This document shows, piece after piece, positions 1 through 64,000 of a DNA stretch of 64,000 nt. The DNA is from Kalmusia sp. IMI 367209 (taxonomy: Eukaryota > Ascomycota > Dothideomycetes > Pleosporales > Didymosphaeriaceae). Position 1 is the first letter of the stretch; every line of letters starts with the position of its first letter. Below the pieces are notes generated by a model. That model was not told the DNA's origin. It ran no database searches and saw nothing but the letters and a program-made list of their open reading frames with translations. A program made the position numbers and the translations under genes. The stretch is from positions 1,054,001-1,118,000 of the forward strand of contig JAPEUQ010000006.1 in NCBI GenBank assembly GCA_027946365.1, in the 5' to 3' direction.

Positions 1-2410
1 TGTTCAAATGCAGGTAGAATCGGATGAATAAGGTGTCATGGGTATAACGGTGGGCACCAGCACCCCACAGGTGTATTCAGAAGAGCTTGAAACATGCGCT
101 AGCTTGGAGCAAGAGCGATCCTGGCGACGACGCGAGTCGTGATTTAGCCCAGAACCCTGCCTCGCTAAAATGATGTGCATGCGGAGATCTTCGAGCCGTT
201 CCTTCGTGTGAACTTTGTTCGCTAACATCGTCTTGTCTATGGTGACGCTTTTTTCAATGCTGAAGACATTGTTCGCCTCCTTTGCCCCTGCCACGGAGAC
301 ACCCAGGCGCTGAATAACTAAAACATGTGACAATGACCAGCTCAGAGATCTCTCCGAAGAAAATCATTAGTTCTCATAGGATTAACATGACACTACTAAT
401 TTGCTGTTGGCTTGCATGCTGCAGTTTGGAGAGGAGTAAAAGCTAAGTTGGGTAGGCTGGCTTCCTTCACTACGGAGCACCACACTAGTAACATGATCGA
501 TCTTTCCAACATCTCGACGACCGTGATTGAACATACTCCGAGCTCTCTAGGAGAAGATTCAAACGTCTATACAGCTAGTGCTCCCTCACATCCTGAATTA
601 TTGTACCTACTGAGGATGTACCTACTGGGGATGCAACCCAACGTACATTACGCGATCAAAATACCGACCATTCAACTAAAGCTGATTGAAAACCGAATTA
701 TTGTAAACAGGTCAATGGAGATATCGCGATGACTAGAACGTGAATCAAACTGCGCTCGTGCCCATTCTTTCCTCTCGAATACAAGGCCGAAATTATTCTG
801 CATCTCAGCTGGTCGCAGCCGCCTACGCCTACCTAATATTGTTAGACTGGATCGCAGCGTCACTTCGACAAGCATCACGTCCGCAGGATGACTCTTCTCC
901 TAGTGTGGCGGCCTAGGCTGCGGTTTTGGCGTTTCCCGTCAGAATTTTCGTGAAATGTTCCACAGCCTGTTGCCTGTAGCAAAGCAAGCAATTAAGCTGC
1001 AAGAAAACCCCAAACTCTGGCAAGCATGCCGCATGCCGCATGCCGCCCGCCTCATCCTTGACACTGCCTCGGCGACGATGACTTTGCCGTTCACAAGCCT
1101 CGTAACCGGAGCTAAGCGTACCCAAGAAAAGCTTTGCTTTTTGACTTTTTATATAGGTTGCTTTTCATCCGTCAGCCCTACCGCCGTTACCACGTTGAAC
1201 GGCTTTTGTTGGGGAAGCGAGTCGCTGCCTTTCCGAAGTAACACTTGGTTCGCAATCTTAGCGTGCATCATTTTGACAAAGACATCATACGATTAGTGTC
1301 TGGTAAAGCGTACCGTGGAACTACACCAAACATGCCTACATCACGATCCACTGACCGGACTTCGGAACAACCTTCACGAAGGACACAGAATCTCGATCCA
1401 CTGCGACCGTTCCAAGGGCATCTGATTTTACATTCCTGTGACGAAGTTCGTTCTTGTGCATGGTTGCACGTTGGAATGGATGCTTGACACAGATTGTCGG
1501 ATTGCACTCACTGGCTATTTTCGTCTGGTTACACGCGGTCTGTTGGCCTTCTAGGAGAATGCACCATGCAGACGCCACCAAGTGCATCAATCCTTTTTGC
1601 ACAATCACTAATGCCTTCGCGTGTGTGCGTATGCCGCCGGCATCGGGAAACTTGGATACCCAAGCCGGTCGGCCGCGCTGCTGCGTGGATATAACATGAC
1701 TTTTGTGATTTGGGTGCATCTGGATCACAACCTTACCTGGTATCACTTCGGATGACTTTAGCACACCCATCCCTCATCTCAATTCTACTTGTGCGGGAAT
1801 GCGCAGATTGTGCGTCACCTCGAGTAACGCTGTACCACGGTGTGCGGCTACACCGCGGCAAGGGGCGGTGAGCGACGCCGCTCAAAGGACGAATTCCCCA
1901 CTCATCTCCTGCGCAGCCAGCCGCAGGCACGCCTCGTACAACGAATCCCATACCACCCTCCAGTATGAGAGGCGGCTCCACAAGACAGTGCCAAGACACG
2001 TTTGCCCACGGTCTGCATGCTACATGGCCTCCAGTCGGCCTGAGTGCCCTATCCGGTCAACGGTGCCTGCACTGAAACTTGACCACCCAGCCGTCTGGAC
2101 ATTCCTTAATGCTGAGCTTGCTAGGGCTGATTACTGAGGCTCAGCTTGGAGCCAAGAGCAACAAAGCCTGGAGGACTGCGTTCCTGTGGTTACTTGGTGC
2201 TTTAGGATGAGATGGATCGCCATGCCGGTGTGCTGGGTCTGAGGTGTTTAGTGATGCGAATGAGTGGGATCATGGGTGCCTACTTATATGTTGGCTGGAG
2301 GGTCGGCAGGCGGGTCAGCAATCGAACCCTTTCGGAAGCTCGAGATCCGTGGACAGTTCAATTCCCCTTTTGATACTTGACTCTTCAATCTAATTCACAA
2401 CCTTCCAAGT
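1..2410. other. Intergenic, no recognisable gene
   Basis: Only short overlapping open frames occur here and none resembles a known family or links to another exon through plausible splice sites. The longest (minus strand, 333 to 4) could be the 5' exon of a gene running off the left edge, but I cannot support it. A TATATA run lies near 1150. The last few hundred bases are presumably the promoter of the Zn2Cys6 gene that follows. Confidence 0.5.
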
Positions 2411-3279
2411 ATGGTCTCTTCAATACATGAACCAAAGCACGTTGCTTGTGCCCGATGCAGAGATAGGAAGGTGAAGTGCGATGGTGCGAAGCCAGCTTGT
2501 CGAAGGTGTTCGAGGAATCGTACTCCGTGCCAGTATGTTCGGGGACGAAAGCAGCAGACGAGGAGCGAGTGGGTGCAGCACCTAAGGACATTCAGCTCAC
2601 AGCCAGGTCAGTCACAATACGCTACTCTTTGTCCTATCGCTGAATTGGTCTCCGTAGGCAGAACCAACGTTACGCGCAGCCGTCCAAACTCGCAGCCCAC
2701 GTTACCCCAAACCCCCGACACCCGCCGTCAGCCGAGCTGTCTGGACGATAATCTTTCCTACTATGCGAGGTCTCCGAGTCCATATCTTTTTGAACATGTT
2801 TCTATTGCTGTCGATAGTCCTCAGGGAGCGACTCCAGGAGGCAGTTCATACAGTAGCCAGACAACTGCAGAGGACTGGAGTGCGCCATGGTGTCCGACGT
2901 CTACTGACAACGGCCTCATGGATCCACACTCTTTCATCTTTGAACCATCATCCACGTTTTGCAATACAAACTTCACCTCTAATCTCTTGACAACGACGAG
3001 CAGTCAGACACCCTTCTCCACGTATACGGTCTTGATGAGATCACATACGCCGGTCTCTCAGGCTTCGGAGACTACCTCTTCTTATGATGGGTTCTCGGAG
3101 CTGTGAGTCCTGCTTCATATCTACTTATGTAGTTACTAATACAGGGGCTTAGGTCTTTCCCATATGATACTCCCTCCTACTACGTGCCTTCTACTTCGGA
3201 AGCTATCACATGGGGACCGATCCCGGCGGGCGAAGAGCAGACTACCGACTATACCTCGCGCTACTCGGGAGGCCAGTGA
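2411..3279 (+). CDS. Short Zn2Cys6 (fungal C6 zinc cluster) transcription factor
   Basis: Probable nuclear DNA-binding regulator. Residues about 12-42 hold the full C-x2-C-x6-C-x6-C-x2-C-x6-C zinc cluster (CARC, KVKC, ACRRC, TPC), followed by a basic linker typical of Gal4-type proteins. I join exon 2411-3102 to 3153-3279 across a 50-bp intron (GTGAGT donor, TACTAAT branch point, TTAG acceptor). A nearer CAG at 3144 lies only a few bases from the branch point and gives the wrong frame. The product is about 272 residues. The rest is Ser/Thr/Pro-rich and low in complexity; I see no fungal-specific transcription factor (middle homology) domain, so it is much shorter than most family members. Targets are unknown and no biosynthetic cluster surrounds it. 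Family assignment is firm; the 3' structure is likely. Confidence 0.85.
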
Positions 3280-3519
3280 CTTGATGGTTCGGACGTTTTA
3301 CCTGCAAGGAGAAGTCAGAGCATTGTCATATGTTGCATAGAAAGGCTAGGCTATGTATATACTTGATTCTTCATCAGTAGTGTTTTGTTACGAATCGACT
3401 CAATTTATCATACTACGAGGAGAACATTACAACTCAGCTCTACAAGGCGCTGGACAGGATATAGTAGGATAGACGAAATAACGTGATCCTACTCACAAAG
3501 CTAATTATCCGTTGACGAC

Positions 3520-4866
3520 CTACTGTCCTTTCTTCGATGGTCCGTTTACTTTCGATCCCGGCTTCGCAACGAACCTCTTCCTGACAGCTTTTACCATCTG
3601 ACTGAACCAGTAAAAATTCAACAAGCTTAAAGCAGTGTTGCCAACCAAATATATGCTGACCAGCCACATAGGTAATTCTCCAGCCTCGCACACATTCGGA
3701 ACCCCGAGACTCGCCGAGCTAGTATTGCCGTCGCACTTTCCATTGTCGAGCATCGAAACTACTGGAGTCAAAGACGAAGCCGTCAAAGCCGTGTATATAT
3801 CAGAGTAGATTAGAATGGATTGATACGTTCCCCAGACTAGTCGACACCCGAAAAAGGTAACAAGTAGTGCAATGCCGTTGTATAGCTGAAGTTTAGAGCC
3901 AGTGAGGTTCAATTTGTCGCAGAACCAGTGGATGTTCAGGAAAGGCGTTGAAAGTTCGTATAGGACAAATGAGAGGCCGTAGTAATTTCCGAAGGGTCTC
4001 TATAAAGCTGTTAGCCGGGTCGTTCCTACAATTGTAGTCACAACCTACGAAACCAATGCAGGTCACTGCCAAAGCGCCAATAGCGTGCAACAGCGCACTG
4101 GCTCCGGATATTGAAATGTACTGCGATGATATTTGAAGATCCCACAGAAAGTATCCTAGACGTTGAGAGGGGCAAAGTAAGCATTATCCGGTTGAACACG
4201 ACGCTCTAGTATTCGGTGCAGCTAGAGGACAAAAGGCTAGAGACAGTCCTTGCGTGAATTCATATCATAAGGTAACTCGGTCCATAACATTCTTCTAATC
4301 CTTTTCCTAATTGCTCGTGCTGAGCGGGATACCTCCTCGAGAAAGATAGCAAGTTGTCACAAACGAGCAGCACAAAGAGGAGTTACCGGAAACACATTAT
4401 GGACCGAGAGACTTTAGGACACATAATGCAAGCATACACAGGAAGGCTGCCTCTAGAGTTTGATCCTGTCACTGCAACCTGCCAAACGTTACGCACCTGC
4501 GGCAAAGCCCTGCACCATGCCACTGGCTGGCGTGTATCCCCATAACCGCCCCTTCCAATCCATCTCTTTCCGCTGGGGGTCACTGAAGATCACAAATAGT
4601 GCTGCAGTGTTGATGAATAGGGCTTGGACCATGGATACCCAGTGGATGTCCCAGTTCACGCGCGTGCGCTTGTTGAAGCCATTGTATGTCTTTGGACATA
4701 GGACTTGTGATAGTGCGGGCGAGAGGATGTAGAGTACAAAGTGATACCAGAGGAAGCCCAGCAAGATCTCGTGCGCATGGTAGGGTAGCGTGCTCAACGA
4801 GAGCCTGTCAGCTAGAGGCTTGGTGAGCTGTATGAAGAGCGCAGGAGGGGTAATAGGGTCGCGCAT
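3520..4866 (-). CDS. TLC-domain multipass membrane protein
   Basis: Member of the TRAM/LAG1/CLN8 (TLC) family, near the TMEM56-like fungal group; these are endomembrane proteins tied to lipid sensing or synthesis, and the exact role is unknown. Exons read on the minus strand: 4866-4497, 4155-4049 and 3999-3520. The introns are 341 bp (unusually long here) and 49 bp. Joined, the protein is about 319 residues with several hydrophobic helices. TLC landmarks visible are the segment ending GMVQGFAAGYFLWDL across the first junction, then RPFGNYYG and STPFLNIHWF in exon 3. The C-terminus is Lys-rich (KGQ end). An in-frame upstream ATG at 5142 would add 92 residues without membrane or family character, so I start at MRDPITPP (4866). 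It lacks the Lag1-type His-His catalytic pair as far as I can see, so ceramide synthase activity is not supported. Confidence 0.85.
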
Positions 4867-5824
4867 CGTGGAAGCAGTCTGGGTGTTGCGTGTATAACGG
4901 AAATATGGGAGTACGGAAATCGAATAGCGAAAGGCTACAGTGGCATGTTCATGATTATTAAGGGCAGCTGCAGGAGGCGGGCCAGGCAGCTTGACGATGC
5001 GAGTCGTGCGTATGTTAGAGAAGTGCTCGGAAACAGTGATGCCGTCAGACGCCGGTGGGGTAGTCGCGCCCGTGCACCATCTTTCCCGGAGAGCTTGGAG
5101 GTCGTCGCAACGTCTCAGCAGCCCTTCCACCTCGACCACCACCCCTGCCTCGGCACGCTCATCCCTCTACACTACTCGAAGACATCGAGATACAGCCCCA
5201 ATGCCCGGCGACGCTCAGTGTAGGTCCATCTGCGCCCTCGGGATCGCGATGCCTCACGGCATGCACCCCTTCAGTTGACTAACGACCGAAATGCGCCATG
5301 CAGCGGCCCATTGAGCGCTTCAGAACAGGTTAGTAGACCCCCGATGCTCCAGGACCTAGCCTCAAGACCCAACCTCAAAACAACATGCTGATTGTAATTA
5401 GACTTTTGTCCCATCTTATCGCGGGCCGGACAATTAGACGGGCCCTCCAGGCTCCCAAACCAAACGCGTGACTGCCGTCCCCACGCCTACGTCCTTGGCT
5501 CGTGCGCATAATTTTGGTCGCAACGGCGCTCGAAGTTTCACCTCGCGCTCCCAACATCTGACAGAGCATAACCGTCGACCTCAACCCTTGCGCGCGGAGA
5601 CGGCGTTGTTCTCCTTCGCAAATTCATACCAAAGGTTCATAACGAAAGGTTCATAGTAACGGGGTCAAGGTTGTCTCAACAGCTCTCTGTAAGCTGAGCG
5701 AGTATACGTCCCAAGTAGACATAGGATAGGATCGCCATATCCATTCTAGGAATACCTTCATACGAGGCTTGTTAGTTGGCTGCCAGTACAAAATCAGCAA
5801 AGCTCAAAACCAGAATCCTCCATC
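4867..5824. other. Divergent promoter region
   Basis: It separates the minus-strand TLC gene from the plus-strand CUS2-type gene. Open frames in it are shadows or the 5' leader of the TLC gene. No convincing motif was recognised. Confidence 0.5.
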
Positions 5825-6937
5825 ATGTCTACTGAACGAGCTGACGCTGTAAGAGATGGCGATTTACAACAAGGACGCGGCCGTGAAGATTCTGATATCG
5901 GACAGGTGGACTCGATGCATCTTGACCCAAGCTCCTCCCAGAGTAAGCGCAAGGAAGCTCCTACCGCTGAAGGTGTAAGTTAGCATTGTCCTACATGCTT
6001 CGTCTAGTGACTAACGTGCATTAGGGAACCTCAAAGAAGCAGCAGAAGGGCGAAGAGAAGAAAGCCCCCGAGAATCGCGGCGTATACGCTACCAACATCC
6101 CTCGCGATGCGACTCTTGAAGAGATCGAGGAGGCCTTCAAGAAAGCGGGGATCATCGATCAAAGCGTCGACGGAACTCCTCGCATCAAAATGTACGCCGA
6201 TAAAGAGGGCAACTTCAATGGCGAGATCTTAGTAGTCTACTTCAAGAAGGAGTCGGTCCAGCTGGCTATCATGAGGCTGGACGGTTGGGAGTTCCGCCTT
6301 GGCGACACCTCGAACGGCGTTGTACACGTACAAGAGGCCGACCAGTCGTACAAGAAGCACACCGACGGTGCAGTGATTGCTACGAAGCTTGTCCGCAAGG
6401 ATCGCAAGGCTGTCGAACGCCATCGGGCGGAGATGAATCGGTGAGTGGTCTATCTCAGGCACTTACAGCTCGCATCTCTAATAAACTCACAGTCAACTCG
6501 CTGAGTGGTCCGATGACGACGAGGACGCTGTCAAGCAGACCTATGCCCCTAAAAAGAATAAGTGGGCCAAAATGGTCATCATTAAGAAAGCTTTCCAGCT
6601 CGAAGATCTTGAGGAGGATGCCGCGGCAATCTTGGAGATCAAAGAGGATATGCGGAATGCAGCCGAGAAGTACGGCGAGGTCACCAAAGTGGTGCTGTAT
6701 GACAGAGAACCTGAGGGTATCCTTTCCGTTCGTTTCAAGGAGTTTGAGGAAGCTGAAGCCTTCTGCAAGGCCTATAATGGCAAAGGCTACAATAACGATA
6801 AGCTACAGCTCAGTATCGCCGACGACCGTCCCCGTTTCAAGAAGACTTCCAAAGAGAATGCATCTGATGACGATGTGGAAGACAATGTCCGTCGCATGGA
6901 GGCCTACATGAACGATGGGGAAAAGGACGACGATTAG
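5825..6937 (+). CDS. CUS2: U2 snRNP-associated splicing factor, CUS2/Tat-SF1 family
   Basis: Homologue of yeast Cus2 and human HTATSF1, which bind the SF3b1/U2 snRNP and act in prespliceosome assembly in the nucleus. Exons 5825-5974, 6025-6440 and 6493-6937 join in phase (introns 50 and 52 bp) to give 336 residues. An RRM covers about residues 69-160 (GVYATNIP as RNP2-like strand). A second, UHM-type RRM starts near residue 216 with the family-specific run MVIIKKAFQLEDLEED and VTKVVLYDREPEG. An acidic WSDDDED linker precedes it, and the tail is acidic (DGEKDDD). The Arg-x-Phe signature of UHM domains is not clear: the equivalent site reads NGKGYNND. The start ATG lies in a good context and the first 50 residues are charged and disordered. 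Strong assignment. Confidence 0.92.
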
Positions 6938-7850
6938 GCTAGTCACCTATGATGGCGCCGGTCTTGTCGCTAGCCAAGTATCCACCTTGCGTAGGTTTGG
7001 CTTTACGGCATTAGTCTACGATGTTACATCTTGGTGCCTTAGGAATTTTGCTTCTGCGGATATGACACCGGCCAAACATGCGGCGGTGTAGTGCTGCGCT
7101 ATGATACCCTATTCACGAATAACTAGGTTTGGATTGTGCTTTGCACACGTAGCAACAGGAAAGAGAGATTTCATGCTTGCTGAAATGAATACCAATCCGA
7201 TCTCATGCCAATCTTAGACTGCTGTGATGTCTACAAACTAGCGACCGTACACTGTAACCCGTGTATTCAGGTTCCTGGGTTGATTTCCAGTTGCACAAAC
7301 TATGCCAGGGACCTCATTAGAGTCACAGTGACTTCCTACGATGTGTGACTTAACATCTACTGCCTGTCTTAGAACGTGAGCCGTAAGGAGCGTGAGAATG
7401 CATTTGATCCATGCAATCGACATCAGAGCACGAACGCTGGCGAATTCTTATTCGAGTCTACCAATGTACAATATACTTTGAAATTGTGCAAGGTCCAGTA
7501 CCACCTAAACGACGACGCCGTACGCCCATTCTATAGTGGCGTTCCATGTATGTAGGCTAACGACTCACTGCTGCTCAGTCCAATGCACTTCCCTTCGCGA
7601 CCATCCCCATTCGTGTCTCTACATTCGGCATTTGGGTACGACCCGGCTTCTGCTCGCATCGTGCGATCAGGCAATTTCTCATATGGAGCCAGTCAGCTGT
7701 ATCTTCTCCACTGGCTAGGCCAGCACGGTTCAATGGTAATGTATGTACTCCTCCACGGGCGGGCCCAGACCATTCCTAGCGAGCCCATACACCCCGTTCC
7801 TTCCTAAATCAAGGTCTTGCTCATGGAGCGGTATGCGTGTGCCATGCTCC
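6938..7850. other. Convergent intergenic region
   Basis: It lies between the 3' ends of the CUS2-type gene (+) and PEX20 (-), so it should hold both 3' UTRs. No open frame here has family character. Confidence 0.5.
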
Positions 7851-9536
7851 TCACCTATGGTACGCGGCGTGGACGTTGTAGTAGCTATATTGATCTGAGA
7901 CCTCATCAGTAACGTGATCTAGCGAAGACTGACGCGAACGAGCGTACTCCTGCTCCTCGCCTGAAAAGACAGGCATGGCGAAATCTGTGGCTGCGTGGTC
8001 GAGGATGCGCGGGTCGACTTCGGGCACAGCCGTCATCGGCAGGTGCGGTTGCCGGGCTTGAGGTGGCTGTTCGCTGGTGGAGGGGGAAGAAGTAGACTGG
8101 GCACTGACTTCGACCATCTTGTCGCCTTCGACGCGCACTTCGCGGTCGCGGAGGCGCCGCATGAGCTCGAGGAATTGGCTGTTTTGGAACTTTTCGCTCG
8201 TGTTGTCGGACACCCTTTCGAGGAGTCGACCTGCTGTCTGTGCCATTTCATCGTCGTCGTGCCGGGGTTGGTGCTCCTGCTTCTGCTCCTGCTCCTCTTG
8301 CTGGTCCGGTTGCTGTATCATCTGCTCTGGGGCGGGACTTCTGGTGTAGCCTGCGGCCTCCAGTTCCTCCCATATGCGATCCTGGTTAATAGGTATCGGC
8401 ATGGAAAGAAGCGGGTAGGTAGACATAAGGCGTTCGTTGATGGCTCTGATCAGTCGCTCCGAGCGCGTCTTGATCTCTTGAGGAGCTTCCCGGGCGGAGA
8501 TTTTCTGCAGCGTGTCAACAACCCACTTCGCCTCGCTCGCATCTTCTGTTAGTTTGTGTGTGCTTTCCATAGTCTCTAGAGCCTCTAGGTGTGGAGCGGC
8601 TTCAGATGCTAGGTGGAGATCGACTGCGCTTCGTAGCTTGAGGGCGGCGTACACAGCTGCAGAGGCTGGTCAGCTTCACCCAAGATCATGATCGCTTGAA
8701 CAGAACTTACCTGGTCGTTGTTCCCGTATTCGAAGCAGCGCAGGATCTTCTGTCTCCAGCAAGTCATCCGTTGCCGCTTCAGTCCCAAGACCTTGTGTAG
8801 CTGTGAAAGCCTGCTCCTTCGATGCTTCCTGCTGTTGTTGCCGTAAGCTCTCCGCATGTGCCTGTTCGTCTGCTTGCTGCACATCTGCGAAAGCGCGCTC
8901 GAAAGCCGCCTCATCGAATTGCGGTACTGGTTCTTGCGCGCGCTGTTTGCCTTGGGCCACCTCTGACAGGGAGTTGCCGTTCACAAGGCCAAAACCGGAC
9001 TGCTGGAAAGCTGGTTGCGCGTACCCAGACATTCCATACCCTGACATTGCTCCAAAATTATTCTGTTGGAAGGCCGGCGCCTGCATGGCCGGACCCTGCT
9101 GGCTCATAAAGTCTTGGTGCCATGATAACGTAGCATTCGGTGCGGGAGAGCGCTGCTGCTGTACCGGCGGGGTATGCGATATATTGAGGCGCTGGAAGTC
9201 TGAGGCCCAGTCGGGCGCTTGAGGAGCTTGCGCAAATCGTGGGGGAGGTGGACGAGCGAGATGCGAAGGGGGATGGTGGAAGGCAGGCTGAGGCAGTCCA
9301 GCATGCCCAGCCTGGAAGGCTTCGAACTCTTGATCTAGAGCGCCACTGTTGAGACCGACAGGCGATCTGAAGCCCTGTACACATTTGAATATACGCTCAA
9401 AGGAAGGGGAGGGATCACTGACTTGCGAGGGAGAATGGCGACCAACTAGGCGATCCTGCTGCAGCGTCCGGTCAACGGACGTATGCTTCTGGAAGTTCTG
9501 GAGGGCGTTCGAGGGCCCGCAAGCAGCGTCTGCCAT
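7851..9536 (-). CDS. PEX20: Peroxin 20, PTS2 co-receptor
   Basis: Cytosolic/peroxisomal cycling co-receptor that works with Pex7 to import PTS2 cargo in filamentous fungi. The N-terminus MADAACGPSNALQNF is the signature of Pex20, including the conserved Cys used for mono-ubiquitination and recycling, followed by HTSVDRTLQQDRL. Two W-x3-F-type Pex14/Pex13 docking motifs are visible (WASDF, WHQDF). The C-terminal half contains the charged helical region expected for Pex7 binding and a Gln/Glu-rich low-complexity run. Exons 9536-8711 and 8656-7851 join across a 54-bp intron. A second candidate intron (about 48 bp, GTCAGT..TACAG, near 9422-9375) is in frame and free of stops, so the product is 543 or about 527 residues. 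An upstream in-frame ATG at 9560 adds only eight residues; the start at 9536 fits the family. Confidence 0.92.
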
Positions 9537-10169
9537 GTTCACAGAAAGAGATGAAGTCACCGCATGCTATACTAACCAAGGGAAGAAGACGTGAAGTGCA
9601 TGTCCCATGTCCCGCCTTGTGGCCAAATGCCGAGGCATCTATACCCGCCGGACCCTGTCGGCGATCGCGCACGTCCAGCGAAGCCGGCCCGAACCTGGCT
9701 CCTTCACTGAAGATTCTACATTAGAGTTGCAGAGAGCAGTACTAGGAAATCGATAAAGCGGACTGATCCAGGTCTCGGTGGTACAGGACCGGTGAAGACC
9801 TTGCTTGCATGCAGACGGGCATCGGTTGAGGATTATCAATTGTGTTGCACGACAGAGACTACACCTTGCTTGCTGATTCATCATGGAACCGTAGTATTGC
9901 GTTAGTTGTGCATTGCCGACGTAACTACATAGAGCGACCTCGTCAAGTCATACCTATATTTCGTTGAAAGATGCGAGACCATAACACAAATATTACTCCC
10001 TCTCTAAGAAATGAAGAGTAGAGATCAGTCAAAGTCAAGGTATAACGAAGTTGAAGAGCAATAAATCCAAGTAACAAAACGTGTGCTTCCAGTTGTAGCG
10101 TCTGTAGCCACCACAAGCCAAAAAAAAAACTCAACACAAATGAATTGTCTAGTATGTCACACCGTCTGT
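9537..10169. other. Intergenic region
   Basis: It contains the PEX20 promoter and the 3' flank of the coiled-coil gene, both on the minus strand. A short cysteine-bearing frame (9884-9639, minus) has no family resemblance and no splice partner. Confidence 0.45.
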
Positions 10170-11856
10170 TCAAAAGAACATCTCCTTAATACCGACGACT
10201 CTCTTGGGTGAGCTTCGCCGACGAGATGGGGATCGCGACGGCTTCCTACGGCGCACCCAAGCGTACTCAGGTTTCCCATGGTCGTGGCGCTCTTCAATAA
10301 GAAGGCGAGTACCGGCTCGAGAGCGTAGACGGCGTGTGTGCTCGAATAGAATCTCAGTCTCTCGCGGCTCCATTTCGCGAAGGATGATGATGTAGTTGGG
10401 GTCGGCCTGTTGGGTCGTTAGAACATATGCTGTAGACTACTTTGGCAAGACTTACTCTATCAATTTCATATGGGATATCGTAGTATAGTAAGGTGTCAAC
10501 GGCAAGATGCTCCTTGTGCACCTTGACATATGTCGGCTGATGCGTGAGACGCAACGGGTTCGAAGGTGCCATGCCCTGCTGAAGCTTGGCGGCATCTTCG
10601 GGTTTGATCATGGCTTGAATCTGGTTATCCTGGAAGCCGAAGTGTGCAAGGCGCTTGCGCATCTCCTCCTCAAGCTGCTTCTCTTGCTTTTCCTTCTTCG
10701 CCTTCTCTTCCTCTTCTTTCTGCTTCTGCTTCATCAGGAAGCGCTCCCACTCCTCCTTCTCCTTTTGCTTTCGGGTCTCTTCTTCGATCCTCAGCTGCAT
10801 GATGAGCTCTTCACGCTGCTTTTTAGCCGCAGCTGCATCAGAGATCTTCTTCGCTTCGTACTCAGCCACGACGCGCTCGCGCTCTGCTTTCGCTTTGGCC
10901 TCCTTCTCGGCCTGCTCCTTGTTAAATTCGTCGACGGCTCTCTGGCGTGCATCCCTCCGCTCTCTCTCAGCTTTCTCCATCTTGAGGGTGTTCTCGGCAA
11001 TAATGCGTTTGCGCTCCTCATCTTGTTCCCTTTGCCGTTTCTCCATCTTCGCAACGTTCTCAGCGATGAGCCTTTTACGTTCCTCCTCTTCTTCTCTGGC
11101 CTTCTCAGCTTTCTTCCTTTCCTCTCGTTCCAGTTTCAGCTCCCAGTCCCTCCTTAAGCGGTCCTCTTGCCTCTTGGCATCCTCGTCACGTTCGATTCTC
11201 TTTCTTTCCTCCCGCTCATGCTTGAGTTCCCATTCCCGCTTCAGACGCTCTTCGTCCATCTTGATGCGCGCTTCTTCCTCTTCGCGCTCATGTCTATCTT
11301 TCATATATTTGAGCTCCATCTTCCTCTTGATAAGCTCTTCACGTCTTTCCATTTCGAGCCTCTCTTCTTGTTCTTTGATGCGCTGGTTGGCTTGTTGCAG
11401 CTGCCACCGGTCATAGTGACTATCATGACTGGGAGAATCATCGCGATGGTAGTGTTTGGATCGTGAGCGAGAGCGGCCTTGCTTTGCGATATCAAGCCGT
11501 AGCTCTGCGAGCTCATCCTCCAGTCCCCACTCTCCAGGTATTCTGCGAGATCTACCACGAGCTTCAGGATAAGGATTTACCGAGGGACTCTTTTGTTCAG
11601 TTCGCACGTTCGGACTGCTCTCATTGTCCATGCGGGTGGTGTTGTATATGGTCACATTGGGGGCTGGAGAATGGCCTTGCGAACGGGTGCGATGGAGACT
11701 TGTGGTTGTGCGAGACTCAGGCACAAGAAACTCGGTGGTGCGGCGGCCATAGTCATCGTCTCGGGCCTTTCGTGGTGGTGCGCGGACATGGCGGGCGCCG
11801 CCGGCGTAGCGGTCAGTATACCACTCATCCTCCTCCCAGAAATCGGCGGGCGGCAT
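10170..11856 (-). CDS. Long coiled-coil, charged protein of unknown function
   Basis: I do not recognise a characterised family. Exons 11856-10456 and 10406-10170 join in phase 0 across a 49-bp intron (GTAAGT donor), giving about 545 residues. The N-terminal ~130 residues are disordered and Arg/Ser-rich. Roughly residues 150-400 form an uninterrupted Glu/Lys/Arg heptad-like coiled coil built from degenerate repeats such as ERKRLIAENVAKMEK and ERKRIIAENTLKMEK. The C-terminal part is more ordered (THQPTYVKVHKEHL, YYDIPYEID, YIIILREMEP) and probably forms a small conserved domain; it ends in an Arg/Ser-rich tail. I start at MPPADFWEEDEW (11856). An upstream ATG at 11925 would add 23 residues of weak quality. 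A cytoskeletal, RNA-related or scaffold role is possible but not shown. Confidence 0.8.
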
Positions 11857-14205
11857 GATGGGTGCAGCGCAACACCAAACTCTCGAACTATATGATCTAG
11901 AAATTCCCAGACTACAGGCGATCAATGTTCAAGCGTGATCAGACGTGACTTGGCAGTAAAATCCGAGTTGGTCGTGTGCGCAACGTGTGAGGCGGGGCTG
12001 GACCCGGGCTGAAATAAGCAAGCGAGGGGCACAGCAGTTTGTACGCTGTGTGTCAGCGCGTATCAATCAGGCAAACGTAAGAAAAGGCAGGAAGAAGAAA
12101 GAAGAAGAGCGGCGGCGAGAGATTTCTAAAGAAATGACCGTCTTCCAGCCTGGGGGCCAAAAGCACACTAAGTCATCAGGCAGATGCTGGGGCTGATGGT
12201 CGTGTGGATCCGAGGTGCATATTGCATTTGCGTGACATCGAGCCTTCGAATGGCTGGGCAGAACAGCGACATCCCCTCTCTCTGCGGGACCCGAGGCTGG
12301 ACACAGGTGCATGGTGCGCGTGTCTGCGCCTGTTTTGCTGGCGCTGCGCATAGCAAAGCCGTCGTGCTCGGCCTCTCTGTCTCTGTCTGTTGGGTCATGT
12401 TTGCGGCGGGGTTCCCGCGCGCGAAGCGGAACACGCTCGTGCTTGCTGGTTCCGCGGCGGGGCGTAAGCGTGCCGTGGAAATCATCCTTCCAGCCTCATC
12501 CTTCAACGACGTCAACACAGCAAGGGCATGTGATACTTTTATTGGGATGATCGTTCGTCGTCTGTGAGACTGTTTCATGCTCGAGTCAGCATGGGAGCAT
12601 CCGCCCAAACCTCATGGCCTTGTGCCACGGAGCAGCAGCGCACTCTCGACAGTCTTGTTCAGCCGTAGACGCTACCGACATCGGGCTGGCCTCCGAGCCC
12701 GACCTGGCAAGGGTCAGCTAGAATAGCGCCAAGATGGTTTGACGATGGGGCCGATTCCATGTTCCAGTGTCGTCTATATTTAATCATGGCTCTCCTGTGC
12801 CGGCACTACTTGATTTGAAACTTTAGAAAAATAGCAGTCGCAGAGTCGAAAGCGACTCAACTGGCTGGGGGTTCTGTACCTGTGCTGCACTGATTCGCGT
12901 AAGTTGGCCGACCACAAATTCGGCTTGCCGTCTTCAGTAAAAGGTCTCAAACCAGTGTCATCGGTGTTCGTCTTGCTTCCGGCGGGGTCCCAGAGGTCGT
13001 GTCGTGTTGGTTGTTGGTGCTGGCTGACGCAATCCCCATTCTGTGGCGTTCCATTCCCCTCCATCATCTCTTGAAGAGGGCCTTCTAAAACAGCCATTCC
13101 TACTCAAGTGCTCAAAGTTGACAATACCGAAGGAAACAGAGGGTACCTCTACGCTATATCTCCGCCTTAAAAATTATACAGTAGTATGAACTTATAACAT
13201 ACCTCTGGCAGAGGAAAACGTGACCATGTACAGTCGAAATATACGACCAAAGTCTCAATGCCAGATCAATCACCATTATCACCATGGGTATTTGAGAGAA
13301 CACCAATCGACGACACTGATACGATATGCTCACCGTTACAATCCAGTCCGTGATGCCCTGGTTTGTAGTCGCCGTGCTGTAGTAGTTGCCTGCTTCTTGT
13401 ATGTTGAGGTCCATTAATCTATGATATATTTGTAGGCTTTTGGCGTCATCTCCTTGAGGTTGATATAGAACACGTAGATGACCGTGGGGAAGACATTGGC
13501 TGGCATGACATGCTTGAGATCATCCAAGTATTTGTATCATTTGTGGAGAAAAGAAAGTAAAGACGGGGCGTATAGCCGGTGATGTTGACTAGCAATGGTC
13601 AGTGTGAACGACCGCGTGCAGCTGTCCGCCCAGGAATACCCGCGCCACGTCATTGGAAATACTCAGGTTAAGTTTCGAAGTCCTCCACAACGTTATTGCG
13701 CTGTAATCAAGATGTGTGAACTAGACGGCGTGACAGTGCAATGGCCTGTCAAAGGTGGAATGAGCGATGTTTAGAATTGAGCTGGCCCGCGAACGTAGAC
13801 GACTCTTCTCATTTAAAGTTCTTTTGAGCGAAGAATGGATGCAAACACTATTGGTGTGTGTGTCATACAGCTTGGAGTGCAAGTGGTCATTTGTGACCCC
13901 GGTCCGTAATGCTTGTTACTAACATACTTGATGATGTACGGTAATATATTGACTGAGGAAACGTCAGGAAATGAAGATGTATTCTCAACGTCTTGAAGTT
14001 GATTTTAAAGTGGATATAAGTTAATCAGATCGCCGCTCAACGACATTGAGCGGGACAAGTGTTGAGCCTGTTAGCCCCGTAGAGTCCACTTGCTCGCAGT
14101 ACCAAGACTCGGTGGCCAGTCATTACTCTGACATTCGTCTTTGATTTCGTAAGAGCCTCTGTGTTCTTTGTCTAGTGATGCGTTGCTACCCATGAGCTGA
14201 ATTAC
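11857..14205. other. Intergenic region with unresolved coding-like patches
   Basis: No gene could be assembled. Two stretches have a coding-like third-base bias: a minus-strand frame around 13540-13420 (about 35 codons, ending in TAA) and a plus-strand 59-codon frame at 13595-13774 starting with ATG. A minus-strand 105-codon frame at 13097-12780 is also open. None matches a family I know, and I found no splice pattern that unites them. Confidence 0.35.
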
Positions 14206-14663
14206 TCATCCGCTTCTTCCCCCAAGTACTTGCTCGAGGCTATTCTTGCTGTTCTCGTACGTCTTTTCAAGATAGTCTTCTTTCTTGTTGAGATTGGACA
14301 ACTCAGTCTTCAGCTTATCACTCTCATCTAAAATCCGTTTCTGTACATCTGGAATCGGTGTACAGACAAACCTGTGCAGATTTAGAGGGGCAGTCCAGGG
14401 GTAGAGATCTCAAACATACATTTTCCCTACACCTTCGTAAACCTTTGTTTCTTTGGGTAGCGACTCCATCTCGCTTGTAGTAAGCTGTAGCATCCGACTT
14501 TCTCGGCTGTTGGCGACCTTCTGCTGCTTTACGAGGACGAGTTGCTGTTCGGCGAAAGCCTTCTTCTGGCCTATCTCCTGGAGGATCTATGCATGATGAG
14601 CCCACGCCTTGCAGCAAATGACATAATCGCTACCTTTTGTAGGGCCTCGTTAGGTATCGACAT
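14206..14663 (-). CDS. PFD1: Prefoldin subunit 1
   Basis: Beta-type subunit of the hexameric prefoldin (GimC) chaperone, which hands nascent actin and tubulin to the CCT chaperonin in the cytosol. Exons 14663-14634 (10 codons), 14586-14420 and 14371-14206 join in phase across introns of 47 and 48 bp to give 120 residues, the usual prefoldin subunit size. Two coiled-coil arms flank a short beta-hairpin region; visible landmarks are QQLVLVKQQ, YEGVGKMFV and, in the second arm, DVQKRILDESDKLKTELSNL. Codon phase at each junction supports the model. It is divergent from the ceramidase gene. Its substrate beta-tubulin is encoded only about 2.3 kb away, which is probably coincidence. Confidence 0.88.
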
Positions 14664-15074
14664 TATGGGCTCCAAGAATTATCGTGGTAGAGTTGATCCT
14701 GTATAGTGCCTGTAGGCGTTGTGCAGGATCCGCGCTCGGTTAGCCTTGCCGCTCCGATAAGCACGGGCCACGCGCGCCCGCGCAAACTAAGCAATGACGC
14801 ACCAAGCATTTGGTCTGGGGATTGTTCTGTTCAAGTACGCAGCCAAGGGCTAAGGATTCACGGTCGTAGAGACTTTTCCAGTGCTTCTCCTCTTTGAATC
14901 CACGTCTTCAGTCTCTGTCTTCCCATGCACAACATGGAATATCCACATTGACGAATCACGCTCCATTCATCAGCACGCACATCCCGGGCTTTCCGAATTT
15001 CTCCTGTTGGCCCGTTTCAGGTTTCTTCTTTTCTTCTCCAGCTTCTACAACCACGCCTACGGAATCTGATAATC
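14664..15074. other. Divergent promoter of PFD1 and ceramidase
   Basis: 411 bp between two divergent start codons. The half next to the ceramidase start is rich in C and T (about 14880-15055), as in leaders of many fungal genes. Confidence 0.5.
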
Positions 15075-16429
15075 ATGGTTGCACAGCTTTTCAAATGGCT
15101 GCCATCTGTAGAATATCCACCCGCACAAGAAGGGCGATGGTCACCCGTCACGTCTACACTGAACTGGTGCGAAGAAGTACGGCCAAAGTATCGCCCCCGG
15201 GATTGCCTTGTTAACTTTCCGCAAGGACTATTATGCAACAATATACTCTGCGGAAATCATCAATACCCTGGTAAGTAACAGGCTCGGCTGCCACTGAACC
15301 TCTTTTGCTAACCCACAAGAAGACAAACGTTTGGTTCATGTATCTGTCCGCTAAGGGCATCCACAATTGCTTGAGCAACGGCCACGGCACCGTCTTTTTA
15401 GTGTCATATATCGGGTATCTGCTGGTTGGAACGGGCTCCTTCCTTTTCCATTCTTCCCTCAAATGTACGTTTACTTCCTTATCGAGTCTGTGCCGAAACG
15501 TCTCTGACTGTGCATGTATGATAGACCCAATGCAGCTTATAGATGAGCTATCGATGATATACACTACATGTCTCATGTGTTATGTCACTTTCTCATACGG
15601 TAGATCGAGGAATCAAAGAACGATCCTGGCTGTTTCATTAGTTGGCTTATCTCTTTTCATTACCCTGTACTACCATGTAAGTGAACCCGAGCCACTGCCC
15701 AAATGCCCAAAGGATTTGGCACATGTGCCGTCTATATTGCATCATGTAACATAAAGTACCGATACTCAGCTGTGTAAAGAGCTATGACAAGACACGACAT
15801 GACACATTCGAGACATTCGCTTACAAATCGACCTTTAGTTTCTGCAAGACCCCGTTTTCCACCAGACCACATACGCCATCTTGACAGCTGTGGTCTTCTT
15901 TCGGGCTGTGTATGTCATGGAGGTCACCCTTCGGCCAAAATTCCGATCCAAAGAGTATGCGAATGGCACGAAGGAAGCCATACAAAAACGGGAGAATCAT
16001 AGAGATATGATTATCCTGAAAGAGATGTGGGTTATGATTGCGTGGGGTCTTAGCATATTCCTCGGCGGATTCTTGTTCTGGTACCTCGATATTGCCCATT
16101 GCTCGACCCTGAGGCGCTGGCGAAGGGAGATCGGGATGCCCTGGGGATTCTTCTTGGAACTCCATGGTTGTAAGTGTTCATGCATTGCATGCTTAGGAAA
16201 CAAGTACTGACTTCGCGCGTTCTTAGGGTGGCATCTGATGACGGGGCTGGGCGGCTACTGCTATATCGTTTGGGGCATCTGGCTTCGGCATTGTCTGAAC
16301 GGCAGGCAGGATGATTACAAGCTACACTGGCCTCGTTTCACAACAATGCCAATGGTGATTAGGCAGCAGAATAGGGTCCATGGACGGGCCGATGGCAGCG
16401 CCAATGGTGCAGCAAAGAAAGCTCTGTAG
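15075..16429 (+). CDS. Alkaline ceramidase
   Basis: Integral membrane amidase (YPC1/YDC1/ACER family) that hydrolyses ceramide or phytoceramide to a sphingoid base and fatty acid in the ER/Golgi. Six exons: 15075-15176, 15226-15270, 15323-15464, 15525-15676, 15839-16169 and 16227-16429, giving 324 residues, the family's normal size. Family landmarks: NWCEEDYYAT near the N-terminus, LTNVWFMYL, the His of SFLFHSSLKYPMQLIDELSM with its conserved Asp, and the HGWWHLMTG His pair in the last exon; these are the zinc-site residues of ACER enzymes. Several transmembrane helices are evident. The acceptor of intron 2 is an AAGAAG pair: use of the first AG adds one Lys. The 162-bp intron 4 is the longest. 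Confidence 0.92.
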
Positions 16430-16988
16430 AAGATAACGGGCGATGAGATTGGTAATATCGGTTTCTTACGGTGTTGTTGGTAGAATTCTGCCGAGAAGCC
16501 CGTACGAGCAGTCATTTCTTAACGTGTGTAGACTTGGGTGATTCGCCCTGACTTGGCGGCATATGCATTGGTGACCTTGAGGTTTATGCCGGCGGTATGC
16601 AGCGTACCGCTTCGAAGCGATCTGCAAGTCCGGCCGGCACATCGATTTCGCAGCAGAGATGCATCAATGCCTGCATATAGCAGAATAATGCTGCAGCAAG
16701 ACTCCTTCAGTCTCTGTGATCCCGTTGTGAATTTGTGCAGGCCGCATCGTGGCAGGAACGGGTGCAGAAAGCTGGTGCCTGCTGCTCGTTGAACCAGGGA
16801 AGAGGCGCGTAAACAAGACTAGCGTGACGGTCTGTGCTGGCCCTGGCGCGGTAAATAGCCACCCACAACACCCTCACCGCTCTGCTCTCCTGTCCTCGCT
16901 CCACTCTCGACACTGCAAGACAGTCCTCGCCCAGCTCAACCCATTCTCAGCTCTCGCCAATACCCTTACTCTCTACAAACCAGCCACC
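16430..16988. promoter_or_regulatory. Beta-tubulin upstream region with pyrimidine-rich leader
   Basis: About 16860-16980 is strongly C/T-rich on the plus strand right before the ATG, the pattern seen upstream of highly expressed fungal genes, where transcription starts often fall at the downstream edge of such tracts. The start codon context is CCACCATGC. The first part of the interval should hold the ceramidase 3' UTR. Confidence 0.5.
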
Positions 16989-18724
16989 ATGCGTGAGATC
17001 GTAAGTATTGTCCGCCCCAGGCAAATTTGTTGATGCGCGTCTTTGCCCCGCGTTTCCGCCTCAGGGACAACACAACATGGAGAGACCACCTGCTGACATG
17101 ACTTTGCGCGACAGGTTCACCTTCAGACCGGCCAATGTGTACGTATACCTCTGCATGAGCTATTGAGAATCTACTGACGGGTATAGGGTAACCAAATTGG
17201 TGCCGCCTTCTGGTGCGTCGACCAGCCAAAAGCTCTGCTCATGCGACGACGACTGACATGCGGATAGGCAGCAGATTTCTGGAGAGCACGGCCTTGACGG
17301 CTCCGGCGTGTGAGTAACTTCTAGCCAAAAGCTTGTCCTTGCATTACAGAAGTACTAATTTCGTCTAGCTACAATGGCACCTCGGATCTCCAGCTAGAGC
17401 GCATGAACGTTTACTTCAACGAGGTATATAGCCCCGATAGAGACCCGATAGAAAGAGCTATCAGCTAACGAGACGAAGGCGACCGGCAACAAGTTCGTGC
17501 CCCGTGCTGTCCTCGTCGATTTGGAGCCCGGTACTATGGACGCCGTCCGTGCGGGACCTTTCGGACAGCTCTTCCGTCCCGACAACTTCGTCTTCGGCCA
17601 GTCAGGTGCTGGTAACAACTGGGCAAAGGGTCATTACACTGAGGGTGCCGAGTTGGTCGACCAGGTGCTCGATGTCGTCCGCCGCGAGGCGGAGGGCTGC
17701 GACTGCCTGCAAGGTTTCCAGATCACCCACTCTCTCGGTGGTGGAACTGGTGCCGGTATGGGAACACTTCTGATCTCCAAGATTCGCGAGGAGTTCCCCG
17801 ACCGTATGATGGCCACTTTCTCCGTCGTACCTTCCCCCAAGGTTTCCGACACCGTTGTTGAACCCTACAACGCCACCCTCTCCATCCACCAGTTGGTCGA
17901 GAACTCAGATGAGACCTTCTGCATTGACAATGAGGTGCGCAACTATCCGCAGCACATGACAGTGCACACTTAGATCGCCCGCTAACAATCTGCAGGCTCT
18001 TTACGACATCTGCATGAGGACCCTTAAGCTGAACAACCCTTCATATGGTGACTTGAACCACCTCGTCTCCGCCGTCATGTCGGGTGTTTCTACCTCTCTT
18101 CGTTTCCCCGGTCAGCTGAACTCTGACCTGCGCAAGCTGGCCGTCAACATGGTTCCCTTCCCTCGTCTCCACTTCTTCATGGTCGGTTTCGCTCCCCTTA
18201 CCAGCCGCGGTGCCTACTCTTTCCGCGCCGTCACCGTTCCCGAACTCACCCAGCAGATGTTCGACCCCAAGAACATGATGGCTGCTTCCGACTTCCGCAA
18301 CGGTCGCTACCTGACCTGCTCCACTATCTTCCGTGGTAAGGTTTCCATGAAGGAGGTTGAGGACCAGATGCGCAATGTTCAGAACAAGAACTCCTCTTAC
18401 TTCGTTGAGTGGATCCCCAACAACGTCCAGACTGCTCTCTGCTCGATCCCGCCGCGTGGCCTGAAGATGTCCTCCACCTTCGTCGGTAACTCGACCTCCA
18501 TCCAGGAGCTCTTCAAGCGTGTTGGTGACCAGTTCACTGCTATGTTCAGGCGCAAGGCTTTCTTGCATTGGTACACTGGTGAGGGTATGGACGAGATGGA
18601 ATTCACTGAGGCTGAGTCCAACATGAACGACTTGGTTTCCGAGTACCAGCAGTACCAGGAGGCCTCCATCTCTGAGGGAGAGGAGGAATACGACGAGGAG
18701 ATTCCCGTTGAAGGCGAAGAGTAA
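16989..18724 (+). CDS. TUB2: Beta-tubulin
   Basis: Beta subunit of the microtubule heterodimer. Seven exons: 16989-17000, 17115-17138, 17187-17212, 17268-17309, 17369-17423, 17479-17934 and 17996-18724. Joined, they give 447 residues, the standard fungal length, from [12 protein letters not shown] to the acidic tail EIPVEGEE. The clustering of introns in the first 160 codons is the typical ascomycete layout used for barcoding. Visible landmarks are the MREI autoregulation tetrapeptide and the GTP-binding GGGTGAGMG loop. At the sites known for benzimidazole resistance the residues are the sensitive forms: His6, Phe167 (MMATFSV), Glu198 and Phe200 (SDETF). Nothing is broken. Confidence 0.98.
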
Positions 18725-19355
18725 AGCACTCTCATTAGAAACCTTCAGCTTGCATGTACGTGGCAAGACTGTGCTGGAGGTGGCAGGAATGATAGTGAGG
18801 CGCTTATGCTACGATTCGTGGCTTGAGTTTCTTGGTTGTTTCCAAGTAGTTGGTTTGACTAGGAATGACAGCTGGTTGTTGTTTCTTTAATTCTTGGCCA
18901 GCTGTGCAGGATGCCCAAGCGAACTTGGAGCTGAGAGCGGGAAAACTCTTGTTAATGCAAATGATTGCCTAATCAATAAACATTCTATCAACTTCTCGAC
19001 GTCTATCCTGTGATGAGTGGCACATAACCATGCACGTTTGACTGGTCGAGGGTTGTCGCTGGGGTTGTCGCTTTGGGCTAGCATCACAGGTCAAAACTTT
19101 TCATACTATGTCTCTCATCTATCTGGGAGTGCACTTCTCCTCTCGTCACGAGTGCTTCCATGCGGAAGCAGTTGAATGCCCGCTATCGTCGACCGATCCC
19201 TCGCCCCGCCTCGGCACCATGTCTTTGCCCCATTACATATCCTTTATGCGTAGAGCGTCACCTAGCTACATCGCCAATGCTACTTCGTGCTAATAGCCGA
19301 TCCCCCCTTCCCCCAATGCCAATCCTGCAGGCTCTCACTCCGACAGCATTACCTT
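18725..19355. other. Convergent intergenic region
   Basis: 3' flanks of beta-tubulin (+) and the phospholipid methyltransferase gene (-). No gene seen. Confidence 0.5.
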
Positions 19356-20277
19356 CTACAACGCCTTCTTCCCGCCCTTCCTCTCCTCCTCCCTCTTCTG
19401 GTATATCATCTCGGTGAAGGGATCCTCCCACCTCCGGGCCACGCTGTAGCACACGGCGACGACGGCGGTCAAGAAGATGCCGGCGGGCTTGCCCTTCCAT
19501 ATGGCGGTGGCGAGGAACGAGAGCGTGGAGCCGTGGTACATGGGCGCGTCGGACACGTTGAAGGGGAAGCTGGTGACGGGCGCGTCCATGAGGATGCCGA
19601 AGTAGTCGCCGAGGTAGGTGCCCGTTACGCCGAGGGCCCACATGCTCGAGAGCACGAGCGTGGTGCCCGTCGCGAAGAGGGGGAGCGCCGCGAGGTGGAC
19701 GACGGGGGTCAGGAGCGCCGGGTGGCTGGGTTGGTTGCTGAGGGCAGTGTCGTAGCTGCGGCGCGAATGGGTCAGCTTTTTTTTGCCAGCGTGATGTACA
19801 GATTTGGAAAGCGTGCGGAGGGGTGTGAGGAGGGGAGGGGGGCGTACAGGTAGTCTCTGATGATGCCGAGGGAGAAGATGGTCACGGCGAGGGCGTAGCA
19901 TCCTAGGCGGGGATTGCCGCCAAACAGCTTTGTGAGGACTTTGTTGTGGTATTCTAGAGCGAGGGCGGGTCTGGTCAGCAAAATCTTTCTTTACTTATTT
20001 TCCTTTCTCGTCGGCCGTGTTGTGAGGGGTTGGCTCGGTTTCTGCGTACCTTGACTAGCTGCGATGCTAGATACGGTGCAATTAGCTTCAGTACATCTTC
20101 ACGAAGGGTATGCTAGCATTGACTTACTTCCAGAACGTCGGATTGAACAGGATAGTCGCCACCGATACTGTACTACGTTACTATGCTGCTTCTTTGATCG
20201 CCTCGAGCTCTGGGACGGCATGGCGGGGTGTACTCACCCCACAAAGTGGGCTGGCTGAAATCAATGTACTCGCTCAT
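19356..20277 (-). CDS. OPI3: Phosphatidyl-N-methylethanolamine N-methyltransferase (class II PEMT)
   Basis: ER membrane enzyme that adds the last two methyl groups from S-adenosylmethionine in phosphatidylcholine synthesis. Five exons on the minus strand: 20277-20238, 20167-20128, 20066-20050, 19953-19848 and 19755-19356; introns are 70, 61, 96 and 92 bp. The product is 200 residues, matching the family. Conserved elements: NPTFWN, EYHNKVLTKLFGGNP, GTYLGDYFGILMD, VTSFPFNV, the YHGSTLSFLATAIWKGKPAG run containing the SAM-binding region, and a final hydrophobic helix followed by a Lys-rich tail. Exon 3 is only 17 nt but is required to keep the frame and supplies NIAASQ. An automated caller would probably miss exons 1-3 and start at an internal ATG. 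Confidence 0.92.
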
Positions 20278-20653
20278 GTTTGCGGCACTGCGACGAAAAA
20301 AGGAATTTGGTGCAACGGGGATTTCGGGAAAGACGTGTAACGGCCGGAGTACTGGCGTTCTTTGAAGAAGTTCGAGATGCAACGTGGGGAAAGCTTGGTG
20401 TTTTCGGCAATCGCGTTAGCGAGACGTCATTGCTTCACATGACAGCCGGCACAGCATGGGCAGTGTTGAGACAACGAGACAACGTGGAGAATGCTTTTGT
20501 ATCTTCAATTTATGAATTTTGTTATCGAATTCGCGCTTGTCAAAGAGCTCCCTCTAAGCGACGTAATTTTCATGATGCCTTTCTACCCTTTTGTACCAGT
20601 AGTCTACAAAATAACCTCAATGACGAATCAATATAATCACCCTATGTTTTCAT
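20278..20653. other. Intergenic region
   Basis: Promoter of the OPI3-type gene and 3' flank of the transporter gene. No gene seen. Confidence 0.5.
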
Positions 20654-22369
20654 CTACAAACCATTGTCTTGGCATGTGAATGCACCACCAAAATTATCTG
20701 CCTCATATCCATCGATGATACTCTGCACTGTAGCATATGTACCACCAGACAAGAACAAGAGACCAACGCAGCAGAGAGCTACATTGAAGAGGAAGCCGGC
20801 CCAGCCTCGAATGCCTCGGTTCTTGAAGTAAGCGCGGCCGTAGTCAGCTTCCCGCATGCGGAAGTACGCAACGCCCCAGTAAATGAAGCCGAAGAAGGCA
20901 TCGAAGAGCGAGCTCATCAGCGAGAGCAGATCCGAGAAGAAGGGAATGACCTCGGCAACGATGAAAGCCAGGACCCATAGAACAGCGAGAATCGCGGCCC
21001 AAGAAGCCCAGCCGAGCAACGTGTGGTTACCCATGTGCCTCGTGTTGTTGAAGAAGCGGAAGAAGATGAAGCGTGCGGACACAGATGCGTACAAGACACC
21101 CAGGAAGATGATGGTCGGAATCATGAACGAGAAAGACACCTTGAGGTAGACTTCGTTTCCGATGGAGCCGAAGGCCGGCGCTGTCATGTACTGGGTGCCA
21201 GTGTAGGCATAGACGATGCTTCCAACGAGACCGAAAACAATGACTTCGGCGATGGTGACGGCCCATAGCGCCTTGGGGAAATCCTTAGGCTCCTTCATCT
21301 CGGCAATGAAACTGGGAAGCGTAATCTGGCCAATGAAGGTGTAGCTGATATTCATGAAGGCGCTCATCCCCGCGACGAAAGTGGTGCCCTTGGCAGGAAT
21401 GGCGAGGACAATGGGTTCGATGGGTCCTTCAGCGATCGGATAACCTTTCGGGTGGTCCATGATACCAGAAAATATCGTGGCGAGCATCACTGAGATGAAG
21501 GTGAAGAATGCTGAAATGGTTGCACCTTTGGAAAGGGCGCTGAAGGTGCGCGGAAGTGAGCAGAGCCAGCAGATGACCGCCACAATGGCAGAGAAGCCGA
21601 TCGTGCATACGGAGTGTCCAGTCATGGTGTTGAGATATTTGGCTCCCACTAAGCAGTGCAGTCCCTAGTACTGGTAAGCTAGCGTCTGAATTTCTCAAGA
21701 AAAGATTTCGTACCTGAATAAAGGTGTTGTTCAGCAGAAACATGACGGCCGTGAACCAGAAAGCCCAACGGTGGTTGTAGAAGATCATCTGGCCAAGATC
21801 GCAGACATCACGGATTTCTGGGTGGCGCATGCAGAATTCCCTGCAAAGAATCAGACCTGTTGATGAGTGCACGTGAAGGATCAACTCACCAGCAAATGAG
21901 TGACGTGTACAAGACCATGGCCGCGACTACGACGGTCAAGATCAGGCCCGGTACCAATCCGAGAACAGAGTAAGACCACGGGAAAGACATGATAGCCAAG
22001 CAGATGTACTCGGAGAATAGCAGGGCGGCCGTCTACATTACGAGACTTAGTACCATGGAACGAGGGCACCGTGTCCGGGTTTGAATACGCCCAGGATACG
22101 AGGGAACAAGAACACACCTTTTGCCAGCTGCAAGTACGATATTGGATGGCATTGCCGGCCTCGAGCTCAATCTGCTTGCCTACAGAGACACTGGCCTCGT
22201 CACTGCTGTCCATGTCGCGCCGCGCGGGACCTTCGAGCCTGCTGCCGCGGCGGCCATTGTCGATGGACTGTTTCTCGGCATCCTTCTTGTACAGTTCCTC
22301 TGCCGTGCCGTTGATGTTGTCGTTGCTACTGTCGACCGGATCGGCCTTGGCTCCGAAACCTAACGCCAT
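20654..22369 (-). CDS. Neutral amino-acid transporter, AAAP family (Mtr-like)
   Basis: Proton-coupled amino-acid permease of the amino acid/auxin permease family, close in pattern to Neurospora Mtr (N system for neutral and aromatic amino acids), expected in the plasma membrane. Exons on the minus strand: 22369-22118, 22032-21890, 21840-21714 and 21664-20654, giving 510 residues. About 75 cytosolic N-terminal residues are polar. Membrane segments begin at TAALLFSEYICLAIMSFPWSYSVLG, and about eleven hydrophobic helices follow. Recognisable stretches are FNTRHMGNH-like loop residues, FIGQITLPSFIAEM and EPKDFPKALWA. An in-frame ATG at 22570 would add 67 residues without family character; MALGFGAKAD (22369) is preferred. 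Substrate specificity is inferred only from family. Confidence 0.88.
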
Positions 22370-23977
22370 TTGATTGACCGGATGGCCTTGATGAAGGTGG
22401 TGTAGTAGGAGGTCCGACGGGAAACGTCTGGCAGCATTAATCAGCCGTCTCTCGTTGTGCAAATCCCAAAGGAAGGTTGTGTGAGGGAAGGTGCGAAGCA
22501 AAGAGAAGCGCTTTCCGTAGTGGGCAGGCTTGGAATAAGAGGGCTCGCGTGGAAGGATCTGCACGGACACCAGCGCAGCTCATCAGCGCAGCTGGGATAG
22601 TGGTGCAGGGTTCCAGTGAGTTACGGAGTGAAAAACGATGGCTTGGAAGTTGGCGATGGCCTACAGGCGGACACAAGGCGGGTTGCTTAGCTTCACGGTT
22701 CCGAACGCTCGACGCCCCGATGGCGCCTTGTGGGGGAGGGCGCACACTCTAACCCGGGGCGCATGGTTGCAAACGGCCTATCAAGGCATACAAAGACCGA
22801 TTGCCCGGGTCCCTACAGCGACGCCTACTATAGCATGCTCACTAGAAAATCTCCTTTACGCGACCATTGACTCGTTGTGTCGGCGGCTCCGATCGTCGAC
22901 AGACTGCAGCGTGACGCCAGACGCCTCGAAAACTCGAACGCCTCGACCGCCACAGGCGGCGGGTCTCCGGGGGCGAAGTTGCACAAGCGCGCGTGGTATT
23001 TCCGCCGGGAGCAACGCTGGCGGGCAAAACGGGCGGGCCTGTGCAGCATTCCAAGTCGTCGAAACGCGAACAGACGCCCACGCGGACCCCGTACGACCAA
23101 CTCTTCTTCGCCTGCTTGAACAGCAATGTCTCCCGGCTCGAACCCGTCTCTCCACCTTCGACATCTCCCCCGATGCCATCTGCAGATCTCCCAACCACGC
23201 AGCATCCCGGTCAGCATCGCGGCACGCCTGGACGTGTTGCTGCAGCATGCGACGTCACTGCGATGCCTTGCCCAGTGCCGGCCTAGGCTGGGTATTCGAG
23301 CTTAACCCAAACCAACGACGCTTAGGCGGGCTTGACCCAAAAGCTTGGACCAGATACGCAATTCACCCTGGTCAATCACATCATCGCTTGTTTACGCATC
23401 TGAATGATGCAGCCGCAACCTAATCCCAGCGTCCTGTGATCCATCCTGTGCTTTTTTCTTTTTTCTTTTTTCTTTTTCCCCATCACGAAATATGCCTTGG
23501 CTTCAGAATGGATCGTGCGTTCGGTGATTGTGTCCAAGAGACTTGCCCAACGCAGGCTCCCTTAAGTCGCCGGCTGGGCGAATCCCAGGTTATACTGAGC
23601 CCCGAGGACCGTACGCTTTGCGACCATGGTACGGCCATGGTCAGTGTAGAAAAGACACAAGGAACGTTGCAAAAATGGCCTGTTCAAGAACCGCATATGT
23701 CGAGTCTTTTTCTACTGGTGTGGTCATGGAAACTTCACCAAGGCTTGTTAGCACACGATCAGCCGCCATGGGGTCTTGGTTTCTAGGCAACGCCGAGCAA
23801 AAGCTTCTCAGCACCGCACACGCAACCTTCCCGAAATGCATAAAATATCCTGTCGTATCCAGTCATGCCTCGACTTTTGCGCCGCCAAATATCTATCCCG
23901 GGAAAACCCAACGCGCCCGCTAAATTACACAATCGATCATCAACCTCGCTTCTGCTCCTCTCATATTCGCAATCATG
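22370..23977. other. Intergenic region, GC-rich in its first half
   Basis: It separates the transporter start from the 3' end of the SCY1-like gene. Long overlapping open frames on both strands between about 22640 and 23420 reflect high GC rather than a recognisable protein; the longest (22638-23423, +) has no domain, signal or family motif. A pyrimidine repeat lies at 23451-23480. Confidence 0.45.
23451..23480 (+). repeat. Short CTTTTTT tandem repeat
   Basis: Three perfect 7-bp units of C plus six T, then a shortened unit and CCCC. A simple-sequence pyrimidine tract in non-coding DNA. Confidence 0.9.
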
Positions 23978-26900
23978 TCATATCAGGCTGTCTCCGCCGC
24001 TTCCCCAGCTCGTATTGGGAGCAGGCTTCTGTTGGTTCTGGCTCTGGGGCGGAGCCATTCTCGACGCCATGCTGTTCATGCTGTTCATGCTGTTCATGCT
24101 GTTCATGCTGAGACCATTGCTAGCACTACTTGCCCGTGCACCCATGCTCGGCGGGGGTGCTATACTGAAAGTTTTGCCAGCGCCTGGAGGTGGTGGGATG
24201 CCGAAAGAATTTGTCGATTTGACAGGAGGAGGTGCAATGCTGAAAGCGGAATAAGGGTTGCTCTGCGACTGCGACTGCGTCTGCACCGCTGGAGAAGCCA
24301 TCGAGAAACTTGAGAGGCTACCTGTAGAGTTGGCCATCGTGCCAGAGCTACCCCATGGATTCGAAGTTAGAGAAGGAGTCCCACTCGCCTTACTCCAGTC
24401 GATGCCCGCACTTGGAGTGCTATAGGATGGCGTAGTTGCTGAAGGAGACATCATGCTGCTCATGTTGAGTGCTGGCTTCTGCTGTGGCTGGGAGAACGAA
24501 GAGCCTATGCCTGGGTTTGCAGGTGCCATGGCAGGGAAAGCGGAGTTGATGGAATTCATGGTGTTGTCTGGTGTGATAGTCCGAAGACCTCCTTGCGCTT
24601 GTGGAGCAGCTAGATTTGTCGGTGGTGGAGGTGATACTGGAGGACTAGACCATGAAAATGTTACAGCAGGCGACGCGTTTCTAGCTGACCCGACACGATT
24701 TGTAGCGGGTCTGGACGGCAACACGGTTGAAGAGGAGGCAGACGTAGGAGCATTTGCCCAAGGATCACCACCGAGCATATCTGGACCTGTGCTCGTGCCT
24801 TGATTGCCTCGGACGAGAGCTTCGAAATCGGCCTCTCCAGCCCCATTGGCTGTGTCCAAACCATTAGTCCCGGGCAGGCCACCGAAGCTCATGAACTCAT
24901 TCCGCGTAGTAGCAGTCGCGTTGTTTGCTCCTAGTTCTTGCAGTTTCCGAGTTTGTTCATTCTCGACTCGTGCCGACAGCGACTTGATCAATATCATGTA
25001 TGCCTGAAATTGGGCAAGGTTAAGCAGTGGTCCCAGACTGAATTGCCATAAGATTGGAAGGATGTCCACCGCTAGGAAGTCGCTATCGACTTGAGAACCG
25101 ATCGCTTTGAACACGTCTAAAGCTGCCATCTGAAGGTGGCGTCAGTATCAATACGACCGTTGATAGTAAGAAGTAGAACTGACCATGACAGCAGGCTCCT
25201 TTGTCTTGATGCCTCGAAGCAGCGGCACAACCTTTTCTTGAATCGTATACTTATCCAGAATTGACACATTCGGTTTTGGTTTCGAAGTTTCAACCATACC
25301 AGTAAGACCATCGCCCTGAAATCCATCCTGCTCTTCATTCCCACCTCCGCACAATGTTCGAAAAGCTTCGAGGCCGCGTATTTTGATTCCCATACTACTG
25401 GTCTTCGCGAATATCGTGGCAATAACAGGAAAAAGCTCGTTCTTGACAGTTGAGAAGTCAAGGATTGGCAGGGCCACGGGAAGCGTGCGCAGAGCAGCAT
25501 CTACCAATGAGTGGGTAGGCGACTCAAGGGCGTAGTTGATGATGGGCAGGATATCATCCTTGAATTCCTTCCCGCCACAGTTTTCTGCGGCTACAGTCAT
25601 GTTATCAAGTAAAACCATCAAACCAGCTTCTTTCAAGCTGTCGCGTTCTTGGGCAGTGCCTTTTGGAGTGTTCAAAAAAGTCTCTCGTAGCTTTGGAATG
25701 ACCTTCTCGGTGAAAGCGCGCTTCCCCGATGGTAGCATCGTTATGATCTTGAAAACATTTTGCATTACTAGAGCGAGTAGCTCACGGTCTTTTGTCTCTT
25801 CCAGCAAGGCCGGCAAGACCTTCTTCTCCATCACGGATTTCGGAAACTCCTTGAGGATTCTAGGTAGTCCACGGAGGAACTGTTGCTTCTCGTTCGGGGT
25901 TTTCGCCGGCAGAGAATCGAGGAATCGAATCGTAGATACTAGAATGTTGTCAAAGTATTGTGCTTGCTGAAACTCTCGGGCGTTGATCCGTTGGGCCGGT
26001 CGCCTTGTGATAAGTCGGTCCAACACTCCATTGACAACGTCCCTCGGCATAGGTTGGGAAGACATGAAGTTGTTTGTCTTATTCGGAACCGAAGACGGCG
26101 ATGAGAATGCCCGCTTATATGAAGATTGGCTGCCGTGGAATTCCATAGGGCTCTTGTGCGGTGAGTTATACAAGGCGATGATCATCATGCCCAGCGAAAA
26201 CATGTCTGCTGCTGGAGTTACGTTTCCGTCCATGACAAAATCTGGGGATGTGTAGTCTAGGTTCAATTGAACGTATGGTGGCAACCGTGCGTCGTAGTTC
26301 AAGGCTTCGGAGAGGGAGATGGGCGACACAGACGTGGCTTTAGTCGAGTTCTCGGGCGGCGTACAGAAAGAGAGACCGGATATCTTCCAGTCAGACTGTC
26401 ACGCGAATCAGTAAAGAGATCAAATATACAGACTTGGTATTCCCTACTTTAGCATTTATGAATATGGCCTCTGGTGTCAGGTTGGCGTGCACCAAGCCCG
26501 CACTCTCGTGCAGAAACTCGAGCCCCTTCGCAATCTGGAGCAGGCCCTTCTGTATCTCCAACTCGTCGATCTCCAGCTCTCGTCTTCGCTTCTGTCCATC
26601 TGCCTCTTCTACAACGTATCGACTCCTGCGACCGCCAACGCCGCCGGCTTTTTCCTGCTCGTCCTTCTCTTGTAACAAACCAGCGAGCGATGCCGTGACA
26701 GGCTCCGTCGCGAACATCAGACCCCCGCCTCGTGTCTCCTCTACAGGCTCGACTAGCTCGAGGACACTGGGGTGTCGCAGCCGCGCAAGCGAGCTTGCCT
26801 CCTTCTTGAGCCTTTCAATGACCTCTCCCTGCGCTTGTTTGAGTCCTGAGACTCCCGATGACCGTCCGCCTAGACTCGCGCCTCCTGGAGGCTCCAGCGA

Positions 26901-27068
26901 CTTCTTCTCAAAGATAAACACTGACACAGCCTTCTTAGTTGACTTCTTCTTCGCATCGTATATCTTCCATGGCCCCGAGAACGACGTGGGCTCCGGACTG
27001 AGCGAGTAGTTGGACGTTATGTTCGAGTTGAACGATTTGGACAAGTCGGACGCGAACTTGGAGAACAT
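23978..27068 (-). CDS. SCY1: SCY1-like (SCYL2-type) pseudokinase
   Basis: Membrane-trafficking adaptor related to yeast Scy1 and animal SCYL2, which act in clathrin and Golgi/endosome transport. Exons 27068-26448, 26395-25184 and 25129-23978 (introns 52 and 54 bp) give 994 residues. The N-terminus MFSKFASDLSKSFNSNITSNYSL is typical. The kinase-like domain (about 35-330) lacks catalysis residues: the HRD site reads HANLTP (194-199) and the DFG site SGL (213-215). A HEAT-repeat region follows (about 350-670), then a long disordered Ser/Pro/Asn-rich tail with NPWG/DPWA-type and NPYSAF elements that could bind endocytic adaptors (inference). Near the C-terminus a 9-bp DNA repeat encodes Asn-Ser-Met units. 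It is divergent from the aminotransferase gene. Confidence 0.92.
24068..24109. repeat. 9-bp coding minisatellite in the SCY1-like gene
   Basis: Four perfect copies of CATGCTGTT and a partial fifth on the plus strand; on the coding strand they encode repeated Asn-Ser-Met. Unit length is a multiple of three, so copy-number change would preserve the frame. Confidence 0.95.
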
Positions 27069-27686
27069 GGCGACGGTCACAGAGGCGCGGTGCTACCTAT
27101 GGCACGGTCGAGGATATGGTCATGAGCTGGTGAGCTTTACGGAAGGGAGTGTTGTGTCGGGCGATTGCGAACCGCGCTGGGTAAGAGCTGAGCAGCTGCG
27201 ACAGCTCATATCATCATACCTAGACAGAAGTGTGCTAGCAGTCCTGCGGTGATGTATGCCAGCCAAGAATTCCGAAAAGAGGCCACGGCAGGCAAGCAAG
27301 CGAAGAGGGTTCAACAATGCATCAGCGCTCCCCCACGCGACGTTGTGGCTAGTGTCCGGGCATCGAGTGCGCAGCGTGATGACTAAGCGCTTTCTGTCGC
27401 AGCTTTCCCTTCATCAATCAGAGGGGATTGAGTCACTTTTGATAGTGTTCGGCAATAGCCTTTGATAGCCGTTAGTACCTCTTCCTGCCGTTTCACATCC
27501 ACAATCAACTGCGCCCTTTCGCATAGAACACGATAGAATTGCGAGCGCCGATTGGTCCTCGGTATCGGGGAGTAGCAGACAGCTCCGAGCGGTAAGCGTC
27601 GGTTGCTATACAAAAGATTCCCGTCGCAACACCAGTGACTCCACATCACCATCCGTCTCGTCCTCCTTCCTGGACAACCTTCCACG
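27069..27686. other. Divergent promoter of SCY1-like gene and branched-chain aminotransferase
   Basis: 618 bp between two divergent start codons. It holds a perfect TGAGTCA at 27429-27435, a partial TGACTCC near 27634 and an ATTGG (inverted CCAAT) near 27552. Confidence 0.6.
27429..27435 (+). promoter_or_regulatory. Putative Gcn4/CPC1 (bZIP) site TGAGTCA
   Basis: Perfect match to the general amino-acid control element, about 250 bp upstream of a branched-chain aminotransferase start codon. Yeast Gcn4 and filamentous CPC1/CpcA activate amino-acid biosynthesis genes through this site. Function here is inferred from sequence and position. Confidence 0.5.
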
Positions 27687-29090
27687 ATGCTTCAACAGCG
27701 GTCATTTCGGTTGCTCTCTTCGCTATCCAATTGCTCTACCCGTCCTGCTGTCATTCCCCTCGGCGCATCGTTGCGATGTCGGAGCCAGCGACATTACAGC
27801 ATCCACGCCGATGCCTCTGTAGGGACGACAATCAAGGATATTGAGCCCTCCAAGCTCTCAATCACCAAAACCACAACTCCCAAAGCGTTGCTGCCCCCGG
27901 AAGACCTCATTTTCGGACGCAACTTCTCAGGTGCGAGCTTTGAAGACGTGCATGCAAAGTTTCCTAACACATCTAGACCACATGCTCTCGCTCGAATGGA
28001 CGGCATCTGAGGGATGGCTCCCAGCACGCATCACTCCATACCAGAACCTCAGCCTGGACCCCGCTACCTGCGTTTTTCACTATGCGTTCGAGTGCTTTGA
28101 AGGAATGAAGGCGTATAAAGACAAGAATGGAGGTATCAGATTGTTTCGTCCCGATAGAAACATGGCGCGACTGAACAAGTCGTCTGCTCGCATTGCACTA
28201 CCAACTTTTGACGGGGACGCCATGATTGACCTCATTGGCAAGTTTCTCAAGGTCGACGAGCGCTTCATCCCAGAGTGAGTCGCAGCTTGCGCTTGGCCAA
28301 GTCTCAAATCTGACGTCGAACAGTGCACGCGGCTACTCGTTGTATCTTCGCCCGACCATGATAGGCACTCAGCGCACCCTTGGCGTAGGTCCTCCAGCCT
28401 CTGCGCTTCTATATGTCATCGCCTCGCCCGTAGGCCCATACTATCCGACCGGTTTCAAGGCTGTTTCATTGGAGGCAACAGACTACGCTGTGCGCGCTTG
28501 GCCTGGTGGTGTAGGAGACAAGAAGCTAGGAGCCAACTATGCCCCATGCATCGTTCCGCAAATGCAGGCAGCAAGCCGAGGCTTCCACCAGAACTTGTGG
28601 TTGTTCGGCGAAGAGGAGTATGTCACCGAAGTCGGAACCATGAACCTGTTCGCAGCGATCAAGAACAAGGAGACTGGCCAACCCGAGCTGTTGACAGCTC
28701 CGCTAGACGGTACTATCTTGGAGGGCGTAACGCGAGACTCTGTGCTCGGACTCGCACGTGAGCGTCTTGAGCCAAAGGGCTGGAAGGTCTTGGAGCGCAA
28801 ATTCACAATGAAGGAGCTCGCTGACGCTGCTGATGAGGGGCGAATGATGGAGGTTTTCGGTGCTGGTACTGCTGCCATTGTCAGCCCAGTGCGACGAATC
28901 AGCTGGAAAGGACGTCTCGTAGACTGTGGTCTGGCCGAGAATGAGGAGTGTGGTCCCATCACGCAGCAGATCAAGGACTGGATGGAGGCGATCCAGTACG
29001 GTGATGAAGACCACGCATGGAGGTACGCGATCCAATGCTCTTGCCATGAAGACTAAGCTAACTTTACGCAGCTATAAGGTCCCGGAGTGA
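27687..29090 (+). CDS. BAT1: Branched-chain amino-acid aminotransferase, mitochondrial
   Basis: PLP enzyme (fold type IV) that interconverts Leu/Ile/Val and their 2-oxo acids. Exons 27687-27930, 27977-28274, 28324-29022 and 29072-29090 join in phase to give 419 residues. The first ~40 residues are rich in Arg and Ser with few acids (MLQQRSFRLLSSLSN), a mitochondrial presequence. Family landmarks: DHMLSLEWTASEGW, YAFECFEGMKAY, RLFRPDRNMARLN, and GGVGDKKLGANYAP with the PLP-linking Lys. The C-terminal part has VFGAGTAAIVSPV. The last exon codes only for the end of SYKVPE and the stop, so a shorter model ending in the retained intron is likely in automated calls. A TGAGTCA element lies upstream. 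Confidence 0.95.
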
Positions 29091-29601
29091 ACAACGACCA
29101 TGAAACCAGGGTTCGGAGACACAAAGCTTAAACTGAGAGCAAGCTATTGCAGAGCTTGGGGTAAGCTTGCGAAGGAAAGCGTTCCATTTAAGTAGACTCC
29201 GCCCAATGCTGTTTAACCCACCATCGGGCCCGTAGAGCGACGGCATTGACCTGGCGATACGCGCTGGGAAGTATGAACTTGGGACATAGCTCATGCCCAT
29301 CCACGCCGAGGAAACTCTGCTCAAAATGTGTCACTAGATATCTGTCGTATTCGAGTCGTCGCATCCAAAGCAAGGAGCGCTGCCTTTGGCAGCAGCACAG
29401 GAGTTTGACGTGTGACGTATCCCTATATGGATTGGGGTGCTTTGCGCACGGGCTCTGAAACAGCTTGCTCCCCAACCTCCCTCCCGCGCGCATTCCCCAT
29501 CCCACCAACCATTCAGTGCCCGTAATTGCTCGCCTGTAGCTTCCTCGTCGCCTTCGCCATCCGTAACGCGTGCAACAACCTCGCGACAGCCGTCCCTCGC
29601 A
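29091..29601. other. Intergenic region
   Basis: 3' flank of the aminotransferase and promoter of the HMG-box gene. The HMG-box frame stays open upstream to 29437 but lacks domain character there; I treat it as leader. Confidence 0.45.
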
Positions 29602-30639
29602 ATGCTGGCTCGCGGCGCGCTCTGCCGCTTGGCAGCGGATGTACCCAAAACATCCACGCACGACCTCCCGCGCATTTCGCAGTTGCTCCATACCAGCCTT
29701 TTCTCTCGCAGTGCAACCTCCCGTTCGACCCTTAGTGCCATTGCGCGCGCGTACAATGCTACAGTCCTCGAGCGCCGCCGCGCATACGCTACAAAGAGCG
29801 CGACACAGCCGACGGCCAAGGTGAAGAGCGATGTGAAGAAGGCAGCTGCGAAGAAACCCGCAAAGAAGCCGGCAGCGAAGAAGGCTGCATCCAAGAAGCC
29901 GAAGCGCAAGACTGTAGCCAAAAAGAAGAAGGCCGTGCCAAAGAAGGCGGCCAAGAAGAAGGTGAAGAAGGTGCTCACACCGGAAGAGAAGGAGGCTCAG
30001 ACTATTAAAGACCTCAAGAAGCGAGCGCTGCGGCCTCCTACACTTGGTAGAGCCTCTGCCTGGGTAGTATTCGCTAGCGAATCGGTCAAAGGTGCTTCGG
30101 CCCATTCGGTTGTTGAGTGCCAGCAAGCTATAAAGGTTGCGGCATCCAAATTCAAGACATTGACGCCTGCTGAAAAAGAGGTCCGTCTAGTCCCTTTAAA
30201 ACACGCACGCGTAGACTAAACATTGCCGCAGCATTACAATCATCTAGCCCAAGAGCGAGCCGAAGCCAAGCGTGCCGAGTACGACGCCTGGATACGCCAG
30301 CATACTCCAGAGGAAATCCGCGCAGCCAACTATGCGCGGACCCGTTTGCGAGGCAAGCTTCCTGGTCGATGGACCCGCCTGGTCGATGAGCGTCACACTG
30401 TCAGCCCCGCCAAGATCCCTCCTTACATTCGCTTCTACAAAGAGCGCTATGCATCCGGCGACTTCAAAAATATCGCAATAGGGGATGGTGCCAAGCTCAT
30501 TGGCAATGAATGGAGAGCACTCAATGCCAGCGAGAAGCAGGTACGTTACGTTCACTCACGAGACTCATCAGATGATTTGGCTAAACATTTGACACAGAAA
30601 TACGTGGATGCCTACGAGGCCGACAAGGCTGCCGCTTGA
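29602..30639 (+). CDS. Mitochondrial HMG-box DNA-packaging protein (Abf2-like)
   Basis: Likely a nucleoid protein that bends and compacts mitochondrial DNA. Exons 29602-30180, 30232-30540 and 30598-30639 (introns 51 and 57 bp) give 309 residues. Residues 1-60 are Arg/Ser/Leu-rich with few acids, a probable mitochondrial targeting sequence ending near RRAYATKS. A very basic Lys/Ala-rich segment (about 70-130, many AAKKPAKK-type units, histone H1-like) follows. Then come two HMG-box-like segments: one from RASAWVVFASESVKG, one from IPPYIRFYKERYASGD through GNEWRALNASEKQKYVDAYEADKAAA. The start at 29602 is chosen because it begins the targeting sequence. Nuclear location cannot be excluded. Confidence 0.85.
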
Positions 30640-31137
30640 AGCTTCAAGCCCCATCTTTCTTTGTCGACTGCATCGTAGTACTTCGGAGATACTGTAGTGG
30701 ATTCCTTTTCGGCGCCTGTATCCTCGGTCAATGTGTCACTAGTCCTGTCTATTTTCATACGTCTCTTTCCGGGTCCAGGATAAGGACGAACGCGGCGTAT
30801 GGCTTCTTGCCCGAAGTCGGGCGAGCTATGTCTGGACATATATTCGCTCCACAAGTAGGGATTTCCGTTCAGCCTCTAGTTTGTGGCCATCTGACTTTAC
30901 AAGGTTTGGGTCTGTAAGGTAGCATGTATAAGAGATGAATGCTATTTTCCTGCGATACCCCTACATTCATTCTCATCGTTGGTGAGCGTCTTTGGACAAG
31001 TAACAAATTCGTTGGAACATCTCTTGTGCAGGCGTTCACCAACCATAAATTGATCCAGCGTACGGCCCAGCAAGATAGATGTGCGCAAGAATAGCAGGTT
31101 ATTCTATCTCTACTCTGCTCTGCCACACCAAGCACTT
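30640..31137. other. Convergent intergenic region
   Basis: 3' flanks of the HMG-box gene (+) and the CLC gene (-). No gene seen. Confidence 0.5.
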
Positions 31138-33626
31138 TCATTCGACCTGAACACCTTCCTTAACCTGTTCTAAATACCCGACCAGTCGCTTCTTGATGAC
31201 CACTCCAACAAGAGCACCCGTACGTTCTTCAGTAACACAGAGATACTTTAATCCTAGCTTGCTGAACATCTCGACTGCGTACTCTAGTGGTGCTCGCGCA
31301 CAGATAGTCAGAGGAGCCCGATCCACAAACGGCGTCAGATCGACCTCCAGTGCATCCGGCGCTGGCCCATCATCTTGTTGGTTGCCCAGGAGGCGGACCT
31401 TCCAATCTGAAGCCAATTCAGATGGACACAACCTCGTAAGCCCAAATTCTAGCTCAGCTTGAGGGATATAGCCCTGTAGCATGGCTGGCATCGCAGCACT
31501 CGGCTTCTGCACCAGCACGAGCCCCGCATCCATCAATCCCCTCCCCTTCAGCAACCCTAACTTCTCTCTCAAGGTTCTCGCATCTGTGCTATCTTCCCCG
31601 ACTCCTATTTCCACAGTGATCTCCTCCATTGTCTGCCGCGGTGGCACAAGCACCTCGACCAACAATCCTTGCCCCCTCACCACCTTCACCGCTGCATCCG
31701 CATCCAAAAAAGGGTGCCCCAACACCGTTTGGGCAAGATCATACACGCCTTCCGCGGATATCGCGTCCGCAACCCACTTCGCAACCAGTATAGCGAGCAT
31801 ACAGGGTACGGTGTAAGATAGAGAACCGGTGAGTTCGAACATGATGACCGCGAGAGAGATGGTCATACGGGAGACGCCGGCGAGGAAAGCGGCAGATCCA
31901 ACGAGGGCAAAGATGCCTGGGGAGATGCTAGGGATGAAGATTCCGAGCAGGCGGCCGAAGAGCGCGCCGGCGTCGAGCGCAGGGATTATAACGCCTGAGG
32001 GGACTTTTATGCCGAAGGTCAAGGTGGTGAGGAGGAGTTTCGTGAAGGTGCCGTAGAGAAGGTAACCTGGATAAGCCAGTCAGATAGAGGACTGAGGGCT
32101 TAGGTATCAGAGGATCCTACCTATGTATGTCCAACTTACCTCGCCATCTTGGTTTTCGTTCTGACATACCCACGAGGATGCTGCAGCACTGCCCTCCCCA
32201 CAGTCGACAAGCAAATTCTTGATAACAACATCCCCCGGGTCGCGCGTCAGCGGATTCGGAAACTGCAGCAGCGCCGTGGCCAACACCACAATGCCCACTT
32301 CCAGCACAGGATTTCCTCTCACAACCTCAAAGGATCGGAACCAGTTGGACCACTTGAAGTTCAACTTGCAGAACAGTCCTCCGAAAACACCACCAGCGAC
32401 CCCCAGCACCACGAAAACCAAGTAATGCACGGGCTGATAGTCAGTGTCGTAGTTCGTCTCAAACAGCACCAACTTCCCCGTCCCCATCGGATTCAACTCC
32501 TTCAACACCATCGCCGCGACCATGCTACACAGAAACGCACGCCACAGCACCGTCCGCGGAAAGTAGGTACTGATCTCCTCATAGCTGAACAGCACGCCGC
32601 CAATGGGGGCCCCGAACGCGACGCTGAGACCACTTGCGCACGCACTGCTCAGAAGCTCTCTCATCTTGCGGCCATTGTCTCTATACTTTGGAAACAGGCT
32701 GCCGACGAGGTATCCCACGCACGTTGAGATGTGCACGAAGGGGCCTTCCTTGCCAAGACACATGCCTGTGGAGACGGCGAAGACGGCGCCGAAGGCTTTG
32801 ACGACGAGCACGCGGAGGGACAGGAAAGAAGGGATGACGAAGCCCGAGAGCATGGTTTTGATTTCGGGGATGCCGCTGCCGGCTGCCATGTACATTGTCT
32901 TACCCTTCGGAAGGACCTCGTCCCCAGAGACGGTGTCAGGGGTAGCAACGGGTAGCGTACTCTTTGTGAGCATGGTGGCGGTGGAGCTTATGATGCCGAA
33001 TACAAGCGCCATTCCTACGTATATGGCGAAGGAGGCAGTGTAGTTGTCTGTCCATGGGTGGAAGTTTTCGCAGTGGGGTTCAGAGACTGGGTCAGAGTGG
33101 ACAAGGGGTGTACGGTCGGTGCAGCATGCTTCGCGGCTTAGGAAGGGGTTCGTGGTGCAGTAGCCCACCTTCCAATCCGAAACGGTGACGACGGCGACGT
33201 CTACAAAGAAGGCTATACACGCCGTTACAGCTCCAATGGCAACGACTGCTATCCATCCCGAGCAAGCTTCAAAGAGTGAAATCGCATGGTAGCGGAGTCC
33301 TTTGCGGGATTGAATGTACCGGAAACGAGACGAGTCTTTGACCTAGTTATGATTATCAGATAATGTTGACATCCAAAAGAAGGGGAGCCAGCGGCGCAGA
33401 GAAGACTCACGAGATCGCGAAGCCAATCAATCGTCGTATAATCGTTATACGGCAATCTCTCGCCCACCAGGCCCCAACTTATTTCTTGCTCTTCTTTGGT
33501 CAGCGTGCTCGAAATAATACTCTCTGCTTCAACATCGTGCTCATGCTGCAGTTGGCTCAACCGCCCGTTAGCAACGTGATGTAGCAATGCAGTGCGCTCG
33601 TTCGTTTCATGCTCATCAGATGACAT
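31138..33626 (-). CDS. CLC-type voltage-gated chloride channel or Cl-/H+ exchanger
   Basis: Endomembrane or plasma-membrane chloride transporter related to yeast Gef1. Exons 33626-33411, 33342-32121 and 32066-31138 (introns 68 and 54 bp) give 788 residues. Selectivity signatures are intact: GSGIPE (about 227-232) and GKEGPFVH (about 269-276), whose Glu is the gating/proton glutamate, plus GIKVPSG in exon 3. Ten or more membrane helices are evident. Two CBS domains fill the C-terminus (about 586-660 and 720-784). The second donor is GTAGGA at 32120; a better-looking GTAAGT 19 bases earlier in the transcript leaves the wrong frame. The N-terminal tail is cytosolic and acidic. Exchanger versus channel cannot be settled from this alone. 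Confidence 0.93.
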
Positions 33627-34681
33627 CTCTCACGAAGGGTGGAGCTAGTTACAGCCGTGGATCAACAGAGGACGATATGAGAAGGTTGAATTCATGATGG
33701 CGCAAGAGCTATAATAGATGGGAGCTTTCTCTGCGAGGCATGTTCGCGGGTGGTTGACATCCCCGCAGCTTATCTACGCCGCGGAGAAGGTACCGTGCTT
33801 TCCTGGTGGCGATCTTGGAGTATCGATGTAGACCAAGTCGCGGGACGATGGGTAGCTAAACGAAGTCGAGATAAGGATGCAGATGGCGCTAACCTATTCC
33901 GCGCATCTTTCATTCATCGGTCTTGGATCTTCAATACGATCATGGGTCAGATACTGTTTTTGAGTCTTCACGGAATACATCAGAAGTAATTGAGGTTTGT
34001 GATTTCAATACATTCATTACGAGTTACCACGCCCTCCATCTCGACGTGATAGTAGTGGCAGATTAGATACAGGAAATGATCTTCCCGTCTGCAGACGCCA
34101 AATGCCCATCAGTATGAACAAAAAAATGTTATGCAACAACAGAGAAAGGAAGCTATAAAATGCATCAATGAGAGACGAGAATGTAGTGGGAAGGTGTGCC
34201 GCACGATGTGCTCTGACGGTGTGAGGAGCCATGCAGAGTATTCGCAGACGAGAGGTCTATATACAGGGCGGGGTTGTGTGTTGTGGTAGATTTTGACACC
34301 GAAGTGTCGGGTATTTGTAACGACCGGTCGCAAAGCATTTCGCTTCTGGGTATGATGCAGCGGACAAAAGGAATCGCGCAGAGAGAAGGGAGATACAGCT
34401 GAGAGCAGCACGGGCTGAAGCGCGCATGTGTATGTACCGAAAGAGCCAGCCAGAAGGAGATAGGTTGCATAATGGGAGAAAAGATTCGGACGCCCGGCGC
34501 TCGCTAGCTATGCTCTAAGCAAATGAGTGGTAGAAATGTTGATCCTAGGGAAAGAAAAACCCTTTGAGACTTTTGGTGCAGACCGACCGAATGCAGAAAA
34601 ACCGCCTGATGTCTTGACGTGGAGAAACTCCGAAGGAGACAGGGGAAAGTGAGATTATATCGTCCCGGGAGGTTGGTTCGT
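33627..34681. other. Intergenic region
   Basis: Promoter of the CLC gene and 3' flank of the propeller-like membrane protein. Small open frames on the minus strand have no family character. Confidence 0.45.
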
Positions 34682-37039
34682 TCATTTTCCGACACCGAGA
34701 TTCAACCATGACATGTCCTGCCCACCGTCTTTGCGGGAAGGAGCCCCGGGAAACACGGTTACTGTGCTCTCCCGGCCCTCGGGTGGCCCTCCTAGACGTG
34801 GAGGTGCAGGATAGAAGGAGTCGAAGTTGCTCTCTTGCTGTTTTGATTGAATATTTGATAGATTACCAGCGGGGAAAACGGTATTGGTGCTTTCCCGAAT
34901 GTCGGGTGCACCGAGCCTTGGTTGACCAGGGTAGAAGGAGCTGATCCCGCTCTTCGGGTAGAATGAGCTTGTACCATCGGGATAGTATGAGCTAGCGCCA
35001 TCGCGATAATTGTCGATAACCATGCTACCCGTGTAGTTGCTGCTTGGTGGTCGCTCATCGTGGCCCACAGGTGTCCAGCTTTCGACAGGATCTCTGAGGT
35101 AGTGGTCATCGTGGCTTCTGCCAGAGTGTGTGCTGGCCCCCGAATTGGCGCGAGCCAGTTCTGCCTGCATAGGCTGACCGGGTAAGTTATCAGTCGAGTT
35201 GCCTAATGTTGGGCTTCCGGTGGTGACTTTGCTCAGACGTTGATTTTCGAATTTAGGAATATCCAGTGGTGGGATGGCTTGCGGTGGCTGGCTGTACATC
35301 CGCGAGTCGGTGTACATTGACTGGCTGCCAGTGCTTGTGCGTTCAGATGCAAACGTGGATCGATCTGCGGGCATGGCAGCAAGATTTGTCGCGTCGTTGT
35401 TGGCGAAGTAACGGCTCCAGCCAGAGCTGCGACTTCTGCTGAGATTGCCAACTGCTCGGGGCTGTGGCGGTATCCGACCAGAATTTTGACGGATAATCTT
35501 CTCATCAATAGGTTCAGGCTTCAGGTCGAACTTCGACAGCTCAACCGGCTCTGAGTACCCGAGTGGGCTGGTCTTCTTGACCAGGCCTGATGTGCTAGCA
35601 TCGCTTGCCATGCCTCGCTTGTGACCGTTGGCTCGGCCTGCAATGATGGCCAAAGACGTCTGCGAAGAGTTGACCTCTGCAAACTTAGGCTGAGCGAAGC
35701 CCGAGCCTCCCGCTTCCTTCATGAACTCGGCGCCGCGGTCCGCGAAGCTCAAGCGATCCTTCTCCACATATCCTCCTTGCTGCGTCCTCCTCTTCTTCGA
35801 CTTCCTCCAACGGAGGCAGAAGAGAAGCAGGATGAGTAGGGCAGCAATTCCGAAGATGGCGCCCAAAGTTGCTCCAAGCACGGTTAGCATCCTGTCCTTG
35901 TTGTTCACTGATGCGCCAGCTGGCGGGGCCACGGCAGCGGAAGAGGAGGCTGCGGGTGATTCCGTTGCCGTCGAACTTGGCGACGAGGACGTTACAGAAG
36001 ACGAAGGAGAGAGGACAGACTGCAGTTGTCTTCCTGTGAATAGTTCCGTTGCGTTAATCCATGAGTTCTCGGACGCGTCAAAGATGCACAGTGGATCCTC
36101 AGCTGAGCCTCCCGTCATGACGACTCTGTCAGAGTCGCTTTGCGCAATCGAGTAGCCACTTCGGATGGCTGTGGGGGCGAGAGTGCCGTTATAAGTGGGA
36201 AAGTCGTCGATCGTCAATCGTTTCGTCTTGTCACCAATAGTCGTGCCTTGGGCAGCAACAGAGCCACCCTTATTCAGCAGGACGGTGCGTGTGACTTTGT
36301 TAGGCGATACACTCATGTCAAATGTCTCCAACACTTTACTTCCATCAGTGCCCGAGATCATTGTGCACTGAACCATCTCCTGGCTGGTGATGGGTGCTGG
36401 AAGCGCGACACCCAGATCCCGCCACCCTTCCAGTGCGCCCGAGGCATCCTGCATCGCACCGAAAGTGTAGATTGCGGTATTTGAGGCTCCACCACCGACC
36501 ATGACTGCGTGGGTCGAGTCCCACGGCATAAGCATCGGCTTCGTCAGGGGTGGGTTAGCTCCTGCCGGCTGGCTTAATACACCAAAGGGCGTTCTTGTGT
36601 CGATCAGAAAGCTCTCCGACGAGAGGCCGCTAGATTGAGGATCGGAAGAGCCTGAGTAGACTAGGATCTGTTTCGCGTCGGGGATGTAGATGGCTGCGTG
36701 ATTCGTTCTCTCTTTCGTCACCCAGCTCTCCGATCGCTGCCAATCCCACTTCTTGTCTTTGAAAGAATAGTGCATCAACCCAGGGTAGTCCCACTGTCTT
36801 ACTGTCTCGTTCACTCTACCACCAACGACATATAGCATGTCGGTGTTGGCATCTCCAGCACCTGGCGCCAGAATGCATTCGGCGCCCGTCAACGAGATAT
36901 CCATCGGCAGCGTTTCCCATTCTGACCCTTTCGCAAGATCCAACGACTGAAACCCCTTTGGCGAATAGACATAGAGCGTGTTCTCGTGTATGACGGAGCA
37001 ATGGTTCTCCAGAGGGAATACGGGGTCGCGGAAACTCAT
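34682..37039 (-). CDS. Kelch/beta-propeller-like single-pass membrane protein
   Basis: Intronless, 785 residues; function unknown. Residues about 1-330 contain repeated beta-propeller-like strands (VYSPKGFQSLDL, MLYVVGGRVNE, QILVYSGSSD, HAVMVGGGASN, RVVMTGGSAED), resembling kelch or galactose-oxidase blades. A Ser/Thr/Pro/Ala-rich stalk (about 340-380) leads to one transmembrane helix (about 386-410) and a basic stop-transfer RWRKSKKRR. The C-terminal ~370 residues are disordered and cytosolic if the propeller is outside. They end in degenerate repeats of the form SFYP..PRLG.P..RES..VFP (at least two copies) with related SSYYP/SSFYP units. No classical N-terminal signal peptide is visible, which is odd for an extracellular propeller. 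A wall- or cortex-sensing role is conceivable but unproven. Confidence 0.85.
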   Translation of the reverse strand: MSFRDPVFPLENHCSVIHENTLYVYSPKGFQSLDLAKGSEWETLPMDISLTGAECILAPGAGDANTDMLYVVGGRVNETVRQWDYPGLMHYSFKDKKWDWQRSESWVTKERTNHAAIYIPDAKQILVYSGSSDPQSSGLSSESFLIDTRTPFGVLSQPAGANPPLTKPMLMPWDSTHAVMVGGGASNTAIYTFGAMQDASGALEGWRDLGVALPAPITSQEMVQCTMISGTDGSKVLETFDMSVSPNKVTRTVLLNKGGSVAAQGTTIGDKTKRLTIDDFPTYNGTLAPTAIRSGYSIAQSDSDRVVMTGGSAEDPLCIFDASENSWINATELFTGRQLQSVLSPSSSVTSSSPSSTATESPAASSSAAVAPPAGASVNNKDRMLTVLGATLGAIFGIAALLILLLFCLRWRKSKKRRTQQGGYVEKDRLSFADRGAEFMKEAGGSGFAQPKFAEVNSSQTSLAIIAGRANGHKRGMASDASTSGLVKKTSPLGYSEPVELSKFDLKPEPIDEKIIRQNSGRIPPQPRAVGNLSRSRSSGWSRYFANNDATNLAAMPADRSTFASERTSTGSQSMYTDSRMYSQPPQAIPPLDIPKFENQRLSKVTTGSPTLGNSTDNLPGQPMQAELARANSGASTHSGRSHDDHYLRDPVESWTPVGHDERPPSSNYTGSMVIDNYRDGASSYYPDGTSSFYPKSGISSFYPGQPRLGAPDIRESTNTVFPAGNLSNIQSKQQESNFDSFYPAPPRLGGPPEGRESTVTVFPGAPSRKDGGQDMSWLNLGVGK

Positions 37040-40000
37040 TGTAGAAGATGGCCGGCGCGCAACTGGCGACGGCGCAAAACGAATGTGGTGTAACGAAAGT
37101 TACGAGGAGTGATCAAGAGAGGACAAGGTGGTGGATTAGCATGCCAGCTTCAATGTCATGACGGAGTGGTCGTGTCCAGATATCCAATATGCAACCAGCG
37201 AGCAGTGCTCTTCGTTCCTCCGCGAGTGAAATGTAGAAGCCTAGCAGCAACTATTGTTAGGACGAGGGCGTTACCAGAGGCCGCGTGGGACCTACTCGAA
37301 TCGAAAACAATGTGCAGCACCGAGGAGGCCTGAGACAGCTGCTAAGGCGGTAGGTAGGCACAGATAGAGAGAGCGACGAGTACGCTCTATCGAAGAGGCG
37401 CGAGATGCGTTGGTAAGGAGGGGAAGCAGCACAGCCCAGCGGTGTGCGGAAGTTTGCGGTCGAGACTGAGGCTCTTCAGGCGCTCGTGGGCGAGGGCTGG
37501 AGGAGAGAGCAGCGGATGCAGTGCAGGAGGCCCGACGGGCGAGCAACACCGCTGAAGGGTCCTAACCCTGAGCAAGGGCAGGCTGGGCGACGACTGGGGA
37601 GGTGTCAGTTCGGGCTAGCCTCGACGGCGCGGCTTGCATGCACCCATGCGCATCCAGGGGTTTCTGGTGTTTCGCCCAATGGCCACTCCGTCTCCCGCTG
37701 TGCCCCTGTAGCTCCCTTCTTTAGCCCACGACTGGCCTGCGCAGCCGAAACACCATCGGGACCGCAGGCAGCGCGCTGTGCGAGGACAGCTGGCCCAAGC
37801 CGTGTCCCATGGCAGCACATGGCACCACACGCGTCGTCGCCCTCGTCGTCGTCGCCCTCACCCTCGCCCTCGAGCTGGCCGGCTCGTCGCGCCCAGCAGC
37901 CCAGCACGGCAGCCGTGGGCCACCTTCGCGCCGCGTGTGTCGATCGACATCTCTCGCCGTTTGTTTGGCACGCCAGCCTCGTGAAACTTGACGTGACAAA
38001 GCGGCAGGGATGCTGCTCTGGGCGGTGACATACGCGATTCGAGCGCACGCTGCGCCCAACACGGCCAAGGACCCTCTGTTCGCAGCAGGATGTAGAGAGC
38101 TTTGGCGGGCCTATTCGGGCCCCTGGCGGGCCCCTGGCGAGACTCCTGGCGTGAGAGGGTGCGGGAGCGGCTGTGGGCTGGCGACCGTCGACTGTCATTT
38201 CCTTGCGATGCACCCTCCATCTCTTGAACATCTCGTCGCGAGCCGCCGCTGGCTGAGGTCGAAGCGGCCATCACACGCCAGCACCCTCGCAGGCTCTCAT
38301 TCGCGCGTGTGTGGAGCCCGCATCATCTCGCTCGTGCGAACTCCTAGAACCGCGCGCTCTGGCTGTGCATGGTGGGACTGCTAAGTCGCTCTATCGGTGG
38401 TGTGAAACGGCCCAGCCCGGCGCCGGACCGCTATATCATTGGCCCAAGTCCGACGGAGGGCCTGACTAAGACAAGAACTAACGCAGCACTTCCATCATGC
38501 ATTCTATGCACCTCGTGTCCAGCAATATGAACAGCAATATAGTCGTCCAACAGGCCGCTACCTATTCTAGCCTATGCAAACTCGTCTGCGTCGATCGTCG
38601 CCTGCTTGATTCTTGCGACCACCGCATTCGTCGTGAGGCAGCCCACTCATCTACTCCACGGAAAACCACCGGCAGTCCACGACTGTCCGTAGCGGACTTT
38701 CCTGTCGAACTCAGCCTGATGACACGCTAGAAATGGAAAAGACGCCTCCAGCGCTGCCCTCACCATATTACCATAATCAATTCTGGCTCCTACCCCGCTA
38801 ACTTTTGGCGCGTTACGAATATCCAGCCCTGCGGAGACGTAATCAAGCCAACAGCAAGCGACGGCAACGTCATCCCCATTTCTCTTCTGGACGCTTGTGG
38901 CACCGGTCATATGGTTCCCTTCCATCTGCGACCCACGTTCGTGCAGCCCATTGCCGAGTGGTAAGAATAGCCTTTTCTCGCCTCTCGTCTACATGGTCAT
39001 TTTCGGGTTCAACGGCCCAAGAACATCAAATGTTTTCTACGCCCACATGTTCTTTATGCGAAACCACGTCTCGGCGTTTCTCGAATCTGGCCCAGAACAG
39101 CGTGGGATTGGACTGTTGTTTCAGCCATTCATCATGCCATGTTTCTTCATGCGTTGAATTGTCTTCCGCCCTCGTTCCAAGGGCATCCTAGATGGTCGGC
39201 TTGGCGATTCGAGTAGAGGCATCTGCAGAATTGTATTCAAGACCACCATCTTTCCTCACTCCACCCGCGACGCTCTAGCGATGGTCAGCTGTCAGATCTC
39301 GCTTTGACCCCACACGGTAGATTGCCCCCAGATAGTCGCACCTCGTTTAACAGAATCCCTGGTGAGCAGCCACGAGGAGTTCTTAGATGAGTAGTATATT
39401 ACCCCAGCAGCCATAGACTCATCATCCTGTCGAAGAAACTGTCAGCACTCAGTCCTTCCCCCCGCGCAAGCAGCAACAGCAATCTACTGATGGTCAAGTG
39501 CATCTCTGACGACTATTCCGCGACAGATTTCTGTTCATGACATCAATTACAGTAACAGATCAATAGCTCGAAAAGTCCAGTTTCTATTTTTCGAGAAATG
39601 CCAACAACTTTTCCTGTGGCGCACTGATGGGGCACAGTCACTCTAAATCAAGTCGCTTATTTCAAACTGTCCGCGCTTACGCGGAGCATTCTCAGATCCC
39701 CAGCACGCGTAGAAAGGCCGGGCGAACGGATTGCCCCTTCCGTGTCTTACGGACGATAGAAGCTTACTACCGCTCCTGCAAATCTGCGCCATCAGCCTTA
39801 TGGACTTGGGCAGCCTTGCGCAAGACCTATCCAATGACTCCGGACTGGGAAAGATGAGCTTGTGATTTTTCGCCGTAGACTCAAAACGCGCCTTATCCCT
39901 CACAGCATGTCAATGTAGCATCCATTTCCCAGATGATTCTTTGCGACTATCCTTTTCGTGCATTCAGCTCCAGTTCAGACACAGCCTTTTCTTACTATGC

Positions 40001-41439
40001 TCATCAAGAATAGTCCGCCTTTGCGGTGCTTACTTCAACCCCCAAGATCCGACCGGTAATGAGACCCTCTACCCATTCTCGGAGGCGTTCGCCATCGTAC
40101 GCCTTGCCATTAGTACAAATTCCAAGGTCACAAAATCAACGGCCCCTACCATCTTCCACTCCGACGGTGATTGGGCCCTCGCCCCCTCGGAGAACTACAC
40201 GCCCCTCAATACAAGCACTCCAATCCGGGGTTCGGACATCCTACAAGCACCTTTTTAATCCTTCCACCTATCAGGTGGCTGCTCTTCAATGAATTTGATA
40301 TCTGCTCCTCACACGTGCAGGGTGAAGCTTGGTGATGTTCCCTTGTCGGATAAGCATCTTCGCCCCATAACATCGTTCAGAGGCGTTGTTTGGGGGGGCA
40401 ATACCTAATTCGGAGCCTCCGTTCACGGGACCGTGACTCGTTTAGGTAAATGCCCGCGTAATGTATACTGGGTGTTGGTACATGTTGACCGGGAGCATAC
40501 ACATACTCATAGTACCAAACACATCACTGCGGCTAACGCTCATAGCTACAGTTGATCACAGCATCCTCACGGAAGGTACATTGCAATCCCTAGAAGAAAT
40601 CGTAGACTAGTCGCAACCCCCCCACCAGGCCTTACTCGATCAAGAAGGTATCGATATGATCCATGAGGTATACCTTCGACTTTCATCTACACCTCGCCGA
40701 TAATGAAAATGGGAGCATCGGAGAGCGTACGCTCAGTATAGCATTCGAGATATAATACTAGGGTCCTATGATTCGTTGCTTTCAAGAAAGGTATGCTCGG
40801 AACTAGTTCTCAAATACCAGTTTCAAGGCCACCGAGCTAGTCGGTTGCTACCGAGCCTTCACGGAGTGACTAGGACGCGGAAGGACGACCGTGTTACTCG
40901 TTTTAGTAACGGATATAGTCTACGTGCTGTCGGAAACTTCGCAATCCGCGACTGGTCTTTGGTATGCCCTGGAAAGATTGATTTCCGATGGGCATGTATC
41001 ACGTGTATTTTGTATCCTCTGGCTCACCGCCTTCGTAATGGGGAGTTAGATTCAAGTGCATTTGAGTATCCTGCAAAAGCTCAATACGGTTATTGATGAC
41101 TTCTCCAAAGCTGCATAAACTATTGCTATGAAGATAGATAAGTTACACTTGATAGCCTAGCAATATTTGGGTCTGACCACCTCCAAGGTCAACTGTCGTG
41201 CAATCCAACACGGTACTCAGGTTAGAACAACAGTCAGACATGTACATGTTTTCTTCAGTACTACGAATGGTATTACGCACCGTCTATTTACTCATGCGTA
41301 TGCACCAGCTTCCAATATGTCACTCCCAATCGGGACGCGCTTTCTTTAGTCTGATCGCAGACCACGTCCATGCAATCAGAAATCGAAGACACCATGTCAT
41401 TCGAAGTGGCTCACAACCCACTTGAAAGAAGCTACAAAA
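37040..41439. other. 4.4-kb region without a recognisable gene
   Basis: The first ~1.4 kb is GC-rich, with simple-sequence patches such as GTCGTCGCCCTC around 37840-37870 and a GGGCCCCTGGC duplication near 38120-38140, giving long meaningless open frames on both strands. From about 39 kb composition becomes more AT-rich. Frames at 39941-40258 and 40776-41096 (+) show no family features, and I found no terminal repeats, transposase motifs or RNA genes. Confidence 0.45.
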
Positions 41440-42544
41440 TCACACGCGACCTGCCCTTCCCACTTGTATCATTTCTCCCGTAGGCTTGTCGTCCGCCCGC
41501 AGCACCGGCCATGACGCGCCGTCCGCCTTGACGAACGTCAATTCCAGCTTTGTACCGAGGATTCTGTACTTGCACGCTTTCGGATCTATGGTACCGTAGA
41601 GCGGGAACTCAGTTACGTAACGCTTGCTATCCGTTGTGCGCAAGTCGAGGTCGACACGGTCGGGATGGAAGGTGACGGATGCGGTTTCCTTGTCGATCTT
41701 CTTGAGGTAGAGGGAGGCGATGACTGAGGTAGCGGTTTGGTAGTAGTCGTGTCTGCGTCTTGTCAGCGGCCGCGCATCGAGTATCACTTCATTGTTTCAA
41801 CAGACAGGTTTTTCTTACCTCACCGTCTCGACCTTTTCCTCCCCACTCTTCTTCCCGCTCCCCACGAACAGATGCTTGTCTTTCGTCTTGCATCCCTCAA
41901 TGTTCATAAACTGATCGAATTCCAGGACCCGCCTTTTACAACAACTCCAACCCTTGCTTCCTTCGTGGAATATCGGCGCCCCCGGATGATGCACGCACTT
42001 CTCCCCCTCTCTAGCTCCACCCTCGAACTTCTGCCCACAAGCCCGCCGCCTACACGTTGCGCCAGACTTAATCTCCAAGCTCGGATCATCATCTTCAGAT
42101 TCCTCCGGAGGTTTGGGCGATGCTGCAGGCCGCGGTGTTGCGGATTGCGAAGTTGGGAGGCGGGGTACAGGTGCGGGGAGAGATTCTTGGAGGCTTTCGA
42201 GGGAGACGGGCGTGTCAGAGGGAATGTCTGGTGCTTGTACAGGTTCGGGCGCAGGGGTATCATCTACATCAGAGTGTGTGCCCGTGGTGCAAGGAGGAAT
42301 AACGAGGAATTCATCGAAGGTAAGGACGCGGGGTTTGCAGCATTTCCAGCCTGGTGGGTTAGCGTTAGCATTGGCTCTAGAAGACGGAGGTTTTGGGTCA
42401 TTTAAAACTATGGGAAGGCAGACTGGAAATTTACTTACCTTTCTGTCCCTCGTGGAAGACCGGAGGGCCGGAATGGTAGACGCACGCTTCGTTGTCATCC
42501 TCGTACGTCTTTCCGCAGCCTTTGTGCACGCACTTCTTCGCCAT
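41440..42544 (-). CDS. CHORD- and CS-domain co-chaperone (Rar1/CHP-1/Morgana family)
   Basis: HSP90-associated zinc protein; relatives stabilise client proteins in plant immunity, development and cell division. Exons 42544-42439, 42350-41819 and 41752-41440 (introns 88 and 67 bp) give 316 residues. CHORD I spans about 5-61 (CVHKGCGKTY, PPVFHEGQKGWKCCK). A Pro/Ser/Glu-rich linker follows. CHORD II spans about 135-193 (CRRRACGQKF, APIFHEGSKGWSCCK). A CS (p23-like) domain is C-terminal (about 210-305). The full Cys/His pattern of both CHORDs is present. It is divergent from the glutaredoxin-like gene with only 282 bp between starts, so the two may share a promoter. Confidence 0.94.
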
Positions 42545-42826
42545 GCCTCACTCTTGGTGGAAATGATGCGACGCTGATTAATGGAGGAAAGGGGACGAAT
42601 GGAACAAATAACCAAGAGAGGTGCAATGGCGCAAGCTGCGTGTCTGGTGCTTTTGTCTATCTAGAATATTCTGGAAAGCGTGGGGAGTAGCGGTATGTCA
42701 TAGGCCCTAGCGCCTGGCAGAAAAGTAGCTTGTTGCGAAGGCGGTGAGGGACCTGGACCCCTTCCCCATTCGTGCATCCTCTTCAGAATCGACGCATCGC
42801 ATGTTTGTTCTGCCTTGTTAGCGATC

Positions 42827-43184
42827 ATGTTTCGAGCTACGTCGCGATTGTTGCAGTGTCGTATCACCTTCTTTACACGGAGTCCCTGTTCGCTGTGCGA
42901 CACTGCCAAAGCCGTGGTACAAAACGTAAAGAAAGAACGCGACTTCATCTACCAAGAGATCAATGTCATGGAAGCCGGTCACGAGACGTGGAAGGGCGTA
43001 TACGAGTTCGATACTCCTGTAGTAAGCGACGCATCTTCGAACTTCGTCATAGGCCAAAGAACCAACCATCTAGATACACGTCGACAACGCTAATACCGTA
43101 ACCACAACATCCTCCCCAAAACTTATGCACCGCTTCGAAGAAGACCAAGTGAAGAAGCTCTTAGACGAGGCCGAGTCAGTGTGA
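42827..43184 (+). CDS. Glutaredoxin-like small protein
   Basis: Small thioredoxin-fold protein of the glutaredoxin-like family that includes yeast YDR286C. Exons 42827-43021 and 43074-43184 (52-bp intron, phase 0) give 101 residues. ITFFTRSPCSLCDTAK carries the CxxC redox centre (CSLC); a cis-Pro-type YEFDTPV strand follows at the end of exon 1 and IHVDN begins exon 2. The first 12 residues (MFRATSRLLQCR) are basic and may target mitochondria. The substrate is unknown. Confidence 0.85.
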
Positions 43185-43286
43185 ATGCTTTCGAGGAGGG
43201 ACGCGAGTCAGGAGTGGGGTAGGTAGCTCGGTCGTCACCTAGGTTATTGGGGTAGAGAAGAGGGGTATGGCTTTCTCTCCGACACC

Positions 43287-44282
43287 ATGACAACAGTCAT
43301 CAAAAGATTCCCGTTTCCCATGCCAGAGCCTCTCCATCGAATATTTCGTCTGTACAATAGATCATTTTCAACTGCACCAAGAAAGATGAATCCATTGCAA
43401 GAAGCGAGTAAGGTGTTCAAGGCGTTCAAAAAGGGCGGGCCGAGCTTTGGGGCATGGCAGGTACAGTGTCACCTCAGCGTTGTTGGTTTTGCGAGCTGTG
43501 TTGAGAACCTGTCAGATGCTTCCCGGAACTAACAACTCTCGCGCAATTGCTCGCTCAGGTGTAGATTGGATCTGTGTAGACTGCGAGCACGGCAATATCG
43601 ACGGTACAGCTACCATTCCTTTCCTTATCCTCAGCAAAGTCCACCTAGCTGAATTTCCAAAGATGGCCAAATGCACGAAGCCGTAAACGCCATCTCCGCC
43701 ACAGGCGTCAGCCCCCTTGTCCGCATCGCCGCAAACGAAACATGGATGGTCAAGCGCGCGCTCGATTCGGGTGCCCACGGCATCGTTGTCCCCCTCATTT
43801 ACACCGTAGATGACGCCAAACGCCTTGTTTCCGCTGCCAAGTTCCCTCCACAAGGCTCACGGGGCTTCGGCTCACCTTTCAGCACCCAGGCATTCTCCAA
43901 CGACACCCTGACTACGTACCTGCAAAACGCCAACGATGCCCTTCTAACTATCGTGCAGATTGAGACCAAATCCGCCCTCGAATGCGTGCAAGAGATTGCC
44001 GCTGTGCCGGGCGTTGATTGCTTACTGATTGGGCCGTTTGATTTAGGCAACAATATCGGAAGACCAATTCTAGGGGAGATGCATCAGGAATTGAAGGATG
44101 CCATCGAGAGAATCAAGGAAGCGGCGCATAAGGAGGGAAAGAAGGTCGGAATTTACTGTACGAGTGCAGAGCAGGCAAAGAGCTGTGCAGAGAGGGGCTT
44201 CGATCTGATCAGCATTGCGAATGATCGGGGGGCTATAACGGATTATTTTAGCCAAACTTTAGCGATAGCAGGTGGAAAGTGA
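43287..44282 (+). CDS. HpcH/HpaI aldolase/citrate lyase family protein
   Basis: Class II, divalent-metal-dependent aldolase fold acting on 2-keto-3-deoxy-type acids; the specific substrate is unknown. Exons 43287-43460, 43516-43603 and 43663-44282 (introns 55 and 59 bp) join to 293 residues. Family motifs: FGAWQM.P, DWICVDCEHGNIDDGQMHEA, PLVRIAANETWMVKRALDSGAHGIVVPLI, QIETKSALECVQEIAAVPGVDCLLIGPFDL. The metal-binding Glu (QIE) and Asp (GPFD) are present. The N-terminal ~34 residues (MTTVIKRFPFP.., RLYNRSFSTAPRKM) look like a mitochondrial presequence; initiation at the internal MNPLQEASK would give a cytosolic form. Confidence 0.9.
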
Positions 44283-44560
44283 GAGCTGCTCCATGGAAGC
44301 CACCGCAATAGCGGAGGAGTGATCGTATGTATCACAGGGCTGAGTCACGAATGAAAGAATCTAGACAAAATTAGACAAATACTGCGTAAAACCGGTGGAT
44401 GACCAAAGCGGTCGACATGTCCATTAATGGATATGTACCTTTAGAAGGCATCGCTATGCTACTACAACACTCCTGAAAATGCTCCAAAAACGCCTCATGC
44501 TGATGCAAGCTTTCTCTTTAGTAAACGAACTCAGAGTTTCTGCTCCTCACTCCTCCACAA

Positions 44561-46408
44561 TTATGCCATATCATCATCCGAATTGCTGGCTTCTGCTGCC
44601 GTCCCCTCCTCGCTCTCATTGCTTTCATTAGCCTTGGTATCTTCGACCCTTTCTTCAGAGGTCACGGGTTCTTTCAGTACACAAGAGACTGCGTCCGCAG
44701 TATCTTTGCGCTTGTGACCGTATGGACTCCAACGGCGGCCCTCTGAATGTCGTTGCGGCTTGCGATTGTTCGAATGAGGATTCTTGATGATACTCCCATC
44801 ATCCTTTCGCTTGAACATGGTGTCAAGTTGGTCGATATCGTCGGATATGTCTGCGTCTTTTTCGTCCTCCCAAACCATAAGATTGATGCCATTGATCTCG
44901 ATAGATCGACATCCTGTGCGCGGGACGTGGAAAACGTCGGGTCCTGTATCACTATAATCACGCTCCCAAGTCTCCTTTTGCTGTAGCTTTGTAATGTAAT
45001 CCATCGGCAGCGTGTACAGCACATTGTCTTCCTTGTCGTAGAGCTCCCTCAGAGGATAGCTTAACACAGCTAGACCCAAACCACAATCGACACGCGAGGA
45101 GATGGGATGTAACCTTCCACCAAAGACTTTGAGCTCAAATGCAATACCCGACTCTGTCCACATGTTGTCGTTGAAAAAAACTTCAGGGTGACCAAGTGGA
45201 TGGTCGCGATGAGGGCCAGATACTTCAATGAAGTGCGCCATTTCGTGTGCGAGGCAGACAGCTAGGAATAGGTTGAAACGGAGGACCATGGCAGGTTCGG
45301 GATATTGTAGAACGCTGAGTTTCTTCGCTGTGGTGTAAAAGTCGGAGTGTAAGCAGATTCTACTAGTGTGACACTTGTCATTGATCTTCCGCATTATTCC
45401 ATTCTTATAGTCGGCTACCAGGCCCATTGATGCATATGCAGGATCAGGAGGTAATGGATCGCGATGAAACATGAAGTGGACGGTGTCCACCTGTTTTTCT
45501 ATAAATTCCTTGAAATCGGTAGCGTGTTGTTCTGACCAAGCGACATCCTCAAGGATGCGATAGCAGGGCTGGCCATACACTTCCGACGTCTTGTCGCATG
45601 TTTTTCGCTCACCGAAGACAAGCGTGTGCCAAAAACTGAACGTGGCCCGAGAGAACATCAGTAAGGTGCTAAGACGCAGGGCGGGCTTCAACACCTCATA
45701 GATTTTGTCTGAGCAACCATGGAAGTTCTCTGGGCGGAAAATGGTATGTATGTCGTTGTCCAAGGTAGATTTTGTAGCTGAAGCATTCTCTGGAAATTTG
45801 ATGGCTTGATTCTGGATCAGCTCAACCGCATCAAAACCAAGTTTGACAGACTTCCGCTTCAGAGGATCCTTTCGATGGCCGAGGAGGCGTCTATACTTCT
45901 CCAAGACCTTCCGGTCTGCAACCTGAGCAAGGTGGTGGTTGATGGATATACTGAGCTGGAGACCAAAATCCTTGGGTACTTCGATCGTTGATGGTGTAAA
46001 CGAAACGGACTTTTCATAACTCAGAATATCGGGCAAATCTCGCACAAGCTTGTCTATGCATGCATCCATGACGGCACCTTCCTGGAGCTTGTGAAGAAGT
46101 ACGGCGTTGTCTCCTTGCTGCTCGATTTGGTATTCGCCATCACCGGCATCAGGAAGTAGGTGACGCATGTTCCGCGCCGTGGTTGGAGGAGGTCCGCATC
46201 CAGCTGGAGGCGTTGTGGTTCCAGTCGCAGTTGGTGTCCATTCCATGCTGTCCGGATCTTCCGGCTCCAATGTTGCTTCACTTTCTGCCACAACGGGCGC
46301 TTTGCTCTCTCCACCTTTCAACGACGTGTCATGGTTCAAGCGGTGCTCCAAAAGCTGGCTGACATGGATCATTGCCTCATACGCTTTGCGATAGCGAAAA
46401 GGATCCAT
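44561..46408 (-). CDS. Uncharacterised protein with HExxH zinc-metalloprotease motif
   Basis: I do not recognise a named family. A single 615-residue open frame. FLAVCLAHEMAHFIEVSG holds HEMAH (His388, Glu389, His392); 27 residues on, WTESGIAFE supplies Glu419, a plausible third zinc ligand in a gluzincin-like arrangement. Around it are conserved-looking blocks: PCYRILEDVAWSEQH, SRICLHSDFYTTAKK and FGGRLHPISSRVDCGLG. Residues 30-90 and the last ~100 are disordered and acidic or basic. No signal peptide or membrane helix, so it is probably intracellular. It lies on the same strand as, and 954 bp downstream of, the giant DUF3638 gene. Proteolytic activity is inferred only from the motif. Confidence 0.85.
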   Translation of the reverse strand: MDPFRYRKAYEAMIHVSQLLEHRLNHDTSLKGGESKAPVVAESEATLEPEDPDSMEWTPTATGTTTPPAGCGPPPTTARNMRHLLPDAGDGEYQIEQQGDNAVLLHKLQEGAVMDACIDKLVRDLPDILSYEKSVSFTPSTIEVPKDFGLQLSISINHHLAQVADRKVLEKYRRLLGHRKDPLKRKSVKLGFDAVELIQNQAIKFPENASATKSTLDNDIHTIFRPENFHGCSDKIYEVLKPALRLSTLLMFSRATFSFWHTLVFGERKTCDKTSEVYGQPCYRILEDVAWSEQHATDFKEFIEKQVDTVHFMFHRDPLPPDPAYASMGLVADYKNGIMRKINDKCHTSRICLHSDFYTTAKKLSVLQYPEPAMVLRFNLFLAVCLAHEMAHFIEVSGPHRDHPLGHPEVFFNDNMWTESGIAFELKVFGGRLHPISSRVDCGLGLAVLSYPLRELYDKEDNVLYTLPMDYITKLQQKETWERDYSDTGPDVFHVPRTGCRSIEINGINLMVWEDEKDADISDDIDQLDTMFKRKDDGSIIKNPHSNNRKPQRHSEGRRWSPYGHKRKDTADAVSCVLKEPVTSEERVEDTKANESNESEEGTAAEASNSDDDMA

Positions 46409-47362
46409 CCTCGTCTATAAATGGGTTCCGACGAAGGACTTCTCGTCAAAGGCTATCCTCACCACAAGCCAAGCTAAGCCACGCGAGCGCGCAAACCGAG
46501 TGCCAAAAAGCGACTACTGCGTAGCCTTCACAGGGGCAGTGCGCATCAACTAACAGGCTGAGTTTTGAACTGTCACAATAGGCGTACAGAAATCCAAGAG
46601 GTGGTTCAGCGGTGTCGATGTTTTAGCGTAGTTCTAGCCCACAAAGCGGTGTGCAGCGTGATGAATGGTGACCTCTTGTTCATCTGGCCCAGAGCTTTTG
46701 TACAAGATCCCACACGAGCCTGAGTGCGACTCAAGGCAGAAGTCGAGGTGCAAGCAGCGTCCATAAGGCCAGGTTCCAGTGCTGAATCACCGTGCCGGGT
46801 TCAGCAGCGAGACAGAGAACCTTCGGGAAAAGCGAGGCTCGTTCGGTGCCAGAGGCGGCGGCCATCCAAAACAAAGAGTCAGTACCAAGCTATAAAGGAT
46901 AGTATAGGTTACAGAACGATGAGACAAAGAGAAGGATAGCAGCGCAGAAAAGTGAAGGCTGAGCAGGCAGATGCGGTCAGGAACCATGCGTTGTTGTCTA
47001 AGGATGAGGGGCCGTGCACACCCTGTCAGCTGCACCTGCTTTTGCGCCTGTCTTAGGTCTTGGCATGGCCAATGACAGACGACCGCCACTCATTCGCGTT
47101 TGTAAACAACGTCAGGCGCTCTGGCAGCCCTTAAGCTATCAGACGCGTGCTTCAATCATATGCTTAACACGATATCACGCGACGAGAAACTCTCACAATA
47201 TCACCACTCTGTAGGGACTTGGAGGGTGCCACGCATGTTATAATACCATGGCATCTGAGCCGAATATCCTATTCATCTATGTGCAGAATCATTTCTTATG
47301 TGCCCCTGATATACTAATCAGTCTCGATATGGTTCTATCGGTTCAAAGTCCTCAGGCATGCT
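46409..47362. other. Intergenic region
   Basis: 3' flank of the giant gene and promoter of the HExxH gene, both on the minus strand. No other gene seen. Confidence 0.45.
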
Positions 47363-50300
47363 CTACTCGAAGTCGTTCCGCTCTAGCAGTGCTCCATCGA
47401 GGATCTTGCCCAAGTGCGTTTTGCCGATGCCCTCACCGTCTCTTCGGACCTTCACTACCATTTCTCTTAGAAATTTCACCGGGCTTGTCTGCAGGCCCCA
47501 AATTCCCATAGGCGGCACTACGAAACCATCTGTTTGCACAGTCTGAGCCTCGATCGTAGCGCCGGATGCAAGACCAAGGTATTCGCACAGCTCGACATAC
47601 TCGTCGTAGGAACGAAAGTAGAGTTGACCAGAAAAGAGATTCAGCTGTACAATGAGACTCCTCGGGACCGAAGTAGGGTCGAAGGGCCTCCCTACTGAGT
47701 ACAGGTCCAAAGTGTCCAATGGTTGGTAGGCGAGACTGGTTCGCGCTGCGTATAGATGCAGTGTCACCTTTGACAAGGTCTTGATCTTGACTAACAGCTG
47801 ATCGGCTTCGAAAGGGCTGATGACTATAAGTTTCATAACCGTCGAAGAACCTTGAATCCGAGGTGATTGTTCTGGGACTGAAAGGATCCATTGGATGGGT
47901 CTGTGGTAATTATCTGAAATATATGACTTTGATGGTAGACCTGAAGGCCGCTTGACAGTGCGAATGTAGTCGGTCGTGACAAGCAGATCCGTCGGGAACT
48001 GTTTTGGATCGAAGGACTTCGCCACGCTTGTGGAATTCAGTGCTTCAAATGCTGGTACAAATGCCCGCGAACTGTATGGGAGCTGGCCAGTCTCTACCAA
48101 GAGCACCAGATCCTTGTGTAAACTATGCTCCTCGGCTTGCATTGAGGTTAGACGTTGTACTTCTCGTTCTTCTTCGATCTCTGGGGCCAATTCACGTTCC
48201 TGTTCCTCCTGGAGTGTCGCCGAGTTAAAGGTCTTGATACCGAAGTCTTGACAGCGCTTCACGATCTCTGAGTTGTTATCATCCATAACATCACACTCTC
48301 TATGAATCCGTCCAATAGAGGAATGAGGACGTGGACGATACCGTTGCTCGATCGTTTGCGCTTCGACCTCGAGAAACCCATTGGCATCTTCTTTTGTAGT
48401 GTGCACGCCGTGCAGTAGGTCCTTATGATCCTCAAAACGACGACCTTGAGTTGCCCATAAGGGGAGGCTCCTACGGAGATCGACTAGGCTTTCTTGGATG
48501 CCCCAAATGAGGACATCCGAGACTTCAATAGGGTGAGCGGCCGGCTTAGATCTGCAATCTACAATTCTATTCCGTATTTCTTCAGGGATACAGAATACCA
48601 CGGTCTGTCCCTTGCCAAGCTTCCTCATTCGCATACAGGCTTGTACGAGTCGGTCTTTGGTGAGGTTTGCTCCCAACGTCACCGCCGCGCGATATGAGTG
48701 AGGCAATTTCAAATCCGTCCCTCTAGTATGCGCCTCATCAAGATAAATGAGACATTCGATCAAACGTTTTGCGAAAGGTGACGTTTGGAGGTGCTCAACT
48801 GTGTCGTTGCGATCAAGCACGCAGAGTTCCTCCTCGTCGTTGAAGAATACTACTGCTTTCGTTGTGGCAAGATTGCTCATTTTCAACCACGTTTGGGCCA
48901 CTTGGAGATTGTTCAATTCCAAAATTTGAGCACCAACGTCTAAAATCACCCTTGTCGGATCCTCCATACTGTTGACGAACGCAATTAAATGCTCGGCATC
49001 CGAAGTGTCCTGGGTCTCGCACGGGGGTAGCACCTCGGCGCTGTTCCCTCCTCCAAGAAGATAGTCTAATACAAGAGCATTAGTATGCTTTTGATTAGGA
49101 AGGTCGAGATGATGTATAGTGAGCGGTAACATATGTCGTGCATCAATCGTGCCGCTAAATCCCGTGGTAGGATTTGGCTTGATCTGGGCAATATCCCAGC
49201 CAGAGGCTGAAAGCTTATGCGAAAACTCTCTCATTTCCTTCGCGAAGACCACTTGGGATAAAAAATAGTCTATCGCTCCCTTGGAATATCGAAGCGGAGG
49301 GAAGATATCATGGAGGCATTGAGAACGATCCTTGATGTTAACGCTCCCGAGATGGCGGTATGTGTCGACTAGCTGATCTGAAGTTCGAACCCATTGATGA
49401 TACTCACTCACAGCCTGATCGGAATTCATCAGGTGTGCAAAAGCATCGAATAGATCTTCGTCAGATAGTCCCCCGTAATAGTAAGTGAGTGATGTAAGAA
49501 CGATTACCACATCGGGATGGGAGAATTCAGATCTCAGGGATGGGTTGTCCTTGGAGCGATATGGCACAGCCAGTTTTGTTCTCGGGGAACGGCGTAAGTC
49601 GAGACCATAGTTGACCCTCCAGCGTTTTGCTTGAATGGTAAAACGCAGTACGCCACAAGCTAGCAAGCCGCGTACGAGCAAGAGTGCCTCCTTGGCGGAT
49701 TCATTCCAGAAGTCGCTTTCTTCGACGCTCTTAATATCATCCTGGGATAAATTAAGATTCCTTATGTACCGAAAAACAGCTTGCTGCATCGCTTGCGATA
49801 AGCGTGCTACAGCGAGGCCAGGAAAGGCACATCGGCATATATGGCTCGCAATTAGATCCAAAAGTAGGCCCTCTGCGTCATCTCGTAAAAGCCTCACTCG
49901 TGGGAATCTCCTTCCATGTCGTACCACTTCGATAGAAGAAGGCATTTCAGTCTTGACTTGTAATGCATAGCGACCAACCAGTTCCAGTATTGCTTGTACG
50001 ATTGTCCACCTTCCCGGAGTCATATCGATTGGCCTTTGCGTGCCAATGGTGTATACAAGTTCAAATTTAGGACTGAAGTTTTCATCGCTTTCGTCGACGA
50101 TGTCGCGAGACTTTAGATCGAAGAACTCTTGGATTCGCAATAAAGAATGCCCCAATTCATGTTTCTCGTTGATTAGGCATTCGATGCCCATTAACTTGAA
50201 CGAAAGGAGATGCTCCGGTTGTACCAGAAGAATTCCTCGCCTAGCCATACAGTCTTGAAATATCTCGCCGATGATGTTAGCCTCGGCAGCGTTGAGGCTC

Positions 50301-53300
50301 AGCGCCCTAGTGAAAGGCAAATGGTAAATGCGTCTATTTAAGAGACCGCCGAGTTTGGAGACCAGCATCTCTAACATTTGTTTCGATTGTGGTTTACCGA
50401 CGATAACTCTGACTAGCCTATGGTCATTGGATTAGTATGCTGTTATGAAATATAGAAGCAATACTGTGACTAGGCTGACCTTTTTCCATCTGCCAAAGCA
50501 GCAGCAACCATAGGCACAATGACACTGGACTTTCCCTGTCCCATATTCAGTTGCATGGCTGAATTACGATTCTCTGGAGGTTCTCTCATTTGTTGTGCAA
50601 TCTCCTGTTGGACTTCGCGTACCATGATGCCACTTTCAGCCTCTAAAAGCAGTATCTCCGGTTCCTCTTCGGGTTCCCAATTTTGATGTCCACGGTTTCG
50701 AAGTTCTTCCGCAAGTTCTTTGTCATATTTTGAGAGTCTAAGCAGCCTTCGAGCTCGATGAAGGTCAGTCACGGCGAGTCCGTATTGTATGACGATGGTT
50801 TGCCATCCCTGAGGAAGCTTAACATATCTGTCTAGGTTGAGCTGCTCAAGCCAGAAGGTTGGGGAAATGCGAGGACATTGTCCTAAAAGAGGTCCAATAT
50901 CTTCGCCTGAACTAACCACATTTTCTAGTAACGTAGTAACATCCCGGAAATATCGGAGACATTTCGCGAAGTACGACCGTAGCAACCTCTCGCGTTGAGG
51001 GAGTGTCAAATTCTTGGTAATCTCATAATAGGATGGCTGAGCCTGGAGGGAACTACGACTTTCTCGAAGGTCTAAAACATATTGTTTCTCACAAGGAGAG
51101 ATTGCTAATGTATCTAGAGTCTCACACAATCGTGTGAGTCGATCTTTCGTCCGAGAACGTTGGTTGATGACGGAACATTCTATTAGGGTAATGTCTTCTT
51201 TGATATCTTCTGGGATGTCCGGCCATGCCAGAGTTGACATTTCCTTTGCTAGTCACTCGTTAGCAAGATCTGTGTAACAGGATGGTAGAGTCGTCAATTG
51301 TGGAATTGTAAATTTCTTGACTGCTTCCAAATTATACTTACAACCATTTGATGAGAGTAGCGGAACCATGTCGAAGATATCTCCTTTTGTGAAGGATCGA
51401 TTTGTCCCAGAATGCTCGATGTTCTCAGGAGCGGCTATTGTCTGACTCTTGTTCAAGAGCACCTCACATATCTTTTGATTTCCCATAGCTTTTGCGACTT
51501 TCCAAATGTATTCCTCAAAACGGTGGTTGTTATACCAAGACTTGAAACTAGGAAGAAGCTGTTCCATGGCGAGTTTGGTGTCAATGTATATATTTGCATT
51601 CTCCAGGGCTGGCTTCTCAGGTCGTTCGCAAGGCCATTGAATATATAGAGCATGCGCGAAATCCGCAATAGCTTTTCCTTGATTGGCATTAAATTCGTGG
51701 TACTTTCTCAAAACTAGATCGTAGGTCGTCTCCCCTGATCGACATTCTAAATGTTGCTCAGGACAACTCTTAATTGGGCGCCGCGCCGATATTTTAGCTC
51801 TGATAATCGACGAAGAAGGATTACATCCTTTGGAAAGTTCAAATTGCGCAATGGGAGGTACACTGACAGACCTCACTTCTGGTATCCTGTAGAGAGCTGC
51901 CAATGCTTGAACAACATTCATATCAGCCCTTCCAGAGAATGCAATGGTTGCCAACCACATTGCTACTGCGAACTTGTTGAATCGATGTGATGTTGACGAT
52001 AAAGCAGAATGAAAACTGCACCACACTTTCGGAAGGAAGCATGAAGGTTGACTGAGCCATTCTATTGCAAAGTTGAAGCTACTGGGCTCCAGAGATTGGC
52101 CGGGACCTTGTACAGTGGCATCGCCAAAATGTTTGCATAGGCACCGCTGTACTTCTGCCACACTCATCGGAGAATGCAAAGCCTCATCGTCTCGTAATAT
52201 CATTTTAGTAGCGATGAAGGAACGTTGGCTTCGCTCTGGAGTTGATAGTTTGCTCCTCGCAGCGTAGATTACGTCGAACTGGCGAGTGAATGCCTCTGCA
52301 CCGAAACCATCGACTTGAAAGGTGGATGATCGGATCATGTCCCGATGGAGAAGAACGGAATGAGCAAAGCCGAGTTTAGGTGGTTCAACTTGGGCATGTG
52401 TTCGGTATAGAAGTCGCTTCTTTTGTGAATCGATAAAGAGGCGTTCGACTTCGTTATAGAAAGAGGGGTGCTGCGACATGAATGGCAATTGCGCGTCCCA
52501 GTGGACCTGTTGCATTTCCTTTGCCCATTTTGGATAGTAATCCCGGCCAGGAGTCAACCTTGCTATTCGTCCTAGAAGCTTCATTTCTTCTTCTCCAGGA
52601 ATATCGAAAGATGCTACTGCTGCCGAACGCAATATCTTTAGTGCGGATTCAGTGCCTGTATGTCCAGTGGCAGGGTCGATCAGACAGTGGCTAGTAAGCG
52701 CATGAAGATAGCATAGATATAGCTTGCTCTGAAGACTACCATCATCGATTAGCCGACTGAGAGTGCTATCTAGTGAGTAGACACGGATCTTGGTCGCGGT
52801 ATTTGGATCGATGGACACAACCACATGGTCAAGCTTTTTTTGGTAGGTGATCGAACCTTCAGGAATCAAGATGGAGCGACCTTCAGTATCACATTCATGC
52901 TTAAGCACTAGCTTATTGCACAATCCTATCAATGTCGCGGTCATCTGATCAGAGTCAATAATCATGCCTGGATATGTCCGGCATGAGATACGTGTTCCTT
53001 CAGGGGACCATAGGAAGCTAAGCCGCAGCCTTGGAAGCTCTATTGAAACATTGAAACAGTCATCCAATGTTGTATGAATGTAGTTATGATGCTCAAGAGG
53101 CGCTAGCATCTGTGAAAGCGTGCGACCAGTGTCGCTGGAAGGATTAATGAGACAGCAATGCGCGTTCACAAGTTGCCACTCTGAGTTGAACCGTTTAAGT
53201 CTCCAAAGTTCAGTACTAGAAGTCCAAGGATCCAGTCGTGGTCTGAATTCAACTTCACCAGTAGTATGGTCGTACCAATGGTGAAAATATTCCACAAAAG

Positions 53301-56300
53301 CAGTTGGAAGTAGATTCTTTAGAAGCCGCGATGGAACAAGATCAAATTTCTGTCCAGGCTTGACTGCTAGGACCAGCAAATCAGCGCCATCTATCGCAAA
53401 GCTCAGTTCGTAATCTGAATGCTTATGCTTTGCAGAGTATGCCATTCCTGCTTCTCGACTAGGCATGACTTCTATTGAAATGCCTCTGAAAAGTGCCGAG
53501 TAAGTCTTGTGCAATTCGTAGGATCGTGGTAGCCGAGACAATGGTAAGCCATTCACGAGGAGCTCAGCCGTGAGCAGGTTGAAGTGAACGTCGAGAAAAT
53601 CACACTTAACGTGAGCCCAGTGATGTTTAGGCTCATCAAGTAGAACCCAAGAACCAGTAGGTCGATATGACGTCCATGCAGCGCTCACTGCCTCATGAAA
53701 CTCTGCCTCCAAAGTTCCGGATACGATTCCGTTCCGCAGTGTAGCCAGGGCACGGTAAAGTAATGCCATCCAAGAATGCATCATGTTGCGATGAAGGAAC
53801 ATGTCCTCAGTAGAGATTACTTCGTGAGCTTCCTGTATTGTGATTGAGCTTTGTAGTAGAGCCGAAACAGTAGAAGGTGGAAAGAGAATAAGGTCCAGAT
53901 GCATATCATCAACGTCAAATGTGCTCATGCACACAAGTGCGATATTAGTAATTCTTGAAGAGAGCTCAACTCGCTGTACATTATCTATAGCTGTACGAAG
54001 TCTCTGCTTCAGGATTTTGATCCAGTGAAGTGCAATCTGGCGGCTGGTATCGAGATGACCCGTGCACAGCGATCGAACCTCGTCGCAATTTGTGATTTCG
54101 AACACTCGAAGAATGAGCTGCACACATAATTCAAGAGCCCTCCACGTTTCCCAATTTCCTTTGACTCTATCAAGAGTATTCTTGATTTCTTTCATCAAAA
54201 TTTGACAAAAAGACTCATCGAGAAGAATTTGGTGGGCTATACGTTCCACATAAGCTCCATGTGATGCTGGACCAGCCATGTGAATGGTCTGGAGAAGTAG
54301 ACAATGCGTCTCAGCCTTTCCAAGATCCACAGTTGGCATTGCAAGTTGAGCCAAAATATTCAAATACTGAATATTGTAGCCAAGCGGCAACACGCCAAAT
54401 GCCTTGAACTCTCCCATTGAGATGTGAGCAGGGGAATCGGACAAAGAGGCGATGACTGTATTTGCCGTTACATCCTGGGATGTGTAGGGGTTTCTGAGGT
54501 AGCTTTGAAGCTTTGAAGACCGTTCGGGAACCTGATATGTGCATCTTGTTGCAACAATGTCGGTGGCTTGCAATTCGCTGGTGACGTATTTATCAGATGA
54601 GTCATAATAACTGAAGTTTAAGGCATTGTTCAGACAGACGTCTTCATTTTGTATGAGAGCTACTCCTCGTTGAATTCTGTAGTGAGTACCGGACATTGGG
54701 TTGGTTGCTGAAGAGAGTCTAATTCGCTGTGTTGATATGTCGGATCGGAAAGGAGCTAGGCCATCATAACGGTGCAGCGTGTATATTGTAGTAGCTGAGT
54801 AGGTACGGTATTGCGTGAAACTCAGCACATCCTTCAGAATGAACATTGTTGCATCCCGCCAATGACTGTAGTTTTCCGGCACTTTGATCTCAAAAACCGT
54901 CGCTTTAGCCGTCGAATCTTCTTCACTCAAAGGCCATTCGTGTACCTCAAGACCGAGGTTTTCCGCCTGATGGCGCTTCGTGCATCTAGGGCATTTCTCA
55001 GTTGATATAACACGTTTTCGCTTGCGTCGACCGTGAGGATAATAGATTTCCTCGTGGTTTTCGCAAGGTAATTTGTCTACTTGTGCCATAATCTTGCTGT
55101 ATTCTGCTTTCAAGGTTGCAAGTTCACGATGTTTCTCTTGACGTTTGGTTGTCGCATCTTGCTCGATACTGGTACGCAACAGTTGATGCAAGGGCGACTG
55201 GTCGAAGAACCTAACAGCGAAAGAGGAAGGTTTGCCAAAATTTCTAAAGATGGAAGGTACGTCAAGCTTGGCCTTGGCCCGGCGAGAAATTAGGTATTTC
55301 TCGATAACATGTAATCGTACCAATTGACTTCGGAAAGGGAGCAAGAGAGCTTGTAGTGAGTCGAAGTTGATTTCTGGGTCATACTCAAGTAGTAACGGAT
55401 ATGAATGGCATGCGCATTTGTCAGATGCAACCCATAGTTCCATCAAAGTCAGATACATGATCGACGCGAATTTCGGTACATTTATGCTTGACGGGTACTG
55501 TTCATTGCATAATCGATGGTATCCTTGCATTAAAGTTCCGAGTTGTTCGCAAGTTGTCTCCTCATCAATATTACAATCCAACCAAGATGATAGATTGTCT
55601 CTCACCCATTTCTCGATAGCGGACAAAAGGAATAGTTCATATCCTTGGCTTGCATTGAGCGCAGAGGGAATCTTGTCTGCAGGGAAGAAAGGGCAATTCG
55701 AGTCGGGGCTGAAAGTAGAGACTCTTGGTCGGTCTTGCCGGTCAGCAATAGATTTTCGGAAATTGTCTACTAAAGACAAATGAAGTGTAAGGTCATTGGA
55801 TGGCCTAAGCATCGGCAAACGATTCATATCGATGCTCGTATTGGGCTTGTCCATGATCGTGGTCCATTTCATCTTCATCATCCTATGCGCCTTGAGCAAA
55901 ACGGGCTGACTCAAAGCAAATACAAGGCGACAAAGGTCTTCGCGCTGTGAGCACTGTAACTTCCGTAGCCGCTGATCTAATTTCGAAGTGATTGCGTATA
56001 ACATCTCCGATTCGAGCTTATCCGGAAGCTCCGTGGCAAGCTCAAGGATCTTGGTCAGTACCTGTACTATGATTGCTTTGTAGATACTATGGGCCGTAGT
56101 ACAATCGGAGAGACGAGAGAATGTAAGTTGCATAGTGACACGCATCAGCAGCCACAGTGGTGATCTTCGCCATGGCATGGAAGTTTGTGACCACAGAATG
56201 TCTTCGCGTGTGCTCTTGGAGATACTACTGACATCTGCTGGTATACCTAGAGCGGCAAGGACACTGACAAGGTAGTCAGTGACGATACCTGGGTGGGTAG

Positions 56301-56901
56301 TATCCCAAGTTTCGCTTAGATAGTGTCCCGCCTTCTGAACTTTGGGTTGGAACTCCGGCACACTTTGAGAGCTCATCCTTGCAATGGCACGTGCGAGTGT
56401 CTCGACCAAGCCTTCCTCAAGAAACCGAGCAACAGGAATTTTGTAAGCGTACTGGGGAAATGAACGAATCAGGCGCCCTCTGGTAGCCATCACTGATTCG
56501 TTCTGTGGTGATAGTTCGAACATCTCGATAACGATGCCACCGTCTCGCTTACTCACGATGATCCCGGAATTCTGAGCTTTCACCTCTAGCGGTATAGATT
56601 CCGAGGTATTAGTGATGCTAAGTTTGTGAAATAAGGTCACCAGTTGCTCTTCGGCAACAAAGCCGTCATCGTTGCGACTGAGGCTGAGGTTCTGAAAAGA
56701 CAACAGGACTGATTGGACTTGTTGAACTAGCCCTGCTGCATGTGTAGACAAGGCATTGTGCGCTTGCTGGAGCGCCTGGACGACTGTGTCTATGAGTGCT
56801 CGCTCGCGTGAGGCGTTCGAGTCATCCTTCTGCGGTAGCTTCTTTGGAAGGACTATGTGATGGATCAGATAGCTGGCGACATCTTTATTCAGAGTAGCCA
56901 T
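47363..56901 (-). CDS. Giant DUF6606-DUF3638-DUF3645 protein with SecA-like ATPase motifs
   Basis: Exons 56901-51342, 51248-50480 and 50417-47363 (introns 93 and 62 bp) join in phase to 3127 residues, the usual size for this fungal and plant family of unknown function, often auto-named ubiquitinyl hydrolase, for which I see no catalytic evidence. The N-terminus YLIHHIVLPKKLPQ marks DUF6606. A possible zinc site is Cys613, His616, Cys637, Cys640 (CENH..CPRC). The C-terminal third has a P-loop-like MGQGKSSV (2089-2096), VDESDE (2217-2222, Walker B-like), GFSGT (2529-2533), RGTDLKL (2675-2681) and QACMRMRKLGKGQ (2702-2714), in the order of SF2 motifs I, II, III, V and VI. Intron 1 is in frame and contains the only stop between exons; its donor is GTAAGT and its branch point GCTAAC. 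No signal peptide or membrane helix. Confidence 0.93.
50521..50541 (-). other. P-loop-like motif of the giant protein
   Basis: Codes for GQGKSSV (residues 2090-2096), preceded by QLNM. It has the position and form of motif I in SecA-type ATPases (GEGKT), with Lys2093 as the predicted phosphate-binding residue. Two Ser replace the usual Thr. Confidence 0.75.
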
Positions 56902-57703
56902 GATGCTGCCGCTGAAAAGTAAGATCAGTGGGCTTTCCGCAATTTGGTGATAAGAGAAAGTGCCAAGGAAGCTCAGGTCACAGTGGTTGTTCGGTGAATT
57001 GATAGGTGTTACAATAAAGTAGAGGGGGGAAGGAGAGTTTTGAAGATGAAGTGTTAGAACGACTGTAGAGGCTGTTTAAATCGTGAGCCGACACGTAACC
57101 ACTAGCGGCGACGACAAGGTGAGTGAAAGTCAAATTGAAAGCTATCACCTAACGTGTGCTATTCATGTGATAGATTGAGACAAAATATTGCGCCCAGATG
57201 TCGCTTTGAGCAGCTGACAGGATAGGAAGATGAGAGAAGGCGAATGCATACGGTGAAATTTGACTCAAGCTGGCATGCTCTACGGCGGATCCAACGGCCG
57301 TCAACTGAAGCTTTGGTGATACCACGCCACCACCAAAGCCTGAGAGACTGCTCAATCTATGTCTATGCATATTGGTCCTAGATGTTGGATGCTAATTATT
57401 GTGTAACCGGCTCGTCGTAAACGTAGGAGCGTGAAGCGTGGACGCCGATACTTGGAGCCAATGAGAGGCGCATGAAAGCATCGACGAATTTTCTCTAGTG
57501 TAACGTGTCGATCGCCATGATGCAAATTGGTGGACTGAACTCGCAGCAATGCTGCAAGTATGTATACAAATGACGAGCAAGATGTGTAGAAGACTTTGTC
57601 CGTGTACGCGCCATTCGAAGTACCCTGCTATCTCGATCCATATAGTATTGGAATAGGAGCTCAATATATATTTTTGTATCCTATGATATGGATCGCGGAT
57701 TCA
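56902..57703. other. Intergenic region upstream of the giant gene
   Basis: Promoter side of the giant gene. Short minus-strand frames between 57149 and 57664 have no domain character. Confidence 0.45.
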
Positions 57704-58377
57704 CTAATTATCTCGTAAGAACAAAAAGGGAATAAGTAAAAAGTGTGAACCATGTTCATCTTCTAACGCGGCTTGCTGAGATACTATCACCACCTTCTGT
57801 AGACGCTCCGCAATAGAACCAACCTTGTTAAGTAAGCTATTTCTACACAATTCATATATGAATCCATTGTGGAGCGCCTCATCTATGTGATACGCTATCC
57901 TCACAATTAGAGTACTGGAAGGAATGAGAGTACACCTGCAGTCGGGCGGCATTCCGTCGGGCACCTTAGGGCTCAAGATGAATGACTCTTTGATCAGAGT
58001 AGCGCATGTCTCAAGTGCTTGGTCGAGAAAGCCGTAGGCTAGTGTGCACTCACTTTAATCATAACAGCAGTTATCGAGCAAAATACAGCGGCAATGGGGG
58101 CCGGCTTGCATAACAGAAAGGCTAGGAGTGAATTGCTTAGAGAATCTTTGATGTGAACAATAAGGGGCAGGTGTTCGCCAATGCTCGTGATTGATTGATC
58201 GCATGGTTCGATTCTACTTGCATAGATTTTAGCGTAAATCAACAATTCTTGGAATCGTAGCAGACTATCCGTGTCAAATTGCACATGTGAATTGTGACCG
58301 CCTATCAACCCGATCACAAGAAAAAATTGGGACGTGTTGTATATCCTGGGCAATTTGAGTCTACAATGAGTTCCCAA
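57704..58377 (-). pseudogene. Unresolved coding-like region, possibly a decayed gene
   Basis: Two adjacent minus-strand open stretches read like protein. 58377-58039 includes FQELLIYAKIYASRIE, EHLPLIVHIKDSLSNSL and PIAAVFCSITAVMIK. A second, in another frame from about 58033 to 57704, includes FLDQALETCATLIKES, RIAYHIDEALHNGFIYEL and IAERLQKVVIVSQQ. Between them lie a GTGAGT and a CACACTAG only 15 bases apart, too close for a normal intron, and I found no donor giving the correct phase. The style faintly recalls N-terminal helical regions of fungal STAND/NLR proteins, but this is a guess. It could be a frameshifted relic or part of a gene I failed to assemble. Confidence 0.3.
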
Positions 58378-58534
58378 ACTTTTGCTCTAGAACCGTGCGT
58401 GTGTAGTCTCCTTCGAGAAGGGAACCTCCGTGATGTTGAAATATTCACAAGCTTAATTTCTTACCCACGAAATGACAGAGTATCTTTGAGACTATCGCCA
58501 CCTTGTAAGGTTGCTCTTTGCCATCGAGGGTCCG

Positions 58535-59261
58535 TCAGTCATCGTCATCGGACGAAGCATACCCCAGGCCTAGAGAAACGGGATTGGCCAATTTGGATGG
58601 AGGCGACGCGGATGATGGCTTCGTTGGATCAGACTTCGAAGCAGGTGCTACGGTCGAGCCAATACTATTCGCATGCGCAGCCTCCTCTTTCTTCTCTCCT
58701 TTGTCTTTGTCGTCCGCCGCCGAGCTTCCCTTTTTCAATTTCACTCCCTTGAGCAACTCCGGTCCCTTCTTCCTCTTCCTCGGATGACTGACCCAATGTG
58801 CCTCTTCCCCCTTCCCGCCCTCCGGCGTCTCGTCTTCTAATGCGTTCCTCTCCGCCTCCTCCTGCCGTCTGCGAAAACCGTCCAGCTGCTCAAGCGTCTC
58901 CTTCCTCACATCGGCCTCCTTCTTGCGTGAAGCATCCAGCACCGAATCGAGGAACTCGGCTTCATCGTCATCGAGCGCGCGGTATTGGTTCTTTAGTCTT
59001 GAGGCTTCTTCGAACGCTTCTTGCTTAGCGGCTTAGACGGTCAACCTAACATGTCAATTAAGCCCATCGCGACTCGATAGGCACGGGGGTATCACCCTTG
59101 TTCGCCTGGAGGACCTCGTAGAGCGATTTGCCGTCATGCTGCTTGTCCCTGTCTTCCTTTTCGCGTCGCTTCTGCTCAAGCTCTGCTTGCGCCGCCCGCC
59201 ACTCGTCGTCCCGCTCGGTAGGCTCCTCGATGGTACCACCGGAGACGAAACCGCTGGACAT
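58535..59261 (-). CDS. NIP30/FAM192A N-terminal domain protein
   Basis: Homologue of human FAM192A/PSME3IP1 (NIP30), a nuclear protein that binds the PA28-gamma proteasome activator; whether that role holds in fungi is unknown. Exons 59261-59096 and 59031-58535 (64-bp intron) give 220 residues. The NIP30 signature crosses the junction: SLYEVLQANKAAKQEAFEE followed by LKNQYRALDDDEAEFLDSV. The first ~30 residues have SGFVSGGTIEEPTERDDEW, also typical. The C-terminal half is Lys/Ser/Pro-rich with a basic patch (HPRKRKKG) as a likely nuclear signal, and ends in an acidic ASSDDDD, which resembles the family's phosphorylated acidic tail. It is divergent from the aldo-keto reductase gene. Confidence 0.9.
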
Positions 59262-59673
59262 GATTGCTGATTCAGCCGCCCCTCAGTGCCGAGGTGTAGA
59301 GGTGGATAACTTTCACAGGTTGAGGCTGGAAGCGGGATAATCTTCGGAGGATGTGGCGGGCGGGGTACTTGATGCGGCTAGATGCGCCCAGCCACTGCGG
59401 CCAAATACCACGCTGATTCGTGGAAGGCGGGACATATCTGTTTTTCCGGTGGTTGTAACTGTGGTGCTAGGGCCGTGTAGTGGGGCAAATACCGGAATAC
59501 TTCTGATCTATGATGAAATGGGACGACCTATGTCACTATGTTTGGTGGGATGGCTTGACAGTGACGGAGGGGTTTAAAGGTCTTGAGCCCCTCCTCTAAT
59601 TCCACTTCTTTCTGCCCTCTCTCGTCCCATTTTCTCTGTTTGATACCCAATCTTACACAGTTTTTGACATTGA
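59262..59673. other. Divergent promoter of NIP30-type and aldo-keto reductase genes
   Basis: 412 bp between divergent start codons. A CT-rich tract (about 59585-59640) precedes the reductase start. No other gene seen. Confidence 0.5.
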
Positions 59674-60652
59674 ATGCTCCGCACGCTTTCCAGAATGGCA
59701 CCCAAGACATGGACTAAAGAGACTTTCACGCTCAACACGGGCGCAAAAATTCCCGCTGTTGGTCTCGGAACGTGGCAATCGAAGCCAAATGAAGTACGAG
59801 AGGCTGTCAAGGCGGCGCTCCAAGCCGGCTACAGGCATATCGACACTGCGCTTGCATATGGTAATGAACACGAAGTTGGACAGGGAATTAAGGACTCCGG
59901 CGTCCCACGTGAGGAGATTTGGATTACAACTAAGCTCGACAACCCATGGCACAAGCGAGTTGAAGAGGGCATTGAGAGCTCGTTGAAGAGTTTGGGCGTC
60001 GACTATGTTGACCTCTATCTCATGGTACGTTCGTACACAGGAATAGTCCTCACGAAGAGATTCATTTCAATTGACACGATCGTAGCATTGGCCCTCATCT
60101 ACCGATCCCACCGACTTGAAGAAGCACTATCCAGACTGGGACTTCCTTGATACCTGGAGAGAGCTGCAGAAGCTGCCTGCGTCCGGTCGCGTCCGCAACA
60201 TCGGCGTTTCCAACTTCGCCATCAAGAACCTCGAGAAGCTTTTCGCGTCTCCAGACTTCAAGATCACACCTGCCGTTAATCAGATTGAGCTACACCCCAA
60301 CCAACCCTCCCCCAAGCTCATTAACTACTGCAAGGAGAAAGGAATTCACTGCACGGCATACTCTTGCCTCGGCTCCACCGATTCCCCGCTGTACCAGAAC
60401 GAAAAGTTGAAGCAGATTGCGGAGAAGAAGGGCAAGACAGTACAGCAAGTGTTGCTTGTGTGGGGTCTGCAACGAGGCACGAGTGTTATCCCGAAGAGCG
60501 TAACCGCGTCGAGGATTCAGGCTAACTTTGAGCTGGATGGCTGGGAGCTTGATGAGGAGGAGCAGAAGACTATCAGCTCGCTGCCAGAAAGGTTCAAGGT
60601 CTGCGGTGATGCATGGTTGCCGATCAAGGTCTTCTTCGGTGACGATGAGTAA
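59674..60652 (+). CDS. Aldo-keto reductase
   Basis: Cytosolic NADPH-dependent reductase of aldehydes or keto sugars. Exons 59674-60024 and 60086-60652 (61-bp intron, phase 0) give 305 residues; a second ATG at 59695 (MAPKTW) would give 298. The catalytic tetrad is complete: Asp57, Tyr62 ([11 protein letters not shown]), Lys87 (TTKLDN) and His118 (LMHWP, across the junction). Cofactor-site motifs are [25 protein letters not shown] and [16 protein letters not shown]; the Lys-Ser-x5-Arg pattern suggests NADPH. It resembles glycerol dehydrogenase/xylose reductase-type AKRs, but the substrate cannot be fixed. Confidence 0.95.
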
Positions 60653-61429
60653 ACATCGATTCACTCTGTTGATTTATCGGGATGGTAGGGTAGAGGAGCC
60701 GATAGAAGCATACCGCTACAATTTAATCAAAAAGAATAGAATTACATGCTCATATATCCAGTAATGAGACCGTAACAATTCATGAGATACGCCGACGAAG
60801 GTTGACAATGTTCAAACATGTGATCAGCAAAGTTCGTCTTCTCTCCATAGGAATTCTAATTCGCATTATTTGTCCTATCTTATGCGCGTATTCTTCCGCC
60901 GCAATCCTCTGGGAGCCGCAACTTCTCGATGGCGATCCTCCACGTGCGTCAGAGCCTGTATACCATCTTTTATCGCTAGGAATGAGGGCTTGGGCTAAAA
61001 CATCCCGAGTTTGAGACCAGACAGCGCATACTCGAAGATCCTTCAGGTCGAAGAGTAAGGAAGCTTACAGTACGGAGCTTAATCCAATCAGAGGTCATAT
61101 CAAGACCACTGCTCCGGCTTTTTGAGATCAAGCTCTTCGTATTTTGAGGCTTTGACATCGCAGTTGGGACCTGCATATCCACAGTAACATAAGCAGGATT
61201 AATAGATTGGTTTTCTGCCTTTATGCAGCACTCGGCAATACCAGCCAGTCAGCCTGAACCGGAGTCTCTGCGGTATTCTTCGATATCATAGCACAGTCAG
61301 TTCATGCAGATACATGTATAAGAGGAGTCAGCCTGTCCGATTGTCAGAATATAAACAGATGAAAATGCACCTCCACTTTGCATCTTACACCAAATCTTAC
61401 TTGAGCAGCCCGACCCTATACTCGCCACG
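60653..61429. other. Intergenic region
   Basis: 3' flank of the reductase and promoter of the small secreted protein. Fairly AT-rich; no gene seen. Confidence 0.5.
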
Positions 61430-61866
61430 ATGAAGGTGTTCACCTCCATTGCCGCCGTATTTTGCTCGCTGGCCGCCTCCATCAACGCAACCCAAGTCGA
61501 ACCCTACTCCGACAGAGAGTGCAACCTGTTCCTTGGCACCCTCGACCTACCATCGGAGGCAGGCTACACAACGCTCCCTAACGAATCTTGTTTCTTCAGT
61601 TTCAAGGTGCTAGGCGAGATGCCTTCAGACTGCGTCATTGAGCTCTATTCCGACGAGTATTGAAACTCGTTGCAGACGATTCTCGATTGGGGTGTTGACA
61701 ATGGCGGTAGTTTTCTTTGGTTCTGTTTGCGAGGTAGGGTCCTTTGAATGATGGGTGTGTACTGACTCGTGCGCGCTCAGAAACCTGCCAACAAGCGAAT
61801 AATATAGTGGTCGCTTATGATGCCTTATGTGAACTGGGCAACGGCAAGCGCAGGAATGGGACTTGA
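61430..61866 (+). CDS. Small secreted cysteine-containing protein, gene structure uncertain
   Basis: Begins with a clear signal peptide (MKVFTSIAAVFCSLAASINA, cut near residue 20). The simplest frame stops at TGA 61661-61663, giving 77 residues with three Cys after the signal, an unpaired number. Downstream the same frame stays coding-like to 61706, where a GT..AG intron (61707-61780, CTGAC branch point) leads in phase to an exon ending at TGA 61864-61866 with two more Cys. Two explanations fit. One is a further in-frame 69-bp intron (61607-61675, weak GTGCTA donor) that removes the stop and gives 97 residues with four Cys. The other is a nonsense mutation in a decaying gene. No family recognised. 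Size and features fit a candidate fungal effector, but no role is shown. Confidence 0.55.
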
Positions 61867-63568
61867 ATTTTGGTAAAGGAGTGGTTGTCAGATGATCTAT
61901 GGCTTATTAACCTCTCGGTGAAGGCAGATAAACCCTATCTTTGAATGCATCTGGATTGAGCTTACAAGTATATACCAAAATGCCCCTTTATTACGAATGC
62001 TAGCATCCATGGCCTTCTTTAACTCGGCTCCATCGCCATAAGTGATATACACATCACGTCTTCCACCCACTCCTCTTGTTTCCCTCGAATTCTACCCTGG
62101 CCTCTCGGTGCTTCGCTCTCTTGCCTATTTAACCACCGCTTTGATCTAGAGACTGTAAAATTTACGATTTCTCTGCATGTAGCATCTTCGTTACGAGTTT
62201 CCCGGGTACGAGAAGTATTGGATATGGTGGGGCGCCGCTGCTGACTTCGACGAGGTCGAAAGCAGGTCGTAGTGCAGCCTCAACTCGAAGTTGGCCGAAG
62301 AGTAGGACGCCCGCAAGATGAGAGATCGAGTGAGTAACTGACAATTTAAAATTAATGATTAAAGTGCGAAGTCGTGAGACTACAGCTGTTGGCAGCTGAC
62401 TGTAGCAGTCCAGAAGCCGGAAGGAGCCATTGCTAGAGCTAAGCTTTGATAAACTAGCCTTCTCCCAACTCAGCTGAGGAGTAATCCGTAAGCGATCCAT
62501 TCATATTCTGCGCTTGTCTCATTAGCATTCACAAAAATGACGCGAGCTTGATATCACGCATGAAAGGTAAACGCCCTTCATGCGGACCGTAGTGAAATAA
62601 CAGACAAGCTCAAGCTCTCCTCATAGATGCTCGAATGTCTAGTGAACCGATCTGTGTAAAGCACTTACTCTATGGTAGAACAAGTATTGACGTGGAGCGT
62701 GATTGAAACATGGGGCTGGTTGAAACGCTCACTGAAATGAAAACCCCCACCAACGCACCGCGTCAAACGTGTATACACTGATTTCTCGGACCACCACCAA
62801 GCAGTTCCTCATCACCGGTGCAGAAAATTCTACCAAGATCCCACTCAAAAAGCTTATCCAAAAACCCCGAGATCGCCCAGATTATCGACTGATTGGAATC
62901 TCACCGGGATAATCTCCTGGGAGCAGGCGACCCCCTCGTATTCGTTGTTCTAAACAAGGCCTTTTGATTACAAGGCGCTTCGCTGCAGATTCGACATATA
63001 TTGGGAGAGTTTAAGAATCAATCGCTTGCATAAGCGACGATTACTTCCATGCCCTGGGATACTCCGGATAGTACTCTTCGCTCCAGACCTGTCGCCCCCT
63101 CTATACAATCAGCAACCTCGCTCTCATGAGTTCGTTCGCTGCAAAGCATCAGCAGAGCTGACTGCGGAGTTACTCCTCGTTTAAACGCCATACACATTTA
63201 CCCGGTGCAAGCCAGCCACCAGAGCATGAACACCTCCACCCAGTACCCCGGAACCCCCAACTCCTCACCAATAAACTCGTCGCGTTTACGGCCTTCGCCG
63301 AGCTGGAGACATGGTGCCGACGTCTCGGCACATGTTCAAGGTAGACTGGGGTTGGGATGTATACTCGCTGCGCGCCAGCATTGGCTGAAAAATACCTGTA
63401 GGCGAAACTGCATGTCTTTCCAATATTGAGCGCTTGGCCTATGTAAGGAACAGCTTCGATGCAGATGGAGTGTTGACAGGGTAGAGGGCGCGGGCGTTAA
63501 ATAGAGCGATGCTGGCGATCTTGTGGGAAAGGTAGCGGCGAGCTTCTTTGCCCGGACTTCGTGGCAAG
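61867..63568. other. Intergenic region
   Basis: No supportable gene. A minus-strand frame at 62500-62162 and a plus-strand one at 63205-63429 lack domain or splice support. Confidence 0.45.
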
Positions 63569-64000
63569 ATGATTCTTACTTCTCTCTTCGTTGCGTTTCT
63601 TGCTGCGGTTGATTGCGCCGTCGGGGCGAAGTGGAAGGGTGAGGTTAAGAGGCTGAATGGTACGACTTACCAATGCAAATGCTACTCGGACAATTCCTGT
63701 TGGCCGACTACGGCAGACTGGTCGACCTTGAACAAGACTGTTGGGGGCGCTTTGCAGGTTGCGATACCTCCCGGTGCAGTTTGTCATAACAAGTTTGAGA
63801 ACATATCGGCCAGTGTGTTCAATCAGGCGGCATGTGCCGAGGTGCAAGCAAATTGGGTTAATGAGCAATGGCTGTAAGTGAACAAACTCTGAGGGTACAG
63901 GGTGGAGCTGAATCTGCTAGTACCGACCATCCTATTGCGAACCTATGGCCGCTGTATACCAATAATACCTGTCTGCCAACCGCTGACGCTAGCACTCCGT
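63569..64000 (+). CDS. Secreted FAD-linked oxidoreductase (berberine-bridge type), 3' end outside window
   Basis: N-terminal part of a flavoprotein oxidase of the BBE-like/FAD_binding_4 family, which oxidises sugars or secondary metabolites. A signal peptide is obvious (MILTSLFVAFLAAVDCAVGA). The mature start carries the family pattern CKCYSDNSCWPTTADWSTLN, then a P-PGAVCHN turn and FNQAACAEVQANW. Exon 63569-63873 joins to 63921 onward across a 47-bp intron (GTAAGT donor, CTAG acceptor at 63920), giving TDHPIANLWPLYTNNTCLP, again typical. A nearer CAG acceptor (63900) gives the wrong frame. The FAD-binding core and the rest of the gene lie beyond position 64000. The ATG at 63569 is chosen over 63548 because it begins the signal peptide. 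Confidence 0.85.

Follow-up and report, generated by a model that had tools for sequence, protein, structure and literature searches.

A giant fungal DUF3638 protein with a probable motor of the SecA plan

The DUF3638-DUF3645 region of a 3127-aa protein encoded in the window (the whole 64,000-nucleotide stretch of Kalmusia sp. IMI 367209 DNA analyzed here) is probably an SF2 motor built on the plan of SecA, the bacterial protein-export ATPase, and most likely a polypeptide-pulling cytosolic unfoldase or segregase that works without SecY. This reading starts from what we observed, namely the motifs, their conservation, a predicted fold and structural matches led by SecA, and it largely bears out the initial annotation, which had proposed a SecA-type SF2 motor, although the curated SecA model was unmatched. 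If the DUF3638 proteins are SecA-type motors, their ubiquitinyl hydrolase label is wrong, and a mechanism and a concrete function open to experiment can be assigned to a large protein family that has lacked an explanation; SecA's polypeptide-moving plan would then occur in the cytosol independently of a SecY channel.

Gene model, motifs and domains

The gene has the following structure:

47363..56901, minus strand: whole gene, three exons, 3127 aa; a spliced frame along which fungal relatives align
51249..51341, minus strand: intron 1, 93 bp; GTAAGT donor, CTAAC branch-like site and TAG acceptor, with the frame open across it
50418..50479, minus strand: intron 2, 62 bp, separating motif I from the rest of DUF3638

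Computed removal of both introns gave a single open frame of 3127 aa, which reproduced the length and the Lys2093 and Arg2675 numbering of the initial annotation. Relatives run uninterrupted through the intron 2 site in our alignment (for example, ADGSRLVRVIV). A broken frame at a TGA near 51253 was considered and rejected, as the in-frame TGA (51255-51253) sits within intron 1. The spliced protein carries five motifs:

50521..50544, minus strand: motif I (Walker A), MGQGKSSV, residues 2089-2096, including Lys2093
50081..50098, minus strand: motif II (Walker B), VDESDE, residues 2217-2222
49148..49162, minus strand: motif III, GFSGT, residues 2529-2533
48704..48724, minus strand: motif V, RGTDLKL, residues 2675-2681 (Arg2675)
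48605..48643, minus strand: motif VI, QACMRMRKLGKGQ, residues 2702-2714

All five occur in this order across 626 residues, and the earlier description of them as spread over about 625 residues was exact. A five-motif pattern of SF2-like order and spacing, written as a loose regular expression after the motifs had been seen, matched the protein but none of 2000 shuffled versions. Four gene copies of the DUF3638-type protein are present in this genome, and in a sibling gene the entire motor region lies within a single 2819-aa open frame; the motif order is therefore independent of the splice calls. As had been claimed, no N-terminal secretion signal was obvious (highest 19-residue hydropathy 0.66 among windows starting in residues 1-40).

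A Pfam scan placed three domains along the protein:

56041..56868, minus strand: DUF6606 (PF20255), N-terminal domain
49955..50688, minus strand: DUF3638 (PF12340), the first RecA-like domain with motifs I and II, split by intron 2
49493..49582, minus strand: DUF3645 (PF12359), within the insertion between motifs II and III

DUF3638 spans exons 2 and 3 (182.4 and 105.5 bits, Pfam cut-off 31) and DUF3645 lies within exon 3 (63.6 bits, cut-off 25). Among the 2433 proteins scored as relatives in one search, many of the named ones listed bear the UniRef-type label ubiquitinyl hydrolase 1, which would make the protein a deubiquitinase. This label finds some support in two relatives taken as protist, which have UBA or RanBP-type zinc-finger domains, and in one with a weak ubiquitin-like match. 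However, a search at E-values up to 10 matched no peptidase family in the sibling gene or in the exons of the window's gene, nor did a scan of four protist and bacterial relatives with an E limit of 0.01. We therefore regard a deubiquitinase as very improbable, as the initial annotation had argued.

Conservation and comparison by sequence

A total of 331 proteins (310 P entries and 21 loci) matched the motor profile after the HMMER pieces of each protein had been merged. They were assigned, via originating search and named hits, to fungi (241 rows), bacteria (85, including mutual copies such as L013 and P0241) and protists (5, three from a named or EukProt source, the others being P0305 and P0308). 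The catalytic residues of motifs I, II and VI were near-invariant across all three groups, with 11 fungal rows beginning past motif I. The motif VI glutamine and both arginines were invariant in the rows covering them, except for one fungal row at the first arginine, where 42 rows were gapped (40 of them ending before that residue). Thus, of the conservation anticipated in the initial annotation, the part concerning motifs I and II held, whereas Arg2675 was conserved in fungi only. Motif II reads DEVD, the letters of SecA's own motif II, in three of the four protist rows aligned there and DEID in the fourth. The bacterial giants differ from the fungal ones in that their motif II is mostly DExH (77 of 85 rows) and in that DUF6606 was not found in one scanned whole; although only 17-20% identical to the fungal motor, bacterial relatives retain the motifs nearly throughout. 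The five ordered motifs, together with the conserved catalytic residues, place the region in the SF2 helicase type.

This conservation bears on a further alternative, an ATP-binding scaffold without motor activity, in which ATP would change the conformation of a giant platform, serving perhaps incompatibility or defence in fungi, but would move nothing. The giant size of the protein and its four copies would suit such a platform, as would the description of copies as expanded or lineage-specific in fungi in passages of PMC6627653 and PMC6237848. Nevertheless, all three groups retain the motif VI arginines along with the Walker A and B residues. In switch-type relics, motif VI or Walker B has often been lost, and we consider a motorless scaffold improbable.

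We speak of a SecA-type motor rather than a filed SecA because the curated SecA models all failed to match: SecA_DEAD was absent at E≤10 from both the 3127-aa protein and the sibling gene, and the SecA Pfam model had no match in this genome. Searches of PDB by sequence, with the window's exon and two family profiles as queries, found no helicase. In hhalign, whole-motor family profiles did not match canonical SecA; half-motor profiles fared better. The second RecA half matched a joint SecA set with E 4.2e-5, motifs III, V and VI being in register, against 0.018 or worse for reversed SecA profiles used as a control; taken separately, the giant SecA set gave 0.002 and the canonical set 0.071.

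For the first RecA half, the ResIII match (3.7e-6) was better than the SecA match (7e-5; canonical SecA alone, 0.032), and for that reason we did not use this half as evidence for SecA. The ResIII control set, with five sequences for the first half and a single one for the second, is barely informative on the latter. The ResIII match favors a different reading, that of an SF2 nucleic-acid translocase or helicase, akin to RIG-I/MDA5, DinG or DEAD-box proteins, that carries an unusual insertion and whose likeness to SecA is generic to SF2. In the same direction point two bacterial members, one of which reaches ResIII exactly at the Pfam cut-off and the other DEAD below it, and the relative P0307, which has RanBP-type zinc fingers; such fingers may bind RNA as well as ubiquitin. 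We judge this reading unlikely in view of the structural comparison and the motif spacing.

Predicted structure and the insertion

An AlphaFold2 model of an intact relative (55% identical) was confident (pLDDT 89.3) and contained two RecA-like domains, the outcome on which the initial annotation had staked its reading, with SF2 cores matching across both halves. Foldseek against PDB placed SecA or SecA2 at ranks 1-18 (best E 1.1e-7), at low TM-scores (0.32-0.44 by target length) and whole-chain rmsd of 12.7-22.4 A. MDA5 was the next fold (E 1.1e-4), with DinG likewise among the next matches, as a nucleic-acid motor would have it; yet with the first domain complete, SecA's best E-value is lower by some three orders of magnitude. 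SecA also filled ranks 1-18 in VIA-align, although its Z lead over other helicases was small (1.2; 1.3 for the window's own model), which again suits the nucleic-acid alternative. Aligned length separated the folds more clearly. Among the matches listed, complete SecA without SecY aligned over 408-444 residues (a range that excludes two truncated constructs of 358 and 359 residues) and four SecY-bound SecA entries over 530-557, compared to at most 364 residues for non-SecA folds, RIG-I-like receptors (MDA5, LGP2 and RIG-I) sharing the SF2 core over 338-355. The absence of other folds from the VIA listings was not counted as evidence.

The window's own model is incomplete, lacking motif I, and Foldseek gave MDA5 (4.2e-4) and SecA (5.6e-4) without separation, a tie that the nucleic-acid reading can claim. 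In VIA, this model aligned with SecY-bound SecA over 460-481 residues and with SecA without SecY over 325-375, a range touched by other folds (up to 329). In both models SecY-bound SecA thus aligned over more residues than the listed SecA without SecY (at least 86 in the relative's model and at least 85 in the window's), a gain beyond what general resemblance among SF2 motors would account for. Three features follow from the structural comparison:

49202..50080, minus strand: insertion, residues 2223-2515, at the position of the SecA PPXD clamp (predicted structure, motif spacing and SecY-bound SecA alignment)
48422..48523, minus strand: 34-residue helix, model residues 632-665, directly following the second RecA-like domain (predicted structure and range of the SecA alignment)
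47366..48394, minus strand: C-terminal region past the motor, mixed alpha/beta (predicted structure)

The median spacing between motifs II and III was 314 residues in fungi and 308 in bacteria among the 231 of 331 rows that passed a 250-420 filter; for the half-motor profiles these rows were reduced to 137 and 131. The spacing is 177-182 in canonical SecA and 145-218 in giant SecA-like proteins. Against a nucleic-acid motor, the filtered family rows all exceed 250, whereas the spacing is 24-26 in ResIII-type helicases (5 of 30 passing a 20-70 filter). The insertion is mostly helical in the predicted structures; compared with PPXD by sequence it gave E 0.005 and probability 6.8, too weak for use. 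Where it is treated in PMC5603524, the SecA PPXD is connected to NBD1 through a beta-hairpin, and in the window's own model long strands flank the insertion (model residues 119-129 and 396-405). Helices of 34 and 40 residues come after the motor, the former being, on the model, a candidate for the long helix of the SecA helical scaffold.

The family resembles SecA and SecA2 in the order and sequence type of its motifs, in its two RecA-like domains and best structural match, in the large insertion between motifs II and III and, probably, in the long helix after the second domain. It differs in its longer spacing between motifs II and III (median about 310 against 177-182 residues), in motif VI (Q..MR.R instead of Q..GR.GR), and in that the motor sits inside a 3000-residue protein unmatched by the curated SecA model.

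Proposed mechanism and relatives

From these features we infer ATP hydrolysis, a clamp geometry, a polypeptide substrate and cytosolic unfolding. The two RecA-like domains (motifs I-II and III-VI) would close upon ATP. The insertion of about 290 residues, containing DUF3645, would occupy the place of the SecA preprotein-crosslinking domain and probably form a clamp with the second RecA-like domain, followed by the long helix as in the helical scaffold. The clamp would most likely grip an unfolded polypeptide, our bet among candidate substrates, and, driven by ATP, move it stepwise past or into the N-terminal part of about 2000 residues, which may act as adaptor or chamber. The protein would work in the cytosol, free of SecY, as an unfoldase or segregase and neither as a secretion motor nor as a ubiquitin hydrolase. 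A more tentative proposal, possible but doubtful, is that of a eukaryotic cytosolic unfoldase in which a SecA-type SF2 motor replaces the AAA+ ring and pulls ubiquitin-marked (in protist versions with UBA or zinc fingers) or adaptor-selected proteins, a machine that giant viruses and amoeba-associated bacteria would have acquired to act in the cytosol of their hosts.

Giant eukaryotic-type SecA-domain proteins are described, in the relevant part of PMC3639933, from insects, Daphnia, protists, Wolbachia and Amoebophilus. The DUF3638 proteins share with them great length, a probable SecA-type motor, occurrence in eukaryotes and intracellular bacteria, and transfer between these, but the former have a recognizable SecA domain, whereas DUF3638 lacks it and forms its own family. 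Compared with giant SecA profiles, DUF3638 gave at best E 5.3e-5 (probability 66.7) with the fungal profile and 0.0059 with the bacterial one, and giants found in a bacterial order matched the SecA model and had SecA-like motifs. Searches of bacterial and archaeal genomes found no relative with the first fungal profile and one with a broader fungal profile; viral contigs, scanned by peptide patterns, yielded none, and neither did plasmids. Within the order to which a Legionellaceae genome belongs, 55 of 143 genomes had a DUF3638 match above the Pfam cut-off. Viral relatives were found by structure only, giant-virus predicted structures matching with E-values down to 1.7e-25.

The giant gene and its copies in this genome

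The assembly holding the window (30 contigs, 42.8 Mb), fungal by its gene content, carries the giant gene with the following structure:

56901-47363, (-), giant gene with two introns, 3127 residues once spliced
51341-51249, (-), intron 1, with a GTAAGT donor and a CTAAC branch-like site
50479-50418, (-), intron 2

An in-frame TGA near 51253 lies inside intron 1, and fungal relatives are alignable along the length of the gene. The initial annotation had placed five SecA-type motifs in this protein, and that observation is exact: all motifs stand at the implied residue numbers in the 3127-residue spliced product. None of 2000 shuffles of the protein matched a loose expression for the five motifs in order and spacing.

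The Pfam scan placed an N-terminal DUF6606, DUF3638 and DUF3645 over cut-off and no further family. Four genes in this genome have DUF6606 and DUF3638 matches close together (on contigs C27, C25 and C11), and the SecA model gave no match in a genome-wide profile search. The sibling gene L008 carries all three domains in one 2819-residue frame, with a motor region free of introns; in a database search its top-scoring named relatives were from Lecanosticta, Zasmidium and Pseudocercospora, all Dothideomycetes. Another copy, L009, has MGKGKT as motif I and DECD as motif II.

Conservation and reach of the family

Predicted structure and deep conservation both support the proposed reading of this region as a SecA-type SF2 motor. 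The Walker A lysine and the acids of motif II, two of the features on which that reading had been staked, are kept in all groups; the third, Arg2675, is kept in fungi but not in bacteria or protists.

Conservation of motor residues among 331 aligned proteins (fungi; bacteria; protists; only proteins with a residue at the position are counted)
Walker A Lys: 230/230; 85/85; 5/5
Motif II Asp: 238/239; 85/85; 4/4
Motif II Glu: 237/239; 85/85; 4/4
Motif III Gly: 238/240; 84/85; 5/5
Motif III Thr (or Ser): 239/240; 85/85; 5/5
Motif V Arg (Arg2675): 238/239; 1/84; 0/5
Motif VI Gln: 236/236; 84/84; 5/5
Motif VI two Arg: 199/200 and 196/196; 84/84; 5/5

In motif II most fungal proteins have DESD, and 77 of the 85 bacterial ones have DExH. 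Of the four protist proteins aligned there, three carry DEVD, the form found in SecA, and one carries DEID.

Relatives made up 2433 of the 7981 proteins scored in one database search. The bacterial and archaeal genomes scanned yielded a single relative, in a Legionellaceae genome, which was again the sole match in a phylum-wide draw of 398 genomes; within its order, 56 of 143 genomes matched, 55 of them above the cut-off, and the frames involved are mostly 2000-5000 residues long. Five of 70 proteins in the bacterial-motor search were taken as protist (one named Leishmania sp., two from EukProt), an assignment of our own with a name or EukProt source behind three of the five. By structure comparison giant viruses join the family: the best nine viral matches were all giant-virus proteins, seven annotated as DUF3638 or ubiquitinyl hydrolase 1, the other two uncharacterised.

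Published work counts DUF3638 genes among lineage-specific genes of unknown function, reports their expansion in one fungus and a large microsporidian family, and includes them with unannotated genes in Tetrahymena. In the literature searched (subscription journals and preprints lay outside it), four papers name DUF3638, with no SecA in their main text, and one names DUF3645; DUF6606 was not mentioned, and SecA-like terms brought up no additional paper with DUF3638.

SecA and other SF2 motors

Judged from sequence, the ties of the DUF3638 motor to SecA are faint. Against giant SecA-like proteins the fungal whole-motor profile gave a weak match (E 5.3e-5, probability 66.7) and the bacterial one 0.0059, and neither matched canonical SecA in profile-profile comparison. 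The second half of the motor gave 4.2e-5 against a joint SecA set, in an alignment that pairs motifs III, V and VI, compared with 0.002 for the giant set alone and 0.071 for the canonical set alone; reversed SecA profiles gave 0.018 or worse. The first half matched SecA at 7e-5 (canonical SecA alone, 0.032) and ResIII helicases more closely, at 3.7e-6, and therefore marks SF2, not SecA in particular. The giant SecA-like profile reaches 238 of the 331 family members (best 2.2e-5; E<=10, nominal 1000 sequences), part of which Walker A alone could explain. The region is best classed as a putative SF2 motor of SecA-like architecture within the DUF3638 family, not as SecA itself.

In the order of the Legionellaceae genome, that of L012, SecA_DEAD matches many frames of 2000-4000 residues beside normal SecA of ~900 residues (e.g. 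L060-L070, L073-L076). SecA-like motifs were present in most of the 18 places fetched. In two of these loci, L069 (LDESDD) and L074 (IDESDD), both with GISGTPGD and ARGIDI, the motifs seem intermediate toward those of DUF3638. Giant SecA-domain proteins are described as common to insects, protists, Wolbachia and Amoebophilus (PMC3639933), and one list of Amoebophilus effectors includes 'SecA-like helicase-related domains' (PMC3482391). Giant SecA-type proteins are hence a known kind, and DUF3638 appears to form a second branch of it that has diverged further.

The ubiquitin label, adaptor domains and neighbours

Named relatives often bear the label 'ubiquitinyl hydrolase 1'; Pfam scans of the giant gene and its sibling made no peptidase domain visible. 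Among three scanned relatives taken as protist, P0305 carries UBA domains, P0307 carries zinc fingers of RanBP type plus a weak ubiquitin-like match, P0303 has neither UBA domains nor such fingers, and P0303 and P0307 share a thioredoxin-like domain. UBA domains bind ubiquitin, and RanBP-type fingers bind ubiquitin or RNA. Such domains would suit an unfolding machine that selects marked proteins, and would also be compatible with RNA. EF-hand, lectin-like or F5/8C domains also occur among these three, as varied adaptors round one motor.

Downstream of the giant gene, a 615-aa frame (44561-46408, (-)) without a Pfam match holds the HExxH-type stretch CLAHEMAHFIE, and its product is perhaps a metallopeptidase-like protein. 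The other neighbours are ordinary:

20654-21649, amino-acid transporter
32107-33168, CLC chloride channel
34682-37039, Kelch-repeat protein, with matches under cut-offs
43671-44282, HpcH/HpaI aldolase-type protein
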